From Labilithrix sp. (lineage in GTDB: Bacteria; Myxococcota_A; Polyangia; Polyangiales; Polyangiaceae): DNA of 64,000 nt. The stretch covers positions 62,001 through 126,000 of the forward strand of contig JAHBWE010000023.1 in NCBI GenBank assembly GCA_019637155.1. Reading direction: 5' to 3'. Of the stretch, positions 1 through 64,000 are shown one piece after another. Both the position numbers and the translations under genes were made by a program. Below the pieces are notes generated by a model, which was not told the origin of the DNA, made no database searches, and worked only from the letters and a program-made list of their open reading frames with translations. Position 1 is the first letter of the stretch. The number at the start of each line of letters is the position of its first letter.

Positions 1-578
1 TGCTCGGTCACGCGGACGGCGCCGAAGCGCTCCGGCGTGCTCGCGAGCGTGATCCAGACGAGGCCGCGCGCGGCGCGGAGCGGGTTCGCCTGCGGTCCGA
101 GGACGAGGCCCGGCTCGACGGCGTCGCACCGCGTCGGCACCGGCGCGGCCGGGAGCATCGAGACGAGGTGCGTGATCCAGGCGTCGAAGGCGCCCTCGGC
201 GGAGGCGCGCCGCGCCGGATCGGCCAGCGCCTCGACGAAGAGGCGCGACGGGATCCTGAGCACGGAGCCGCCGGGGGGACCGGTGAGGAGGAGCGCGGCG
301 AGCTCGGTCGCGTTCGCGTCCGGCGCTCGCGCGAAGAGGAGCTGTCCCGGCGCGACGGAGCTCACGTACGCGCGGCGCCCGACCGCGCGGCCGTCGCGCC
401 ATCCGACGCAGAAGAGCTGGTGGCCCGGCATCGTCGTGACGTAGACGTAGGCGGGATCGTCGAGGAGGAGCGGCTCGTCGCCCTCGACGCGGAGCTCGTC
501 GCACGCCTCGCCGAAGAGCGCGCGCAGCGACGCGGCGACCTCCGGCTCCTCCTGGCTCGCGCGCGCGGTGTCGATCAT
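1..578 (-). CDS. NHLM-type export system, second ABC transporter protein (5' part, cut by left edge)
   Basis: The reading frame opens at an ATG (576-578) that shares the sequence ATGA with the stop of the peptidase/ABC gene, and it stays open to the left edge, giving 192 visible residues. The visible part starts MIDTARASQEEPE and holds segments such as YVYVTTMPGHQLFCVGW and PPGGSVLRIPSRLF. It is a soluble-looking N-terminal domain with no membrane segment or Walker motif yet. In NHLM peptide export loci the C39-peptidase/ABC gene is normally followed by a second ABC protein with such an N-terminal extension, so this identity rests on position plus the domain's look. The ATP-binding half must lie outside the window. 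Translation is probably coupled to the upstream gene. Confidence 0.72.
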   Translation of the reverse strand, partial: MIDTARASQEEPEVAASLRALFGEACDELRVEGDEPLLLDDPAYVYVTTMPGHQLFCVGWRDGRAVGRRAYVSSVAPGQLLFARAPDANATELAALLLTGPPGGSVLRIPSRLFVEALADPARRASAEGAFDAWITHLVSMLPAAPVPTRCDAVEPGLVLGPQANPLRAARGLVWITLASTPERFGAVRVTE

Positions 579-2743
579 GAGGTCGTGATCAGCTCGTGGT
601 AGAGGCCGCCCTCGGCCATGAGCGCCTCGTGGGAGCCGCGCTGCACGGCGACGCCGCGATCGAGGACGATGATCTCGTCGGCGTCGCGGATCGTGGAGAG
701 GCGGTGCGCGATGATGAGGCAGCTGCACCCGCGCCGGCGGAGGTTCGCGTCGACGCGCTGCTCGGTCTCGGGATCGAGCGCGCTCGTCGCCTCGTCGAGG
801 ACGACGATCGCCGGCTGGCGCACGAGCGCGCGCGCGATCTCGAGGCGCTGGCGCTGCCCGCCGCTGAAGTTCACCCCGCCCTCGAGGATCTTCCCGTCGT
901 AGCCGCCGGGGAGCTTCGCGATGACGTCGTGGATGCACGCGTCCTTCGCCGCCTGCACGACGTCGGCCTCCGGGATCGTGTCGTCCCAGAGGGTGAGGTT
1001 CTCGCGGACGGTACCCTCGAACAACGTCACCTCTTGATCGACGATCGCGACCGACGTCGTGAGCGCGCTCCGCGGGAGCGCCTCGCGCGGCGTGCCGTCG
1101 AAGACGATCTCGCCGCTCCACGGCCGGTAGAGACCGCAGACGAGGCGCGCGACCGTCGACTTGCCGCTCCCGCTCCCGCCGACGAGCGCGACGCGCTGTC
1201 CCGGCGAGAGGTGCAGCGTCAGCTCGCTCACGAGCGGCGGCGACAGCGGGAGGTAGCCGAAGGTGACGTCCTTCAGATCGAGCTCGCCGGTGAGGCGGCG
1301 CGTGTCCGCCTCCGTCGCGGCCGCGGCGAAGGTCGTGTCCTCCTCGTGCTCGAGGACGTCGTCGAGGCGCTCGAGATCGCCGCGGAGCTGCTGGAGCGAC
1401 GCGCCGACGTGGGAGAGGCTCTCGATCGGCCCGAGGAAGCCGGCCATCAGCGTCTGGAAGGCGACGAGCATGCCGAGGCTCATGTGGCCGTCCATCACCC
1501 GGAGCGCGCCGATCGAGAGGACGAGGAGCGTGCTCGCCTGCCCGACGAGGCCGGTCGTCGTGAGGAGGAGCTGATCGCGCCGCGCGAGGGCCTGCTGCGA
1601 CGCGAGCAGCTTCGCGTGGTATCCCGCCCACTGCCCGAAGAACTCGGTCTCGGAGCCGGTCCCCTTGATCGTCTCGATCATCTGGAGGCCGCCGGACGCG
1701 ACGCCGTGGAGCTTGCCGTGGTGCTGCACGACCTGCCGGGAGAGGTCGGTGCGCGCGCGCTCGGCGCCGCGGAGCAGGAGGATGTACGCCGCGGCGGTGG
1801 CGAAGCCGATGAGCGTCAGCCACGGATCGATGTACAGCATGAAGAGCGCGTAGAACGCGACGAGGACCAGATCGAGCGCGATCCCGGAGACGCGCCCCGA
1901 CAGCGTGTGCGCGACGGCGTCGTTCGCGCGGACGCGATCGGCGAGGTCACCTGCGGAGCGCGCGAGGTAGAAGTCGATCGGCAAGCGGAGCGCGTGCCAG
2001 AGGAACCCGGTCGCCATCTTCACGCCGAGGCGCGCGACGAGCTTGATGAGCGCGGTGCGCTGGAGGTACGTGAGGACGAGGCGGAGGAGCGCCGCCGCGC
2101 TCATCGCGAGGAGGATCGACGAGAGGAGGTCGACCTGCCCGCCGACGAGGACCTCGTCGACGAACACCATGCCGAAGACGGGGACGACGAGCCCGGGCAC
2201 GAGGAGGCAGAGACCGGCGAGGGCGATGAAGGCGATCGCTTCGCGCGATCCCGCGAGCCGTCGCGCGAGCATCGCGAACATCGAGGGCCGCCGCCCCTTC
2301 GGCCGGTACGCCTCCGTCGGCTTGAAGGAGAGGACGACGCCGGTGAAGGCCTGGTTGAACTCCTCGAGCGGGACGCTCGTCGGCCCCGCCGCGGGATCGT
2401 TCAGGTAGGCGCGGCGATCGTCGAAGCCCTCGACGACGAGGAAGTGGTTGAAGTTCCAGTGGACGATGACGGGGAGCGTGAGGTCGGTGACCTGGTGCGG
2501 CTCCTTTCGGTAGCCCTTCGCCTCGAGGTCGTATTTGCGCGCGGCCTTGATGACGTTGCTCGCCTTCGAGCCGTCGCGCGAGACGCCGCACTCCTCGCGC
2601 AGCTTCGAGAGCGGCACGAACGTGCCGTAGTGCTCGAGCACGATCGCGAGGCTCGCCGCGCCGCACTCGGTCGCCTCCATCTGGAGGCGCGTCGGCGTGC
2701 GGATGCGCTTCACCTTCTTCGGCTTCGGCGCCTCGGCGGTCAT
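575..2743 (-). CDS. NHLM-type peptidase/ABC exporter (C39 peptidase, membrane domain, ATPase)
   Basis: This is a 722-residue exporter that cleaves a double-glycine-type leader from a peptide substrate and pumps the peptide across the inner membrane. Residues about 20-150 form a C39 peptidase: Gln21 and Cys27 in QMEATECGAAS, His100 in NFNHFLVVEG and Asp116 in LNDP. A six-helix ABC membrane domain follows (about 165-450). The ATPase has Walker A GGSGSGKST near 515, signature SGGQRQRLEIARAL and Walker B VVLDEATSALD. Length and order match peptidase-containing ABC transporters of the NHLM bacteriocin family. The start ATG overlaps the HlyD stop by one base (TGATG) and the stop overlaps the next gene (ATGA). 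Processing and export are family knowledge; the substrate is not visible here. Confidence 0.9.
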   Translation of the reverse strand: MTAEAPKPKKVKRIRTPTRLQMEATECGAASLAIVLEHYGTFVPLSKLREECGVSRDGSKASNVIKAARKYDLEAKGYRKEPHQVTDLTLPVIVHWNFNHFLVVEGFDDRRAYLNDPAAGPTSVPLEEFNQAFTGVVLSFKPTEAYRPKGRRPSMFAMLARRLAGSREAIAFIALAGLCLLVPGLVVPVFGMVFVDEVLVGGQVDLLSSILLAMSAAALLRLVLTYLQRTALIKLVARLGVKMATGFLWHALRLPIDFYLARSAGDLADRVRANDAVAHTLSGRVSGIALDLVLVAFYALFMLYIDPWLTLIGFATAAAYILLLRGAERARTDLSRQVVQHHGKLHGVASGGLQMIETIKGTGSETEFFGQWAGYHAKLLASQQALARRDQLLLTTTGLVGQASTLLVLSIGALRVMDGHMSLGMLVAFQTLMAGFLGPIESLSHVGASLQQLRGDLERLDDVLEHEEDTTFAAAATEADTRRLTGELDLKDVTFGYLPLSPPLVSELTLHLSPGQRVALVGGSGSGKSTVARLVCGLYRPWSGEIVFDGTPREALPRSALTTSVAIVDQEVTLFEGTVRENLTLWDDTIPEADVVQAAKDACIHDVIAKLPGGYDGKILEGGVNFSGGQRQRLEIARALVRQPAIVVLDEATSALDPETEQRVDANLRRRGCSCLIIAHRLSTIRDADEIIVLDRGVAVQRGSHEALMAEGGLYHELITTS

Positions 2744-3723
2744 CAGCCCTCGTCGTCGAGCGCCGGGAACACGAGCGCGATCGGCCGGCTGGCGCGCGTC
2801 ACGACCGCCGCCTCGCAGCGCGTGCCGCTCGTCAGCGTCACCTCCGGTCCTTCCCCGTTCGACCAGCGGTACCCGCTCGGCGTCGCGCCGCGCTCGAGCT
2901 CGGCGCGCACCGCGATCGGCGCGCCGCCGGCGGCCTGGATGAACGCGTCGACGAGCTGCTCGTTGCGGAGCGCGCCCATCATGCCCGACCGCGTCGACGG
3001 GTACTGCTCGACGGACCTCACCTTCCCGAGGAGGACGCCCGCGCGCTCCTTCTTCACGACCGACGGCGCGATCTCGACCTGCATCCCCGGACGGAGCGAC
3101 TTGCCGACGTGGGAGTCGAAGTAGAGGAGCGCCTCGAGCTCCTGCCCCTCCGGCGTCGCGCGCTCGATCGTCGCGAGCGGCGTGCCCGGCGTCACGCGCT
3201 CGCCGGGGACGGCCCGCACCTCGAAGACGCGTCCGGCGGCGGCGGCGTAGAGCTTCGCGCCGGAGGTGCGCGTCTTCCTCAGGCGCTCTAGCTCCTCGCG
3301 CAGGCGATCGCGCCGCGCGCCGAGCGACGCCGTCACGGTCCCGGCGTCGACGTCGTGATCGAGCTCGTCGAGGCGGCGCGCGAGCCCTTCGATCTGTCGA
3401 TCGAGCGCCGGCTGGGCGACCTGCGCGACGAGCTGTCCCTGCTTCACCTGATCGCCGGCGGAGACCTCGACGCTCACGAGCTCGCCCTCCGTCTCGGCGA
3501 GGACCTCCGAGAGCCCCGCGCCGCCGAGGAGGATCCCGCTCGCGTGGACCTTCGAGCGCACGCGCCCGAGCGAGCCCCACGCGATCGCGGTGGCGATGAC
3601 GAGGGCGCAGCCGGCGAGCGCGAGCCACGCCTTCGCGTTGGTCACGCGCATCAGCGTGTGGAGCTGCTCGGGGGAGCTGAGGCGATCGAGGGCGGCCTTG
3701 CGAAAGAGCTTCGAGTCCGCCAT
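2743..3723 (-). CDS. HlyD-type membrane fusion protein of the NHLM export system
   Basis: The 326-residue protein begins MADSKLFRKAALDRLSSPEQL, has one membrane segment near residues 33-50 (LALAGCALVIATAIAW), then a biotinyl-lipoyl-like beta domain split by a short coiled coil (about 105-150, rich in Leu/Arg/Glu). The second half-motif is near 155-185 (KLYAAAAGRVFEVRAVPGERV). This is the architecture of periplasmic adaptors that link a C39-ABC exporter to the outer membrane. Its stop overlaps the exporter's start by one base, and it starts two bases after the stop of the cyclic-nucleotide-binding gene, so all four genes form one operon. The coiled coil is short compared with HlyD proper, as is usual in NHLM-type adaptors. 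Confidence 0.87.
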   Translation of the reverse strand: MADSKLFRKAALDRLSSPEQLHTLMRVTNAKAWLALAGCALVIATAIAWGSLGRVRSKVHASGILLGGAGLSEVLAETEGELVSVEVSAGDQVKQGQLVAQVAQPALDRQIEGLARRLDELDHDVDAGTVTASLGARRDRLREELERLRKTRTSGAKLYAAAAGRVFEVRAVPGERVTPGTPLATIERATPEGQELEALLYFDSHVGKSLRPGMQVEIAPSVVKKERAGVLLGKVRSVEQYPSTRSGMMGALRNEQLVDAFIQAAGGAPIAVRAELERGATPSGYRWSNGEGPEVTLTSGTRCEAAVVTRASRPIALVFPALDDEG

Positions 3724-3725
3724 CG

Positions 3726-4235
3726 CTAGCTCCCCCGCGCCTCTTGCACCTGGCGCGCGAGGGCGTTGAAGCGCGCGCCGGCGCGGTCGACGTTGTCGAG
3801 CACGCTGTCGTCGAGCTCGTCGTCGTAGGAGGCGTCGGTCGCGTTGCGGAGCCGGTCGGAGAGGAACGTCGCGACCGACTTGTAGAAGCGGAGCCCGAAG
3901 CCCGGGTTCTGCTCGAGCGCGCCGGCGAGGACACGCCGCGAGATGGCGTACACCACCGCGTCTCCGGCGGCGCTGACGGTGGCGCTCGGCGGCCGCGCGT
4001 CGACGAACGACATCTCGCCCGCGACCTCGCCCACGCCGAGGCGCGCGATCTCGCGCTTCGTCTTCCCCTGCTGCACGACGAGCTCGCCCTCGAGCACGAT
4101 GTAGAGGCGCTCGACGGGCACGCCCTCGGTGATGAGCGCAGCGCCCTTCGCGACGCGCTCCTTGCGCCCATGCTTCGCGAGCCAGTCGACGTCGGCGTCG
4201 CTGAGCTGTCCGAAGATGAAGAGGACCTTCCGCAT
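3726..4235 (-). CDS. Cyclic-nucleotide-binding domain protein, first gene of the NHLM export operon
   Basis: This 169-residue cytosolic protein is essentially one CAP/CNMP-type beta-roll domain (about residues 8-125). It has YIVLEGELVV, GEVAGEMSFVDARPPSATVSA (a phosphate-binding-cassette-like stretch) and the closing helix. There is no helix-turn-helix, so it is not a Crp-type activator. The last 45 residues are acidic then charged (DDELDDSVLDNVDRAG) and may bind a partner. The Arg-Pro-Pro-Ser-Ala-Thr segment resembles the RxxSA core of cAMP-binding cassettes, but ligand binding is inferred. Being the first gene, two bases ahead of the HlyD gene, it could gate export in response to a nucleotide second messenger. 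Confidence 0.82.
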   Translation of the reverse strand: MRKVLFIFGQLSDADVDWLAKHGRKERVAKGAALITEGVPVERLYIVLEGELVVQQGKTKREIARLGVGEVAGEMSFVDARPPSATVSAAGDAVVYAISRRVLAGALEQNPGFGLRFYKSVATFLSDRLRNATDASYDDELDDSVLDNVDRAGARFNALARQVQEARGS

Positions 4236-4247
4236 CGCGCGCCTGCC

Positions 4248-4325
4248 GCCCCTGTAAGGAGGGGCCTACAGTACAGGCTGCGCGTCGCGGCGTGTTACAA
4301 GAACGCGGCTCGCCGCGTCCTTTTT
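4248..4325. promoter_or_regulatory. Divergent upstream region of the NHLM and DUF1266 operons with two hairpins
   Basis: The gap between the two divergent operons contains the hairpin GCCCCT-GTAAGG-AGGGGC (4248-4265). It also contains ACGCGGC-TC-GCCGCGT (4303-4318) followed directly by CCTTTTT (4319-4325). The second looks like a plus-strand intrinsic terminator or attenuator, although no plus-strand gene precedes it. It could end stray transcription entering the DUF1266 operon or attenuate its own leader. Promoters for both directions must lie in this 135-base gap, but none is clear enough to mark. Confidence 0.4.
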
Positions 4326-4370
4326 CGGACTGTATCGCGTGCGCGTCGGCGGGCGGGATATCCTGCGTCC

Positions 4371-5939
4371 GTGCCCGTTCAGGATCCGGTCAAGCTCTGG
4401 TGCCTTGGGGTCGGCGCGATGCTCACGGAGGTGAACGGTCTCCGTCATGACGAGATCGGCGGATGGGCGCCGGGGCCGCGGGCGCGTGAGTGGTGCGCGA
4501 ACGTCCTCTCCGACTCGTGGGGCGTCGCGGGGGAGAAGCAGTTCCACGAGATCGTCGACTGGCTCACGCGCACCGGCCACAGCGCGGAGGCGCGCTCGCA
4601 GATCGCGGGGCTCGGGCCGAACCCGCTCGCCGACTACCCGAAGCAGACCATCGTCCGCGCGCACCGGCAGCAGATCGAGCGGCAAGGCCTCCTCGCCTGG
4701 GACTGCGGGCGCCTCGCGTCGATCGTCGGGTGGGGCTTCCACGTCGGGTACCTCGACGAGAACGAGACGTGGCGCATCCTCCACGGCAACGCGCGGCGCG
4801 TGCAGCAGACCTACTCCGCCTGGCGCGAGCTCGGCGACGCCTACGTGATGGGCCGGATGTGGTGGGCGCAGGGCGCGACGAACGAGAAGACGCGCAACGC
4901 GCACATCAACCTGATCGGGAGCCCGAATTCGCCGTGGAACCGGATGCCGTGGCAGCACCCGCTCGGCGACGCGCCCGCGCCCGCCGCGCCCGGAGCGTCG
5001 AGCAAGGCGACGGTCCGCTTCAAGCGCAGCGTGTGCCCGAGCTGCGGCGGCCACAAAACGCGGCCCTCGCAAACGGCTTATGTGTATTGCGACTTCTGCG
5101 GGACCCTCGCCGACTACGACTTCCAGAAAGCGTGCGAGGTGCCGGCGAAGCAGCCGGGGCCGGCGTATCAGGAATTGAACGCGCGGCTCGGGCCGATGAT
5201 GCAGCAGGCCAAGGCGACCGGCGACGTCAACGGATATCGCAACTTGCAGCGCCAGCTCTTTGCGATGTACATCGAGCAGCTCCCGAACGCGAACCCGCCG
5301 CGCGTGAGCGATCCCGAATACCGTAATCGCTACATCGAATACATGGCCGAGGGCGGCACCGTGACCGCGTTCGACCCGCAGGCGCTCGCGCTCGAGGCGG
5401 AGGTCACGCGCTCGATCGGTGCGCTCCAGTGGGCATTCCCGAAGCCCGGCGTCATGAAAGTAGCGGCCCACAGCTTCGGGCCGATGGCGAATGCCGTGTT
5501 CGCGCAGCAGGACTACATCGCGCGGCTCTACGAGTCGCGCGGCGTCTACGCGATGCACCCCGACCGCGCGCCGGGCGAGCTCCAGAAGCGGGTAGGGATA
5601 TCCCTCTTCGTCCAGGGCTGGCTGCCGATGCTCGACGAGGCGTCGACGCAGGCCTTCCTCGAGCGCGCGGGGCTCAAGACCGAATACGTCGAGGTCGAGC
5701 CGGTGAAGGGCGATAAAGCAGATTGTGGGGGGTGCGGCAATCCGCTCGAGGTCCTCCCCGGCGCCAAGCGCTGCATCTGCGAGAAGTGCGGGCGCGGGCT
5801 CGAGGTCGCGGGGGAGCGCATCTCCTGCCGCGGCTGTGGCGCGCCGCTCGCGCCGACGGAGGGCTCGAGCACCGTGACGTGCCCGCACTGCAAGAACAGC
5901 TTCCAGCGCGTCCAGATGATCCAGCCGGGGTTCGGATGA
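4371..5939 (+). CDS. DUF1266-domain protein with zinc ribbons
   Basis: The likely start is the GTG at 4371 (VPVQDPVKLWCLG), giving 522 residues. An alternative is the ATG at 4420. Residues about 20-200 match the DUF1266 pattern: a compact helical domain with LLAWDCGRLASIVGWGFHVGY and a run of conserved Trp/Gly/Asn. A zinc ribbon follows at about 222-245 (CPSCGG then CDFCG). Near 452-515 there are three more pairs: CGGCG/CEKCG and CRGCG/CPHC. No signal peptide or membrane segment is seen, so it should be cytosolic. Its stop overlaps the start of the SUKH gene (ATGA). The role of DUF1266 is not established; the ribbons suggest protein or nucleic-acid contacts. I do not assign a function. Confidence 0.8.
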   Translation: MPVQDPVKLWCLGVGAMLTEVNGLRHDEIGGWAPGPRAREWCANVLSDSWGVAGEKQFHEIVDWLTRTGHSAEARSQIAGLGPNPLADYPKQTIVRAHRQQIERQGLLAWDCGRLASIVGWGFHVGYLDENETWRILHGNARRVQQTYSAWRELGDAYVMGRMWWAQGATNEKTRNAHINLIGSPNSPWNRMPWQHPLGDAPAPAAPGASSKATVRFKRSVCPSCGGHKTRPSQTAYVYCDFCGTLADYDFQKACEVPAKQPGPAYQELNARLGPMMQQAKATGDVNGYRNLQRQLFAMYIEQLPNANPPRVSDPEYRNRYIEYMAEGGTVTAFDPQALALEAEVTRSIGALQWAFPKPGVMKVAAHSFGPMANAVFAQQDYIARLYESRGVYAMHPDRAPGELQKRVGISLFVQGWLPMLDEASTQAFLERAGLKTEYVEVEPVKGDKADCGGCGNPLEVLPGAKRCICEKCGRGLEVAGERISCRGCGAPLAPTEGSSTVTCPHCKNSFQRVQMIQPGFG

Positions 5940-6583
5940 AGAAGAGCACGAGACTTCGCGCCGCCGAGCCGGCCCCGGACGTCGACGACGTCGTCCGCCG
6001 GCTCGAGCGCCTCACGAAGAAGAAGAACGAGTCGTACCGTTTCGGCACCCGCCTCGCCGAAGAGCAGCTCCGCGCGTTCGAGGACGCGCACGGCGTCACG
6101 CTCCCGGAGGAGTACCGCGCCTTCCTCCAGGCCGCGGGCGAAGGCGCGTCGGGCCCCGACTACGGGCTCGTCACCCTCGCGCACGCGATCAAGGAGCGCG
6201 GCGAGACGATCTACGGCCTCGCCGATCCGTTCCCGATCCCCGCCTCGACCGCCGACCTCCTCGACTTCGCGGTCGGCGGCATCCTCCCCGTCGCCTACGG
6301 CGGCTGCTCCTACTTCACCGGCATCGTCACGACCGGCCCCGCGCGCGGGACGATGTGGTTCAGCGTCGAGGCGCGCCCGGGCTGGGTGCCGTGCTGGAAG
6401 GGCGCGCTCCTCGGCGCGAACGGCAAGCCGTACGCCGCGCCCGCCGACGCCGATCCGTACCGCGCGACGTACGACGCCGCGCTCGATCCCGTGAACGAGA
6501 AGCTGCGCCTCGGCTTCGCGGGCTGGTACGCGGGGTGGCTCGAAGGCGAGGAGCGCAAGGTCCTCGCCGGGGGCCTGTCGTGA
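5936..6583 (+). CDS. SUKH (SMI1/KNR4) domain protein
   Basis: This 215-residue cytosolic protein has a charged start (MKKSTRLRAAEP) and an SMI1/KNR4-type domain at about 40-190. The diagnostic region reads LRAFEDAHGVTLPEEYRAFLQAAG, followed by PVAYGGCSYF and a Trp-rich end. SUKH domains are known as immunity proteins against polymorphic toxins and as protein-binding modules in stand-alone regulators. No toxin gene is seen next to it, so immunity is only one option. It overlaps both neighbours by four bases (ATGA upstream, GTGA downstream), which ties it to the DUF1266 and WD40 genes. Confidence 0.82.
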   Translation: MKKSTRLRAAEPAPDVDDVVRRLERLTKKKNESYRFGTRLAEEQLRAFEDAHGVTLPEEYRAFLQAAGEGASGPDYGLVTLAHAIKERGETIYGLADPFPIPASTADLLDFAVGGILPVAYGGCSYFTGIVTTGPARGTMWFSVEARPGWVPCWKGALLGANGKPYAAPADADPYRATYDAALDPVNEKLRLGFAGWYAGWLEGEERKVLAGGLS

Positions 6584-8667
6584 GCGAGCCGGTCGCGCTG
6601 CCGCGCCACCGCGGGAGCGTCACGATGCTCACGTTCACCGCCGACGGCCGCGTCCTCTCGACCAGCCTCGACCGCACCGCGCAGCTGATGCTCGCCGAGA
6701 CGCGGAAGCCGCTCGCGGTCTTCGAAGGCCACCTCGCCGCCGTCGCCGACGCGGCCGCGCTCGCGAACGATCGCGTCGTCACCGCCTCGTTCGACGGCGG
6801 GGTGCGCTTCTTCGACGCGACGACGGGGCGGCTCGCGCTTCTCGCGAAGGGCCACACGAGCCGCGTGATCGCGCTCGCGGTCGCGCCCGGCCGCGAGCGC
6901 GTCGCGAGCGTGAGCGACGACGGATCGGTCCGGATCTGGGACCGCGACGGCAACGCGGGACCGGTCCTGCGCGGCCACGACGACGGCGCGATGCGCGCGT
7001 ACTTCGAGGACGACAAGGCGATCGTCACCGTGTCGCGCGCCGGGATCGTCGCGACGTGGGACGCGACGACGGGCAAGCGCATCGAGACGAACCGGATGGC
7101 GACGCCGGAGGAGAAGGCGGAGCCGGCGCCGCCGCGCGCGCTCGAGCTCGCGAAGGGGATCGTCGCGGAGGCGCGCGACGACGGCACCGTCCGCATCACG
7201 GAGGCGAACAGCGGGCGCGCGGTCACGCTCGGCGGCCACGACGACGCCGTCACCGTGCTCGCGATCTCCCCCGACGGCGATCTCCTCGCCGCGGGCTCGG
7301 CCGACGGCGCGATCCTCGTGTGGCGCTGGCGCGAGGCGTGGGGCCGCGGCGACGGCGCGGCCGCGGCGACGCCGGAGCTGCCGTGCGTGTGGCGCATCTC
7401 CGCCGAGACGAAGACGCCGGACACGCGCTTCGACGGCGGCGAGCTGTGGGTCGGGCGCTCCAACGTCCTCCACGCGTACGACGCCGAGACGGGCGAGCGC
7501 GGGAGGACGATCGAGGCGCAAGGCGACCTCGTGCACTTCGGCAAGAAGCGGCTCGTCTTCGCGCGCTTCGTCGCCGAGATGAGCGTCGTCGATCGCAAGA
7601 GCGGCAAGGCGGTGCTGACCGCGCCGCTCGAGGGCGAGCACCTCCGCGCGCGCGCCGCGCAACCGCTTGCATGGTGCACACGTCGCGCGGGGAAACCGAA
7701 CGCGCTGCGCATCGTCGATCCCGACAAACCCGACCTCGCGGAGCTCGGCCCGATGAAGGGCTCGCTCGGCGTCTTCGCGTTCCGCGCCGACGGCAAGCGC
7801 GCGGCGGTCGCGGCGGCGGAGGAGCCGCGCGCGTGGCTCTGGAACGTCGAGAGCGGCAAGCTCGTCGCGGAGGCGACGTGGGAGGGCGCGCCCGCGACGC
7901 AGCTCGCGTTCACGCACGACGGCACGCGCGTCGTCGCCGGCACGCGCGACGGCCGCGTCCACGTGCTCGACGCGACGACGGGGGAGCGCGTCCGCGAGCT
8001 CGTCCCGCCGCCGGGCGATCCCCAGCGGCAGGGCCTCGCGCCGATCCACGTGTCGCCGGCGAGCGATCGCGTCGTCGCGTGGGGCGGCGACGCAAACCAC
8101 GCGATCCTCTTCGACACCACGACCGGCGCGCCGCTCCTCCGCCTCTTCGGCGAGGAGAAGTCGGGCCTCGTCGCCTCCGGGGTCGCGTTCTCGCCCGACG
8201 GCACGCGCCTCGTCGCCGCGCACGTCGCGCGCCCGAAGCTCGTGTTCTACGACCCGATCGCGGCGGTCCGCGTCGTCTCGCACGAGGTCCATCGCTCCGG
8301 CGGCGTCGGCGTGCAGCTCCGCTTCTTCGCCGGCGGCAAGCGCATGCTCTCGTGGGCGACGCAGGCGATCGACAAGAGCCTCCGCGCGTGGGATCCGCGC
8401 ACGGGCGAGCGGCTCTGGGCGAACCTCGGCCTCGGCGGCGAGGGGATCGACGCGGTCGTGCTCTCACCGAACGAGCGCTTCCTCGCGGTCACGTCGCGCG
8501 GCTGGCCGCTCGTCCGCGTCGTCGACGCCGCGACCGGCAAGACGGTCGCGGACCTCGCCGGCCACCAGGGCTACGTGCCGCCGCCGAGCTTCGCCGCCGA
8601 CGAGACGCTCCTCGCGACGAGCTCCTACGAAGGCGACGTGCAGGTCTGGGAGCTGCCTTCGGGTTAA
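6580..8667 (+). CDS. WD40-repeat protein (cytosolic, probably two propellers)
   Basis: The GTG at 6580 overlaps the SUKH stop (GTGA) and gives 695 residues. The chain is a near-continuous series of WD40 repeats, such as SVSDDGSVRIWDRDG, ISPDGDLLAAGSADGAILVW, FSPDGTRLVAAHV and SSYEGDVQVWELPSG. That is probably 12-14 blades, so two stacked seven-blade propellers. No signal peptide, kinase, caspase or other enzymatic domain is attached, which suggests a scaffold. The stop shares TTAA with the stop of the convergent methyltransferase gene. As third gene of a tightly overlapped trio it probably assembles the DUF1266 and SUKH partners, which is inference from gene order. Confidence 0.88.
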   Translation: MSEPVALPRHRGSVTMLTFTADGRVLSTSLDRTAQLMLAETRKPLAVFEGHLAAVADAAALANDRVVTASFDGGVRFFDATTGRLALLAKGHTSRVIALAVAPGRERVASVSDDGSVRIWDRDGNAGPVLRGHDDGAMRAYFEDDKAIVTVSRAGIVATWDATTGKRIETNRMATPEEKAEPAPPRALELAKGIVAEARDDGTVRITEANSGRAVTLGGHDDAVTVLAISPDGDLLAAGSADGAILVWRWREAWGRGDGAAAATPELPCVWRISAETKTPDTRFDGGELWVGRSNVLHAYDAETGERGRTIEAQGDLVHFGKKRLVFARFVAEMSVVDRKSGKAVLTAPLEGEHLRARAAQPLAWCTRRAGKPNALRIVDPDKPDLAELGPMKGSLGVFAFRADGKRAAVAAAEEPRAWLWNVESGKLVAEATWEGAPATQLAFTHDGTRVVAGTRDGRVHVLDATTGERVRELVPPPGDPQRQGLAPIHVSPASDRVVAWGGDANHAILFDTTTGAPLLRLFGEEKSGLVASGVAFSPDGTRLVAAHVARPKLVFYDPIAAVRVVSHEVHRSGGVGVQLRFFAGGKRMLSWATQAIDKSLRAWDPRTGERLWANLGLGGEGIDAVVLSPNERFLAVTSRGWPLVRVVDAATGKTVADLAGHQGYVPPPSFAADETLLATSSYEGDVQVWELPSG

Positions 8668-9416
8668 GCCGTCGCGAGGCAGAAGTGGACGCGCGCGCCG
8701 GAGCGGTGCTCGGGGCGCGCGAGGCAGGCGAGGAAGTCCCGCGCGACCGCGTCGAAGCGATCGCCCGCGAAGTCCTTCAGCGTCACCATGCGATCGAGGC
8801 GCGACTGCCAGGCCTCGAGCACGTCCGGCGCGGCGGGGCCGGAGAACGAGAGCTCCGCGTCGCCGAGCGATCGCTCCTCCGCCGGCGTGAAGCCGATCGC
8901 CTCGAGCGTCGGGGCGAGCTTCTTGCCCATGCGGAAGTCGTAGCGCTTCGCGCGGAGGGCGTCGTCCGCGTACGCGTCGAGGATCGCGCGCGTCTCCTCC
9001 GCGAGCGGCGTGTGCGCGAAGAGGTCGTCGACCTCGGTGAGCGCGATGAAGCCGCCCGGCGCGAGGCACGCGATCCAGCTCTTCAGCGCCGGCTCGAGGT
9101 CGACGAAGTACGCGGCGGTGAAGCTGCACCACACGCCGTCGATCGGCTCGCCGAGGTCGGGCAGCGCGCGGAGATCGTGCTGGCGGAACTCGGCGCGCTC
9201 GGGCGGCAGGCCGCGTGCGCGCGCGACCTTCAAGAGGTCCGCGTTCGCGTCGACGCCGATGACGCGCGCGCCGTGGGCGACGAGCTCCGCCGCCTGATCG
9301 CCGATCGCGCAGCCCACGTCGAGGACCGTCTTCCCCTCGAGGGAGGGGAGGGCCGCGAACGCGGTCGGCCAGTCGCGCCACGCCGCCTGGCGGCGATAAT
9401 CGTTGGCGAGGCTCAT
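8664..9416 (-). CDS. SAM-dependent class I methyltransferase
   Basis: The protein has 250 residues. Motif I is VLDVGCAIGDQAAEL (about 32-46), the acidic ribose-binding residue is in VIGVDANADLL, motif II is near IDGVWCSFTAAYFVD and motif III near LAPGGFIALTEVDD. The fold is the UbiE/small-molecule methyltransferase type; the substrate cannot be told. The start ATG overlaps the stop of the Cys-rich protein gene (ATGA), so the two are co-translated and may act together. Its 3' end overlaps the convergent WD40 gene by four bases. Confidence 0.87.
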   Translation of the reverse strand: MSLANDYRRQAAWRDWPTAFAALPSLEGKTVLDVGCAIGDQAAELVAHGARVIGVDANADLLKVARARGLPPERAEFRQHDLRALPDLGEPIDGVWCSFTAAYFVDLEPALKSWIACLAPGGFIALTEVDDLFAHTPLAEETRAILDAYADDALRAKRYDFRMGKKLAPTLEAIGFTPAEERSLGDAELSFSGPAAPDVLEAWQSRLDRMVTLKDFAGDRFDAVARDFLACLARPEHRSGARVHFCLATA

Positions 9417-10483
9417 GCGGGCGGAGGTACCAGGATCGCGTGGTTCTGCAGGACGAGGAGGAGGTCGTCCGCGATCACGAGGTCGTTGTCGCGATCGAGC
9501 CGCGCGCGCGTCTCGGCCAGCGTCTCCTCCGGCTTGAATTCGCCGAGCACCGCCCAGAGCTCCGGCGTCAGGCTCATCGGATCGTACGCGCTGTACGTCG
9601 TGACGCCCATCGCGCCGCCGGGGAGCGGACGCGCGACGAGGTTCGGGTTGGGGACGAGACGCTCGGCGAGGCGCGGCGCCGTGATCGCGTCGAGCTTCGT
9701 CGCGACGTCCCGCGCGAGCTCCTCGCTCCGCGGCTCCTCCGCGAGGAGACGATCCATCTCGTCTCGCGTGACGGAGCGCACGACGTCGAAGGTGCGGAGG
9801 TAGAAGTCCTCCTCGCGTCCCGCCCACTCGCCCCAGCAGGCGGCGTAGTCGATCTCGCTCGGCGCGCGGTCCTCGAGGTCCTCGAGCGTGAGCTTCATCC
9901 GCGGGAAGTCCGGCTCCGCCGCGCCGGGGAACACCGCGCGCGCCGCGTGCCGCGCGAGCACGACCTCCACGTGGGCGGTGAATCGTTTGTGCGCGGTCCA
10001 GAACGCGTGCCCGGCCGCGCCCGCGTCGTGCTTGCAGAAGAAGGTGGAGCACACCGCCTCGCGATGACGCCAGATCGAGCAGAGCCCTCCTCCTTCCTCC
10101 ACGAAGTAGGGACAGAGCAGGACCTTCGAGCGCCCGAAGCTCGTGGTGCGCGCGGCGTCGAGGAGCACGCGGTGCTTCCGCGGCGGCGCCACCCACTGCG
10201 GCGTGATCCCGATCCGCGACGCGATGCGGGCGCGCATCCGGCGCTGCCCCTCCGCCATGTCGGGGTCGGCGAGCACCGCGCCGGCGAGGAAGTTCGGCAA
10301 CGTCGGGTGATAGGTGCAGCACTTCAGGTTCGGCTGGAACGCGATCGTGCCCGGCGCCTCCGAGCGCGAGCACATCGCGCAGTCGCTGCACGTCGCGCGG
10401 CGCTCCTCGACGTTCGGTCGGTCGTAGACCGCCGGGAACAGGCGCCGGTGCGCCTCCGGGAGCGTCTCGCGGATCGTCGTCAT
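9413..10483 (-). CDS. Cysteine-cluster protein, function unknown
   Basis: The 356-residue protein begins MTTIRETLPEAHRRLFP. In its first half it carries a cysteine-rich region: CSDCAMC, LKCCTYHPTLPNFLAGA, VLLCPYF, GLCSIWRHREAVCSTFFCKHD. The spacing (CxxCxxC, CC, C, C-9-C-4-CKH) resembles YkgJ-type proteins that bind zinc or an iron-sulfur cluster. The C-terminal half is helical and lacks cysteine clusters except for one Cys in AACWGEW. No signal peptide is seen. It overlaps the downstream methyltransferase gene and lies 39 bases from a divergent MFS gene. Metal binding is inferred from the cysteine pattern; I do not assign a reaction. Confidence 0.7.
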   Translation of the reverse strand: MTTIRETLPEAHRRLFPAVYDRPNVEERRATCSDCAMCSRSEAPGTIAFQPNLKCCTYHPTLPNFLAGAVLADPDMAEGQRRMRARIASRIGITPQWVAPPRKHRVLLDAARTTSFGRSKVLLCPYFVEEGGGLCSIWRHREAVCSTFFCKHDAGAAGHAFWTAHKRFTAHVEVVLARHAARAVFPGAAEPDFPRMKLTLEDLEDRAPSEIDYAACWGEWAGREEDFYLRTFDVVRSVTRDEMDRLLAEEPRSEELARDVATKLDAITAPRLAERLVPNPNLVARPLPGGAMGVTTYSAYDPMSLTPELWAVLGEFKPEETLAETRARLDRDNDLVIADDLLLVLQNHAILVPPPA

Positions 10484-10522
10484 TCGTGGCCACGCGGACG
10501 GTACTCGAGTACGACGCTCCGC

Positions 10523-11881
10523 GTGAAGGAGTTCATCGAGGCTTTCAAGGCGCTCCGCCACGCGCCGCTCGCGTTCTGGCTGTGCGTCTTCGCGTTCACC
10601 TTCGACGGCATGGCCTACTTCGGCGTGCTGCCGCTGATGAAGCCGTTCCTCGGGCAGGACCTCCTCATCAAGCCGGAGTACGCGAGCATCTGGGTCTCGT
10701 GCTTCACCGGCTCGCTCACGATCGCGATGCTCCTCGTCGGCGCGAGCGAACGTGTCCTCGGCATCCGGAAGAGCCTCATCCTCGCGCTCACGCTCTCGAC
10801 GCTCGGCCGCGTCGTCTACTCGTCGTCGCCGTTCTTCGGCGGCCTCTTCGGGCTCGCGGTCTCGCTCGTCATCATCGCCACCGGCGAGGCGACGGTGCAG
10901 GTCATCTGCTACGCGGGCGTGAAGCGCTACACGACCGAGAAGACCAGCTCGATGGGCTACGCGCTCCTCTACGCGGGCCTCAACTTCGGCGCGATGCTCA
11001 CCGGGCCGCTCTCGGCGAAGGTCCGCACGACGCAGGACGTCGCCTACAAGGCGGGCACGAGCGCGCTCTCCGGCTTCAACGCGGTGAACTGGGTCTGCAC
11101 CGGCATCACCGCCGCGACGCTCCTCGTCTTCTTCCTCTTCATGTCGAAGAAGGTGGAGGCGAACGTCGCGCGCGGGACGGACGAGCCGAAGGAGAAGGCG
11201 ATCGCGGGGGACCGCGGGAGCGCCAAAGAGCCGCCCGCGAAGCCGGCCGGCAAGAGCCCGTTCAAGGACCCGCGCTTCCTCTTCTTCATCTTCGCGCTCC
11301 TCCCCGTGCGCACGCTCTTCGCGCACCAGTGGCTGACGATGCCGGAGTACGTGCTCCGCTCGTACTCGCAAGACGTCGCCGATCACATGGAGGTGTTCGT
11401 CGACTCGGTGAACCCGCTCGTCATCTTCTTCGGCGTCCCCACCATCGCCGCGCTGACGAAGAAGCGCCACGTCCTCTCGATGATGATCGTCGGCTCGCTC
11501 GTCAGCGCGTCCGCGACCTTCATCCTCTGCGCCGGCGAGCACGTCACGCTCCTCCTCCTCTACTTCGTCGTCTTCTCGATCGGCGAGGCGATCTGGTCGT
11601 CGCGCTTCCTCGAGTACGCGGCGGAGATCGCGCCGGAGGGCCGCGTCGCGCAGTACATGGGCGTCGCGAACCTGCCCTGGTTCGTCGCGAAGACGACGAC
11701 CGGCTTCTACTCCGGCTTCATCCTCGAGAAGTTCGTCCCGAAGGACGGCGCGAAGAGCGGCCCGACGATGTGGCTGATCTACGGAGCGATCGCGATGCTC
11801 AGCCCGCTCGCGCTCACCACCGCGCGGAAGTGGCTCCGCGCCGGAATGGTGGTCAAGGCGCCCGCGGCGGAGCCGTCGTGA
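10523..11881 (+). CDS. MFS transporter
   Basis: The likely start is GTG at 10523 (VKEFIEAFKALRHAP), giving 452 residues. About twelve membrane segments are visible, in two halves separated by a cytosolic loop rich in Lys/Glu/Pro near residues 210-250 (KVEANVARGTDEPKEKAIAG). The N-terminal helix reads FWLCVFAFTFDGMAYFGVLPL, which recalls the proton-dependent oligopeptide branch of the MFS. Later segments include FVVFSIGEAIWSSRFLEYAAE, also typical of that branch. Peptide transport is therefore possible but the substrate is not proven. It is divergent from the Cys-cluster gene, with 39 bases between the start codons. Confidence 0.83.
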   Translation: MKEFIEAFKALRHAPLAFWLCVFAFTFDGMAYFGVLPLMKPFLGQDLLIKPEYASIWVSCFTGSLTIAMLLVGASERVLGIRKSLILALTLSTLGRVVYSSSPFFGGLFGLAVSLVIIATGEATVQVICYAGVKRYTTEKTSSMGYALLYAGLNFGAMLTGPLSAKVRTTQDVAYKAGTSALSGFNAVNWVCTGITAATLLVFFLFMSKKVEANVARGTDEPKEKAIAGDRGSAKEPPAKPAGKSPFKDPRFLFFIFALLPVRTLFAHQWLTMPEYVLRSYSQDVADHMEVFVDSVNPLVIFFGVPTIAALTKKRHVLSMMIVGSLVSASATFILCAGEHVTLLLLYFVVFSIGEAIWSSRFLEYAAEIAPEGRVAQYMGVANLPWFVAKTTTGFYSGFILEKFVPKDGAKSGPTMWLIYGAIAMLSPLALTTARKWLRAGMVVKAPAAEPS

Positions 11882-11901
11882 CGGCGTCTCGCCGCTCCCG
11901 C

Positions 11902-12786
11902 TCAGCGGCGCTTCGTGCGCTTCGGGCGGGCGGCGACGACGTCGGCGGCGCGTGAAGCGGTCGCGGCGGCGCGGAGCCAGCGCTCGAGCGTCTCGATGTT
12001 CGTCTCGGCGGCGAGCGACGCCTCGATCGCGCGCGCGTCGACGCCGCGGGCTTCGAGCACGGCGAGGATGCTCGTCCGCAGCGCGTCGATGCGGCCCTCC
12101 TCGCGGCCTTCCTCGCGGCCTTCTTCGCGGCCTTCCTCGCGTCCTTCTTCGCGCCCTTCCTCGCGTCCCTCTTCGCGGCCTTCCTCGCGTCCTTTCGCCT
12201 CGACCGCGTCGAGGCTCTCGAATCCCTTGCGCTGCAGCAGGTTCCGGAGCGTGGCTTCGTGCGCGGCGTCGCGGTCGTAGAGCACCGCGAGCGGGACGGG
12301 GTTCTCCAGGATGCCGGGCGCGGTCAGGACGCCGTCGCCCTTCACGACGCGCATCTTGCGGTCCTTCTCGTAGACCTCGACGCGGCGCGCGCCCTCGAGG
12401 CGGACGACCCAGACGAGCTTCGTCCCCGCGTCGAGCAGCTCGTAGATCTTCGCCTGGAGCTCTTTCTCGTCTTGTCCGACGTCCGCGTATTCGACGGCCA
12501 AGGGCGGCGCCGTCCTTGCCCATCCCTTCTCGTCCGCGATCGGCCCCACCGCGACGTCCGGCGCGCGGAGCATGCCCGGCTCGGTCGACACGCCGAGGTC
12601 GACGCCCGCGGCCTCGACCTTCGGATCCGTCTCCAGCGCCGCGCCGCCCACGAGGTTCCGCGTGCTGCCGCGCTGGCCCGTCGGCAGGCACTGCACCGGA
12701 TGCCCGTTCGACAGCTCGTACGGATCGCCGGAGCGGATCTGGCTCGCGACGAAGGGGCCGCGGCCCGAGAGCTTCTGCGTCCTCAT
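11902..12786 (-). CDS. Uma2-like (DUF820) predicted nuclease with GREE repeat tail
   Basis: The protein has 294 residues. The core (about 60-185) matches the Uma2/DUF820 PD-(D/E)xK-like fold: APDVAVGPIADEKG, then PPLAVEYADVGQDEKELQAKIYELLDAGTKLVWVV with the usual catalytic-region Glu, then a YxxVRVVK-like strand (RKMRVVKGDG) and a tail PGILENPVPLAVLYD. After this come eight tandem Gly-Arg-Glu-Glu units and a helical C-terminus. Uma2 proteins are abundant in cyanobacteria and myxobacteria and are predicted nucleases of unknown role. In the motif where many relatives have EVLSPS, this protein reads EYADVG, so activity may be altered. It is divergent from the cyclophilin gene. Confidence 0.8.
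   Translation of the reverse strand: MRTQKLSGRGPFVASQIRSGDPYELSNGHPVQCLPTGQRGSTRNLVGGAALETDPKVEAAGVDLGVSTEPGMLRAPDVAVGPIADEKGWARTAPPLAVEYADVGQDEKELQAKIYELLDAGTKLVWVVRLEGARRVEVYEKDRKMRVVKGDGVLTAPGILENPVPLAVLYDRDAAHEATLRNLLQRKGFESLDAVEAKGREEGREEGREEGREEGREEGREEGREEGREEGRIDALRTSILAVLEARGVDARAIEASLAAETNIETLERWLRAAATASRAADVVAARPKRTKRR
12091..12192 (-). repeat. Eight 12-bp tandem units inside the Uma2-like gene
   Basis: Eight consecutive 12-base units plus half a unit encode (Gly-Arg-Glu-Glu)8-Gly-Arg. On the plus strand the units read gcgNcc followed by two ttc/ctc triplets; units differ only at silent positions (gcggcc, gcgtcc, gcgccc; ttc or ctc). The reading frame is kept by the unit length, so copy number can vary without a frameshift. 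The encoded stretch should be a highly charged, self-pairing helix. Confidence 0.95.
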
Positions 12787-12808
12787 CCTACGAACCGTAG
12801 CAGACCCC

Positions 12809-12826
12809 GCGCCGGCCGGCCGGCGC
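12809..12826. repeat. 18-bp perfect GC palindrome in the Uma2/cyclophilin intergenic region
   Basis: The sequence GCGCCGGCCGGCCGGCGC is its own reverse complement and lies between two divergent genes. A short inverted repeat CTACG-AAC-CGTAG (12788-12800) lies next to the Uma2 start codon. The long palindrome could be an operator or simply a product of high GC content; no regulator is assigned. Confidence 0.4.
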
Positions 12827-12917
12827 CGCCTCCGGCCCGGCGGGCGACGGATCCCCATATTTCCCTGCGAATCGGCGGTATCGACGTGCGCAACGCGTTC
12901 TGAGATACTCGCGAGCC

Positions 12918-13424
12918 ATGAGCACGTCCGTCGTCATCGAGACAGACCTTGGGGATATCGAAGTCGAGCTGGCGGATGACAAGGCGCCGAAGTCCGTCGC
13001 CAACTTCCTCCAGTACGTCGAGTCCGGCCACTACGAGGGCACCATCTTCCACCGCGTCATCCCGGGCTTCATGGCCCAGGGCGGCGGTTACGACGAGAAG
13101 CTCGAGAAGAAGCCGGTGAAGGATCCGGTGGAGAACGAGGCCGACAACGGTCTCAAGAACGAGCGCGGCACCGTCGCGATGGCGCGGACGAGCGCGCCGA
13201 ACTCGGCGACGGCGCAGTTCTTCATCAACGTGAAGGACAACGGCTTCCTCGATCACACCGGCAAGAACGACACCGGCTGGGGCTACGCCGTCTTCGGCAA
13301 GGTCACCTCCGGCATGGACGTCGTCGACAAGATCGTCGGCGTGAAGACGGGCGCGAAGGGCCCCTTCACGAAGGACGCGCCGGAAGAGAACATCAAGATC
13401 AAGAGCGTGAAGAAGAAGGAGTGA
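12918..13424 (+). CDS. ppiB: Peptidyl-prolyl cis-trans isomerase, cyclophilin type
   Basis: This 168-residue single-domain cyclophilin has no signal peptide, so it acts in the cytoplasm and speeds cis-trans isomerisation of Xaa-Pro bonds. Core motifs are TIFHRVIPGFMAQGG (catalytic Arg and Phe/Met pocket), NSATAQFFINVKDN and GWGYAVFGKV. The insertion YDEKLEKKPVKDPVENEADNGL is typical of bacterial PpiB. The start ATG follows GATACTCGCGAGCC, with no clear Shine-Dalgarno. The stop overlaps the next gene's GTG start (GTGA). The C-terminus is Lys-rich. Confidence 0.95.
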   Translation: MSTSVVIETDLGDIEVELADDKAPKSVANFLQYVESGHYEGTIFHRVIPGFMAQGGGYDEKLEKKPVKDPVENEADNGLKNERGTVAMARTSAPNSATAQFFINVKDNGFLDHTGKNDTGWGYAVFGKVTSGMDVVDKIVGVKTGAKGPFTKDAPEENIKIKSVKKKE

Positions 13425-13981
13425 AGCCTCCGGCGCGGACGGCACGGCGGATCGCGCTCGTCCTCTCCGCCCTCGCGGTGCTCGTCTCCGTCGGTTGCGG
13501 GGTCGCGGCGCGGCACGCGTTCGCGATGCGCGGCGTGGTCGAGTCGGACCCCGAGGCGCTCGTGGGGCCTCTCCTCTGGTTCCTCGTCCTGCTCCTCGTC
13601 GCGCTCCTCCTCCGGATGGGCGCGGCGGTGTGCGAGCTCCTGTGGCTCGAGCGCACGTGGTCGAACCTGCCGCTCGAGCTGCGGAAGGTCGGGCCGATCG
13701 AGAAGGTCGAGCCGATCGTGCTCATCGGCGTGAGCCTCGTCCCCGGCGTCGCGTGGATCTGGAAGCTCGGCGTCATCGACGCGGTCGCGCGCGGCTTCGA
13801 GGCGATCCGCGCGCGCGTCCCGTTCACCGCGCCGGTCCCGCGCCGCCTCGGCGTGGCGGCCGTCGTCGTCGGCTGGGTGCCCGGTCTGAACGTGTATGTT
13901 GCACCCTTCTTGTGGGAGGTCTTCGCGACGCGGATCGATCGCTGCGTCAGTGAGATCGAAGCGCGACGCGCTCCGGCGTGA
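13421..13981 (+). CDS. Small integral membrane protein, unknown
   Basis: The GTG start overlaps the cyclophilin stop by four bases. The 186-residue protein has about four membrane segments: ALVLSALAVLVSVGCGVAA near 12-30, LLWFLVLLLVALLLRMGAAV near 50-70, IVLIGVSLVPGVAWIW near 100-116 and a last one near 146-170 (VAAVVVGWVPGLNVYVAPFL). The segment WLERTWSNLPLELRKVGP lies on a cytosolic loop and resembles small DUF4328-like membrane proteins, but the match is weak. Its 3' end overlaps the convergent membrane-protein gene by 35 bases. Confidence 0.65.
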   Translation: MKPPARTARRIALVLSALAVLVSVGCGVAARHAFAMRGVVESDPEALVGPLLWFLVLLLVALLLRMGAAVCELLWLERTWSNLPLELRKVGPIEKVEPIVLIGVSLVPGVAWIWKLGVIDAVARGFEAIRARVPFTAPVPRRLGVAAVVVGWVPGLNVYVAPFLWEVFATRIDRCVSEIEARRAPA

Positions 13982-14798
13982 ACGCGGGCTCGTCGAGCGC
14001 GAGCTCCTCGTCGTCGATCGCGACGCGGTAGCGCGCGGTGGGCTCCTCGGCGCCGACGCGCATCGCCGGCGCCGGCTTCTCCTGTCCGAAGCCCTTCCGC
14101 GCGAGGAGGATCGGGAGGAGGTGGAGCGAGAGCATCGGGAGCGCGATGAACGGGAGGAGGACGTTCCAGCCCATCGGCGCGAAGACCGCGGCGACGAGGA
14201 GGACGATGCCCGTCGCGGCGCCGAGGAAGATCCCCCACGACCGCATGCGGACGACGCCGATCGCGGACGCGAGGAGGGCGAGCGTGAGCCCGGCGAACGG
14301 GACGCTGAGCGCGAGATCGAGCTTGCTCGAGGCCCCCGCGAGCTCGAGCGCGATGCCGCCGGTGAGGAACGCGGTGGCCGCGGTCGCGGTGGAGCCGGCG
14401 AGGAGGAGCCGGCGATAGGCCTTGGGCGCGAAGCTCGCGAGCGCCTCCTTCGTGCGGAGCATCGGGGCCGAGAGCGCGAGGGCGGTCGCGGTCGTCGCCG
14501 TGAGCGCGGTCTCGGTGAAATCGGGGATGTGGTGGCGGATGAAGATCTGCGCGAGGAACACGATCGCCATCGGGAAGAGCGTGACCCACGCCGCGCCGCG
14601 GGACAGCACCTGCGCGACGAGCGATCGCCGCGTGATGCCGAGCGCGCTCACGCCGAGGACCCCGGCGAAGGCGAGCGGGAGCCACTCGACGTGCCAGTGC
14701 CGGAGCGACTCCCACGCGACGACGCCGGCCGCGCCGAGCATGGAGGCCGCAGCGACGGCCTTCCGCTTCACCGAGATCCCATCGCCTGCGGTCCGCAC
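13947..14798 (-). CDS. Multi-pass membrane protein, unknown
   Basis: The 283-residue reading starts at ATG 14798; an alternative GTG start is at 14771 (VKRKAVAAASML). Seven to eight hydrophobic segments alternate with short loops, for example AWVTLFPMAIVFLAQIFI and WGIFLGAATGIVLLVAAVFAP. A polar tail follows (PAMRVGAEEPTARYRVAIDDEE). No family motif was recognised. The gene is divergent from hemolysin III and overlaps the convergent upstream gene's 3' end. A transport or sensory role would be guesswork. Confidence 0.6.
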   Translation of the reverse strand: MRTAGDGISVKRKAVAAASMLGAAGVVAWESLRHWHVEWLPLAFAGVLGVSALGITRRSLVAQVLSRGAAWVTLFPMAIVFLAQIFIRHHIPDFTETALTATTATALALSAPMLRTKEALASFAPKAYRRLLLAGSTATAATAFLTGGIALELAGASSKLDLALSVPFAGLTLALLASAIGVVRMRSWGIFLGAATGIVLLVAAVFAPMGWNVLLPFIALPMLSLHLLPILLARKGFGQEKPAPAMRVGAEEPTARYRVAIDDEELALDEPAFTPERVALRSH

Positions 14799-14847
14799 CT
14801 CTGCTCCGACGAACGAGCGCGCGCGGATGTTCCAGATCCCGAGAAAT

Positions 14848-14859
14848 GAAATCGATTTC
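14848..14859. promoter_or_regulatory. AT-rich palindrome GAAATCGATTTC between divergent membrane-protein genes
   Basis: A perfect 12-bp palindrome sits in the 115-base gap between the start codons of the multi-pass membrane protein and hemolysin III. It stands out against the surrounding GC-rich sequence and is flanked by CCGA and GG, so a dyad-binding regulator site or promoter core is plausible. No regulator is linked to it in the window. Confidence 0.35.
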
Positions 14860-14913
14860 GGTCACGCGCGCGCGTTGAACACCATCGCGAAAAGGAGTAC
14901 ATGCGCCTACACG

Positions 14914-15576
14914 ATGGCGACCCAGCTCGTGCTCGACGCGCCCGTGAAGCCTCTCCTTCGCGGGGTTTCCCATCAGATCTCGTTCTTCTGCGCGATCGCG
15001 GCGACGGCCGCCCTCGTGCTGCGGGCGAAGCCGGGTCCGGCGACGGCGGTGGCCTTCGTCTTCGGGGCCACCCTCGTCAACCTGTTCGGGACGAGCGCGC
15101 TCTACCACCGGGTCGACTGGTCGACGCGCGCGCGCAAGCGCATGCGGCGCCTCGATCACGCGGCCATCTTCGTCCTCATCGCGGGCGGGTACACGCCGAT
15201 CTTCGGGCTCGTCCCGTCGCAGGCGGGCGGGCACGGCGCGCTCTACGCGATCTGGATCGGCGCGGGCCTCGGCGCCTTCAAGTCGCTGCTCTGGCCGGAC
15301 GCGCCGAAGTGGGTGACGGCGCTCCTCTGCGTCGGGCTCGGCTGGATGGTGACGGGGCAGGTCATCGATCGCGCGTCCGCGGTGGGCACGCTCACGGTGG
15401 GGCTCCTCATCGCGAGCGGCGTGACCTACAGCCTCGGCGCCCTCGTCTACGCGCTGAAGCGCCCGAACCCGTTCCCGAAGGTCTTCGGGTACCACGAGGT
15501 CTTCCACGCGATCGTCATCGCCGCGAGCGTGTGCCTCTTCGCGCACGTCGTGATGGTGATGCGCGCGGTCGGCTGA
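14914..15576 (+). CDS. Hemolysin III family (PAQR-like) membrane protein
   Basis: The protein has 220 residues and seven membrane segments. Conserved family residues are present: SALYHRVDW, RLDHAAIFVLIAGGYTP and near the end YHEVFHAIVIAAS. The His and Asp residues match the metal site of the HlyIII/adipoQ-receptor superfamily. The start ATG at 14914 fits the family N-terminus (VKPLLRGVSHQISFF); the AAGGAG at 14893-14898 lies rather far upstream (15 bases). The function of bacterial members is not settled. The neighbours do not form an operon with it. Confidence 0.88.
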   Translation: MATQLVLDAPVKPLLRGVSHQISFFCAIAATAALVLRAKPGPATAVAFVFGATLVNLFGTSALYHRVDWSTRARKRMRRLDHAAIFVLIAGGYTPIFGLVPSQAGGHGALYAIWIGAGLGAFKSLLWPDAPKWVTALLCVGLGWMVTGQVIDRASAVGTLTVGLLIASGVTYSLGALVYALKRPNPFPKVFGYHEVFHAIVIAASVCLFAHVVMVMRAVG

Positions 15577-15580
15577 GCGC

Positions 15581-16342
15581 TCACAGCTTGTCGGCGTTGC
15601 AGTACCAGACCTGAACCTTCAGCGAGTCGACCTTCGCGACGACCGGCCCGCTGACGTCGGCCATGCGCCGCGCGGCGAGGCGCGGGCCGAACGTGGTGGG
15701 GCGGAGGTTCTTCGGGTAGAGGTACGTGCGCCACGTGTCGACGCGCGCGCCGTAGTGGTGCGTGCCGACGATCTGGCGCGGCCAGGGCTTCGAGAACCGC
15801 TTCGGCGTCGGCGGCGGCTCGGTGTCCATCACGAGGTTGATCGACACGTCCTCGACGCCGCTGTCGAGGGACTGGCGCTTGAGCTGCACGATGACGCCCC
15901 ACGTCGCCTTGTCGTCGGGGAGATCGATCTTGTAGTCGCTCAGCTCGAGGTACGCGGACTCCTGTCCCTCCTCGAGCGTGACGGTCGCGAACTCGCCGTC
16001 CTCCGAGATCGCGCCTTCGGGCGTCTCCCACGCGACGCCGCCGCCCGCGACGTCGCCGCGAGGCACGCTCTTCGCGACCCCCGCCTTCAAGAGCTCGGTC
16101 GAGTACAGCTTGCAGCCGTCGGGGGCGTGCGTCACGCCGGCGTCGGACGCGGTCGGATCCTCGTCGTCGTCGTCGTCGCCGGGTTGCTGGCCGCTCGAGC
16201 TGCCGCTGCTCGTCGACGTCGAGCTCGACGACGTCGTGCTCCCTCCTCCGGGCGTGGTGCCGGTGTCGTCGCTGCAGGCGATGACGACGGCGGTGCCGAG
16301 GAACGCGAAGCACGAGAGAGCGGCGACGTACGCGAAGCGCAT
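15581..16342 (-). CDS. Secreted lipoprotein with Ser/Thr/Gly-rich linker, unknown
   Basis: The protein has 253 residues. The signal peptide ends at a lipobox-like TAVVIACSDD (Cys near 23). A low-complexity spacer follows (STTSSSSTSTSSGSSSG then an Asp run, about 35-65), then a 180-residue domain of mostly beta character with few cysteines (one in GCKLYS, one in WYCNADKL). Similar lipoproteins with Ser-rich spacers are frequent in Polyangiales and are probably surface-attached. No enzymatic motif was recognised. A TAGGAT element 12 bases upstream of the ATG may be the -10 box. Confidence 0.75.
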   Translation of the reverse strand: MRFAYVAALSCFAFLGTAVVIACSDDTGTTPGGGSTTSSSSTSTSSGSSSGQQPGDDDDDEDPTASDAGVTHAPDGCKLYSTELLKAGVAKSVPRGDVAGGGVAWETPEGAISEDGEFATVTLEEGQESAYLELSDYKIDLPDDKATWGVIVQLKRQSLDSGVEDVSINLVMDTEPPPTPKRFSKPWPRQIVGTHHYGARVDTWRTYLYPKNLRPTTFGPRLAARRMADVSGPVVAKVDSLKVQVWYCNADKL

Positions 16343-16389
16343 CCCCCGATCCTATCGTGCGGATCGCGTCCGCGCACGCTCCGCGAGGC

Positions 16390-16623
16390 TCAGCCGCGCT
16401 GGAGCTCGCGGCGGAGGCGGAGGCCGTCACGCAGCGTCCAGGCGCCGCCGCCGAGCAGGATCAGCAGCGCGAGCGCGGCCAGGGGCGGCGCCGATCCATG
16501 TCCGACGAGCCCGAAGATCAGGGCGACGCCGCTCGCGATCGAGAGCGAGCCGGTGACGATGCGCTTGACGCACACCATGCGCGCGAACGCGCGGTCGACC
16601 TTGGCAGGCATGGGACGCAACAT
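16390..16623 (-). CDS. Small inner-membrane protein (DUF2892-like)
   Basis: The protein has 77 residues with two hydrophobic segments (GSLSIASGVALIFGLVGHG and LAALALLILLGGGAWTL). They are preceded by a segment with VDRAFARMVCVKRIVTGSL that fits the DUF2892/YgaP-type membrane hairpin. It lies 10 bases after the TetR-type gene on the same strand, so the two may be co-transcribed. The function is unknown. Confidence 0.6.
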   Translation of the reverse strand: MLRPMPAKVDRAFARMVCVKRIVTGSLSIASGVALIFGLVGHGSAPPLAALALLILLGGGAWTLRDGLRLRRELQRG

Positions 16624-16633
16624 GGCGGCCCTC

Positions 16634-17467
16634 TTAGCGCGAACGGAGCGTGCCGGCCAGGTACGCGTTCGCGGCCGCCGCGGCGCGCCGCGAGACGTCG
16701 CCGCGATCGAGCTCGACCCCGGACCACTCGGGCCCGACGACGATCGCGTGATGCGCGATCGACACGGCGAGGAGCACCGCGAACCCGACCTCCGGCGCGG
16801 CGGGCGGATCGTCGGTCTCGAGCAGCGATCGCGTGAGCCGCACGGTGAGGTGGGTCCCCACCCGCCGGAGCTCGTCGACGAGCGCGCGCTCTCCCGACGC
16901 GAAGATGGCGCGCACGAGCGCGGCGCGCGCGAGCAACAGGTCGACGACCGACCTGATCGCGAGATCGACCGGGCGCGCGCTCGCCTTGCCGTCCCAGACG
17001 CCGGGTCGCGTCGCGTCGTCGATGACGCTCGTCGCCTGCGCAGAGAGCCGCTCGCACAGCGCGCCGAGGAGCGCGCGCATGTCGGCGAAGTGCGCGTGGA
17101 ACACGTCGACCGAGACGCCTGCCCACGACGCGACCTCGCGCGACGTCGTCAGGTTGAAGCCGCGGTCCGCGATCACGGCCTCGGCCGCGTCCATGATGAG
17201 CACGCGCGGCCCGGCCGCGCCGAGCGCGGGCACCTCCACCGTCGCGGCGAGGTCGTCGAGCACCCGCGCGGTCGTCGGCGGGGCAGGGGGAACCGGCGGC
17301 GCGTGCGCTACGCTCTTGCCGCGCGCGGCGGCGACGAGCTGCTCGACGGTGAGCGCGGGCGCCTCGATCGTCATCGACGACGAGGGGCGGAGCTCCCGCG
17401 TCGACGGCGGCGGATCGGCGGCGCGTTTCTTCTCCTTCGTCGCCGGCTTTGCCTTGCGGCTTGCCAT
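16634..17467 (-). CDS. TetR-family transcriptional regulator with disordered N-terminal extension
   Basis: The protein has 277 residues. The first 85 are Lys/Pro/Ala-rich and look unstructured. A TetR helix-turn-helix follows at about 88-135 (IMDAAEAVIADRGFNLTTSREVA then SVDVFHAHFADMRALLGAL), then an all-helical ligand-binding half. The long N-terminal extension is unusual, since TetR proteins normally start within 10-20 residues of the DNA-binding domain. It is divergent from the FGE-domain gene with only 28 bases between start codons, so it may regulate that gene and itself. That 28-base gap contains the near-palindromic GTACTAC. Confidence 0.8.
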   Translation of the reverse strand: MASRKAKPATKEKKRAADPPPSTRELRPSSSMTIEAPALTVEQLVAAARGKSVAHAPPVPPAPPTTARVLDDLAATVEVPALGAAGPRVLIMDAAEAVIADRGFNLTTSREVASWAGVSVDVFHAHFADMRALLGALCERLSAQATSVIDDATRPGVWDGKASARPVDLAIRSVVDLLLARAALVRAIFASGERALVDELRRVGTHLTVRLTRSLLETDDPPAAPEVGFAVLLAVSIAHHAIVVGPEWSGVELDRGDVSRRAAAAANAYLAGTLRSR

Positions 17468-17495
17468 CGCGCAGGATCGTACTACCGAGAGAGCG

Positions 17496-18422
17496 ATGCG
17501 GGGTGTGCTTCGAACCGGTCTGTTCATCGTCGCGGCGTCGTTCGCCGCCGGCGGCGTCGCGCTCGCGCAGAACCCGGACGAAGCGCCGGCCTCGTGCCGC
17601 GCGCAGGTCGTGAACGCGCTCTCGCGCCTGGCCCCGGCCTTCGCCGGCAAGACACGAAAGATCGCGGCGAAGCAGCCCGGCTCGCTCGAGGCGGCGATCT
17701 GGGGTTATGCGCCGCCGAAGTACCACGACGTCGAGGAGGGCACGCTCCCGCCGCCGCGCGCGGGCGGCAAGTGTCCCTCGGAGATGGCGTTCGTCGCCGG
17801 TCGCGTCTGCGTCGACAAGTGGGAGGGCCACATCGTGCTGCGCGCGCCCGACGGCGCGGAGACGCCGCACTCGCCGTACGTCCCGCCGCCGTCCGACAAG
17901 GTCTACGTCGCGAAGAGCGCGCCCAACGTCGTGCCGCAGGGCTACATCAGCGCGAAGCAGTCGGAGACCGCGTGCAAGGCGGCGGGCAAGCGGCTCTGTC
18001 ACCCGGTCGAGTGGCGCGTCGCGTGCGGCGGCACGGAGGGCACCGCGTTCCCGTACGGCCCGACGCGCGTGACGGGCAAGTGCCACGACACGGGCAAGAG
18101 CCCGATGGTGACCTACCACGCGGGCACGATGAACCGAGGCTGGGGCCAAGCGGAGCTCAACGATCCGCGCAACAACCAGCTCGAGGGCGGCCTCGCGAAG
18201 ACGGGCGCGTACCCGGACTGCGTGACGGACGAGGGCGTCTTCGACATGGTCGGCAACCTGTCGGAGTGGACCGCGGACCCGAACGGCACGTTCCAGGGCG
18301 GCCTCTGGCTCGACACGACCCAACACGGCGAAGGCTGCGCCTACCGCACGATCTCCCACGAGTTCCAGTACCACGACTACTCGACCGGCTTCCGCTGCTG
18401 CGCCGACCCCACCGGCGGCTGA
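17496..18422 (+). CDS. Secreted SUMF1/FGE-sulfatase domain protein
   Basis: The protein has 308 residues: a signal peptide (to about VALAQ, residue 25) and a formylglycine-generating-enzyme-like fold. Landmarks are CPSEMAFVAGRVCVDKWE, YISAKQSETACKAAGKRLCHPVEWRVAC, VFDMVGNLSEW and the terminal YHDYSTGFRCCAD. The domain is used in secreted bacterial proteins both as an oxidase and as a binding scaffold. The catalytic Cys pair of true FGE is not clearly conserved, so scaffold or sugar/peptide binding is equally likely. It is divergent from the TetR gene and overlaps the GIY-YIG gene at its 3' end. A paralog lies at the right edge (63581-64000). Confidence 0.88.
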   Translation: MRGVLRTGLFIVAASFAAGGVALAQNPDEAPASCRAQVVNALSRLAPAFAGKTRKIAAKQPGSLEAAIWGYAPPKYHDVEEGTLPPPRAGGKCPSEMAFVAGRVCVDKWEGHIVLRAPDGAETPHSPYVPPPSDKVYVAKSAPNVVPQGYISAKQSETACKAAGKRLCHPVEWRVACGGTEGTAFPYGPTRVTGKCHDTGKSPMVTYHAGTMNRGWGQAELNDPRNNQLEGGLAKTGAYPDCVTDEGVFDMVGNLSEWTADPNGTFQGGLWLDTTQHGEGCAYRTISHEFQYHDYSTGFRCCADPTGG

Positions 18423-18706
18423 CGCGCGAGCGAGCGCTGGAGGGCGCGGAAGCGGCGCGGGTTGGTGAGGCGCTCTTTCTCGGGGCGGGGGAGGCGCTTC
18501 ACGGCGAGCTCGAGGCGGAGCGCGTCGCCGTGGGAGGCGCACTTGCGGACGGCGGCGACGGTGAGCGGCCCGCGGCCGCGCGTGTAGCGGGCGCCCTTGC
18601 CCGCGTCGTGCTGCGCGATGCGCGCCTTCACGTCACGCGCGACGCCGCAATACAGCGAGCCGTCTGCGCATCGCGCCACGTAGACGAACCACGCATCCGT
18701 CTTCAT
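18377..18706 (-). CDS. GIY-YIG nuclease-domain protein (UPF0213-like)
   Basis: The protein has 109 residues. The first 80 are a GIY-YIG fold of the YhbQ/UPF0213 type: FVYVARCADGSLYCGVARDVKARIAQHDAGKGARYTRGRGP, with the two Tyr motifs, the Arg and the later Glu in LRLELAVKRLPRPEK. The family is linked to nucleic-acid cleavage, though cellular roles of small stand-alone members are poorly known. The 3' end overlaps the FGE-domain gene by 46 bases on the opposite strand. The extra C-terminal residues (LARQPPVGSAQQRKPVE) lie in the overlap and may be a late drift of the stop codon. Confidence 0.88.
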   Translation of the reverse strand: MKTDAWFVYVARCADGSLYCGVARDVKARIAQHDAGKGARYTRGRGPLTVAAVRKCASHGDALRLELAVKRLPRPEKERLTNPRRFRALQRSLARQPPVGSAQQRKPVE

Positions 18707-18767
18707 CGCGCAGCGAGAGTAGAGCGCCGCGGCGATCGCGTCGACGTCCGGCAGGGCGTCGATTGTG

Positions 18768-19253
18768 TCAGGGCTTGTCGGCGCACTGCTGGAGGCACTC
18801 GGTGGCCTCCGTGCCGAGGTTGCCGAGGTCGCCGAGGTCGCAGCCGTTCTGGAGGAGGCAGATGCCGCACTCGATGTTGGGGAGGCCGCCCTTGCAGACG
18901 TTCTCCTCGCAGACCGTGGTGCACTTGCCGGTGGTGCCGCAGGCGCAGGAGTCGACGATCTTCTTCGGCGCCTGCTGCCCGCAGCACTTCGCGCAGTCCG
19001 CCTTCGTCGCCGCCGTCTTCGGGTCGCACGTGTTCGGCTCGTTCGTCGGGGCCGGCTGCTGCGACTGCTGCGTCTTCGGCTGCGTCTGCGTCTGCGCCGG
19101 CGCCGGGCGCTGCGGCTCCGTCTCGTCCTCGTCCTGCAGCGTCGACTCGTCGTCGTCCGTGCGGTCGAGCAGCTGGTCCGCCTTCCCGTCGCCGCAGGCG
19201 ACCGTGAGTCCGGCGAAGGTGGCGACGAGGGAGAGAACGAGGAGGGTGCGCAT
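18768..19253 (-). CDS. Cysteine-rich lipoprotein, unknown
   Basis: The protein has 161 residues. The lipobox LTVACGDG puts the acylated Cys at about residue 20. An acidic then Gln/Pro/Thr-rich spacer (about 30-75) leads to a compact domain with 14 cysteines in 85 residues, including KCCGQQ, DSCACG, CTTVCEENVC and CGICLLQNGC. Such density indicates a disulfide-stabilised surface module. The family was not recognised. The upstream region toward the divergent CocE gene contains a conspicuous AT-rich patch. Confidence 0.72.
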   Translation of the reverse strand: MRTLLVLSLVATFAGLTVACGDGKADQLLDRTDDDESTLQDEDETEPQRPAPAQTQTQPKTQQSQQPAPTNEPNTCDPKTAATKADCAKCCGQQAPKKIVDSCACGTTGKCTTVCEENVCKGGLPNIECGICLLQNGCDLGDLGNLGTEATECLQQCADKP

Positions 19254-19307
19254 GACGGAGACATGTAGGTGCACCTGCCGTGCCGCCGCTTTGGAGGGTG
19301 GGTGCTC

Positions 19308-19336
19308 TAGTAATTTCAAATATTTAAGGATGTAGG
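19308..19336. promoter_or_regulatory. AT-rich patch between the Cys-rich lipoprotein and CocE-type hydrolase genes
   Basis: The stretch ctctagtaatttcaaata followed by tttaaggatgt is by far the most AT-rich spot nearby. It lies midway in the 136-base gap between two divergent starts. The position and composition suggest overlapping divergent promoters or a regulator-binding site, but no -35/-10 pair is convincing. Confidence 0.4.
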
Positions 19337-19389
19337 ATGGTGTGATCTAAGCTCACCACCGGATCGCCCGTTGCGCTAAGAGCAGCGCA

Positions 19390-21348
19390 ATGCTCCGCCC
19401 GACGTTCCTCGTCCTCGGGACCCTGACCCTCACCCTCGCGTGCCACGCGGTCCGGCCCGCGCCCGCCGCCGGCGCTCCGGCCGCGACCGTCCCCGACGCC
19501 AGCGCCGACGAGCCGCTCGTGAAGGGGAACGTCGAGACCGACGCCGAGTACGCGCGCGCGATACGTGAGCATTACACGAAGTACGAGCACCGCGTCCCGA
19601 TGCGCGACGGCGTCCGGCTCTTCACCGCCGTCTACGTGCCGAAGGACACGAAGCACCGCTACCCGATCATGCTGCAGCGCACGCCGTACTCGGTCGGACC
19701 CTACGGCGTGGACCTCTACCCGAGCGACAAGAACGCCCGCGCGATGCGACGGTTCGCGCCGTCGACGCAGATGCTGAAGGAGGGGTACGTCTTCGTTCAT
19801 CAGGACGTCCGCGGCCGCATGATGAGCGAAGGCACCTTCGTCGACGTGCGCCCGCACCGAACCGGGAACGCCAAGACGGACGTCGACGAGAGCACCGACG
19901 CGTGGGACACGATCGACTGGCTCGTGAAGAACGTCCCGAACAACGGGCGCGTCGGGACGTGGGGCATCTCGTATCCCGGCTTCTACGCCGCGCAGGCCGC
20001 GATCGACGCGCACCCCGCGCTGAAGGCCGCGTCGCCGCAGGCGCCGGTGACGGAGTGGTTCATCGGCGACGACTTCCACCACAACGGCGCGCTCTTCCTC
20101 GCCGCCGCGTTCGACTTCTACGCGTCGTTCGGCAAGCCGCGCCCCGAGCCGACGAAGAAGGGGAAATGGGAGAGCCAGCACGAGTCGGAGGACGTCTACG
20201 ACTTCTTCCTCGCGATGGGCCCGATCGCGAACGCGGACAAGAAGTGGCTCGACGGCAAGATCGCCTTCTGGAACGAGATGCTCGCGCACCCGAACCGCGA
20301 CGAGTGGTGGAAGGCGCGCGATCCGCGCCCGCACTACAAGGACGCGCGCCCGGCGATCATGACGGTGGGCGGCTGGTACGACGCGGAGGACCTGTGGGGC
20401 GCGCTCGAGACGTACCGCGCGTACGAGAAGGGCGCGAAGAGCGAGAACGTCCTCGTGATGGGGCCGTGGAGCCACGGCGGTTGGGCGCGCCACGACGGCG
20501 ATCGCCTCGGCGACGTCACGTTCGGGCAGAAGACCTCGCTCTATTACCGCGAGCACATCGAGGCGCCGTTCTTCGCGCGGCACCTCAAGGGCAAGAAGGG
20601 CGCGCCCGCGCCGGAGGCGACCGTGTTCGAGCGCGGCACCAACATGTGGCGCACCTACGACAAGTGGCCGCCGCCGGAGGCGAAGCCCGTCACGCTCTGG
20701 TTCGGCGCGAACGGCAAGCTCGCGACCAAGGCCGCGGACGCGGAGCCCGACGAGTTCGTGAGCGATCCGAAGAAGCCGGTCCCGTACCGCGCGAAGCCGA
20801 GCGACGCGATCGATCAGGACTTCATGACCGAGGACCAGCGCTTCGCCGCGCGCCGCCCCGACGTCGTGGTCTACGCGACGGAGCCGCTCGCGGACGACGT
20901 GCTCCTCACCGGCCCGATCGAGGCGTCGGTGTGGCTCTCGACGACCGGCACCGACGCGGACGTCGTCGTGAAGCTCGTCGACGTCTGGCCCGCCGACACC
21001 GCGGCGGAGAACAACGTGCACTTCGGCGGCTACCAGGAGCTCGTGCGCGCGGAGGTGATGCGCGGCCGCTTCCGTAACTCGTTCGAGAAGCCGGAGCCGT
21101 TCAAGCCGAACGAGCCGGCGCTCGTGAAGGTCACGCTCCCCGACGTCGCGCACACCTTCCGGACCGGGCATCGCCTGATGGTGCAGGTCCAGAGCTCGTG
21201 GTTCCCGCTCGTCGATCGCAACCCGCAGACGTTCGTCGACATCGCGAAGGCGACCGATGCCGACTTCAAGCTCGCGACCCACCGCATCTTCAAGGGCGGC
21301 GACAAGGCGTCGAGCGTCAAGCTCCTCGTCTCGCGCGGCGCGCTCTGA
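19390..21348 (+). CDS. CocE/NonD-family serine hydrolase, lipoprotein
   Basis: The protein has 652 residues. The signal peptide has lipobox LTLACHAV (Cys18). The alpha/beta hydrolase domain of the X-Pro dipeptidyl-peptidase S15/CocE family spans about 60-350, with nucleophile Ser194 in GTWGISYPGFYAA, a later acid region near YDAEDLWGALETY and His in MGPWSHGG. The C-terminal jelly-roll (about 400-650) includes DVLLTGPIEASVWLSTTGTDADVVVKLVDV, the standard binding domain. Family members cleave esters, amides or acyl-amino-acid bonds such as beta-lactam side chains or cocaine; the substrate here is unknown. Lipid anchoring suggests action at the cell surface or in the periplasm. Confidence 0.9.
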   Translation: MLRPTFLVLGTLTLTLACHAVRPAPAAGAPAATVPDASADEPLVKGNVETDAEYARAIREHYTKYEHRVPMRDGVRLFTAVYVPKDTKHRYPIMLQRTPYSVGPYGVDLYPSDKNARAMRRFAPSTQMLKEGYVFVHQDVRGRMMSEGTFVDVRPHRTGNAKTDVDESTDAWDTIDWLVKNVPNNGRVGTWGISYPGFYAAQAAIDAHPALKAASPQAPVTEWFIGDDFHHNGALFLAAAFDFYASFGKPRPEPTKKGKWESQHESEDVYDFFLAMGPIANADKKWLDGKIAFWNEMLAHPNRDEWWKARDPRPHYKDARPAIMTVGGWYDAEDLWGALETYRAYEKGAKSENVLVMGPWSHGGWARHDGDRLGDVTFGQKTSLYYREHIEAPFFARHLKGKKGAPAPEATVFERGTNMWRTYDKWPPPEAKPVTLWFGANGKLATKAADAEPDEFVSDPKKPVPYRAKPSDAIDQDFMTEDQRFAARRPDVVVYATEPLADDVLLTGPIEASVWLSTTGTDADVVVKLVDVWPADTAAENNVHFGGYQELVRAEVMRGRFRNSFEKPEPFKPNEPALVKVTLPDVAHTFRTGHRLMVQVQSSWFPLVDRNPQTFVDIAKATDADFKLATHRIFKGGDKASSVKLLVSRGAL

Positions 21349-21353
21349 GGCGG

Positions 21354-21698
21354 TCAGTCCGCGCGGAAGCGGATCATCACGTCGCGGCGCTCGAGGTGCG
21401 CCTCGCAGAGCTCCAGCATCACGTTCTGCGCCTCCTCGACGTCGATGATGAGCGTGCGCGCCGTCTCGTCGCCGGAGCAGAAGACGTCCGCGTTCGCGGT
21501 CGCGACGATCTTGCCCTTGCCGGGCGCGGCGACCACCACGTCGTGCTCGTTCATGGTCGCCGCCGCGCCGATGCTCGTGACGCTGTTCTCCACCACCGTG
21601 GCGATGCCGGCGGCCGTACCCATGTACTCTGCACGGGCCGAGACGCTCGAAGCGACGAGGGCGAGGGCGAGACCGGCGGCGACGCTGAGGCGGAGCAT
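21354..21698 (-). CDS. Small secreted protein, unknown
   Basis: The protein has 114 residues with a signal peptide ending near SVSARAEY (residue 24). The mature part contains two cysteines (DVFCSG and ELCEAH) that may form a disulfide, and segments such as NEHDVVVAAPGKGKIVATANADVF. No family was recognised. It lies 122 bases downstream of the lipoprotein/TonB-receptor pair on the same strand, and may be its own unit. Confidence 0.6.
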   Translation of the reverse strand: MLRLSVAAGLALALVASSVSARAEYMGTAAGIATVVENSVTSIGAAATMNEHDVVVAAPGKGKIVATANADVFCSGDETARTLIIDVEEAQNVMLELCEAHLERRDVMIRFRAD

Positions 21699-21820
21699 GG
21701 TTCGGGGTCTTGCAACCGCGGGGCCAGCTTCTGCGTAGGCTAACTCCGCGAAATGACGTCGCGATGCACCAGCAGTGCGCAGGATACAGCGATACACCCT
21801 GCGATACAGAGACAGCAGGT

Positions 21821-22387
21821 TCATAGGTCCGTCTCCACGTTTCTCCCGCAGATCTTCCCGCTGAGGGCGTTGCCGGTCTGACCGAGCTGGAGCGGGCACT
21901 CGACGTTGTAGGGGGAGGGCGGATCGTAGACCGAGCCTTCGATCTTCAGCGAGGGGCTCGCCATGATGAGCGCGGTCGGCGACGTGGGCTGCACCGCCAT
22001 GACGCCCTCCTGCGTGAACACGCCCGTGATCTTCGTCTCGTAGTTCTCGTCCGCGTCTTCGTCCTTCGATAGGTACGCGCACTCCTCGAGCTGGTAGACG
22101 ATGCGCACTTCGGTCGCGCCCTGGATCGCGTTCGACGTCGCGCTCCCGGTCACGCGCACGGCGCCGCCCTGCGGGCACTTCGCGGCGAGGTCGTATTCGC
22201 CGACGGGCTTGCCCTGGAAGGTGAGGTTGAACGCGAGCTTCACCGTCTCGCGCACCGCCCGCACCGCGATCTCGTCCTTGCACTCGTCGTCGCACGGCGG
22301 CGCCTCCGGCGGCGGCGTGACCGCGCTCGCGCCGTCGCACGCCGGCCCGGCGGCGAGGGCGAGCATGAAGAGGAGCACACGTCGCAT
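21821..22387 (-). CDS. Lipoprotein downstream of a TonB-dependent receptor
   Basis: The protein has 188 residues. The lipobox is LAAGPACDG (Cys about 17). The mature part carries cysteine pairs CDDECKDE, KCPQGG, EECAYL, VECPLQL and KICGRN and looks beta-rich (AFNLTFQGKPVGEYDLAA). The start ATG overlaps the receptor's stop by one base (TGATG), so expression is coupled. By position it may be a surface lipoprotein partner that hands ligand to the receptor, as in other receptor-lipoprotein pairs. That is inference. Confidence 0.72.
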   Translation of the reverse strand: MRRVLLFMLALAAGPACDGASAVTPPPEAPPCDDECKDEIAVRAVRETVKLAFNLTFQGKPVGEYDLAAKCPQGGAVRVTGSATSNAIQGATEVRIVYQLEECAYLSKDEDADENYETKITGVFTQEGVMAVQPTSPTALIMASPSLKIEGSVYDPPSPYNVECPLQLGQTGNALSGKICGRNVETDL

Positions 22388-24834
22388 CAGAACCCTCCTT
22401 CCAGTCCTAGGCTCGGGATCGTCACCGGTCCAATCTCCTGCGCGACGCAGCCGCCGAGCGTGCACGTCGTCGCGATCGACTCCTTCGTCAAGGTCGCGTT
22501 CATCCACTCCGCCACGAACGAGAGCCAGAACCTCTCCCAGTGCCAGCGCTTCTCGAGGCGGAGGTCGGCGCGGAAGAACGACGGCAGCCGCGTCGAGTCG
22601 TCGGTCGGATCGGGGAGCTTGGGCAGTCCGGTGTAGAAGGTGAAGCGCGTGCCCGCGCGCCAGTTCTTGCCGAGGTCGAACGCGAGCGCGGTGTTGAGCA
22701 CGTGCGTTCGGTCGAACGTCGCGACGTACGTGCGGCCCTCGTACGAGCGCGTCGAGCGCGACAGCGTGTACGAGAGGAAGCCGCCGATCCGGCTCGTGAG
22801 CTTGCGCTTGAGGAAGACCTCGAGGCCGTAGGCGGTGCCCTTCGTGCGGACCTCGAAGATGTTCGCGTTCTCCTGCGCCGAGGCGCTGTCCGCGCCCTGT
22901 CCGCCGCCGCCGCTGCGGTCCGGTCCGATCGTGCCCGGCGCGAAGCGGGGGACGCCGCACGTCCCGCCGCCGCCGCCACCTCCTCCGAACTGATCGAAGC
23001 CGAGGCGCCCGCGATCGCCCGCGATCGTGGTGGTCGGGAACGCGCCCGGCGCGCAGCCGCTGAGCTGCGGGGGGCGGACGCCGAGCGGATCGCTCATGTC
23101 GGCGAACGAGTTGTGGAAGACCGTGAGCGTGCCGGTGATGTCGGCCCAGAGATCGGCCTCGACGCCCGCGCTCTCCTGGTACGCCTTCTGGAGGCCGCCG
23201 ATGAGGCCGCCGGGCTGGAAGCCGGGGACGGGGACGACGAACGCGGGCGCCTGATGCGCGATGCCGAACGCGGAGAGGAGGCGGACGTGTTTCGTCATCT
23301 CGGTGCGCATCGCGAGGCGCGGGTCGAGGCCGACCGCGGTCGCGCCGTTCGAGGTGTAGAGGTCGGTGCGGACGCCGGGCGTGATCTCGAGGCGGTTCGT
23401 CACGCCGATGACCGCGTCGCCGCGCGCGCCCATGACGAGGTCGCTGCGCGTGGGGAAGAAGCTCGCGACGCGCGCGGCGGACGGCGAGAGCGTGCCGGCG
23501 ACGACCTGGAGGTCGTAGGTGTCCATCTGGAGGTCGGTGCCGGCGCGGAGCAAGACGCGCGGGCTCGCGGAGTACGTCCACTCCGAGCGCGCGCCGAGGA
23601 TGCGGTCGCGGACGAAGCGGTCCTCCGTCGCGCGCGAGCGATCGAAGCCGGTCGTGACCGCCATCCGAACGTTGCCCTTGTCGCCGAGCTTCTTGTCGTA
23701 GCGGAGGTCGATGCGGTGGAACTCGGTGCCGAAGAGCGTGATGTCCTGCGTCGGCGTGCGCTGGCCGAGGTAGTCGTACGAGCCGAAGACGAAGACGCCG
23801 ACCTGATCGTCCTTCGTCAGGTCGTAGGTCGCGCGCGCCTGGTAGTCCCAGTAGTTGAGGAGCGTGTCCGACGCGATCTGGGTGAGGAGGAACGCGGTGT
23901 ACGAGTAGCGGCCGCCGAGGAGGAGGGAGCCGCGATCCTGCGGGCCCCAGCGCGTCTCGGCCATGCCGCCGGCGTCGAAGAGGCGGACGTTGAACTCGCC
24001 GTGACGCTTGTCGAGCGGCGGTGAGGTCTCGCCCGCGACGATGCCGCCGCTGAAGCGACCGAAGCGCGCGGGGTAGCCGCCGGGGTAGAGGTCGACGCGG
24101 TTGATGAGCCCCGGGTGCACGACGGAGGGGCCGACGCCGACGTGGAAGAGGAGCGGGATGCGGACGCCGTCGAGGTAGTAGCCGACGTTGCCCGGCGGCG
24201 CGCCGCGGATGAAGAAGAAGGGGAGGCCCGAGACGATCGGCGTCACGCCGGGCATGATCTCGACCGCGCGGAAGGGATCGCCGAAGGCGCCCGGGATCTG
24301 ACGGACCTCCTGGCGCGTGAGCGTCACCGTGCGTCCGGGCTCGCGCGCGCCGCGGACGCGCACCTCTTGTGGCTCGTCGCGCTTGGGCGCGGGCGCGGCT
24401 CCTTTCGTTCCCGGCTTCGCCTCGGTCTTCGGCGGCTCCTCCGGCTCCTCCGGCTCGGGCTCGGTCGTGGTGACGATCGGCGCGTGGAAGGCGACCTCCA
24501 TCTTGATGCGCGCGGCGATCGGCTTTCCTCCGCGCGTCGCGGGCTCGAACGTCCACGTCTTCACCGCCTCCGCCGCCGCGCCGCCGAACGGCTCGGGGGT
24601 GCCGTCCTCCGGCTTCACCTCGCCGACGGTGCCGTCGGCGTTGACGAGCACGACGACGATGACGGTCGCGTCGCCGCTCGCGCCGGCCGGGTAGTCGACG
24701 TCCGGATCGGAGACGAGCTTCGGCGGCACGATCTCGACCGAAGGCGGCGGCGCGGGCGCGGGCTGTTGTGCGCTCGCGACGGAGGCGAAGGCGAGCCCAC
24801 AAAGCGAAGCAGCGACGGCGAGTGCGCGACGCAA
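22387..24834 (-). CDS. TonB-dependent receptor with N-terminal TonB_C-like domain
   Basis: The protein has 815 residues. It has a signal peptide (to about VASAQQ, residue 23) and then a Pro-rich stretch. A domain at about 40-118 has the TonB C-terminal pattern: DYPAGASGDATVIVVVLVNADGTV, then AVKTWTFEPATRGGKPI. An acidic Pro/Glu spacer follows (EPEPEEPEEPP). Next come the plug (about 160-270: VTLTRQEVRQIPGAFGDPFRAVEIMPGV, then FFIRGAPPGNVGYYLDGVRIP) and a 22-strand-type barrel to the end. A loop near 625-650 is very Gly-rich. The receptor should import a ligand across the outer membrane using TonB energy; the ligand is unknown. It is the first gene of the unit with the 188-residue lipoprotein. 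Confidence 0.88.
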   Translation of the reverse strand: MRRALAVAASLCGLAFASVASAQQPAPAPPPSVEIVPPKLVSDPDVDYPAGASGDATVIVVVLVNADGTVGEVKPEDGTPEPFGGAAAEAVKTWTFEPATRGGKPIAARIKMEVAFHAPIVTTTEPEPEEPEEPPKTEAKPGTKGAAPAPKRDEPQEVRVRGAREPGRTVTLTRQEVRQIPGAFGDPFRAVEIMPGVTPIVSGLPFFFIRGAPPGNVGYYLDGVRIPLLFHVGVGPSVVHPGLINRVDLYPGGYPARFGRFSGGIVAGETSPPLDKRHGEFNVRLFDAGGMAETRWGPQDRGSLLLGGRYSYTAFLLTQIASDTLLNYWDYQARATYDLTKDDQVGVFVFGSYDYLGQRTPTQDITLFGTEFHRIDLRYDKKLGDKGNVRMAVTTGFDRSRATEDRFVRDRILGARSEWTYSASPRVLLRAGTDLQMDTYDLQVVAGTLSPSAARVASFFPTRSDLVMGARGDAVIGVTNRLEITPGVRTDLYTSNGATAVGLDPRLAMRTEMTKHVRLLSAFGIAHQAPAFVVPVPGFQPGGLIGGLQKAYQESAGVEADLWADITGTLTVFHNSFADMSDPLGVRPPQLSGCAPGAFPTTTIAGDRGRLGFDQFGGGGGGGGTCGVPRFAPGTIGPDRSGGGGQGADSASAQENANIFEVRTKGTAYGLEVFLKRKLTSRIGGFLSYTLSRSTRSYEGRTYVATFDRTHVLNTALAFDLGKNWRAGTRFTFYTGLPKLPDPTDDSTRLPSFFRADLRLEKRWHWERFWLSFVAEWMNATLTKESIATTCTLGGCVAQEIGPVTIPSLGLEGGF

Positions 24835-24920
24835 GGCGGCAAAGTCTTACGCCCTTTTTCTCCGCGCACCGCACGTTCTTACGAACCGTTAACGTCGCGG
24901 CACCGAGCCGCCGCGTATCG

Positions 24921-25910
24921 CTACGGGACGAGGACGAGCTTGCCCTTCACCTCGCGGCGCTCCATCCGCTCGAGCGCCTCGGGCGCGCGATCGAACGAGA
25001 ACGTCGCGTCGACGTGCGGCCGCAGCTTCCCGGCGGCGACCCACTCGAAGATCCTCTGTCCGTTCGCCTGGTTCCGCGCGGGATCGCGCGTCGCGAACGA
25101 GCCCCAGAAGACGCCGCAGACCTGGCAGCCCTTCAGGAGCACGAGGTTCAGCGGGATCTTCGGGATGTCTCCCGCCGCGAAGCCGACGACGAGGAAGCGC
25201 CCCTCCCACGCGATCGATCGCAGCGCCGCCTCCGACAGCGCGCCGCCGACGGGGTCGTAGATCACGTCGGCGCCGAGCCCGTTCGTGAGCGCCTTCGCGC
25301 GCTCCTTCAGCGTCGCGGCGGGGTCCGCGCCGCCGTAGACGATCCCCTCGTCGGCGCCGTGCTCCTTGCAGAATGCAACTTTCTCCTCGGTCGAGGCGGC
25401 CGCGATCACGCGCGCGCCGAGGAGCTTGCCGAGCTCGACCGCGGCGGTCCCCACCCCGCCCGCGGCGCCGAGGACGAGAAGCGTCTCGCCCGCCTTCAAC
25501 GCCGCGCGATCGACGAGCGCGTGGTACGTCGTCGCGTACGTGAGCAGCGTCGCGGCCGCGACCTCGAAGGAGACGCCGGCCGGCAGCTTCACGACCGAGA
25601 GCTCGGGGACGGCGATCTGCTCCGCGAAGGCGCCGTGCACCATCCAGGTCGCGACGCGCTCGCCGGGCGCGACGCCGGTGACGCCTTCGCCCACCGCCGC
25701 GACGACGCCGGCCGCCTCGCCGCCGAGCGTGAACGGCGGCTCCGGCCGGAACTGGTACTTGCCGTAGGAGAGGAGCACGTCGGGGAAGTTCAGCCCCGCC
25801 GCCTTCACGTCGATGAGCACCTCGCCGCGCCCGGCCTTCGGCGCAGGGAGATCGGCGTCGACGCGAACGGCGGAGGGACCGGCATACGACTGGCTTCGAA
25901 CGGCGCGCAT
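24921..25910 (-). CDS. NADPH:quinone oxidoreductase (zinc-independent MDR family)
   Basis: The protein has 329 residues. The N-terminal catalytic domain includes [21 protein letters not shown] and [15 protein letters not shown]. The Rossmann half has [23 protein letters not shown] (NADP-binding) near 145-170. The zinc ligands of alcohol dehydrogenases are absent, placing it with quinone/enone reductases that reduce quinones or conjugated carbonyls in the cytosol. The start codon is only 15 bases from the start of a divergent membrane-protein gene, so promoters must overlap each other or the coding ends. Confidence 0.93.
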
Positions 25911-25925
25911 GTGAAGAGGGGTATC

Positions 25926-26399
25926 ATGACGCGCGTGTACCGCGACGACCTCGAAGCTGCGCATCGGCGCATCGCGGACCTCGAGCGCGCCGTCGCGGCG
26001 GTCGAGAAGGTGGAGACGACGGAGACGCCGAAGCGAGAGGAGCGGCGGTACAACGCGCCGCTGCTCGTCGTCGTCACGATCACGACGACGTTCGTCTACT
26101 ACGTCGTCGTCATCGGGTTGTTCGACGGGCAGCCGCCGGACTACCTCGCGGAGGAGGCGGCGGCGTGGCTCGGCGCGTTCGTCCCCGTCCTCGCGTCGGG
26201 GCGGCTGTGGTGGGCGCGCGGCGGCCGATCGAGCGACGTCTGCTGGTTGGTCTTCAACGCGCTGCGCGTCGCGCTCGTGCTCATTTTCGCCAGAGGCGCG
26301 CTCCACGTCTTCTTCTGGTGGGCGCCGCTCACGAGCGTCGCGATCCTGCTCGGCGAGATCGTCGCCGCGCGCCGAAACCGAAGCGCGCGCCGCGCGTAG
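25926..26399 (+). CDS. Membrane protein with N-terminal coiled coil, unknown
   Basis: The protein has 157 residues. Residues 5-30 form a short coiled coil ([20 protein letters not shown]). Four hydrophobic segments follow: [21 protein letters not shown] near 45-66, one near 78-92, one near 105-122 and a last near 128-145. A Lys/Arg-rich tail ends the protein. GAGGGG at 25916-25921 gives a plausible ribosome site 5 bases ahead of the ATG. It lies 11 bases upstream of msrA, so they may share a transcript. No family was recognised. Confidence 0.65.
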
Positions 26400-26410
26400 A
26401 GGAGAGAGAC

Positions 26411-27079
26411 ATGAAGACGTTCGCGCTCGCGCTCTTGGTCCTCGTCGCCGGCTGCAAGTCCACGGCATCGGAGGCGAAACCGGAGGCGAAGACCTCGACG
26501 ACCACGACGACCGCGACGGCGCGGCGCACGAACGTCGGGGCCGACCCCGGCGGCGTGGGCATGGGCACGCCGCTCGCGCCGAAGCCCGGGCACGAGCTCG
26601 CGGCGTTCGCGGCGGGGTGCTTCTGGGGCGTCGAAGACAACTTCCGGCAGGTCCCCGGCGTCACCGCGACCGCGGTCGGCTACACCGGCGGCCACACCGA
26701 GCGACCGACGTACGAAGACGTCTGCGCGCACACGACCGGTCACGCCGAGACGGTGCTCGTCGAGTTCGATCCGGCGAAGGTCACGTACGACGACCTGCTC
26801 CGCGTCTTCTTCCTCAACCACGATCCGACGACGAAGAACCGGCAAGGGCCCGACGTCGGCACGCAGTACCGCAGCGCGATCTTCACCCTGAACGACGCGC
26901 AGGCCGCGGCCGCGCGCGCCGCCGCGAGCGCGGCGTCGGCGCGGCTCGGCAAGGAGGTGACGACCGAGATCGCGAAGCTCGGCGCCTTCTGGAAGGCGGA
27001 GGAGTACCACCAGCAATACGACGAGAAGACGGGCACGCACTCGTGCCCGATGCCGAAGGGCGTCGCGCGCGGAACTTAG
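26411..27079 (+). CDS. msrA: Peptide methionine sulfoxide reductase A, lipoprotein form
   Basis: The protein has 222 residues. The lipobox LVLVAGCK puts the acylated Cys at residue 15, followed by a Thr/Lys spacer, so the enzyme should be anchored outside the cytoplasm. The MsrA core begins near 62. Catalytic Cys70 is in AAGCFWG, with [16 protein letters not shown], the substrate-binding [19 protein letters not shown] and the terminal Cys region [10 protein letters not shown]. It repairs methionine-S-sulfoxide in envelope proteins. GGAGAG at 26401-26406 is a good ribosome site for the ATG at 26411. Most MsrA proteins are cytosolic or periplasmic, so the lipid anchor is notable. Confidence 0.93.
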
Positions 27080-27179
27080 AGCGCAACCGTCACGCGGCGC
27101 GGCCGACCCGCCGCCCATGTATGCGTTCGACCTTTCCCCAGGGGCCGCCGGCGCAGTCGTGCTATCGAGCACGACGCGG

Positions 27180-29102
27180 ATGGCGGCTTCACCGATCGAC
27201 GACGTGCTCCGCGAGCGGTTCGGCCTCGAGGCGTTCCGACCGTGGCAGCGCGAGGCGATCGACGCGGTGCTCGGCGAGCCAGGCCGCGCCCTCGTCGTCG
27301 CCCCGACCGGCGGCGGCAAGTCGCTCACGTACCAGCTCCCCGCCGCGGTCCTCGGCGCGGAGGGCCTCACCCTCGTCGTCTCGCCGCTCGTCGCGCTGAT
27401 GGAAGATCAGGTCCGCTCCCTCACCGCGCGCGGCATCCAGGCGACGTACCTCGCGTCGACGGTGGACATGGCGGAGCGGCGCGCGCGCGAGGACGCGATG
27501 CTGCGCGGCGACTACGAGCTCGTCTACGTCGCGCCGGAGCGCCTCGCGAACGGGCCGTTCCTCGATCGCCTCACGCGCTGCAAGCTCGCCCTCGTCGCGA
27601 TCGACGAGGCGCACTGCATCGCGCAGTGGGGACACGACTTCCGTCCCGAGTACCTGCAGATCGGCGCGCTCCTCGAGCGCCTGCGCCCTCCGCGCGTCCT
27701 CGCGTGCACCGCGACCGCCACGCCCGCCGTGCGCCGCGAGATCCTCGAGCGCCTCGGCCTCGAGGAGCGCTGCAAGGAGGTGCTTCGCGGGTTCGCTCGC
27801 CCGAACCTCCACCTCGCCGCGCAGCACGTCGAGGGGCCGCGCGAGGCGAAGGCGGCGCTCGAGCGCGAGCTCGACAAGGCGCTCGGCGACCGCCGCATGC
27901 CGCGCGGCGGCGCGATCGTCTACGCCGCCACGCGCAAGACGACGGAGCAGTACGCCGACATGCTCGCGAAGAAGGGCTGGAGCGCCGCCGCGTACCACGC
28001 CGGCATGAGCGGCGACGAGCGCTCGAAGGTCGCGGCGCGCTTCGCCTCGCGGAAGCTCCATGTCGTCGTCGCGACGAACGCGTTCGGCATGGGGATCGAT
28101 CGCGCCGACATCCGCGCCGTCGTCCACGTGCAGCCGCCGTCGTCGATCGAGGCCTACTACCAGGAGGTCGGGCGCGCGGGCCGCGACGGCGACGAGGCGA
28201 GCGGGCTCCTCCTCTGCAGCAACCAGGACATCGGGCTCCGGCGCCGCCTCGTGACGAGCGGTGGAGACGGAGAGGTGGACCCCGCGCTCGCGGCGCGCGC
28301 GTGGGACCTCTTCCGCGATCTCCTCCGCTACCTCGACGCCCGCTCGTGCCGGCACGACTTCGTGCTCCGCTACTTCGGCGACGAGAACGAGACGCTCGGC
28401 GGCTGCGGTCACTGCGACGTGTGCCTCGAGCTCGACGGCGAGGCGGCGATCGACGACGCGCCGAACGAGGAGACGACGCTCCTCGTGAAGAAGGCGCTCT
28501 CCGCCGTCGCGCGCGCGCAGCGGCGCGGCGGCATGCTCGCGATCGCGGACATGCTCCGCGGCGCGACGACGGCGAAGACGGAGAACATGGGCTTCACCAA
28601 GCTCTCCACCTTCGGCCTCATGAAGGACCGCTCGCACGAGTGGATCGTGGCGTTCCTCCGCTCGCTCCTCGCGGCGGGCTGGATCGATCTCACGCCGTCG
28701 GAGCACCCCGTGCCGTACCTCACGAAGGCGGGGACGGCGGTGATGATGGGGCAGACGCCGGCGCGCATCGGGCTCCCGGCGGAGCCGCGCGCGCCGTCGT
28801 CGCGCCGCCGCGGTCGGGCGGAGCGCGGCGCTTCTTCTTCCTCTTCTTCGCCGAAGCCGAAGGTGGAGCTCGCGCTCGACGACGTGACGAAGGCGCTGTT
28901 CGAGCGCCTGCGCGCGCGCCGCGCCGAGATCGCGCGCGAGAGCAAGCTCCCCGCGTACGTGATCTGCCACGACCGAACGCTCGCCGACATGGCGCACAAG
29001 AAGCCGCTCACACGCGCGGCGCTCCTCGAGGTCCACGGGATGGGCCCGGCGCGCATCGAGAGCTACGGCGAGCGCTTCCTCGACGTCCTCACGAGCGGTT
29101 GA
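27180..29102 (+). CDS. recQ: ATP-dependent DNA helicase RecQ
   Basis: From the ATG at 27180 the protein has 640 residues; an in-frame ATG at 27117 would add 21 residues of non-conserved sequence, so the later start is preferred. Helicase motifs include APTGGGKS (41-48), the DEAH box in AIDEAHCIAQWGHDF, motif V NAFGMGIDRADIRAVVH and motif VI YQEVGRAGRDG. The zinc-binding cysteines (SCRHDFVLRYF, then GGCGHCDVC) and an RQC winged-helix domain come next. After a Ser/Arg linker an HRDC domain closes the chain (FERLRARRAEIARESKLPAYVI). It unwinds DNA 3' to 5' in recombination and repair. Length fits E. coli RecQ (about 610). Confidence 0.95.
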   Translation: MAASPIDDVLRERFGLEAFRPWQREAIDAVLGEPGRALVVAPTGGGKSLTYQLPAAVLGAEGLTLVVSPLVALMEDQVRSLTARGIQATYLASTVDMAERRAREDAMLRGDYELVYVAPERLANGPFLDRLTRCKLALVAIDEAHCIAQWGHDFRPEYLQIGALLERLRPPRVLACTATATPAVRREILERLGLEERCKEVLRGFARPNLHLAAQHVEGPREAKAALERELDKALGDRRMPRGGAIVYAATRKTTEQYADMLAKKGWSAAAYHAGMSGDERSKVAARFASRKLHVVVATNAFGMGIDRADIRAVVHVQPPSSIEAYYQEVGRAGRDGDEASGLLLCSNQDIGLRRRLVTSGGDGEVDPALAARAWDLFRDLLRYLDARSCRHDFVLRYFGDENETLGGCGHCDVCLELDGEAAIDDAPNEETTLLVKKALSAVARAQRRGGMLAIADMLRGATTAKTENMGFTKLSTFGLMKDRSHEWIVAFLRSLLAAGWIDLTPSEHPVPYLTKAGTAVMMGQTPARIGLPAEPRAPSSRRRGRAERGASSSSSSPKPKVELALDDVTKALFERLRARRAEIARESKLPAYVICHDRTLADMAHKKPLTRAALLEVHGMGPARIESYGERFLDVLTSG

Positions 29103-29169
29103 CGCTCACGTGCGCGAGAGGCGCGGGTAAGTACACGCGCCGGCGCAAAGGATAGTAGGCTCGTTTTGC

Positions 29170-30966
29170 TTGGATCCTCGGCTCTTTGCTCGATGCGCCT
29201 CGATCGCGAGCCTGGTCGCCCTGACGACGTCCGGGAGCGCCGCCGCGGGCGGCTTCAACTTGAACCGCTTCGAGCCCGCGGAGCGCGGATCGCGCTGGTT
29301 CGTGCTCGACTCGCTCGATCTGAAGGGCCACGGCCGCCCCGCCGCCGGCCTCACGCTCGACTACCAGTACCAGCCGATCGCGATCAAAGGACCCGACAGC
29401 GAGGTCCGCGCGGCGGTGGTCGGGCACGTCGTCACGACCCACGCCGGCGCCAACGTCGTGCTCTGGGACCGCGTCCGTGTCGGCGCGAGCCTGCCGGTCC
29501 TCCTCTACAACGAGGGCACGACGGCGGGCCTCCGCGGCGAGACCTTCTACCGCCCGCAGAACGAGCAGGGCATCGGCGACCTCCGCTTCGGCGCGGACGC
29601 CCGGCTCTTCGGGACCGCGGAGAGCCCGATCACCGTCGCCTTCGGCGGCAGGCTCTGGCTCCCGACCGGCTCGCCGACCTCGTACACGAGCGACGGCTTC
29701 GTGCGCGGCGGCCCCCGCCTCTCCGCCGCGGGGAAGGTCTCGTATTTCGTGTATGGTGCAACCATCGGCGCGATGTTCCGCAGCCCGCAGACGCGGATCT
29801 TCGCCGACACCGCGATCGATCACGACCTCACCTTCGGCGTGTCGGCCGGCGCGAGCCTCGCGGACGGGAAGGTGACGATCGGCCCCGAGCTCTACGGCTC
29901 CACCGTGCTCGGCGACGCCGCGTTCAAGACGCGCTCGACGCCGCTCGAGGTCCTCCTCGGTGGCCACGTGCGGCTGCCGTTCGGGCTCCGCGCGGGCGCG
30001 GGCGTCGGCACCGCCGTCACCGCCGGCTACGGCTCGCCGCAGGTCCGCGTCGTCGGGTCGATCGAGTGGGTGATGGACCCCGAGCTCGACACCGACGGCG
30101 ACGGGATCCTCGACAAGGACGACGCCTGCCCGCGCGTGGTGGGGACGCCGTCGACGGATCCGGCGCGCAACGGGTGCGTGAACGTCGACACCGACGGGGA
30201 CGGCATCGTCGACGAGGAGGACGCGTGCGCCGACGTCTACGGCGTGCGCACGAAGGACAAGCGCACGAACGGCTGCGACGATCGCGACAAGGACGGGATC
30301 ATGGACCCGCTCGACGCGTGTCCGAACGAGGCCGGTCCCGCGAACGCCGATCCGTCCAAGAACGGCTGCGTCATCCACACCGACAAGGACGAGGACGGGA
30401 TCTGGGACGAGGACGACGCGTGTCCGGACAAGGCCGGTCCGAAGACGGACGACCCGAAGACGAACGGCTGCCCGGACCCCGATCGCGACAAGGACGGCAT
30501 CCCGAACGAGGCGGACGCGTGCCCCGACAACGCGGGCCCCGCGCACGCGAACCCCGCGCGCAACGGCTGCCCGATCGCGTTCATCTCCGGCGGTGAGATC
30601 CGGATCAAGGAGCAGGTGAACTTCGTGGTCGGGAGCTACACGCTCTCGACCGGGAAGGAGACGCTCGAGGTGCTGGAGGCGGTGAGGGAGATCCTCTCCG
30701 CCCACCCCGAGATCACGCGTGTCCGGGTGGAGGGGCACACCGACAACCGCGGAAACCCGGCCTGGAACAAGAAGTTGAGCGACGCGCGCGCGGCCGCGGT
30801 CGTCAACTGGCTTGTTCGTAAGGGGATAGCGAAGACACGTCTGACGAGCGTTGGCTGGGGACAGGAGCGTCCGCTCGAAGCCAATGATACGGATCAGGGT
30901 CGCGCTCTGAATCGGCGCGTCGAGTTCCACATCGAGTCGTCAGAAGCTGCGAAGCCTTCGCCGTAG
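29170..30966 (+). CDS. OmpA-family protein with thrombospondin type 3 repeats
   Basis: The protein has 598 residues from a TTG start (LDPRLFARCASIASL). A signal peptide ends near GSAAAG. Residues about 30-300 look like a beta-barrel or transporter-like outer-membrane domain. Five thrombospondin-3/calcium-binding repeats span about 305-470 with DTDGDGILDKDDACP-type units; each ends in NGC. The C-terminal OmpA domain (about 480-590) has RVRVEGHTDNRGNPAWNKKLSDARA, the peptidoglycan-binding signature with Asp and Arg. It should tether the outer membrane to the cell wall. GATAGTAGG 18 bases upstream of the TTG may be the -10 box. A MYXO-CTERM gene with similar repeats follows 19 bases later. Confidence 0.9.
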   Translation: MDPRLFARCASIASLVALTTSGSAAAGGFNLNRFEPAERGSRWFVLDSLDLKGHGRPAAGLTLDYQYQPIAIKGPDSEVRAAVVGHVVTTHAGANVVLWDRVRVGASLPVLLYNEGTTAGLRGETFYRPQNEQGIGDLRFGADARLFGTAESPITVAFGGRLWLPTGSPTSYTSDGFVRGGPRLSAAGKVSYFVYGATIGAMFRSPQTRIFADTAIDHDLTFGVSAGASLADGKVTIGPELYGSTVLGDAAFKTRSTPLEVLLGGHVRLPFGLRAGAGVGTAVTAGYGSPQVRVVGSIEWVMDPELDTDGDGILDKDDACPRVVGTPSTDPARNGCVNVDTDGDGIVDEEDACADVYGVRTKDKRTNGCDDRDKDGIMDPLDACPNEAGPANADPSKNGCVIHTDKDEDGIWDEDDACPDKAGPKTDDPKTNGCPDPDRDKDGIPNEADACPDNAGPAHANPARNGCPIAFISGGEIRIKEQVNFVVGSYTLSTGKETLEVLEAVREILSAHPEITRVRVEGHTDNRGNPAWNKKLSDARAAAVVNWLVRKGIAKTRLTSVGWGQERPLEANDTDQGRALNRRVEFHIESSEAAKPSP

Positions 30967-30985
30967 CCGTAGTAGGGGTGAAACC

Positions 30986-33499
30986 ATGCGTCAGATCATC
31001 AGGAGCTTCGCGCTCGCGGGCGTCCTCGCCGCTGCGCTCACGATCGAGCACAGCGCCGAAGCGCAGACCTTCCCGAACCCGCCGACGAACGCGAACCCGT
31101 TCTGGATCCCGATCCGGCGTGGCGGCAACGTCATCGGGGACCTCCCGAACGCGAACGCGGACTACCGCGACATCGTCGGTGACGCGACGTTCCCCGCCGC
31201 GTACGTCGCCTCGGACGCCACCTTCCTCTACTTCCGCGTCCGCATCAACGGCAGCCCCGGGACGTTGGGCTCGCTCGGCAACAATCGCGGCTACGGCTGC
31301 ATGATCGACGTCAACAACAACAACTTCTGGGACCGCTTGGTCACGCTTGACGGCAACGGCACGGATGCGGTCAAGCTCTGGTCGAACTCGACGACGACGC
31401 CTGCACCGGCGAACGCGTCGACCGACACCGCGGACGGTTCGTCGACCAACTTCGCAGCGAACACGCATGCGCGAGTGTCCGTCGCGGACTCCACCTTCTC
31501 GAGCAACGCGGACTCTTTCGTGGACGTCGCCGTTCCGTGGGCCAACCTCCGGACCGGTGGTGTGACGGCGGCGACCGCTCTTCGCTTCGTCTGCGGGGTG
31601 ACGGTCAGCGCGACGTCGGCGAACAACCTCGGCGCCGACATCTTCGACGGCGATGCCTCGACGACGCTCTCGACGAGCTGGAGCGACGCGTACACGTGCA
31701 ACGGCGGGGGGCGGAACCTCTGCACGACGTCGTACGACTCTGACGGTGACGGCGTGTCGAACACGCTCGAGGACGTGTTCGGGACGATGCCGAACAACGC
31801 CGACAGCGACGGCGACGGCATCCCCGACTTCTACGAGCTCACGCCCGCGGGCGGCGGTGACTTCGCGGCGGTGAACTCCGACAGCCTCGGGCCGATCGAC
31901 GCGCTCGACACCGACGCCGACAACGACTGCGTCCTCGACTCCGTCGAGGGCATGACGACCTACCGCAACGCCTCGCTCCCGAACGCGAACCCGAACGACG
32001 CGTGCACGGCCGATCCCGCGGAGGCGATCTGCAACCGCCAGACGGGCACCTGCGCCGGCTGCACCGGCAACATCGGCACCGGCCCGCTCGCGTGCCCCGA
32101 CGCGGCGGAGCCGTACTGCAACCAGTCCGGGCCGATCGCCGGGCAGTGCTCGGTGTGCACGATCGCGCTGGCGAGCGCCTGCACCGGAGACACGCCGGTC
32201 TGCGACAGCGCGACCGGCACGTGCTCGACCTGCAACGGCGACCGCGGCTCGGCCGCGAGCGCGCCGTGCACCTCCGTCAGCGCCCCCGCCTGCCAGCCGG
32301 CCGGGACGACGCTCGCCGGCAGCTGCCGCCAGTGCAACGCGACCAACACGGCGCTCTGCAACGTCGTGAACCCGGCCTGCTCGACCGAGACCGGGACGTG
32401 CACGAAGTGCGACGCTCACTTCGGCGCCGCCGGCGCGATCGCGCCGTGCCCGACCGCGGCCGCGCCCGCCTGCAACGTCGGCAGCGCGTACGACGGGCGC
32501 TGCACGGTCTGCTCGCCGAACAACACGAGCCTCTGCACGACCGATCGCCCCGCGTGCGATCCCTCCACCCGCACCTGCGCGCGCTGCAACGGCGACCGCG
32601 GGAGCGGCGCCGCGATGCAGTGCCCGAACGAAGACGCCCCCAACTGCGTCCTCGCCGGCGTCGATCAGGGCGCGTGCAAGAAGTGCGAGTCGAGCGCGGA
32701 CTGCGGGCCGGGGCACACCGGTCCGACCTGCGACACGACGACGGGCGCCTGCGTCGACGTCGACACCGACGGCGACGGGCTCCAGGACGAGATCGAGATC
32801 CTGCTCGGCACCGATCCGCTGCTGCCCGACACCGACGGAGACGGCATCGACGACAAGACCGAGGTCACGCCTCCCGGGGGCGGGGCGTTCGAGAAGGTGG
32901 ACAGCGACAGCGACGGTACGATCGACGCGCTGGACCTCGACAGCGACGACGACGGCATCCCCGACGCGGAGGAGGCGCGCGTCGGCGACGCGGGCCCGAT
33001 CCTCGACACCGACGGGGACGGCCTCGCAGATTTCCGCGATCCCGACGACGACAACGACGGCATCCCGACGAAGGACGAGGTCGCGGACTCGAAGCTGGCG
33101 GCGGTGAACAACGACGACGTCGACGGCGACGGCAAGAAGAACTGGCTCGACTCCGACGCCAACAACAACACCTTCAGCGACGGCGACGACGGCCGCGACG
33201 ACGAGGACGGCGACGGCATCCCGAACTACCTCGACATGAAGAAGGACGTGCCGGCCCCCGAAGGCGGAGCGTCGTCGACGAGCTCGAGCTCTTCGTCGAG
33301 CTCGGGCAACGTCATCATCCGCCCGCCCTCCTCGAGCGGCGATCCCGACGCGGGCGCGCCCGGCGCCAACGCGGAGGACGGCGTTCTCGAGGGGAGCGGC
33401 TGCAACGCGACCGGCGGCCCCGCGTCGTCGCTCGTCGTGTTCGGCCTCGGCGCGATCGCGATCGGCCTCGTCTCCCGCCGCCGCCGCCTCCGCCGTTGA
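30986..33499 (+). CDS. Surface protein with Cys-rich and TSP3-like repeats and a MYXO-CTERM-like tail
   Basis: The protein has 837 residues. A signal peptide ends near HSAEAQT (residue 27). A beta-rich domain of about 210 residues follows. TSP3/EF-hand-like acidic repeats (SDGDGIPDFYEL, DTDADNDCVLDSVEG) flank a Cys-rich middle (about 330-590) built of repeated modules like GTCSTCNGDRGS and CTVCSPNNTSLC. A second acidic repeat series runs to about 755. A Ser-rich spacer is followed by GSGCNATGGPASSLVVFGLGA and the basic RRRRLRR end: the Cys, hydrophobic helix and Arg cluster of MYXO-CTERM signals, which mark processing and attachment at the myxobacterial surface. It probably forms a unit with the OmpA/TSP3 gene. 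Confidence 0.88.
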   Translation: MRQIIRSFALAGVLAAALTIEHSAEAQTFPNPPTNANPFWIPIRRGGNVIGDLPNANADYRDIVGDATFPAAYVASDATFLYFRVRINGSPGTLGSLGNNRGYGCMIDVNNNNFWDRLVTLDGNGTDAVKLWSNSTTTPAPANASTDTADGSSTNFAANTHARVSVADSTFSSNADSFVDVAVPWANLRTGGVTAATALRFVCGVTVSATSANNLGADIFDGDASTTLSTSWSDAYTCNGGGRNLCTTSYDSDGDGVSNTLEDVFGTMPNNADSDGDGIPDFYELTPAGGGDFAAVNSDSLGPIDALDTDADNDCVLDSVEGMTTYRNASLPNANPNDACTADPAEAICNRQTGTCAGCTGNIGTGPLACPDAAEPYCNQSGPIAGQCSVCTIALASACTGDTPVCDSATGTCSTCNGDRGSAASAPCTSVSAPACQPAGTTLAGSCRQCNATNTALCNVVNPACSTETGTCTKCDAHFGAAGAIAPCPTAAAPACNVGSAYDGRCTVCSPNNTSLCTTDRPACDPSTRTCARCNGDRGSGAAMQCPNEDAPNCVLAGVDQGACKKCESSADCGPGHTGPTCDTTTGACVDVDTDGDGLQDEIEILLGTDPLLPDTDGDGIDDKTEVTPPGGGAFEKVDSDSDGTIDALDLDSDDDGIPDAEEARVGDAGPILDTDGDGLADFRDPDDDNDGIPTKDEVADSKLAAVNNDDVDGDGKKNWLDSDANNNTFSDGDDGRDDEDGDGIPNYLDMKKDVPAPEGGASSTSSSSSSSSGNVIIRPPSSSGDPDAGAPGANAEDGVLEGSGCNATGGPASSLVVFGLGAIAIGLVSRRRRLRR

Positions 33500-33698
33500 G
33501 CGGACGCATCGCCGCCGCCTCCTCCGCCGCCGCGCGGAGCAGGCCCGCGGCCGGGCGGTCGATCCACGCGCGGACGCATCGCCTCCGCTCCTCCGCCGTC
33601 GCGCGGTCGCATCGCCGCCGCTCCTCCGCCGTCGCGCGGTCGCATCGCCGCCGCTCCTCCGCCTCCGTCGTCGCGCGGGCGTGGACCGAGGTGCACGC
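33500..33698. other. Non-coding stretch with minisatellite
   Basis: No gene is supported in these 199 bases. Open frames run through on both strands, but they are made of the repeat (for example Met-Arg-Pro-Arg units on the minus strand) and show no domain. The stretch is filled by 33-base tandem units and degenerate copies of them. Confidence 0.6.
33568..33666. repeat. Three tandem 33-bp repeats (minisatellite)
   Basis: Units run 33568-33600, 33601-33633 and 33634-33666. The unit starts gcgcggtcgcatcgccgccg and ends in a tcctccgcc-type tail; the first copy has two changes and the third differs at the end. A related, less exact copy lies at 33500-33536, just after the stop of the MYXO-CTERM gene. 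The unit length is a multiple of three although the stretch is not a supported gene. Confidence 0.9.
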
Positions 33699-34160
33699 GT
33701 GAACGTACGTGACTGCCCGTGCGGAGCGGGCGCTCGTTACCGCGAGTGCTGCGGTCCGCTCCACGAGGGCGCGAAGCTCGCCGTCACACCCGAGGCGCTC
33801 ATGCGTTCGCGGTGGTCGGGCTTCGCGCTCGGCAAGGGCGAGTACCTCTACGACACGCTCGCGAGCGACCACCCCGATCGCGCCGCGCCCCGCGCCGCCG
33901 CCGCGCGCGAGCTCGGTCGCGCGAAGGATCGCCAGCGCTTCATGAAGCTGACGATCCTCGACGCAGCCGAGGACGAGGTGCTCTTCCACGCCCGCGTCTT
34001 CGAGAAGGGGCAAGACCGCTCCTTCGCCGAGCTCTCCCGCTTCGTGCGCGAAGCCGGCGCCTGGCGCTACGCCTCCGGCCTCCTCCTGCCCGCGAGCGCG
34101 CTCCCCGCCGACGTCACGACCCTCGACCGCGCCGCCTTCCTCGCGCTGGGCCCAGCCTGA
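33699..34160 (+). CDS. YchJ-like SEC-C metal-binding protein
   Basis: From the GTG at 33699 the protein has 153 residues; another GTG at 33681 would add six. It opens with the SEC-C zinc motif CPCGAGARYRECCGPLH and continues with the YchJ/UPF0225 NTF2-like domain (EALMRSRWSGFALGKGEYLYDTLASDH, then FHARVFEKGQDRSFAELSRF). The C-terminal second SEC-C motif found in full-length YchJ is missing here, as the chain ends in a short Ala/Leu tail. The function is unknown. No promoter is clear in the repeat-filled upstream region. Confidence 0.85.
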   Translation: MNVRDCPCGAGARYRECCGPLHEGAKLAVTPEALMRSRWSGFALGKGEYLYDTLASDHPDRAAPRAAAARELGRAKDRQRFMKLTILDAAEDEVLFHARVFEKGQDRSFAELSRFVREAGAWRYASGLLLPASALPADVTTLDRAAFLALGPA

Positions 34161-34180
34161 GCACACCCGAAATCGCGCGG

Positions 34181-34270
34181 GCGCGGACGGGCGGGCGTGA
34201 GGCTGCTTCTCCGCGCGGGCGCGGGCGCGGACGGGCGGGCGGGCGGGCGTGAGGCTACTTCTCCGCGCGG
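34181..34270. repeat. Tandem duplication covering the 3' end of the 150-residue secreted protein gene
   Basis: The segment 34181-34219 and the segment 34225-34270 are two copies of one unit (gcgcggacgggcgggcgtga, then ggct, g/a, cttctccgcgcgg). The second has two extra gggc units. The second copy contains the stop codon and last codons (Arg-Ala-Glu-Lys-stop) of the minus-strand gene that ends at 34255. In the first copy the stop triplet has changed (ctg instead of cta on the plus strand). Confidence 0.85.
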
Positions 34271-34707
34271 ACGGCGTTCATTGCGGCGGCGTGGCGGGCG
34301 GCGGCGGGCTTGAGGTCGGCGAAGCGGCGGGCCTCGGCCTCGATCGCGTCGCGGAGGTTCACGAACTCCATGCTCATCGTCGCGATCTCGGTCGCCGGGG
34401 CCTTGTCACCCTTCGCGAGGACCTTCTGCATCCGCTCGTGGACCGCTTCCATCTTCGCGGCGCTGTCGCTCAGCCACTTCGAGTGCTCCGCGAAGCGCTT
34501 CTTCTCCGTCGCCGAGAGCTTCGCCGGCGCCTGCTGCTTCGCGATCGAGCGCAGCGTCGTCGCGGCGCGACGCGCGATGGACGCGTTGAGGATCAGCTTC
34601 GCGCGGAACGGCGCGTTCTCCGCCGTCGTCGTCTCCGTTGCGACGCGCGGATACGCCCACGCGGGGGTCGCGACGAGCAGGGTCAGGGCCACGAAGAGAG
34701 CACGCAT
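34255..34707 (-). CDS. Small secreted helical protein, unknown
   Basis: The protein has 150 residues. A signal peptide ends at ATPAWAYP (residue 18). The mature part is almost all helix, Ala/Lys/Glu-rich, with heptad-like stretches (KWLSDSAAKMEAVHERMQKVLAKG and MEFVNLRDAIEAEARRFADL), so it is probably a periplasmic helical bundle. No cysteines are present. No family was recognised. It is divergent from the MetX-like gene, with 85 bases between starts. Confidence 0.65.
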   Translation of the reverse strand: MRALFVALTLLVATPAWAYPRVATETTTAENAPFRAKLILNASIARRAATTLRSIAKQQAPAKLSATEKKRFAEHSKWLSDSAAKMEAVHERMQKVLAKGDKAPATEIATMSMEFVNLRDAIEAEARRFADLKPAAARHAAAMNAVRAEK

Positions 34708-34792
34708 CGAACGATGTAGGGAAGTGTGGTGCGAGTGGAAGGATCGTGCAAGGAGGAATGCGACGGGACGAGCGGCGGTAGTCTGCGAACCG

Positions 34793-35857
34793 ATGCGTAC
34801 CCCCGTGATCGCTCTGGTTTTCTGCGCCGTTGCATGTGCGTCTCCGCCGCCGGCGAAGCCCGCCGGCGGCCAGGTCCCCACCGTCGTCACGGCCGCCGCC
34901 GGCGACGGCGATCTGCGGATCGCGGAGCTCGGCAAGTGCGCGCTCGACAGCGGCGAGACGATCGAGGAGTGCCGCATCGGCTACCGCACCTACGGCAAGC
35001 TCGACGCGACGAAGTCGAACGTCGTCCTCTGGCCGACGTGGTTCACCGGCACGACGAAGCACCTCGCGTTCGTGCCGAAGGACTTCGTCGACACGAAGCG
35101 CTTCTTCCTCGTGCTCGTCGACGCGATCGGCAACGGCGTGTCGTCGGCACCGTCGAGCAGCCGCGTGCAGCCGCGCCTTCGCTTCCCGAAGTTCACCGTC
35201 CACGACATGGTCGAGAGCCAGCGCCGCTTGCTGCGTGAGGTGCTCAAGGTCGAGAAGCTCCACACGGTGATGGGAATATCCATGGGCGGAATGCAGTCCT
35301 TCGAGTGGGCCGTCAGTCACCCGGACGAAGTGGGACGCATCGTTCCGATCGTGGGCACTCCACAGCTCACGGCGCAGGACCTGTTGCTCTGGCACGCCGA
35401 GCTCGACCTCCTGGATGGATCGAAGGCGTACGCTGGTGGGGAGTACCAGGACCGGCCGAAGATCCCAGCCCTGCACGAGCTCCACTGGTTGATGCTCTCC
35501 ACTGCTCAACATCGGAACCAGGAGACGAGCCGCGCGCAGTTCGCCGCGTTCAAGTCGGAGATCGAGAACGACACCGAGTTCGACTGGAACGACTGGCACC
35601 GCCAGCTCGAGGCGATGATCGTCCACGACGTCGCGCGGAGCGACGGCGGCGACCTCGAGAAGGCCGCGAAGCGCGTGAAGGCGAAGGCGCTCGTCGTCGT
35701 CGCCGAGCACGATCGCATGGTGAGCCCCGAGCCGGCGAAGGCCTTCGCGAAGGCGACGAACGCGAAGCTCGTCATCACCGAATCCCCATGGGGTCACATG
35801 GCCCCAGGCCACGACCCCGCCGTACCCGCCGCAGTAAAGGCCTTCCTCGCAGAGTAA
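34793..35857 (+). CDS. MetX-like alpha/beta hydrolase, lipoprotein
   Basis: The protein has 354 residues. The signal has a lipobox-like FCAVACASP (Cys 15). The rest is a homoserine O-acetyltransferase-type alpha/beta hydrolase: RIGYRTYGKLDATKSNVVLWPTW, the nucleophile Ser163 in VMGISMGGMQ, Asp in VAEHDRMV and His in WGHMAPGHD. Cytosolic MetX would not be exported, so this enzyme more likely hydrolyses or transfers acyl groups in the envelope. No lid cysteines or homoserine-pocket residues could be checked by eye. The ATG at 34793 follows GGTAGTCTGCGAACCG. The gene converges on a lipoprotein gene across a hairpin region. Confidence 0.85.
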   Translation: MRTPVIALVFCAVACASPPPAKPAGGQVPTVVTAAAGDGDLRIAELGKCALDSGETIEECRIGYRTYGKLDATKSNVVLWPTWFTGTTKHLAFVPKDFVDTKRFFLVLVDAIGNGVSSAPSSSRVQPRLRFPKFTVHDMVESQRRLLREVLKVEKLHTVMGISMGGMQSFEWAVSHPDEVGRIVPIVGTPQLTAQDLLLWHAELDLLDGSKAYAGGEYQDRPKIPALHELHWLMLSTAQHRNQETSRAQFAAFKSEIENDTEFDWNDWHRQLEAMIVHDVARSDGGDLEKAAKRVKAKALVVVAEHDRMVSPEPAKAFAKATNAKLVITESPWGHMAPGHDPAVPAAVKAFLAE

Positions 35858-35895
35858 GCCGCGCTCGCGACATTCCGCGAGCAAGCGAGCACGCG

Positions 35896-35923
35896 GCAGA
35901 AAAACGTTCCGACGTTTTTCTGC
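35896..35923. terminator. 12-bp hairpin between convergent genes
   Basis: The perfect inverted repeat GCAGAAAAACGT-TCCG-ACGTTTTTCTGC lies 38 bases after the MetX-like stop and 50 bases before the stop of the convergent lipoprotein gene. The A/T-rich stem arm gives a T run on either strand, so it can act as a bidirectional intrinsic terminator. Confidence 0.75.
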
Positions 35924-35939
35924 ATCGTGCGAGCGGGGT

Positions 35940-35958
35940 GCAGGGGCGGAGCCCCTGC
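35940..35958. terminator. GC hairpin GCAGGGGC-GGA-GCCCCTGC with downstream direct repeat
   Basis: An 8-bp perfect stem with a 3-base loop follows the first hairpin. The right arm and the next bases (gcccctgctatgaa) are repeated directly just downstream (35967-35980), running into the lipoprotein's stop. This resembles small palindromic intergenic elements. It may add to bidirectional termination. Confidence 0.55.
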
Positions 35959-35973
35959 TATGAAAAGCCCCTG

Positions 35974-36639
35974 CTATGAAGAGCAGCCCGCGACGCTCGA
36001 CTTCTTGGCGCACGACGTCGCGAACGCGGAGAGCATCGCCTTCGTCGGGAGGTAACAGCTGCCGTCCTTCGCCGTCGCGCTGACCCACTTCACCGCGCCC
36101 GAGGGCGTCGCCATGATGCGCGCCGCCTTCGCGTCGCCGTAGGCCGGCTTGCCGTCCTTCGTCGTGCCGCCGTAGTCGTCGTTCCAGTTCGTGAACGCGC
36201 CGTCCCAGTCGTCGTGCTTCGCGCGCAGATCGGCGAGCTCCTCCGGCGGGTCGGCCATGATGGCCTCGAACCGCGCGATCGACGCCCACGCGCAGCGGCG
36301 ACCGAGGTCGCTGCCGTTCGCCCACTCGTGATCGCTGCTCTTGCCGCCGGCCCACTTCTGGTGCCAGTCGATCCCGAAGAGCGAAGCACCCTCGCTCTCG
36401 GACCCGGTGCTCGCGTCGATCGTGGGGGCCACGATGCTCGCGCCGAGGACGACGTGCTCCTGATCGACATCGCCGACCGCCTTCTTGATCGCAGCGACCT
36501 GGTTCTCGTCACCGGTCAAGTCGCTGATCCCCGTCTCGGTGTCTTCGTCCAGCGCCGGCGCACAGCCGCCGAGGAAGCTGGCGGCTCCGAGGAGGACACA
36601 GATAAGGAGGGCCCGGCCCATCGCGGGTAGGTTCTGCAT
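35974..36639 (-). CDS. Secreted lipoprotein, unknown
   Basis: From the ATG at 36639 (MQNLPAMGRALL) the protein has 221 residues; a second ATG lies six codons later. The lipobox is ASFLGGCAP (Cys about 26). The mature chain contains a Trp/Gly/Asp-rich domain: LFGIDWHQKWAGGKSSDHEWANGS, RRCAWASIARFEAIM and WDGAFTNWNDDYGGTTKDGKPAYGD. Four further cysteines follow the lipidated one (RRCAW, GSCYLP, TSCAKK, AGCSS), which could make two disulfides. No known family was recognised. The start codon lies inside a short inverted repeat (GGTTC...GAACC, 36630-36649). Confidence 0.7.
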   Translation of the reverse strand: MQNLPAMGRALLICVLLGAASFLGGCAPALDEDTETGISDLTGDENQVAAIKKAVGDVDQEHVVLGASIVAPTIDASTGSESEGASLFGIDWHQKWAGGKSSDHEWANGSDLGRRCAWASIARFEAIMADPPEELADLRAKHDDWDGAFTNWNDDYGGTTKDGKPAYGDAKAARIMATPSGAVKWVSATAKDGSCYLPTKAMLSAFATSCAKKSSVAGCSS

Positions 36640-36963
36640 ACATCGAACCACCCACGGACCTTGCCTCGAAGCGAACGATTCCGGCAAGTTATCCGAGATG
36701 GGTGGGGCTCGATCCCGCGCCGGGTGAGCAGCGCGAGGCCCACTGCGCAAGTCCATGGCGGTCGGGTGCTCGGCGGCGCGCCAGACGCGCAGATCGGGGA
36801 CGAGGATCGGGTGCTCCGGCTTGGCCCGCCGCCTGCACACACTCTCCGCATGGTCGTCCCGCTTCGTGATTGGCTCCTCCTCCGTGGTCGCTTGCGCCGT
36901 GTGCTCGGCAAGGAGATGGAGATCCTTGTCTGGTGAGGGTAGCGTCCGCGCGCTTTGCGCTTC
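36640..36963. other. Intergenic region upstream of two divergent genes, no gene seen
   Basis: These 324 bases separate the lipoprotein gene and guaB1. The open frame at 36661-36936 on the plus strand has no domain, is Arg-rich and is probably chance. The region should hold the divergent promoters and a guaB1 leader. No tRNA, riboswitch or terminator pattern was recognised by eye. Confidence 0.5.
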
Positions 36964-38403
36964 ATGCACCCCGCTCACGACGAGCACCTCGAGCTCTCGA
37001 CCGACGACGTCTTCATCAACCCGGGCTACTTCGACGGCGGCTCGCGCCTCGACACGGATCTGACGCCGCCCGACTTCGCGGGCAGCTCGCATCCGATCGT
37101 CTCCGCGAACATGAACGCGGTGACCGGGAAGCGAATGGCAGAGACGATGGCGCGCTTCGGCGGCCTCGGCGTGCTCCCGCAAGACATGGAGCTCCACACC
37201 GTGGAGCGCATCGTGAAGCACATTCACGGCGCCGACGTCCGCTACGACACGCCGCTCGAGGTCTCGCCGCGCGCGACCTTGCGCGACGTGCAGGGGATCA
37301 TCCGCAAGCGCTCGCACGATCTCGTCGTCGTCGTCGACAAGCTGCGCCGTCCCGTCGGCGTCGTCACGCACTCCGTCCTCGCGAACCGCGATCAGTACAC
37401 GCCGGTCGAGGCGGTCATGTCGAAGCGGATCGTGGCGCTTCCGGTCGGGGTCCCCAACCGCGACGCGTTCCTCCGCATGGAGGAGGAGCGCGTCAAGGCC
37501 GCGCCCGTCGTCGACGACGCGGGCCGCCTCGTCGGCGTCCTCGGCAAGGAGGACTGCGTGCGCCTCGAGCTCCTCCGCCCCGCGCTGAGCAAGAAGGGCG
37601 AGCTCATGGTCGCGGCCGCGGTCGGCATCTCGGCGCAGGCGGCCGACACCGCGAAGAAGCTCCTCGACCTCGGCGTCGACGCGCTCGTCCTCGACACCGC
37701 GCACGGCCACCAGCGGCGGATGCTCGAGGCGATCCGCGCGGTGCGCGCCGTCATCGGCGATCGCGTCCCGCTCGTCGCCGGCAACGTCTGCACCGCGGAG
37801 GGCACGCGCGCGCTGATCGAAGCGGGCGCCGACGTGATCAAGGTCAACGTCGGCCCCGGCGCGATGTGCACGACGCGCATGCAGACGGCTGCCGGACGCC
37901 CGACCTTCAGCTCCGTCCTCGCCTGCGCGCGCGAGGCGCGGAGGCTCGGCCGGCACGTGTGGGCCGACGGCGGCGTGCGCCACCCGCGCGACGTCGCGCT
38001 CTACCTCGCCGCCGGCGCCGCGCGCGTGATGGTCGGCACCGCGCTCGCGGGCACCTACGAGAGCCCGGGCGACGTGCTCGAGGACAAGGACGGCCTCCTC
38101 TTCAAGGAGAACTACGGCATGGCGAGCGCGCGCGCGGTGGAGGGGCGCACCGCCGATCTCGACGTGTTCGAGCGCGCGAAGAAGGGCTTCTTCCGCGAGG
38201 GCATCTCGACGTCGCGCATCTACCTCCGCGCGGGGCAGGAGAGCGCGGCCGGGATCCTCGTCGACATGATCACGGGCGTGCAGTCCGCCTTCACGTACGT
38301 CGGCGCCCGCACCGTCGACGAGTTCCACGAGCGCGCCGAGATCGGCGTCCAGACCTGGGCCGGCTACGGCGAGGGCACGCCGCACGGCCAGGTCCGGCGT
38401 TAG
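36964..38403 (+). CDS. guaB1: GuaB1-type IMP dehydrogenase-related protein (GMP reductase-like)
   Basis: From the ATG at 36964 the protein has 479 residues (a TTG three codons upstream is an alternative). The TIM barrel is split by a CBS pair at about 93-210 (VVVVDKLRRPVGVVTHSVL, VVDDAGRLVGVLGKEDC). Catalytic Cys302 lies in KVNVGPGAMCTTRMQT, and VWADGGVRHPRDVALYLAAGA forms the phosphate loop. The chain ends in GEGTPHGQVRR. The threonine-rich loop and missing Arg-Tyr flap of true IMPDH point to the GuaB1 branch, shown in actinobacteria to reduce GMP to IMP. That assignment is by resemblance. It converges on the WD40-caspase gene, with 5 bases between stops. Confidence 0.85.
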   Translation: MHPAHDEHLELSTDDVFINPGYFDGGSRLDTDLTPPDFAGSSHPIVSANMNAVTGKRMAETMARFGGLGVLPQDMELHTVERIVKHIHGADVRYDTPLEVSPRATLRDVQGIIRKRSHDLVVVVDKLRRPVGVVTHSVLANRDQYTPVEAVMSKRIVALPVGVPNRDAFLRMEEERVKAAPVVDDAGRLVGVLGKEDCVRLELLRPALSKKGELMVAAAVGISAQAADTAKKLLDLGVDALVLDTAHGHQRRMLEAIRAVRAVIGDRVPLVAGNVCTAEGTRALIEAGADVIKVNVGPGAMCTTRMQTAAGRPTFSSVLACAREARRLGRHVWADGGVRHPRDVALYLAAGAARVMVGTALAGTYESPGDVLEDKDGLLFKENYGMASARAVEGRTADLDVFERAKKGFFREGISTSRIYLRAGQESAAGILVDMITGVQSAFTYVGARTVDEFHERAEIGVQTWAGYGEGTPHGQVRR

Positions 38404-38408
38404 CCGCG

Positions 38409-41400
38409 CTACGGCGGGGCCACCGCGGGGAGCGGCTTTCCTTTCAGCGCCTCGATCGCGCGTTCGCAGCGCGCGATCGCCTCCGGGAGCGCGTCCTCCA
38501 CCGTGCAGCGGACGCTGCGCCGCCCGCCGAGATCGTCGGGCATGACCGCGACGACGCCGCCGAGGACCTCTTCGCCCGCCGCGTCCACCGCGATGAAGTG
38601 GGCGTGGAGGGACGTCGTCGGCACGAGGGCGCCGATCGGGAGCGCCGACAGCGTCCAGCGCCAGCGGAGGTTCGGTCCGCTCGCTTGTGTCTGCTCCGCG
38701 CTCACGAGGCCCCGCGCGCGGGCGATCGGATCCGTCGTCGGGATCGGCTTCACGATCAGGGTGAACGCGCCGCACGTGTACGTCGTGCGCGTGGCGTCGA
38801 GCGCGCACTGCTCGTGCTCGAATTTCGCGCGGCGCGGCGCGTCGGGCGTGAGGTCGAAGTCGGCTTCGAGGTTCTCGCGCCGCGCGTTCGGCGTCTGGTG
38901 TCCGGCGGTGAGCTCGGCGACGGTCTTCCTCACGTAGGCGCGCAGCTCCGAGACCTTGAGCTCACCGTCCTCGCCGGCGTCGGCCTTCCGCTCGCGGAGC
39001 CCCTGCAGGAGCGCGTAGGTGAAGACGCTGTTCTTCCACTCCGGATCTTCGAGCGAGTACTCGGCGCCCGCGGACGAGGCGAGCACGTGCGCGCCGGTCC
39101 CGCGACGGAGATCGGCGAAGAAGTCACGCGGCTGCGCGGCGCGCGTCGTTCGCGACGCCGGCGTCGGGCTCGTCACCTTCACGCGCCCGCTCTTCGTGAT
39201 CTCGGCGGCCTCGGCCGCGTCGAGCTCGCCGGCGTGGCAGCTATCCATCACGAGGAGCTTCTTCCGCGCGGGGACGCCGTCGAGGAGCCCCTCGATCGCG
39301 GCGTACGACACCGCGGTCCTCTGCACGTCGGCGACGTCGGCGTCGTGCGGCGCGAAGAAGTAGCCGCCGCTCCGGTCGAGGACGCCGTGCCCCGACGCGT
39401 AGAGGACGACGACGTCCTCCGCCTTCGTCTTCTCGATCTCGGAGCGGAGCGCGAGGATCGCGGCGCGCGTCGCCTTCGCGTTCGTGAGCTCCGTCGTGCG
39501 GACGCCGGCGAACGACGGGCCCGGCTTGAACGCGCTCGCGAAGTCGCGCGCGTCCTTCGCGGGATAACGCAGACCCGCGAGCTCGGGCCGCGCGTACTCC
39601 GTTACGCCGATCGCGTAGACGTGGAGCACCGGCTTCGGCGCGGCGCCCACGTACGTCGTCACCGCCGTCGCCTCGAGCGAGAGGACGCCGAGCTCGTTCT
39701 CGACCGAGACCTGGAGCTTGTTCGAGCCGGGCACGAGCTCGATCGCGACCTCCTCCTCCACGCGCGGCGCCGGCGTGAGCGCCTTTCCTCCCGCGCCGAA
39801 GAGCGGCACGCCGTTGTCGATCACGTGGAGCCGATGCAGCTTCTTCGTCCGGTCGGACGCGCTCACGCGGAGGCGCAGCGTCTTGTCCTTCGCGACGGGC
39901 GTGACGCCGGCGACGGTGACGGTCGGGACCTCGCCGCGGACGAGCGACGCGGCGCGGTCGGGCGCGACCCCGAGCTTTCGGAGCCGCTCTCGCCGCGCGG
40001 CGTCGTAAGCGTCGACCACGTCCTTCGGCGCGTAGCCGACGCGCGCGAGGGCGCCGGCAGGATTGTTGTAGAGCGCATCGAACTGCTCGAAGGGGTAGAC
40101 GCGGTCCCCCCAGCGAAACCCGAGCGCGCCGGCGGCGTCGCGCGGCGCGAGGTACGCGCCGGTGTCGGCGACGAGGACGAGCCCGCCGGAGGGGAGGGCG
40201 GCGAAGGTGGTGACGACGCCCGACGCCGTGTCGAGGAGCCGGCCCGAGCCGTCGGTGTCGAGCCACACCAGCGTGCGGCCGTCCCCGAAGAAGCCGAGCT
40301 TCGACGGCGCGTGCGCGTGCAGGTCGGCGTGCCCGCGCTCGCGCCACGTCTCGGTGTCGAAGAGCGTGACGTGGCCCGCCTCGTCGCCGACCGCGAGGAG
40401 CTTCTGGCGCGGCGAGGCCGCGACGGCGGCGAAGCCGGGGAAGCCGCTCAGCGTCGTGAGGACGCGCTTCGTCGCGAGGTCCCACGCCACGACGTGGGTC
40501 CCGTCGCTCGTGACGAGCACCCGATCCGACGCGAAGGCGATCGGGCGCAGGAACCTCCCGCTCGCGTCGAGCGCGGCGACGCGCGCGCCGTCCTTCGTCG
40601 CGAAGACCTCCACCGATCTTTCGTCGCGCTGAGAGGAGACCGCGACGCGAGAGCCGTCCGGGCTCACCGCCATCGCGAAGACGTGGTCGCCCTGGAGCGG
40701 CACGCGCCATCGCTCGGCGCCGGTGGCGGCCTCGTGCGCGACGATCGCGGCGTGGCCGTCGAGCGTCACGATCGCGCTGCCGCGATCGGCGTGCTCGACG
40801 TGCTGCAGCAGTCCGAAGGGGCCGTTCGCCTTCGTCACGCGCCAGAGCTCCTTCCTCGCCGCCCCCTCCGCGGCGTCGATCTCGCGGTAGCGCGAGGTGA
40901 CGAGCACGTCGCGGTCCGGCGCGAACGAGCCCGCGCTCGCGCTCGCGCCCATCGGCGGGCGGATCTTCCGCTCGCCGCCGCCGTCGCGCGCGTCCCAGAC
41001 GAGGTCCTGTCCGCCGCGCGAAGTCGCGTCCACGCTCGCGACGAACATGCGCGGCGCGCGCGGATCGGTCGCGAGGGAGACGATGTTGGTCGTGCGGGAG
41101 CGGAGGTCGCGGACGTTCTGCCATCCGCCGGTCTCCCAGAGCGCGAGCTCGCCGGACCGCCCCGAGGCGAGGAGCGCGCCGTCGGGCGAGAACGCGAGCG
41201 CCTGCGTCGCGCGCGGCTCGAGCCTCGTCGTCGCCCCCGCGTCGAGGTCGTGCACGAAGAGACCGTCGGTGGTGGCGGCGGCGACGATCCGCCGCGTGGG
41301 GTGAAGCGCGATCGCCTCGACGTGCCCCTCCGTTCCCCACGCGCCGCCGTACACGAGCGGTCGCCAGCGCGTCCGCGCGCCGGTCGCGACGTCGACGACG

Positions 41401-44036
41401 ACGACGAGCCCGCGGTCGTCGGCGCACGCGGCGAGCTCCCCGCGCTGGGCGGCTGCGACGGCGACGATCGCGCGCGACGTGCAGCGGAGCTCGCGCGGCG
41501 CCGCGGCGCGGAGGTCGAAGACCTGGAGCATGCCGGTGTGGTCCTTGCCGTCCTTCTCGAAGGACAGGAGCGGGGACCGGCGCGCTCCCACGACGACGTC
41601 GCCCGCGACCGCGAGGAGATCCGAGATCACCTTCGCCGGCAGCGTGCTCGCGCGCTCGCCGACGTCCTCGAGCACGGAGAGCGACCGGCCGCCATGAACA
41701 ACGACGTGGCGCGGATCGCTCCACGAGAGCGGCCTCCGGCCGTGACCTCCGAGCGGCCGCTCCGCGATCCGCTCGCCCGTCCGCGCCGAGAGGAAGAGGC
41801 TCTCGTCGCTCGCGGTCGCGATCGTCGCGCCGTCGGGCGAGAAGGCAGCGCGATCCTTCCCCGGGAGGCGCGCGGTGAGGAGACCGGTCGCGACGTCGAA
41901 GAGGAGGACCCCTTCGCGCTGCACCGTCGCGAGCGTCGCGCTCGTCGGATCGAACGCGAGCGACTCGAACCGCGAGTCCGGCCAGCCTTGCACGATCGCG
42001 CTCGGCGCCTCGGCCGGCGGCGCGCGTCCGTCGACGGCGCGTCCGAGCACGCCGCGGCGACGGCGCGTGTCCGCCCACGCGTCCCACGGCGCCGCCGCGC
42101 CGTCCTTCACGCCGTACACGATCATGCGCTCGGCGCGCGCGGAGCGGCTCTCGAAGCGGCCGTCCGCGCCGAGGACGAGCCAGTCGTGCGCGCCCACCGT
42201 CGCGAGCTCGGCGGCGAGCGCGCCGCGCGGATCCCAGAGCCGCACCCCGCCGTCGTCGTGTCCGGAGACGACGCGGCCGTCGGGGAGGAACGCGACCGCG
42301 TTCGCCCAGGAGGGGACCGGCGCGGTCTCGAGCAGGCGCGCGCCCGTCGCGACGTCGAAGACGCGAGCCTTGCCGTCACGCGCGCCGGCGGCGATGACCT
42401 TGCCGTCGCTCCGGAAGGCGAGCGACAGCACCGGCGCGCCGGCGTCGATCGTGCGGATCGGAGCGTCGCCGGTCGTGTCCCACAGCCGGATCGTCCCGTC
42501 GCGGTGCCCGCTCGCGAGGAGCGCGCCGGCCGGCGCGAACGCGACCGCGGCCGTCGCGCCGGGACCGCGCGCGAGGATCCGCTCGCCGTCCCCGTCGAGC
42601 GCACGGAGCGCGAGGATCGGCTCGTCGCGCGTGGACTCGCCGCCGACCGCCGCCACGCGATCGTCGGCGCGGACGGCGAGCGCGGTCCCGAGCGCGATCG
42701 CCTTCAGCGGCAAGAGCCGCTCCTCCTCGTCCTTCGCCGGCGTCCGCAGCGCGATCGCGTCGCGGGTCGCGATCGCGAAGGTGGTCCCGTCGCGGAGGAA
42801 GGAGACCGCGCCCACCTCGTGCGTGAAGGACGGTCCGTCGAGCGCCGCGCCGGTGCTCACGCGATGGAGCAAGATCCCGCCGAGGCGGTTCGGGCGGAGC
42901 GCGAGCTCGCCGCTCGGCGAGAGGCTCATTCCACCCGCCCCGTCGGCGCGCGGGACGTCGACGACCTTCGTCCCGCCGTCGAGCGACCACACATGGACCG
43001 CTGCCCCGCTGGCGACGAGGCGCTTGCCGTCCGGCGTCACCGCGAGGGCCGAGACCGTCGCGCTGCGGGCGGGCGCGAAGACGACGCCGGTCCTTCGGTC
43101 GACGGAGAAGAGGTCCTCGCCCTTGCTTGCGACGATGCGCTCGTCGTCGAGCCAGGCCTGGTCGAACTCGAACGCGCCGGCCGACGACGCGTGGCTCGTC
43201 GCGACCTCGATCACGCGGCTGTCGTGCTTGCCGATCGGCGGCTGGACGAGGAGCCAGCGTCCGTCGCGCGAGAGCGCCATCGCGTCGAGCGTCGAGCCCG
43301 CGGCCGCGTGCGGGCGGCGCGTCTCGTCGCCTTTGCGCCAGGTCTCGATCGACGTGGCGCTCTTGCCCGCGATCGTCGCGCCGTCGCCCGAGAGCGCCTT
43401 GCTCCAGAATCCGTTCACGACCGTGTCGTCGAAGGCCGGCGCGCCGCGCGCGTCGCGGACGCGGACCATCGCCATGCTGCCGAGGACGACGAGCCCTCCC
43501 GCGTCGTCGAACCGCGCCGCGACGACGTCGCCGAGGCCTTCCGGCAGCGGATCGCTCTCGCGCTCCACGCGGACGCGATCGCTCACGATCGCGATCGCGC
43601 CGTCGTCCGCGATCGCGACCGCGCGCACACCGGTCGCGGCGAGCTCGCGGTGCCCCTCGTTCGATCGCGGGCTCCACCTCGTCGCGCGACCTTCCTTCGT
43701 CCAGACGAAGGCCTCGCCCTCGCTCGTGACCAGGACGCCCGCGACCGAGCCCGGCACGAGCGACGTCGCGAGCTCGCGGAGCGGCTCGGCCTGCCAGAGC
43801 TTCACGACCCCGTGCTCGTCCCCGGTCGCGACCCAGCGTCGATCGCGCGAGACGTCGATCGTGGTGATGGTCGCGCCGTGCCCGCTCGCGCGGACGGTCC
43901 GGACCCCGTCGTTCGGGACCGGGACGTCGGGCTCGTCCTGCGGGACGGCCTCGCGCGGCGGCGGAGGACGCACCGGGTGGCGGTGCCCTGCACACGCGGT
44001 GAGGAGCGCCGTTAATAGAAGGAGGAGGGCCCTCAT
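38409..44036 (-). CDS. WD40-repeat/caspase-domain lipoprotein
   Basis: From the ATG at 44036 the protein has 1875 residues; an ATG four codons earlier is possible. The lipobox LLTACAGH puts the acylated Cys at about residue 15. From about 50 to 1400 the chain is WD40 repeats (for example FAPAGALLASGHRDGTIRLWDTTGD and FSPDGALLASGRSGELALWE), enough for three or more propellers. A beta-sandwich linker follows (about 1400-1480). A C14 caspase fold spans about 1490-1740: His1550 in LYASGHGVLD and Cys1600 in VMDSCHAGELD. The end has a further domain with DALPEAIARCERAIEAL. Caspase-WD40 fusions are known in cyanobacteria and myxobacteria; the lipid anchor would place this protease outside the cytoplasm. 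The gene is divergent from the RND operon. Confidence 0.9.
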   Translation of the reverse strand: MRALLLLLTALLTACAGHRHPVRPPPPREAVPQDEPDVPVPNDGVRTVRASGHGATITTIDVSRDRRWVATGDEHGVVKLWQAEPLRELATSLVPGSVAGVLVTSEGEAFVWTKEGRATRWSPRSNEGHRELAATGVRAVAIADDGAIAIVSDRVRVERESDPLPEGLGDVVAARFDDAGGLVVLGSMAMVRVRDARGAPAFDDTVVNGFWSKALSGDGATIAGKSATSIETWRKGDETRRPHAAAGSTLDAMALSRDGRWLLVQPPIGKHDSRVIEVATSHASSAGAFEFDQAWLDDERIVASKGEDLFSVDRRTGVVFAPARSATVSALAVTPDGKRLVASGAAVHVWSLDGGTKVVDVPRADGAGGMSLSPSGELALRPNRLGGILLHRVSTGAALDGPSFTHEVGAVSFLRDGTTFAIATRDAIALRTPAKDEEERLLPLKAIALGTALAVRADDRVAAVGGESTRDEPILALRALDGDGERILARGPGATAAVAFAPAGALLASGHRDGTIRLWDTTGDAPIRTIDAGAPVLSLAFRSDGKVIAAGARDGKARVFDVATGARLLETAPVPSWANAVAFLPDGRVVSGHDDGGVRLWDPRGALAAELATVGAHDWLVLGADGRFESRSARAERMIVYGVKDGAAAPWDAWADTRRRRGVLGRAVDGRAPPAEAPSAIVQGWPDSRFESLAFDPTSATLATVQREGVLLFDVATGLLTARLPGKDRAAFSPDGATIATASDESLFLSARTGERIAERPLGGHGRRPLSWSDPRHVVVHGGRSLSVLEDVGERASTLPAKVISDLLAVAGDVVVGARRSPLLSFEKDGKDHTGMLQVFDLRAAAPRELRCTSRAIVAVAAAQRGELAACADDRGLVVVVDVATGARTRWRPLVYGGAWGTEGHVEAIALHPTRRIVAAATTDGLFVHDLDAGATTRLEPRATQALAFSPDGALLASGRSGELALWETGGWQNVRDLRSRTTNIVSLATDPRAPRMFVASVDATSRGGQDLVWDARDGGGERKIRPPMGASASAGSFAPDRDVLVTSRYREIDAAEGAARKELWRVTKANGPFGLLQHVEHADRGSAIVTLDGHAAIVAHEAATGAERWRVPLQGDHVFAMAVSPDGSRVAVSSQRDERSVEVFATKDGARVAALDASGRFLRPIAFASDRVLVTSDGTHVVAWDLATKRVLTTLSGFPGFAAVAASPRQKLLAVGDEAGHVTLFDTETWRERGHADLHAHAPSKLGFFGDGRTLVWLDTDGSGRLLDTASGVVTTFAALPSGGLVLVADTGAYLAPRDAAGALGFRWGDRVYPFEQFDALYNNPAGALARVGYAPKDVVDAYDAARRERLRKLGVAPDRAASLVRGEVPTVTVAGVTPVAKDKTLRLRVSASDRTKKLHRLHVIDNGVPLFGAGGKALTPAPRVEEEVAIELVPGSNKLQVSVENELGVLSLEATAVTTYVGAAPKPVLHVYAIGVTEYARPELAGLRYPAKDARDFASAFKPGPSFAGVRTTELTNAKATRAAILALRSEIEKTKAEDVVVLYASGHGVLDRSGGYFFAPHDADVADVQRTAVSYAAIEGLLDGVPARKKLLVMDSCHAGELDAAEAAEITKSGRVKVTSPTPASRTTRAAQPRDFFADLRRGTGAHVLASSAGAEYSLEDPEWKNSVFTYALLQGLRERKADAGEDGELKVSELRAYVRKTVAELTAGHQTPNARRENLEADFDLTPDAPRRAKFEHEQCALDATRTTYTCGAFTLIVKPIPTTDPIARARGLVSAEQTQASGPNLRWRWTLSALPIGALVPTTSLHAHFIAVDAAGEEVLGGVVAVMPDDLGGRRSVRCTVEDALPEAIARCERAIEALKGKPLPAVAPP

Positions 44037-44178
44037 GGAACCGTGCATCCTACCGCCGGGCTGGACTCCTGCCGCCGGAGGCCTAAAAAAGGCGCGCAAC
44101 GCCGAGACCTCTTGCGGCATCTCTACGTTGGCCGGCTCCTTGACCGGCGATAACCCCTCGAATAGACGTCGGATCTCA

Positions 44179-45270
44179 ATGCAACTTGCTCGTTGGCGGT
44201 TCGTCGTTGGCGTGGCCGCCCTCTCGTTCTTCGCTGTCGCCTGCAAGAAACCACCGCAGGCCGAAGGGGAGGCGCAGCTCACGTCCGCCACGTCGGAGGG
44301 GACGCCGATCAAGGTACAGAGCGCGCCCGTCGTCGAGAAGCCGATGCCGGAGCACCTCGTGCTCACTGGCACGCTGAAGGCGAGCCAGGAGTCGCAGGTC
44401 GCCGCCGACGGAGCGGGGAAGGTGACCGCCACGTTCGTCGAGCGCGGCCAGCACGTGAAGCAGGGCGAGACCCTCGCGCTCCTCGACGCGCGCGGCGCGA
44501 ACCTGCAGGTGAACACGCTGAACGCGCAGTCGGCGCTCGCGCAGGCGCAGCTCGAGCAGGCGCAGCGCGAGTGCGATCGCGTGAAGGCGCTCCGCGACTC
44601 GGGCGCGATCTCGCAGGCCGAGTACGATCGCACCACCTCACAGTGCCAGACCACGCAGTGGTCGGTCGCCGCCGCGCAGGCGCAGACGAAGAGCGCGCAG
44701 AAGATCGTCGGCGACTCGGTCATCCGCGCGCCGTTCGCGGGGATCGTCGGCGAGCGCTTCGTGAACGTCGGGCAGTACGTCGCGCCGCAGACGCCGATCG
44801 TCTCGCTCTACACGCCGGACCCGCTGCGGCTCGAGCTCACGGTGCCGGAGGCGAACGTGGGCGGGCTCAAGCAGGAGCAGGTCGTCACGTTCAGCGTGTC
44901 CGCGTTCGAGAAGGATCGGTTCCAGGGCACGGTCCGCTACATCGCGCCGAACGTCCGCCCGCAGACGCGCGACCTCATCATCGAGGCGCTCTGCCCGAAC
45001 GCGGACGGCAAGCTGAAGCCCGGCATGTTCGCGGTCGCGCAGCTCGAGACCGCGGAGAAGCCGCTCCCCACCGTGCCGCTCGCGGCGCTGCAGAAGGGGC
45101 CCGACGCGACGAAGGCGTACGTCGTCGTCGACAAGCACGTGCAGGAGCGCATCGTGCAGACCGGGTCCGAGAAGGACGGCGCGGTCGCGATCCTCGCCGG
45201 GATGAAGGTCGGCGAGCAGGTCATCCTGAGCCCCGGCGCGGACGTGCGCGACGGCGCGAAGGTCCAGTAG
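44179..45270 (+). CDS. RND efflux periplasmic adaptor (membrane fusion protein)
   Basis: The protein has 363 residues. The signal has lipobox FFAVACKK (Cys22), so the adaptor is lipid-anchored like AcrA. It shows the paired lipoyl halves (VAADGAGKVTATFVERGQHVKQGETLALLDA and SVIRAPFAGIVGERFVNVGQYV) around a short coiled-coil hairpin (about 105-165), then beta-barrel and membrane-proximal domains. Seventeen bases separate it from the pump gene, so both are one operon. An outer-membrane TolC-type partner is not encoded here and must come from elsewhere. Confidence 0.93.
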   Translation: MQLARWRFVVGVAALSFFAVACKKPPQAEGEAQLTSATSEGTPIKVQSAPVVEKPMPEHLVLTGTLKASQESQVAADGAGKVTATFVERGQHVKQGETLALLDARGANLQVNTLNAQSALAQAQLEQAQRECDRVKALRDSGAISQAEYDRTTSQCQTTQWSVAAAQAQTKSAQKIVGDSVIRAPFAGIVGERFVNVGQYVAPQTPIVSLYTPDPLRLELTVPEANVGGLKQEQVVTFSVSAFEKDRFQGTVRYIAPNVRPQTRDLIIEALCPNADGKLKPGMFAVAQLETAEKPLPTVPLAALQKGPDATKAYVVVDKHVQERIVQTGSEKDGAVAILAGMKVGEQVILSPGADVRDGAKVQ

Positions 45271-45287
45271 GTCGGTCGAGGCGGCTC

Positions 45288-48455
<3,168 letters not shown>

Positions 48456-48485
48456 GTCCTTCCCGTGCGCGCGGGCTGAGTCGCG

Positions 48486-48833
48486 TCAGCTCGTGCGCTT
48501 GGTGCGTTTGCGTGGCTTCTTGCCGGCGACGCCGGTGGCGCGGGGCTTCTTGGCCTTCTTCGCCTTCTTCTTGTTCGCCTTCTTCACCGGTTGGGGCGCG
48601 ACGTCGTCGTTCTCGGCCTCGAGCGTGCTCGCCGTCGGCTCCGGCTTCGCATCCGCCTTCGCCTCGGTCTTCTCCGGCTCCGGGGTCGGCTCCGGCTTCG
48701 CGTAGCCGTTGTTGAAGCCCGCCCACGGGTCGGGCTCGGCGACCACTGGGGTCATCGCGACGGGCTTCGCCGCGGCGCAACCGGTGGCCGTCGCGAGGAC
48801 GGCGGCTGCAAGGATGGCGAGCAAGCCCTTCAT
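48486..48833 (-). CDS. Small lipoprotein with basic C-terminal tail
   Basis: The protein has 115 residues. The lipobox is ATATGCAAAK (Cys 19). The mature part is low complexity: a Pro/Glu/Lys middle with EPTPEPEKTEAKADAKPEPT and a strongly basic end (KKANKKKAKKAKKPRATG, then KKPRKRTKRTS). The polybasic tail could bind peptidoglycan, lipopolysaccharide or nucleic acid. No family was recognised. It converges on the RND pump gene across 30 bases. Confidence 0.7.
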   Translation of the reverse strand: MKGLLAILAAAVLATATGCAAAKPVAMTPVVAEPDPWAGFNNGYAKPEPTPEPEKTEAKADAKPEPTASTLEAENDDVAPQPVKKANKKKAKKAKKPRATGVAGKKPRKRTKRTS

Positions 48834-48933
48834 GCTGAGTCAGTACCACGTCATCCCACCTCGGGCGCGTCTCCCCAGCGGACAACATCGTTGATCCAGC
48901 GCGCGCGTGGAACGTTCCGCTCCGGCGGGTGGA

Positions 48934-49419
48934 TCAAAGTCGACCGGTCGGCGCCCACTGGCGCTCGCCCGCGACGTGGCCGTAGCCCGCGCCCATGATC
49001 GCGCCGTAGACCACGTGCGAGAGGAAGAAGCTGATGACGCCCGCCGCGCCGAGGCGCGCGAAGTACGGGCCCGGGTCCGGGAGCGCTTCGGGGACGAGCG
49101 GATGCACGTGCGGAGTGAGGCCCAGCATCATGCCGATGAGGCCGGCGTGGAGGACCGAGAGCAACATGCCCGTCGGCGCGCCGCCGTGGACCCAGACCCG
49201 CTCGAAGAGCGCGCCGTAGAGGAGGCCGAAGAGCGCGCCCAACCCGAGGTGCATCAGGAGGCCGATGCCGAACGCGAGGCCGCCCGGCGCGATGCCCGTC
49301 AGCGTGCCGAGGTAGATCTCGATGCTGAGCGGCAGGCCGATCGCGCGCAGGATGGCGCTGAGCAGGCTGATCGCGGCGGCGCCAAGGACGCCGAAAAGGA
49401 TGGCTTTGCCGGGTCGCAT
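48934..49419 (-). CDS. Multi-pass membrane protein, unknown
   Basis: The protein has 161 residues with four hydrophobic segments, starting ILFGVLGAAAISLLSAILRAIGLPL and followed by Gly-rich helices (AFGIGLLMHLGLGALFGLLYGALF). His-rich loops (LTPHVHPLVPEAL) lie between the third and fourth segment. The overall pattern, Gly-zipper helices with small loops, resembles small YagU-like membrane proteins, but I do not claim the family. It is divergent from the TPR gene. Confidence 0.6.
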   Translation of the reverse strand: MRPGKAILFGVLGAAAISLLSAILRAIGLPLSIEIYLGTLTGIAPGGLAFGIGLLMHLGLGALFGLLYGALFERVWVHGGAPTGMLLSVLHAGLIGMMLGLTPHVHPLVPEALPDPGPYFARLGAAGVISFFLSHVVYGAIMGAGYGHVAGERQWAPTGRL

Positions 49420-49580
49420 TTCGATTTTCCTCCGCTGCTGAGCAATGCAGTCGGTGGGCCACGCGCCCGCGCCCGTTTCTGCGGAGAAAGGCCTTGTCGA
49501 GCTCGCGCTCTAGCTGACCCGTCGTGCCCCTCGGTGTGGCGCTCTTGTCTCGCGCGATAGTAGGATCGCGGCCTCGAACC

Positions 49581-52500
49581 ATGTCGGACGAGGAACCGAC
49601 CTCCGCAGATTCCATTCGGCTCGTCGTGCCGAAGCGGAAGTCGCCGGAATCGATCCGCAACATCGCCGCGCTCGCGGACGATGAGACGCGGGTCGAGGCC
49701 CTGCTCGCGCGCCTCGAGCAGACGCCGGACCCGAGCGCGCGGAGCCGGATCCTCGTCGAGATCGCGATCACGATGCGCGACGGGCTCGACGATGCCGAGC
49801 AGGCGCTCGAGGCGCTCCTCGAGGCCTGGCGGTCGGACCCGCGCAACGACGACATCCTCGACAACCTCGAGCCGCTCGTCCGCGCGCAGGACAAGTGGAC
49901 CGAGCTGATGGAGCTGACGCGCGCGCTCGCCGGCGCGGAGCGCGTGCCCGATCGATCGCTCGCGTACCACGAGGCGATGGTGCGCTGGCTCACGCGCGAC
50001 CGGCCCGACCCGTCGCTCGCGCGGCAGTGGGTCGAGCGCGTGCGCGTGATCGACTCGACCCACGCGCTCGTGCACTTCATGCAGGCCGCGCTCTCGCGCG
50101 AGCACGGCGATCTCAAGCGCGAGATCGACGAGCTGGACCTCGCGGTGCTCTCGACGCGCCGGAAGGACGAGCGCCTCCCGATCCACCTGCTCCTCGCGTC
50201 GCGCTACATGGACGAGCGCACCTACAACCGCGTCGAGGCGAAGAAGCAATACGAGCAAGCGCACAAGCTGTTCCCGCAGATGATGGATCCGCTGCGCGGG
50301 CTCGAGCAGATCGCGGTCGCGGAGAAGGACAACCACGCCCTCGCCGACGTGCTCCGGCGGCAGGCCGACGCGGAGGTGGAGGAGCCGGAGCGCGTCCAGA
50401 TCCTCATGCGCCTCGCGAAGCTCCAGGAGCTCGAGTTCCGGCGGCCCGAGCTCGCGGCGAAGACGCTCGAGCGCATCGCCTCTCGCTCCGCCAAGCTCGA
50501 CTTCCTCTTCGACGACCTCGAGCGCTGCTACCGCGCCGCGCGGATGTGGCCCGAGCTCCTCGCGGTGCTGGAGCGCGCCGCGATCAGCGACGACGAGCCC
50601 GAGAAGCGCGCCGCGCGCCTGAAGCGCCTCGGCGAGGTGCTCGAGGCGAAGATGGGCGACATCCGCGCCGCCCTCGACACGTACAAGCGGCTCGCCGGGC
50701 TGATGCCCGAGGACGAGACGGTCGTGACCGAGCTCGCGCGCCTCGCGGAGAAGGTCTCCGACGTCGAGCTCGCGGTGAACTGCCGCGAGCGCCTCGCCGA
50801 GCTGACGACCGACCCCATCGCGCGCGCGCGCCACAACCTCGTCGCGGGGCAGCTCCTCACGCCGATCGACGGCAAACGCGCGCGGCGGTTCTTCGAGCAA
50901 GCCGTCGCGTCCGACCCGACCAACGCGCCGGCGTGGAACGCGCTCTTGTGGGACGCGCGCGCGGAGAACGACCTCCCGCGCGCGGCGCACTACCTCGAGC
51001 AGCGCGCGAACGCGACCGAGACTCCGCGCGCGCGCGCGACGTGCTTCGTCGAGCTCGCCGAGATCCAGCAGAAGATGGGCAACCGGCCCGGCATGCTCTC
51101 CGCCTACGAGAGCGCGTTCCTCTCCGATCCCAGCAACGAGGCGGCGGCGTCCGCGCTCCTCGAGCCCTGGATGGCGATCGAGCGCTACGAGGACGTCGAG
51201 AAGATCATCCACGTGATCATCGCGGCGGCGGAGCGCGATCGCGACGGCTACCGCGCCTACACCGCGCGCCGCGCGTTGACGAAGATCGGCTTCGAGCTCC
51301 ACAAACCCGACGTCGCGCTCGAGGCCGCCTTCGCCGCGTTCAACTCCCGGCGCGAGGAGGACGAGGCGCGGCGTGACCTCGTCCTCGCCGCGAGCGCGAT
51401 GCGCGCCGACCCCGCCGTGCTGAAGGTGCGTGACGCGCTCCTCGTCATCGCGGAGCGCCCGGACGGGCTCGCTCCCGACGTGCGCGTCGCGCTCGGCGAG
51501 ACGCTCGCGTCGATGGGGGAGAGCGATCGCGCCGCGTCGCTCTACGACGAGGTCCTCACCGAGTCGCCCGACAACGAGCGCGCGCTCGCGGGCCTCTCCC
51601 AGCACCACGCCGCGTCGGGGAACAAGGTCGCCTCGCTCGCGCTGAAGCGCCAGCGCGCGATGGCGATGGCCGATCCGAAGGAGCGCCTCGCGACGCTGCT
51701 CGAGACCGCGGAGGCGTTCGCGAAGATCGACCAGGAGGCGCTCGCGGCCGAGGTCTACGAGGCGGCGCGCGTGCTCGCCCCGAACGACCTGCCGATCCTC
51801 CACAAGCTCCTCGCGCTCTACCAGAAGGCCTCGAAGTGGGTCTCGCTCTTCGACGTGCTGCGATCGATCGCGGAGGTCGACGCCGATCCGCTCCGCCGCG
51901 CGAAGACGTACTTCACGATGGGGCAGATCGCGAGCGTCGAGCTCCTCGATCGCGGGACCGCGCTCGAGATGTTCGACCGCGCGCTCGACGTCGACGCGAC
52001 GCAGCTCGAGGCGTTCGAGAACATCGTCAAGATCCTCACCCGCACGAAGGACTGGGCCGGCCTCGAGCAGATGTACCGGCGCATGCTCGCGCGGGCGGAG
52101 GCGCGGCGCGATCAACGGCTCTCCTTCGTCCTGAACAAGCAGCTCGCGATCATCCTCCGCGATCGCGTCGGCGACGCGCAGGGAGCGATCGAGGCGATCC
52201 GCGCCGCGACGAAGCTCGTGCCGGAGGACGACGAGTCGCAGGCTATCCTGCGCGAGCTGCTCTCGCACACGGGCCAGGCGCAAGGCGCGGTCGCGATCAC
52301 GCTCGAGCGCGTGCTGAAGGAGCCGCTCGACCCGCGGCCGTACCCCGCGCTCTTCGATCTGCTCCTCACGCAGGGCCAGCGCGACCGCGCGCTCTGCGTC
52401 GCGAGCGCGATGACCTTCCTCGACGTGAACCATCCGAGCGCGACGGCGTGGCGCCAGACCTACGCCCCGCCGCCGATCGAGGCGATCGTCCGCGAGCTCG

Positions 52501-53267
52501 GCCCCGAGGGCTACCGCTACCTCCTCCACCCCGAGCTCGATCCCACCCTCACCGAGATCCTCCAGATCTGCGCGCCGGCCGTGATCGACATCGCGCTCTC
52601 CCGCCTCTCGCTCCGCGAGCGCATGAGCCACCCCGGCTCGGCGCTGAAGGGGCAGGACTGGCTCGGGAAGGTCGTCGCCCGCGCGGCGCAGATCCTCGGC
52701 GTGCCGGCGCCGCCGAAGCTCTTCGCGCGCAAGACGCCCGGCCCCGCGATCGCCGCCGCGCCGACGAAGCCGCCGAGCCTCCTCGTCTACACCCAGTCGC
52801 TCGCGGGCGTGAGCCGCGAGGCGCTCGCGTTCATGATCGGCAAGCGGGTGATGGAGCTGACGCCCCCGCTCCTCGCGCGCGCGCTGTGCCCCTCCATCAC
52901 CGAGCTCAAGGCGCTCGCGTCGTCGGCGGCGCGCATCGCGACGGAGCAGATCGAGCCCGGCGACCAGCCGCTCCGCGAACGCCTCAAGCGCGACGACGTC
53001 GCGCGCATCGGCGCAGCCGTGCGGCGCTCGATGATGGGCGGCGGCCGGATCGACGTCGTGCGCTGGTCCCAGCTCGCGGACGTCTCGGTCTCGTGCGCGG
53101 GCCTGCTCCTCGCCGGCGATCTCGAGGCCGCGCGCGCCGCGATCGCGATCGAGCCGCAGGCCCCGGGCGACCTCAGCCCGCGCGACAAGATGCGCGAGCT
53201 CGTCGCCTGGTACCTCGGCGACGCGTGCGCTCGGCTTCGCCAAGGTCTGGGGCTCGCGATCCTATGA
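49581..53267 (+). CDS. Large TPR-repeat scaffold protein
   Basis: The protein has 1228 residues with no signal peptide or membrane segment. About 20 or more tetratricopeptide-type helical repeats run from residue 30 to about 960, for example EQALEALLEAWRSDPRNDDIL, AAHYLEQRANATETPRA and ALEMFDRALDVDATQLEAFEN. The last 270 residues are a different, mixed domain (YRYLLHPELDPTLTEILQI, VVARAAQILGVPAPPKLFARK, REALAFMIGKRVMELTPPLLARA) that occurs behind TPR arrays in myxobacterial proteins. Its role is probably cytosolic protein scaffolding; partners are unknown. NIF3 begins 7 bases after its stop. GATAGTAGGATCG precedes the ATG by about 20 bases. Confidence 0.85.
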   Translation: MSDEEPTSADSIRLVVPKRKSPESIRNIAALADDETRVEALLARLEQTPDPSARSRILVEIAITMRDGLDDAEQALEALLEAWRSDPRNDDILDNLEPLVRAQDKWTELMELTRALAGAERVPDRSLAYHEAMVRWLTRDRPDPSLARQWVERVRVIDSTHALVHFMQAALSREHGDLKREIDELDLAVLSTRRKDERLPIHLLLASRYMDERTYNRVEAKKQYEQAHKLFPQMMDPLRGLEQIAVAEKDNHALADVLRRQADAEVEEPERVQILMRLAKLQELEFRRPELAAKTLERIASRSAKLDFLFDDLERCYRAARMWPELLAVLERAAISDDEPEKRAARLKRLGEVLEAKMGDIRAALDTYKRLAGLMPEDETVVTELARLAEKVSDVELAVNCRERLAELTTDPIARARHNLVAGQLLTPIDGKRARRFFEQAVASDPTNAPAWNALLWDARAENDLPRAAHYLEQRANATETPRARATCFVELAEIQQKMGNRPGMLSAYESAFLSDPSNEAAASALLEPWMAIERYEDVEKIIHVIIAAAERDRDGYRAYTARRALTKIGFELHKPDVALEAAFAAFNSRREEDEARRDLVLAASAMRADPAVLKVRDALLVIAERPDGLAPDVRVALGETLASMGESDRAASLYDEVLTESPDNERALAGLSQHHAASGNKVASLALKRQRAMAMADPKERLATLLETAEAFAKIDQEALAAEVYEAARVLAPNDLPILHKLLALYQKASKWVSLFDVLRSIAEVDADPLRRAKTYFTMGQIASVELLDRGTALEMFDRALDVDATQLEAFENIVKILTRTKDWAGLEQMYRRMLARAEARRDQRLSFVLNKQLAIILRDRVGDAQGAIEAIRAATKLVPEDDESQAILRELLSHTGQAQGAVAITLERVLKEPLDPRPYPALFDLLLTQGQRDRALCVASAMTFLDVNHPSATAWRQTYAPPPIEAIVRELGPEGYRYLLHPELDPTLTEILQICAPAVIDIALSRLSLRERMSHPGSALKGQDWLGKVVARAAQILGVPAPPKLFARKTPGPAIAAAPTKPPSLLVYTQSLAGVSREALAFMIGKRVMELTPPLLARALCPSITELKALASSAARIATEQIEPGDQPLRERLKRDDVARIGAAVRRSMMGGGRIDVVRWSQLADVSVSCAGLLLAGDLEAARAAIAIEPQAPGDLSPRDKMRELVAWYLGDACARLRQGLGLAIL

Positions 53268-53274
53268 GGTGCTC

Positions 53275-54057
53275 ATGAAGCTCGACGCGTTGTTGAAGGT
53301 CCTCGATGAGCTCGCGCCGCTGCGGTACGCGGAGGGCTGGGACAACGTCGGGCTCCTCGTCGGCGATCCCGACGCCGACGTGACGCGCGTGCTCGTCACG
53401 GTGGACTACTCGAAGGAGGTCGCGGAGGAGGCGCGCGCGAAGGGGGTACAGCTCGTCGTCGCGTACCACCCGCCGATGTTCGCAGCGGTGAAGCGCGCGC
53501 CGCACGCCGCGCTCTGGGTCGACGCGGTCCGCCGCGGCATCGCGCTCTACAGCATGCACACCGCCCTCGACGTCGCCGCGCAGGGGACGAACGAATTCCT
53601 CGCCCGCGTCGCCGGCGTCGACCTCGCGTCGATGAAGCCGCTCCGTCCCTTCGTCGGGAAGCCGGGGCGGCCCGAGCCGGAGGGGATCGGGCTCGGACGT
53701 GTCGGCGACGTCGCGCCGGCGCCGCTCGGCGATCTGGTCGCGCGCCTCAAGACCGCGCTGACGCTCGAGCGCGTGCTCGTCGCAGGATCGCTCGATCGCG
53801 TCGTGCGCCGCGTCGCGGTCGCGGCCGGCGCCGGCGGCGAGCTCCTCGGCGACGCGATCCGCGAGCGCGCGGACGTCTTCGTCACCGGCGAGCTCCGCCA
53901 CCACGACGCGATGCGCGGCTGCAGCGTCGTCGCGACGCTCCACTCGAACAGCGAGCGCGCGGCGGTGAAGGAGCTCGCCGGCCGCATCGCGGCCGCGCTC
54001 GCCGGCGTCGAGGTGACGTTCAGCGAGCGCGACGCGGACCCGTTCGCGTTCGTCTGA
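53275..54057 (+). CDS. NIF3-like dinuclear metal-centre protein
   Basis: The protein has 260 residues of the NIF3/YbgI/DUF34 family, which forms hexamers with a two-metal site. Metal-ligand motifs are WDNVGLLVG, VVAYHPPMFA, SMHTALD and, near the end, DVFVTGELRHHDAMRGCSV and TLHSNSER. GAGGT at 53265-53269 is a reasonable ribosome site for ATG 53275, so the upstream GTG (53269) is less likely. It follows the TPR gene by 7 bases and is probably co-transcribed. The biochemical role of the family is not settled; hydrolase or metal-handling functions have been proposed. Confidence 0.92.
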   Translation: MKLDALLKVLDELAPLRYAEGWDNVGLLVGDPDADVTRVLVTVDYSKEVAEEARAKGVQLVVAYHPPMFAAVKRAPHAALWVDAVRRGIALYSMHTALDVAAQGTNEFLARVAGVDLASMKPLRPFVGKPGRPEPEGIGLGRVGDVAPAPLGDLVARLKTALTLERVLVAGSLDRVVRRVAVAAGAGGELLGDAIRERADVFVTGELRHHDAMRGCSVVATLHSNSERAAVKELAGRIAAALAGVEVTFSERDADPFAFV

Positions 54058-54069
54058 GTCTCTCAGGTT

Positions 54070-54091
54070 CGAGAGGGGCCAGCCCCTCTCG
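54070..54091. terminator. 10-bp hairpin CGAGAGGGGC-CA-GCCCCTCTCG between convergent genes
   Basis: A perfect 10-bp stem with a two-base loop starts 13 bases after the NIF3 stop. More GC palindromes follow up to 54180 (CCCCG-CC-GGGG and GGGGCG/CGCCCC arms), so the 122-base gap between two convergent genes is almost entirely inverted-repeat sequence. It lacks a T run, so factor-independent termination is only possible, not certain. Confidence 0.6.
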
Positions 54092-54179
54092 AGCTCTCCC
54101 CGCCGGGGCCTCTCCGCGCGCGGGGCGCGCTGCGCCGCCCCGGGCCCCCGAGAGGGCGACCCGCAGCGTCTGCTCTGAC

Positions 54180-54956
54180 CTAGGGGCGCCGGCCGATCGC
54201 GTCGGTCCAGATCTCGAGGTCCTTCGGCGCGACGTTGCCATGCGGCGCGACGCGCGCGTCGGCGTAGCCGCGCTCGCGGAGGTCGACGAGGTACTGCTCG
54301 CGCGAGAGGAGCGTGCCGCGGCAGACCTCGACGTCCTCGGGGCGGTGCTCCGCCTTCGCGCGCTCGAGCAGCGCGTTCATCACGTGCCTCGGGACGCAGT
54401 GGCGCTTCTGCGGGTACACGAACGAGAAGAAGACGAGGTGCCCGAGGAGGACGCGCCAGTGCTCGCCGAAGTGGGAGAGGAGGCGGCTCCAGTCGAGGTC
54501 GGGGCCGCACGCCTCGAGGAGGTGATAGATGTCCGCGCCGTCGAAGCGCTCGCGCTCCATGACGAAGCACTTGCTCGCGATCATCTCCTCCGCCCCGGAG
54601 ACGAGGACGGGGACGCCCCACAGCGTGCACCCTGCAGCGTGCTCGAACCAGCGATCGTCGACCGCGCAGAGGCCGTTCGCCGACGCGTAGATGAAGTCGA
54701 CGAAGTGCGGGCCCGACCACGCCTTCGCGAGCCAGTGCGGGAAGCACTTCTCGACCTCGAAGCCCTCGTCGGCGAGGACCTCGAGCGCGCGGTCGACGTC
54801 GCGCGCGCGGAGGAAGATGTCGAGGTCCTTCGTGTCGCGTGCGATCCCCGCGAAGTGCTTGAGCGCGAGCGCGCCGCCGACGAGGAAGGGAACGCGGCGG
54901 CGGACCAAGGTCCGCAGCGTGTCCTCGTAGAACTGCCGCGCGACGGGGCGCACCAT
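54180..54956 (-). CDS. Nucleotidyltransferase-fold protein
   Basis: The protein has 258 residues. Near the start it carries the pol-beta nucleotidyltransferase signature VGGALALKHFAGIARDTKDLDIFL (about 27-50): GG, a basic residue and the DxD pair (Asp-Leu-Asp). Relatives are minimal nucleotidyltransferases used in tRNA or protein nucleotidylation or in toxin/antitoxin pairs. The rest is helical, with SGAEEMIASKCFVMERERFDGADIYHLL typical of this group. No HEPN or antitoxin partner gene is adjacent. The ATG at 54956 was chosen because upstream in-frame sequence has no conservation and overlaps the divergent promoter. Confidence 0.82.
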   Translation of the reverse strand: MVRPVARQFYEDTLRTLVRRRVPFLVGGALALKHFAGIARDTKDLDIFLRARDVDRALEVLADEGFEVEKCFPHWLAKAWSGPHFVDFIYASANGLCAVDDRWFEHAAGCTLWGVPVLVSGAEEMIASKCFVMERERFDGADIYHLLEACGPDLDWSRLLSHFGEHWRVLLGHLVFFSFVYPQKRHCVPRHVMNALLERAKAEHRPEDVEVCRGTLLSREQYLVDLRERGYADARVAPHGNVAPKDLEIWTDAIGRRP

Positions 54957-55071
54957 TCGACGAGTGCTGAGAGGCTCATGCGTACGGTGCGAGGGATGGG
55001 CGGCCATGCGATCGAGATCGCCTGCGAGCGGCGGGCCACCGGGCGGTACGTGCGTTGCTCTGCTCGCGCTC

Positions 55072-55842
55072 ATGACCGACTCCGCCGTCCCCGCGCCGCG
55101 CCCGCTCCGCATCGCCGCCGTCGGCGATCTCCACTGCACGAAGGAGTCGAGCGGGCTCTTCCGTCCGCTGTTTCAGCAGGTCGAGACGCATGCGGACGTG
55201 CTGCTCCTCTGCGGCGATCTCACCGACTACGGCACGGCGGAAGAGGCGCACGTGCTCGCGAGAGAGCTCGCGGTGGTGAAGCACCCGATCATCGCCGTGC
55301 TCGGCAATCACGACTTCGAGTCGGGCACGCCGGAGAAGGTGAGCGAGATCCTGCACGACGCCGGAGTCCGCGTGCTCGACGGCGACAGCGTCGTGGTCGG
55401 CGACGTCGGCTTCGCGGGGGTGAAGGGCTTCTGCGGCGGTTTTGGTCGAGGCACGTTGGGACCTTGGGGCGAGGCTGCGGTGAAGGCCTTCGTCAAAGAA
55501 GCGCTCGACGAGGCGCTCAAGCTCGAGTCTGCGCTCGCGCGTCTCCGCACGCCGCAGCGCGTCGCGCTCCTCCACTATTCTCCCGTCGCCGACACCGTCG
55601 CGGGCGAGCCGGAGCAGATCTACGCGTTCCTCGGCTGCAGCCGCCTCGAAGATCCGCTCGAACGCTACCCGGTGACGGCGTGTTTCCACGGCCACGCCCA
55701 CCGCGGCACCATGACCGGAAAGACGCGCGCGGGGATCCCCGTCTACAACGTCGCGCTGCCGCTGCTCCGCCGCGAGCTCGGGAACGATCTTCCGCTCCGC
55801 ATCGTCGAGCTCGACGTGGACGTGCTCGTCGCGGCGGAGTAG
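55072..55842 (+). CDS. Calcineurin-like metallophosphoesterase
   Basis: From the ATG at 55072 the protein has 256 residues. All five metallophosphoesterase blocks are visible: VGDLHCT, LLCGDLTDYG, AVLGNHDFESG, a His in LLHYSP and FHGHAHRG. The family hydrolyses phosphate mono- or diesters, such as nucleotides, with two metal ions in the cytosol. The in-frame sequence upstream of this ATG (from 54964) reads as Arg/Gly-rich non-conserved sequence and was left out. It is divergent from the nucleotidyltransferase gene, with 115 bases between starts. Confidence 0.9.
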   Translation: MTDSAVPAPRPLRIAAVGDLHCTKESSGLFRPLFQQVETHADVLLLCGDLTDYGTAEEAHVLARELAVVKHPIIAVLGNHDFESGTPEKVSEILHDAGVRVLDGDSVVVGDVGFAGVKGFCGGFGRGTLGPWGEAAVKAFVKEALDEALKLESALARLRTPQRVALLHYSPVADTVAGEPEQIYAFLGCSRLEDPLERYPVTACFHGHAHRGTMTGKTRAGIPVYNVALPLLRRELGNDLPLRIVELDVDVLVAAE

Positions 55843-55987
55843 TCGCCGCCGCATCCCGGTCCACGCGTCAGGCTCGACGCCCGTACCATGATGCCGTCGA
55901 GGGGCAGGATGCCACGGAGCGCGAGCGCGCGAGCAGCGCGCAAAGCGAGCCACGCGCGCGTCAGGATTGTGAGGCACGCGCCTCGCA

Positions 55988-56830
55988 ATGGCCGAGCGCG
56001 AGACAACCATGGCTGCCACCGCACAGATCCTTTCGCTTCCGTCCCGCGTCTCCGTCGATGACCTCACGTTCGATCGCGTCACGATGAAGGACGCCGTCCG
56101 CCGCATCGTGCGGATGGCGAGACGTCACGACAAGGCGCGCTACGTCTGCACCGGGAACCTCGATCACCTCGTCCTCGCCGAGCGCGATCCCGAGTTCCGC
56201 GCCGCGTACAAGAAGGCCGACCTCGTCGTCGCCGACGGCGCGCCCGTCGTCTGGCTCTCGAAGCTCGCCGCGCGCGCGGCGGCCGGCGTCCTCCCCGAGC
56301 GCGTCGCGGGGAGCGACCTCTTCTGGGAGCTCGCGAAGGTCTCCGGCGAGGCGAACCTCCGCCTCTTCTTCCTCGGCGGGGTCGAGGGCGCGGCGGCGAA
56401 GGCGGCGGAGGAGGTGCTCCGCCGCCACCCGCGCGCGCGCATCGCCGGCACGTATTGCCCGCCGCACGCGACGTTCGCGACGTCGGAGGAGCAGGCGCGC
56501 ATCAAGCGCATCGTGCGTCAGGCCGCGCCCGACGTCTTGCTCGTCGCGTTCGGCGCGCCGAAGCAGGAGAAATGGATCGCCGCGCACAAGGACGCGCTCG
56601 GCGTGCCGGTGTCGATCGGCGTCGGCGGCTCCTTCGAGATGGCGTCGGGCATGCTGAAGCGCGCGCCGCGCTGGATCCAGGACATCGGCCTCGAGTGGCT
56701 CTACCGCTTCACGCAGCAGCCGAAGCGCCTCTTCCAGCGCTACTTCGTGGACGATCTCCCGTACCTCGCCGGCGCCGCGACGCGCGCGCTCGTGCACCGG
56801 TTCAAAGGTCCGGCGCGTCTCGCGGGCTGA
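55988..56830 (+). CDS. WecG/TagA/CpsF-family glycosyltransferase
   Basis: From the ATG at 55988 the protein has 280 residues; a second ATG at 56009 is also possible. Family landmarks are YVCTGNLDHLVLAER, ADLVVADGAPVVWLS, LFFLGG, VAFGAPKQEKWIA and SIGVGGSFEMASGMLKRAP, ending in GLEWLYRFTQQPKRLFQRYF. These enzymes (GT26) add the second sugar, for example ManNAc or a related residue, to a lipid-linked precursor of a surface polysaccharide at the cytosolic face of the membrane. No other polysaccharide gene is next to it, so the polymer is unknown. It lies 12 bases upstream of the Ig-repeat gene. Confidence 0.93.
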   Translation: MAERETTMAATAQILSLPSRVSVDDLTFDRVTMKDAVRRIVRMARRHDKARYVCTGNLDHLVLAERDPEFRAAYKKADLVVADGAPVVWLSKLAARAAAGVLPERVAGSDLFWELAKVSGEANLRLFFLGGVEGAAAKAAEEVLRRHPRARIAGTYCPPHATFATSEEQARIKRIVRQAAPDVLLVAFGAPKQEKWIAAHKDALGVPVSIGVGGSFEMASGMLKRAPRWIQDIGLEWLYRFTQQPKRLFQRYFVDDLPYLAGAATRALVHRFKGPARLAG

Positions 56831-56842
56831 TACCATCGCCGC

Positions 56843-58924
56843 GTGCTCGGGGCCTCACGACCGCTCTCCCTCTTCTTCGTCGCGCTCGTCGCCACGACGA
56901 CGTCGTCGATCGCGGGGTCGAGCGCGAGCGCCTCGGCGGTGGGGGAGCCCGTCACCTTCACCGTCCTCGTGTCCGGCGAGGAGACGAGCGGCGCGGTCGC
57001 GCTGCACGAGGGGACGACCACGCTCGTCGATCCGTGCACGCCGCGCGCGCCGGGGACGTGGACGTGCACGACGAGCTTCACGACGCCCGGACCGCACGAG
57101 CTCACCGCGGTCCATGGGACGTCGACGTCCGCCGTCTTCACGCACACGGTCGAGGAGGAGGCGGCCGGCGGGTCGATCGCGTTCGTCGCGCCCGCCGCGC
57201 CGAGCGCGACCCTCGGCGAGGCGGTCACGTTCACGGTGCGCGTGAGCGGCGGAGATCCGCGGCCGAGCGGCACCGTCGCGTGGTCGCTCGTCTCGCAGCC
57301 CGCCGGCTCGCCGGAGGTGACGCTCCCCGCGCCGGCGCCCGCGCTCCCGGAGGCGGGGCCGAACGAGGTCTCGCTCACGGTCCCCCCCACCGAGCTCCGC
57401 GCCGGCGCGTACGTGCTCCGCGCGACGTACTCCGGCGACGCGAGCTACCCATCGACGCCGTCGGCCACGTTCACGAAGACGATCCTGAGGGCGCCGAGCA
57501 GCTTCGTCGTCACGCGCTCGCCGGCCGGCGCGCTCCACTACGGCGACGCCGTGACCTTCACCGCGACGTCCGGCGCGCACGCCTCCGGCGTCGTGCCCGC
57601 GGGCGGCACGGTCACGTTCACCGACGCGATCGACGGGGTCCTCGGCTCCGCCGCCGTCGACGCCGCCGGCGTCGCCGCCGTCACGCCGGCGCAGCGCCTC
57701 AGCGTCGGCGACGGGCACGTCGTGACCGCGACGTACGACGCGACGAACGATCCGAACCTCGGCCCCGGCGCCGCGGAGCTCGGGCCGTTCGCGGTCGCGC
57801 CCGCGGAGCTCGCGGTGACGCTGCTGCCCGCGAGCGTGAGCCCCTCGCGGCCCGGCCACGCGGTGACGTTCAGCGTCGCCGCGGTCCCGACCAAAGGCCA
57901 CGGCCAGCCGAACGGCGTCGCGACGATCGTCGACACCTTCGACGGAACGGCGACGACGCTCTGCGGCGGCGGCGGCGCGCCTGCGTGCACGCGCACCGTG
58001 ACCGGCGCCGACGACGGCGCGCTGTACTCCGTCACGACGAGCGCGCTCGCGCTCGGCACGCACGCGATCAGCGCGACGTACGACGTCGCGAACGATCCGC
58101 GCTTCGCGTTCGCCGGCGCCGTCGCCGAGAGCCCGCGCACGCACGCGGTCGATCCGACCGTGCCGTCGATCGTGATCACCTCGTCGGTGAACCCATCCGT
58201 CATCCGGCAGAGCGTCACGTTCCGCGCGATCGTGTCGGTCACGAGCGGGCCGCTCGCGACCGGCGACGTCACGTTCCAGGACGGCACCACCGTCCTCGGC
58301 GCCGCGCCGCTGACGCCGGAGTCCGCCGCGTCGTCGGCGAGCTTCAGCACGACCGCGCTCGGCGCAGGACAGCACGGCATCACCGCGCGCTTCGGCGGCG
58401 CGACCGCGACGATCGCTCATCTCGTCGTGAAGGCCTCCACGAAGACGGACCTCGTCGCGGCGCCGGACCCCGCGCCGCTCGGCGAGCCCGTCGTCCTGAC
58501 CGCGCGCGTGACGTCGGGCCTCGCGGAGGCGATCGGCGGGACGGTGACGTTCAAGGACGGCGCCGTCATGATCGCGACCACGAACGTCGGCGCGGACGGC
58601 GTCGCGAGCTACGTCGCGCCGAGCCTCGCCGCCGGCGAGCACGCGCTCACGGCCGAGTACGGCGGCGACGCGGTCTTCGCGTCGAGCGCGGGCGCGCTCG
58701 CGCTCACCGTCGGAGCGACCGCGCCGCCGCCGCCGACCGTCACGCCGCCGGAGGAGCCGGTCGTCCCGAGCGACGCCGGTCCCGCGAGCGCGCCGTCGAC
58801 GTCGAGCGGTGGCTGCTCCGCGGCGCCGGGGCGCGCGGGCGCGGGTCCGTCGGCGCTCGCTGCCGCCGTCGCGATCGCCGTCGCCCGCCGCCGGCGAAGG
58901 CGCGGTGCTAACCTGCGCGCGTGA
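56843..58924 (+). CDS. Bacterial Ig-like repeat surface protein with MYXO-CTERM-like tail
   Basis: The protein has 693 residues from GTG 56843. A signal peptide ends near SSIAGSSASA. Six to seven bacterial Ig-like (Big_3/Big_5-type) repeats follow, each about 90 residues, recognisable by GEAVTFTVRVSGG, GGTVTFTDAIDG, TGDVTFQDGTTVLGAAPLT and HALTAEYGGDAVFAS. A Pro/Glu/Asp and Ser-rich spacer leads to GGCSAAPGRAGAGPSALAAAV and the basic RRRRRRG end: Cys, hydrophobic helix, Arg cluster, as in MYXO-CTERM proteins. It is probably an adhesin or structural surface protein. The stop overlaps the DNA-ligase start (GTGA), so two unrelated proteins are translationally coupled. Confidence 0.88.
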   Translation: MLGASRPLSLFFVALVATTTSSIAGSSASASAVGEPVTFTVLVSGEETSGAVALHEGTTTLVDPCTPRAPGTWTCTTSFTTPGPHELTAVHGTSTSAVFTHTVEEEAAGGSIAFVAPAAPSATLGEAVTFTVRVSGGDPRPSGTVAWSLVSQPAGSPEVTLPAPAPALPEAGPNEVSLTVPPTELRAGAYVLRATYSGDASYPSTPSATFTKTILRAPSSFVVTRSPAGALHYGDAVTFTATSGAHASGVVPAGGTVTFTDAIDGVLGSAAVDAAGVAAVTPAQRLSVGDGHVVTATYDATNDPNLGPGAAELGPFAVAPAELAVTLLPASVSPSRPGHAVTFSVAAVPTKGHGQPNGVATIVDTFDGTATTLCGGGGAPACTRTVTGADDGALYSVTTSALALGTHAISATYDVANDPRFAFAGAVAESPRTHAVDPTVPSIVITSSVNPSVIRQSVTFRAIVSVTSGPLATGDVTFQDGTTVLGAAPLTPESAASSASFSTTALGAGQHGITARFGGATATIAHLVVKASTKTDLVAAPDPAPLGEPVVLTARVTSGLAEAIGGTVTFKDGAVMIATTNVGADGVASYVAPSLAAGEHALTAEYGGDAVFASSAGALALTVGATAPPPPTVTPPEEPVVPSDAGPASAPSTSSGGCSAAPGRAGAGPSALAAAVAIAVARRRRRRGANLRA

Positions 58925-60006
58925 CGCTTCCTTTCAAGCCTCCGGTCCCGCCGATGCTGGCGAAGCTGGAGAACGAGATCCCGGAAGGGGACGAGTGGCT
59001 CTACGAGCCGAAGTGGGACGGGTTCCGCGCGATCGTCTTCAAGGACGGCGACACGGTCCAGACGCAGAGCCGTGACCTGAAGCCGCTCGATCGCTATTTC
59101 CCCGAGCTGGCGAAGCCGTTCGCGGAGCAGCTGCCGGAGCGCTGCGTGCTCGACGGCGAGATCGTCATCGCGACGGACGACCACCTCGACTTCGACGCGC
59201 TCCTCCTCCGCATCCACCCCGCCGCGTCGCGCGTCGCGATGCTCGCGGAAGAGAAGCCGGCGTCGTTCGTCGCGTGGGACCTCCTCGCGCTCGGCGACGA
59301 GGACCTCCGTGCGCTCCCGCAGCTCGAGCGCCGCGAGCGCCTCGAGGAGGTGCTCGCGCACGTGAAGGCGCCGCTCCACGTGACGCCCGCGACGCGCGAC
59401 AAGGCGATCGCGCAGGACTGGTTCTCGCGCTTCGAAGGCGCGGGCCTCGACGGCGTGATGGCGAAGCCGGTCGGCGCGCCGTACCAGCCGAACAAGCGCG
59501 CGATGGTGAAGGTGAAGCACGCGCGCACCGCCGACTGCGTCGTCGCAGGCTTCCGCTGGTACAAGGAAGGGAAGGGCACACTCGTCGGCTCGCTCCTCCT
59601 CGGCCTCTACGACGGCGAGGGCGTGCTCCATCACGTCGGCATCTGCGGCTCCTTCACCCGCGCCCGCCGCGCCGAGCTCGCGCAGGAGCTCGCGCCGCTC
59701 CGCGAGGGCGCGCGCGAGGGCCACCCGTGGCAGAAGTGGGCCGAGTGGCAGGACTCCCACCACGAGGGCGGGCAGCGCCGCCCGGGCGCGACGAGCCGCT
59801 GGAACCGCGGCAAAGACCTCTCCTGGGAGCCGCTCCGCATCGAGCGCGTCGCGGAGGTGGGCTACGATCACTTGCAAGGTACACGCTTCCGCCACGCGAC
59901 CCACTTCAAGCGCTGGCGCCCCGACAAGCCGACCGCCGAGTGCCGCTACGACCAGCTCGACGCGACGCCGGCGATCGAGATCCGGAAGATCTTCGGCCGC
60001 GACTGA
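58921..60006 (+). CDS. ligC: ATP-dependent DNA ligase, LigC type
   Basis: The protein has 361 residues from a GTG that overlaps the previous stop. The adenylation domain contains the nucleophile Lys31 in YEPKWDGFRAIV, then RCVLDGEIVI, FVAWDLLAL, GLDGVMAKPVGAPYQPNKR and MVKVKHARTADCVVAGFRW. An OB-fold domain follows to the end. The lack of a nuclease or polymerase domain and the length match the LigC branch, which works with Ku/LigD-type end joining or in base-excision repair. Its 3' end faces the LigD-Pol operon 37 bases away. No Ku gene is in the window. Confidence 0.92.
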   Translation: MTLPFKPPVPPMLAKLENEIPEGDEWLYEPKWDGFRAIVFKDGDTVQTQSRDLKPLDRYFPELAKPFAEQLPERCVLDGEIVIATDDHLDFDALLLRIHPAASRVAMLAEEKPASFVAWDLLALGDEDLRALPQLERRERLEEVLAHVKAPLHVTPATRDKAIAQDWFSRFEGAGLDGVMAKPVGAPYQPNKRAMVKVKHARTADCVVAGFRWYKEGKGTLVGSLLLGLYDGEGVLHHVGICGSFTRARRAELAQELAPLREGAREGHPWQKWAEWQDSHHEGGQRRPGATSRWNRGKDLSWEPLRIERVAEVGYDHLQGTRFRHATHFKRWRPDKPTAECRYDQLDATPAIEIRKIFGRD

Positions 60007-60052
60007 CCCAGGCCGCGTCGCGCAGGAGGAGCGCCTCCTCGATTCAGTCGCG
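59998..60052. terminator. Inverted repeat containing both convergent stop codons
   Basis: CGCGACTGA (59998-60006) and TCAGTCGCG (60044-60052) are exact inverted copies. Each contains the last codons and stop of its gene, so both proteins end in Arg-Asp. A nested hairpin AGGAGG-AGCG-CCTCCT lies at 60024-60039. The structure could terminate both transcripts. Confidence 0.65.
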
Positions 60053-60511
60053 CGGGACCGCTCGGCGCGCGTGCTCCGCGAGGAGCGCGCCGGCGAGCTC
60101 GAAGAGCGCGATCGCCGCTGAATATGCGTCGGGCGGGGCCTTCGCTGCGAGCTCCGGCGCGCTCGCGACGAGCTTCGCCACCTGATCGCTTCGCATCTCG
60201 TTCGTCCAGAGGCTCTTCGTGCCGCTCGTCTGGCCGACCGTCCACGTGAGCCGCGCCTGGTGGTTCGTCGTGGAGCGGCTTCCGTTCGGGACCTCCGGCC
60301 GGAGCGCCGCTTCGACGACGCGCGCGACGATCGCGCGCGCCTCGGCCGACGAACGCGGGAGCTCGTGCCCGCCGGCGGAGATCGATGCCTCCTCGTTCGA
60401 CCAGCGCACGACGATGGTGCGCGCCGCGCCGCTGAAGCAGGCGCCGACCTCGACTTCGAGGCGGAGCTCGCCCGCGGGCGCGGTGGGGAGATCCTCTAGC
60501 CGTGCTGCCAT
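60044..60511 (-). CDS. Unknown protein encoded behind LigD-Pol
   Basis: The protein has 155 residues. The ATG at 60511 lies inside the end of the LigD-Pol gene (16-base overlap, different frame), so the start is coupled. It has a beta-rich first half (ELRLEVEVGACFSGAARTIVVRW, then ASISAGGHELPRS) and a helical second half (RSDQVAKLVASAPELAAKAPP and AAIALFELAGALLAEHARR). No known domain was recognised, and there is no signal peptide. By gene order it may be linked to DNA end joining, but nothing in the sequence proves that. Confidence 0.6.
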   Translation of the reverse strand: MAARLEDLPTAPAGELRLEVEVGACFSGAARTIVVRWSNEEASISAGGHELPRSSAEARAIVARVVEAALRPEVPNGSRSTTNHQARLTWTVGQTSGTKSLWTNEMRSDQVAKLVASAPELAAKAPPDAYSAAIALFELAGALLAEHARRAVPRD

Positions 60512-61794
60512 TCCTGGATCGGATCGTAGTCCGGATCGGGCGCTTCTTCCGCGGGGCGGAGCTCCTCGGGGACGTTCTTCAGGTTCACGCGGACGCGGTA
60601 CCACGCCGACGAGCGGCCGCGCATCGCGTCGACGAGGTACGCCTCGGGCGGGAGGTACTCGAGGATGGCGGCGTGCTTCGCCTTCCAGCGCTCGAGGCCC
60701 GCGAGGCCCTCCGGCTTGTGCTTCGCCTTCGCGATCGTGATGACGGGCAGCTTCGGACGCGGCGGCGGCTTCGCGCCCTTCGCGCCCTTCGCTCCTTTCG
60801 CGCGGGAGGGCGCGACGCGCGGCGCTTCGCCCGGCGCCTTGCCGAAGTGCGGCGGCCACGGCGCGTCGCCCTGGCCCTCGGTCTCGAAGCGCTCCGCGAG
60901 CTGCAAGAGCGGCTCGATCGAGTAGCTCCGCGCGTCGATCGCCGCGTGCGCGTCGCCGCGCTCGGCGAAGATCGCGGGCACCGTGCGGAGCGTGAACGAC
61001 GCGGGATCGGCCGTCTTCAGGTCCTCCCACGAGAGCGGCATCGACACGCGCGCGTCCTGCGTCGGCCGCACCGAGTACGCGTTCGAGGTCGTGCGATCGC
61101 GCGCGTTCTGGTTGTAGTCGATGAAGACGCCGTGCCGCTCCTCCTTCCACCACTTGCTCGTCGCGATCTTCGGCGCGCGCCGCTCGATCTCGCGCGCGAG
61201 GCCGATCGCGGCGCGGCGCACGACCTCGAACGGCCACCGCTGCTCGATGCGCACCCAGACGTGCACGCCGCGCGAGCCGCTCGTCTTCGGCCAGCCGACG
61301 AGGCCGACGTCGGCGAGGACCTCGCGCGCCACCATCGCCACGTCGATGATCTGGCTCCACGGCACCCCCGGCACCGGGTCGAGATCGACCCGCAGCTCGT
61401 CGGGGTGGTCCATGTCCTCCGCGCGGACGGGGTGCGCGTTGAGGTCGATGCAGCCGAGGTTGATGACCCACGCGAGCTGGGCGACGTCGCGGACGACGAG
61501 CTCGTCGGCGTGACGGCCGGACGGGAACGTGAACGTCGCGACTTCCGTCCAATCCGGACGTTTCGGGGGAGCCCGCTTCTGGAAGAACGGCTCCTGATCG
61601 ACGCCGTTCGGGAAGCGCTTCAGCAACATCGGGCGGCCGTAGACGCCGCGCACGGCGCCCTCCGCCACCGCGACGTAGTACTGCACGAGGTCGAGCTTCG
61701 TGATCCCGAGCTTCGGCCAGAAGAGCTTCGTCGGGTTCGTGATCGTGACCTCGCGCCCCGCGAGCTCGAGGACGGCGGGCTTCGGCGCCGCCAC
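60496..61794 (-). CDS. ligD: LigD-type polymerase/primase domain protein (stand-alone)
   Basis: The protein has 432 residues from GTG 61794, which overlaps the GH15 stop by one base (TAGTG). It is the LigD POL (archaeo-eukaryotic primase-like) domain without ligase or 3'-phosphoesterase domains: KLFWPKLGITKLDLVQYY near the start, catalytic acidic cluster in ELRVDLDPVPG and the SGSRGVHVWVRI loop, then LAREIERRAPKIATSKWWKE. A Lys/Gly/Ala-rich linker leads to a C-terminal segment with KHKPEGLAGLERWKAKHAA and a Trp/Tyr-rich end. It fills gaps and adds nucleotides during non-homologous end joining; ligation may be done by the convergent LigC. Confidence 0.92.
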   Translation of the reverse strand: MAAPKPAVLELAGREVTITNPTKLFWPKLGITKLDLVQYYVAVAEGAVRGVYGRPMLLKRFPNGVDQEPFFQKRAPPKRPDWTEVATFTFPSGRHADELVVRDVAQLAWVINLGCIDLNAHPVRAEDMDHPDELRVDLDPVPGVPWSQIIDVAMVAREVLADVGLVGWPKTSGSRGVHVWVRIEQRWPFEVVRRAAIGLAREIERRAPKIATSKWWKEERHGVFIDYNQNARDRTTSNAYSVRPTQDARVSMPLSWEDLKTADPASFTLRTVPAIFAERGDAHAAIDARSYSIEPLLQLAERFETEGQGDAPWPPHFGKAPGEAPRVAPSRAKGAKGAKGAKPPPRPKLPVITIAKAKHKPEGLAGLERWKAKHAAILEYLPPEAYLVDAMRGRSSAWYRVRVNLKNVPEELRPAEEAPDPDYDPIQEWQHG

Positions 61795-63560
61795 TACAAC
61801 GCCGCGAGGTTGACGGCGGAGTGCACGAGCGCGACGTGCGACAGCGCCTGGGGGAAGTTGCCGAGCATGCGCTTCGCGGCAGGGTCGTACTCCTCGGCGA
61901 GGAGGCCCACGTCGTTGACGAGCGCCATCAGGCGATCGAAGTGCGCGCGCGCCTCCTCGTGACGGCCGAGGAGCGTGAGCACGTCGACGTACCAGAACGA
62001 GCACGCGAGGAACGCGCCCTCGCCCGGCGGCAGGCCGTCGACGCCGGGACGCGTGACGTAGCGCGCGACGAAGCCGCCGGAGAGGAGCCGCCGCTCGACG
62101 TCGAGGACGGTGCGGATGATGCGCGGATCGGTCGGCGGCAGGAAGCCGACGATCGGCAAGAAGAGGAGGCTCGCGTCGGGATCATTCGCGCCGTAGTACT
62201 GCGCGAAGCCTCCCGTCTGCGGGTTATAGCCTTGCGCGCAGACCTCGGCGTGGATCTCGTCGCGGACGGCGCGCCACCGATCGAGCGGTCCCTCGAAGCC
62301 CCAGCGCTCGATCGACTTCACCGCGCGGTCGAAGGCGACCCAGCACATGACCTTCGAGTGCACGAAGTGGCGCTTCGGTCCGCGCACCTCCCAGATGCCG
62401 TGATCGGGCTCGCGCCAGGCCTTCTCGAGGTGGAGGAGGAGCTGCCGCTCGAGCGCCCAGCCCGCTTCGTTCGGCGTCGCGGCGAGGCCGCCGAGGCGCG
62501 CCTCGTAGAGGGTGGCCGCGACCTCGCCGTAGACGTCGAGCTGCGTCTGCTCGCTCGCGAGGTTGCCGACCCGCACCGGCGCGCTCCCTTCGTAGCCGGA
62601 GAGCCACGGCAGCTCGACCTCGGTGAGCCGCCGCTCGCCCGCGATGCCGTAGAGGATCTGCAGTTGATCGGGCGCGCCCGCCGCCGCGCGGAGGAGCCAG
62701 TCGCGCCACGCGCGCGCCTCCTCGAGGTAACCGGCGCGCAGGAGCGCGTAGAGCGTGAACGTCGCGTCGCGCAGCCAGCAGAAGCGGTAGTCCCAGTTGC
62801 GGACGCCGCCGATGAGCTCCGGGAGCGAGCTCGTCGCCGCCGCGACGATGCCGCCGGTCGGCGCGAACGTGAGCGCCTTCAGCGTGATGAGCGATCGCTT
62901 CACGATCGCGGCATGCGGACCGTCGAGCGCGCAGCGGCTGCTCCACTCCTGCCAGATCGCGTCGCAGCGCGCGAGCGCGGCCTCGGGATCGAGCGTGGGG
63001 ATCGGGTGCGACGCGTACGACGGGCTCCAGCGCAGCACGAAATGCGCGCGCTCGCCGGGGCGCACGACGAAGTCGGCGACGGTGCGGAGGTTCTCGCCGT
63101 GCATCGGCACGCTGGCCCACACCCGCACGAGGTCGGGGCCGGCGACGGCCTCGACCGCGCCGTCCTTGCGCGTGACCCACGGCACCGTCTTGCCGTAGTT
63201 GAAGCGCAGCGCGAGCTCCGAGCACATCGGGACCTCGCCTTCGATCCCGCTGACGATGCGGACGAGCCCCGGGCCGTCGCCGCCGACGGGCATGAAGTCG
63301 GTGAGGAGGATCCGCCCCTCCGCGCAGGTGAGCTCCGTCTCGATCGTGAGCGTGCCGTCGCGGTACGAACGACGCGCCGCGGTCGTCGGCGTCGCCGGCG
63401 CGATCTTCCAGAAGCCGTTGTCCTCGCTCCCGAGGAGCGCGGCGAAGCAGGCCTCCGAGTCGAAGCGCGGGATGCAGGCCCAGTCGATCGATCCGTCGAT
63501 GCCGACGAGGGCGGCCCCTCGGCAATCGCCGAGGAGGGCGTATTCCTCGATCCGTCGCAT
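61794..63560 (-). CDS. Glycoside hydrolase family 15 protein (glucoamylase/trehalase-like)
   Basis: The protein has 588 residues and is cytosolic, as no signal peptide is seen. The N-terminal beta-sandwich starts IEEYALLGDCRGAALVGIDGSIDWACIPRFDSEACFAALLG. The (alpha/alpha)6 barrel follows, with SLPELIGGVRNWDYRFCWLRDATFTLYALLRAGY, a hallmark of GH15, and later GGFVARY and PPGEGAFLACSFWYVDVL (the Glu is a catalytic candidate). This branch includes intracellular glucoamylases and trehalases; which sugar it cuts is not clear. It is first in the operon with LigD-Pol, an association also seen in other bacteria that place GH15 next to stress and repair genes. Confidence 0.9.
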   Translation of the reverse strand: MRRIEEYALLGDCRGAALVGIDGSIDWACIPRFDSEACFAALLGSEDNGFWKIAPATPTTAARRSYRDGTLTIETELTCAEGRILLTDFMPVGGDGPGLVRIVSGIEGEVPMCSELALRFNYGKTVPWVTRKDGAVEAVAGPDLVRVWASVPMHGENLRTVADFVVRPGERAHFVLRWSPSYASHPIPTLDPEAALARCDAIWQEWSSRCALDGPHAAIVKRSLITLKALTFAPTGGIVAAATSSLPELIGGVRNWDYRFCWLRDATFTLYALLRAGYLEEARAWRDWLLRAAAGAPDQLQILYGIAGERRLTEVELPWLSGYEGSAPVRVGNLASEQTQLDVYGEVAATLYEARLGGLAATPNEAGWALERQLLLHLEKAWREPDHGIWEVRGPKRHFVHSKVMCWVAFDRAVKSIERWGFEGPLDRWRAVRDEIHAEVCAQGYNPQTGGFAQYYGANDPDASLLFLPIVGFLPPTDPRIIRTVLDVERRLLSGGFVARYVTRPGVDGLPPGEGAFLACSFWYVDVLTLLGRHEEARAHFDRLMALVNDVGLLAEEYDPAAKRMLGNFPQALSHVALVHSAVNLAAL

Positions 63561-63580
63561 GTGCGGTAGAGCCTAGCGCG

Positions 63581-64000
63581 CTACCTCGCGTCCGCGCAGC
63601 AACGGAAGCCGGTCGAATAGTCGTGGTAGTCGTGCGCGTGCGCCTTCGTGCGGTACTTGCAGCCATCGCCGTTGATGCTCGTGTCGAGGTAGTAGCCGCC
63701 CGCGAACGTGCCGTGCGCCGCCGAGGCCGGCGTGCGCACCCACTCGTGGAGGTTGCCCATCATGTCGAGCGCGCCGTACGTGTTCGTGCAGTCCTCGTGC
63801 GCGCCCGTCTTCGCGAGCGCGCCGTCGACCTGCCCGAGGCGAGGATCGTTGAGCTGATGCCAGACGCTCGCCTCGACCGACGACGGCCGCGTGCTCGCCT
63901 TCGCCGCCGCCGGCGGCTTGCCTTTGGTCTTCGGCTTCGGCTTCGGTTTCGTCGTCGCCTTCTTCGTCGTCGGCTTCGACTTCGACGTGGCCTTCTTCGC
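63581..64000 (-). CDS. SUMF1/FGE-domain protein with Lys/Pro/Thr-rich insert (3' part, cut by right edge)
   Basis: The frame is open from the right edge to the stop at 63581-63583, giving 139 residues. The C-terminal part matches the FGE-domain protein at 17496: LNDPRLGQVDGALAKTGAHEDC, ALDMMGNLHEWV and the end YHDYSTGFRCCAD. Before this comes a low-complexity segment with SKSKPTTKKATTKPKPKPKT. In the paralog this place is within the folded domain (just before LNDPR), so the insert or linker interrupts or replaces part of the domain. A start inside the window (the ATG pair at 63758-63763) would cut off conserved sequence and is not preferred. Confidence 0.8.
   Translation of the reverse strand, partial: AKKATSKSKPTTKKATTKPKPKPKTKGKPPAAAKASTRPSSVEASVWHQLNDPRLGQVDGALAKTGAHEDCTNTYGALDMMGNLHEWVRTPASAAHGTFAGGYYLDTSINGDGCKYRTKAHAHDYHDYSTGFRCCADAR

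Follow-up and report, generated by a model that had tools for sequence, protein, structure and literature searches.

What does a cyclic nucleotide-binding (CNMP) fold do at the head of a peptide export operon, and what does that operon export? Both questions are raised by one end of the 64,000-nucleotide stretch of Labilithrix sp. DNA analysed here (the window), where a first-pass annotation had seen an NHLM-type exporter opened by a CNMP-fold protein without a DNA-binding domain, and had placed nucleotide control at the protein level. We favour, with middling confidence, a heterodimeric NHLM peptide exporter with a dedicated cytosolic CNMP-fold subunit (here cNMP) that would gate export, the cargo being supplied in trans from another contig, C9.

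The export operon

The genes for cNMP, a short HlyD adaptor, a C39-peptidase ABC protein (ABC1) and a second ABC protein (ABC2) form one tight, overlapping run on the minus strand, which makes up an NHLM/NHLP export operon (Table 1). Two bases separate cNMP from HlyD, and the HlyD/ABC1 and ABC1/ABC2 junctions are stop/start overlaps. The ABC2 gene starts at 578 and leaves the window leftward, ending at contig position C23:59564 with a product of 1004 aa. The assignment as an NHLM-type exporter stands, as the adjacent HlyD, C39-ABC and second ABC proteins all exceed the curated cut-offs of TIGR03794, TIGR03796 and TIGR03797. The C39 domain of ABC1 would cut Gly-Gly leader peptides, and HlyD would serve as the adaptor of the exporter.

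Table 1. Positions of the operon's genes, and of parts of cNMP, within the window.
Feature	Position	Strand	Evidence
cNMP, single-domain CNMP-fold protein, 169 aa, first gene of operon	3726-4235	-	PF00027 E 3.5e-16; TIGR03896 130.1 bits
cNMP phosphate-binding-cassette region, GEVAGEMSFVDARPPSATV; canonical Arg position is Pro83	3975-4031	-	Arg in 0/44 NHLM-linked copies
cNMP conserved C-terminal tail, DDELDDSVLDNVDRAGARFNAL	3759-3824	-	Aligned copies
HlyD-type adaptor, 326 aa, shorter than the 421-position family model	2743-3723	-	TIGR03794 272.9 bits, cut-off 156.2
ABC1: C39 peptidase / permease / ATPase	575-2743	-	TIGR03796 1028.6 bits, cut-off 853.3; PF03412, PF00664, PF00005
ABC2, first 192 codons (predicted CRP-like module)	1-578	-	P0004; TIGR03797 826.7 bits, cut-off 709.4

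A fifth overlapping gene, encoding an S41 protease-like lipoprotein, follows ABC2; it was set aside as a member of the system, having no match in 24 named or 26 further loci. Scans for promoters and terminators yielded no signal that clearly exceeded shuffled sequence. The genome has a second C39 gene, on contig C11 (L002); by eye it does not resemble the NHLM type, and it gave no TIGR03796 match above the cut-off.

PF00027 is the only Pfam domain in cNMP; a search at E up to 1 turned up none that binds DNA, which bears out the first-pass description. At the same threshold, Pfam gave no sign of the C-terminal helix-turn-helix that marks CRP/FNR transcription factors. We suppose that cNMP would exert its effect at the protein level, through the exporter and not through DNA.

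Linkage of cNMP to NHLM operons

The first-pass reading had been staked beforehand on linkage between the CNMP gene and NHLM genes in relatives, and such linkage was found. NHLM genes adjoin cNMP relatives in 51/75 examined places from several phyla (19/24 loci, 23/26 further loci from three phyla, 2/17 short loci, 5/6 plasmid loci, the window and the relative G149), where 12 of the 41 places from three genome-group surveys were examined with 1.5-kb flanks only. Among 317 genomes of the class, all five full-length copies are NHLM-linked. The other 24 places, including four with good scores (L063, L065, L183 and L184), have no NHLM gene in the examined stretch. Single-domain cNMP was found in Myxococcota, Acidobacteriota, Planctomycetota, Pseudomonadota, Bacteroidota and Anaerolineae.

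The cNMP gene may stand at either end of the NHLM operon, yet the two are kept together. By coordinates it is first in 28/44 loci and last in 16/44, so its description as the opening gene holds for this window and not in general. Linkage persists through this change in gene order, across several phyla and among copies that have diverged to as little as about 40% identity. As the pairing recurs across many bacterial groups, cNMP probably controls export. It is not essential to the export machine, since some NHLM operons (L093, L094, L095 and L097) have no cNMP gene linked to them, and its spread is patchy, with matches in 10/317, 7/347, 6/398 and 23/343 genomes of four groups.

Relation to known families and exporters

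The window cNMP matches the C-terminal half, tail included, of TIGR03896 (cyc_nuc_ocin, named by NCBIfam a 'bacteriocin-type transport-associated protein'; model positions 139-317 of 317), and its score lies below the cut-off of 161 bits. We take that family to be defined by two CNMP domains and association with an NHLM transport operon. Association is seen in the window and 50 other loci, whereas the window protein has one PF00027 match in its 169 aa, unlike the two TIGR03896 members tested (364 and 372 aa), which have two CNMP domains each. Three other single-domain copies tested also fall below the cut-off (134-151 bits). Two cyanobacterial plasmid proteins lie above it, one in an NHLP operon and one in a Nif11/NHLP precursor cluster. 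The two-domain cyanobacterial form has already been named by NCBI, and the window cNMP is a single-domain variant.

The accessible sections of the NHLP/NHLM paper by Haft et al. 2010 describe the three genes for transport and make no mention of a cyclic nucleotide (PMC2887384); compared with the system as set out there, the window locus adds a gene for cNMP, its adaptor is short, and no precursor is linked to it. Our literature search found no paper on this cNMP protein, and HetC of Nostoc PCC 7120 was the only tested parallel. According to the available excerpts, HetC is a CNMP-C39-ABC exporter that needs its CNMP domain, which binds ppGpp with a Kd of about 59 uM and does not bind cAMP, cCMP or c-di-GMP (PMC10986499). 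Both systems tie a CNMP-fold domain to a C39 ABC exporter, and the HetC order given in those excerpts, CNMP-C39-permease-ATPase, resembles the arrangement modelled for ABC2. They differ in that the CNMP domain of HetC, as excerpted, is fused to an active peptidase, whereas the window cNMP is separate and the predicted CRP-like module is carried by the pseudo-peptidase subunit. Visual inspection of the longest translations from eight C39-ABC loci, of relatives and of our own contig C11 (L002 and L009-L015), revealed no HetC-like CNMP-C39-ABC fusion; at least two of these translations were in the wrong frame (L010 and L012).

A predicted CRP-like module in ABC2

A single-chain model of the ABC2 N-terminus, built from the homologous sequence of the relative L059 (pTM 0.58), predicts a CRP-like fold at residues 1-136, similar to CooA, NtcA and CRP (Z 9-10), and a region similar to C39 peptidases at residues 282-400 (Z 10.5). 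Pfam detected no CNMP domain in the ABC2 N-terminus. On this model ABC2 would be the partner subunit, with a C39-like pseudo-peptidase and a CRP-like (CNMP-fold) domain in front of it. Strands and tandem-domain Foldseek matches suggest a second CRP-like domain at about residues 145-240; the TM-scores are low and we claim only one. Two loci (L070 and L076) have kept cNMP though their ABC2 is without the CRP-like part.

The cNMP cassette and nearby cyclases

In profile comparisons, CRP and the kinases that depend on cGMP and cAMP are among the best matches of cNMP to solved structures, indicating a fold in common with CRP/PKA-type receptors, from which the window protein differs in lacking both the cassette Arg and a DNA-binding domain. 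In cAMP and cGMP receptors such as PKA and CRP, this Arg holds the cyclic phosphate. The window protein has Pro in its place, and Arg is missing from all 44 NHLM-linked copies and from all eight domains of six plasmid copies, as against 20 of the 28 further cNMP domains in this genome that have it. The cassette Glu is retained in 22/23 copies. Canonical cAMP/cGMP binding is not supported because the phosphate-binding Arg is absent across the family, and cNMP probably does not have cAMP or cGMP as a canonically bound ligand. Five tail residues (E140, L146, A152, R155 and F156) are invariant in 23/23 aligned copies, and the tail is possibly a docking helix. A structure model of cNMP itself, built on an alignment of three rows, was of low quality (pLDDT 61) and was discarded.

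Class III cyclases lie within 2 kb of 7/49 NHLM-linked loci (P about 0.01 against flanks, in a post hoc test whose 2 kb limit was set after the places had been seen and whose search model was seeded by five of the hits). All 49 loci enter this first test, and a second drops six near-duplicate or same-genome loci; the neighbour listing leaves out five near-duplicate loci and our own. The cyclases differ in make (membrane, REC, FHA-GAF, GAF, AAA-TPR and, twice, CHASE2).

How cNMP may act on the exporter

We hypothesize that cNMP most likely binds the cytosolic face of the exporter, perhaps at the CRP-like domain of ABC2, and permits export solely in a particular nucleotide state. Candidate ligands are ppGpp or a GTP-like nucleotide, on the pattern of HetC, and a cyclic nucleotide of non-canonical kind from the neighbouring class III cyclases of some relatives.

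Instead of sensing a nucleotide, cNMP could be a pseudo-receptor, a subunit with a structural or assembly role that binds no ligand and partners the CRP-like domain of ABC2. This would suit the missing Arg, the constant tail motif, the module modelled in ABC2 and a gene that stays next to ABC1/ABC2 whichever end it occupies; however, the cyclases near some loci and the excerpted ppGpp binding of the HetC domain (PMC10986499) argue for a ligand, and we rate such a subunit as rather unlikely. A classical cAMP or cGMP receptor gating the exporter, as the first-pass annotation suggested, is unlikely in our judgement. The PF00027 fold, the retained Glu and the cyclases point towards one, but the Arg is absent from every linked copy and plasmid domain while common elsewhere in the genome, the cyclase association is post hoc, and the HetC domain, in the excerpts, does not bind cAMP. 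That cNMP has no role in export and travels with it as a passenger of horizontal transfer fits the patchy spread, and is very improbable given a linkage that survives changed gene order, sequence divergence and several phyla.

Gating by cNMP would make a concrete and testable case of modified-peptide export regulated directly at the transport machine. A family that lacks the Arg and yet repeatedly has cyclases nearby raises a pointed question as to what is bound, and the modelled CRP-like module hints at a site where cNMP could act. We speculate further, as a doubtful generalization, that NHLM exporters are nucleotide-gated, the CRP-like module of ABC2 pairing with the detached cNMP and sensing a non-canonical nucleotide, supplied in some hosts by a class III cyclase encoded nearby for that purpose, such that maturation and export would be switched directly by a second messenger without transcription.

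Candidate cargo

The first-pass annotation had reported no linked precursor, and our wider search agrees, with no Gly-Gly precursor found in the window or in the rest of the 171-kb contig (C23:1-42000 and 126001-170854). A permissive antisense match at 31960-32403 of the window was judged not credible. A match in the rest of the contig has GA in place of GG, in an RNA-binding-like protein; the one match in our own genome to the NHLP-type leader TIGR03793 (20 bits, cut-off 51) was not believed.

The further suggestion that the cargo is encoded elsewhere is made plausible, and not proven, by contig C9 of the same genome, which carries two Nif11-type Gly-Gly precursors together with rSAM/SPASM, aKG-HExxH, 2OG and JmjC enzymes. 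C9 is a separate contig of the draft genome, and the window itself is without a linked precursor or cyclase. Both C9 precursors have a Nif11 leader (PF07862, 34.9 and 36.3 bits, cut-off 23.8) and a Gly-Gly motif (LDAVTGG/LDAVAGG), and they score on either side of the TIGR03798 cut-off of 32.3 (36.2 and 29.5). The cargo in this genome is most likely this pair of peptides, which would be modified at C9 and exported in trans, giving the orphan exporter a candidate cargo.

Elsewhere, 20/44 NHLM-linked loci have a linked Gly-Gly small gene, compared with 1/16 control stretches, that single positive control having been fetched because of its precursor. In the relative G149, a precursor, an rSAM enzyme and two HExxH enzymes are encoded directly before the same operon, and one of these HExxH enzymes is 40% identical to the C9 enzyme.

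An NHLM exporter opened by a single-domain CNMP protein

The source genome is a draft of 10.1 Mb in 46 contigs, with the window at C23:62001-126000. The first-pass annotation described an NHLM-type exporter opened by a CNMP-fold protein without a DNA-binding domain, and this description held. As listed in the table, the operon encodes this protein (cNMP), the HlyD adaptor, a C39 peptidase/permease/ATPase (ABC1) and a second ABC protein (ABC2), whose end was located in stretches fetched leftward. NCBIfam placed HlyD in TIGR03794, ABC1 in TIGR03796 and ABC2 in TIGR03797, each over cut-off, and PF00027 was the sole domain that Pfam found in cNMP. cNMP also matches the second half of TIGR03896 (cyc_nuc_ocin), whose NCBI family name already links the family to bacteriocin-type transport. 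Together these matches establish that the core of the finding, a cNMP gene within an NHLM export operon, is real, and that NCBI already recognizes the association with transport in the case of the two-domain form. In our view the NHLM exporter itself is ordinary; its accessory subunit is recurrent and already partly named, and has an inferred function. What this analysis adds is a form with one domain beyond the cyanobacteria, loss of the cassette arginine throughout the family, cyclases that recur near the operon, a CRP-like module predicted for ABC2 and, in trans, a candidate cargo.

Features of the export operon, its surroundings and related loci
Feature	Coordinates	Strand	Remarks
cNMP, 169 aa	window 3726-4235	minus	gene reading; operon genes fill the first 4235 bases of the window
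HlyD	window 2743-3723	minus	gene reading
ABC1	window 575-2743	minus	gene reading
ABC2	window 578 to C23:59564	minus	gene reading of start; ends left of window
S41-type lipoprotein protease, 571 aa	L004:5852-7567 = C23:57852-59567	minus	left of window; start overlaps ABC2 stop
DUF1266, SMI1/KNR4 (SUKH) and WD40 proteins	window 4374-8667	plus	neighbours divergent from operon
RiPP-type cluster, own genome, contig C9	L055:7916-16174		two Nif11 precursors and modifying enzymes
Halogenase-like flavoproteins and two Nif11 precursors, Polyangiaceae relative	L037:1-3737 and 18795-19163; L056:9850-10206		flavoproteins by eye
1401-aa protein	L180:4294-8499		adjoins a cNMP-NHLM operon

Linkage across genomes

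Three cNMP proteins used as queries against named genomes gave 24 loci, 19 of which have an NHLM C39 gene beside cNMP. Searches of phylum samples with a 23-row alignment found matches in 7/347, 6/398 and 23/343 genomes. The matches fall at 41 places: 3 already covered by the named loci, 26 retrieved with wide flanks and 12 viewed with short ones. NHLM genes are present in 23 of the 26 wide-flank loci; two short-flank places are linked, with HlyD beside cNMP, and the other ten are weaker matches in frames of 254-578 aa. Full-length copies (221-232 bits) occur in 5 of the 317 genomes of the window's class. Four of these copies proved NHLM-linked on reading, and the fifth, which its coordinates identify as Sorangium contig L060, is linked too. 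Five more genomes of the class encode a different protein (544-545-aa frame, 96-97 bits) without NHLM genes within 1.5 kb. On plasmids, five of the six annotated matches read sit in NHLP operons, and the sixth, from Nostoc, lies among Nif11/NHLP precursors and TOMM genes. Overall, the linkage recurs in relatives, at 51 of 75 examined places, with 24 unlinked within the stretch examined. NHLM operons without cNMP also occur in the same phylum (L093-L095, L097).

Nucleotide binding

The phosphate-binding arginine of the cAMP/cGMP receptor cassette has an established role. Among 23 aligned cNMP copies the cassette glutamate is kept in 22, and the arginine column holds Pro, Thr or Ala, never Arg. 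None of 44 linked loci has the arginine (36 Pro, 5 Thr, 3 Ala), nor do 24 unlinked or short-flank relatives, and two cyanobacterial TIGR03896 proteins lack it in both domains. As a control, 28 further CNMP domains encoded by the window's genome were compared, and 20 of them have it; printed alignments show it also in cGMP-kinase domains 1, 2 and 4. Because the residue is missing family-wide and present in most control domains, the sequences make canonical cAMP/cGMP binding by cNMP unlikely, and its reading as a canonical cyclic-nucleotide receptor is disfavored. Counting against this conclusion, 7 of 49 loci have a class III cyclase within 2 kb of the operon, with two farther off; the cyclases represent six kinds of architecture, and their proximity has a binomial P of 0.009 (0.010 without near-duplicates) in a post hoc test. 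The window itself has no class III cyclase within 40 kb.

Longer relatives of 482-545 aa (L078, L079, L210-L214) have a CNMP domain likewise without the cassette arginine; by eye, L078 and L079 have a methyltransferase-like C-terminus.

A possible site of action in ABC2

We modeled the N-terminal 421 residues of ABC2 from a relative (L059; 14 alignment rows, mean pLDDT 76.9). Residues 1-136 of the model match CooA, NtcA and CRP (1ft9_B: Z 9.7, rmsd 2.7, 115 aligned; 2xhk_A: Z 9.4, rmsd 2.8, 118 aligned), and residues 282-400 match C39 peptidases (5xe9_A: Z 10.5, rmsd 2.9, 114 aligned). The best Foldseek matches were regulatory subunits of kinases, these subunits having tandem CNMP domains (E 3.8e-5, low TM-scores), and Pfam detected no CNMP domain in ABC2. 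Since the model has a CRP-like part followed by a C39-like part, ABC2 looks like a chain of the HetC type, HetC being the CNMP-C39-ABC exporter of Nostoc PCC 7120. Both parts would be common to the two proteins, whereas the peptidase of ABC2 is predicted to be dead. HetC depends on its CNMP domain, and this domain binds ppGpp with a Kd of about 59 uM and binds neither cAMP, cCMP nor c-di-GMP (PMC10986499). Two loci (L070, L076) keep cNMP though their ABC2 lacks the CRP-like part and starts with the pseudo-peptidase, so it is possible that cNMP docks at another site.

Precursor and candidate cargo

In agreement with the initial view that no precursor is visible in the window, a search for small genes bearing a Gly-Gly leader motif gave no credible candidate in the window, the 20 kb to its left or the remainder of contig C23. 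Such genes are common near relatives' operons, in 20 of 44 loci versus 1 of 16 control stretches, the sole positive control having been fetched for its precursor. Elsewhere in the genome, the two Nif11-type precursors on C9 lie about 4.3 kb apart, in a cluster encoding radical SAM/SPASM (dynobactin-maturase-like), aKG-HExxH, JmjC, 2OG oxygenase and FkbM methyltransferase enzymes. No exporter was seen in the 20-kb C9 stretch holding them. C39 matches in the genome number just two, ABC1 and a dissimilar gene on C11, and only one TIGR03796 match is over cut-off. The cNMP-HlyD-ABC1-ABC2 operon of the relative G149 is directly preceded by genes for a Gly-Gly precursor, a radical SAM enzyme and a pair of HExxH enzymes, one of which is 40% identical to the C9 HExxH enzyme. 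Given the C9 cluster with no exporter seen, the single TIGR03796 match and the G149 arrangement, it is plausible that the C9 peptides are exported in trans. The earlier suggestion that the cargo lies elsewhere thus gains a plausible candidate. Nif11 searches of the closest relative, G009, gave weak matches only.

The Polyangiaceae relative with halogenase-like flavoproteins near its NHLM operon has two Nif11 precursors on two contigs, both with a Cys-Cys-Trp end.

Flanking genes and adaptors

The S41-type protease resembles the CPAF family (221 bits, cut-off 250) and carries a PDZ_4 domain; no counterpart adjoins the operon in relatives. HlyD adaptors of Polyangiaceae operons (the window, L036, L037, L092) are about 325-330 aa long, and those of Sorangium, Planctomycetota and Gammaproteobacteria loci 419-480 aa; the short form appears as if its long hairpin were missing. 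The 1401-aa protein has a C39-peptidase-like start and is possibly a fused exporter.
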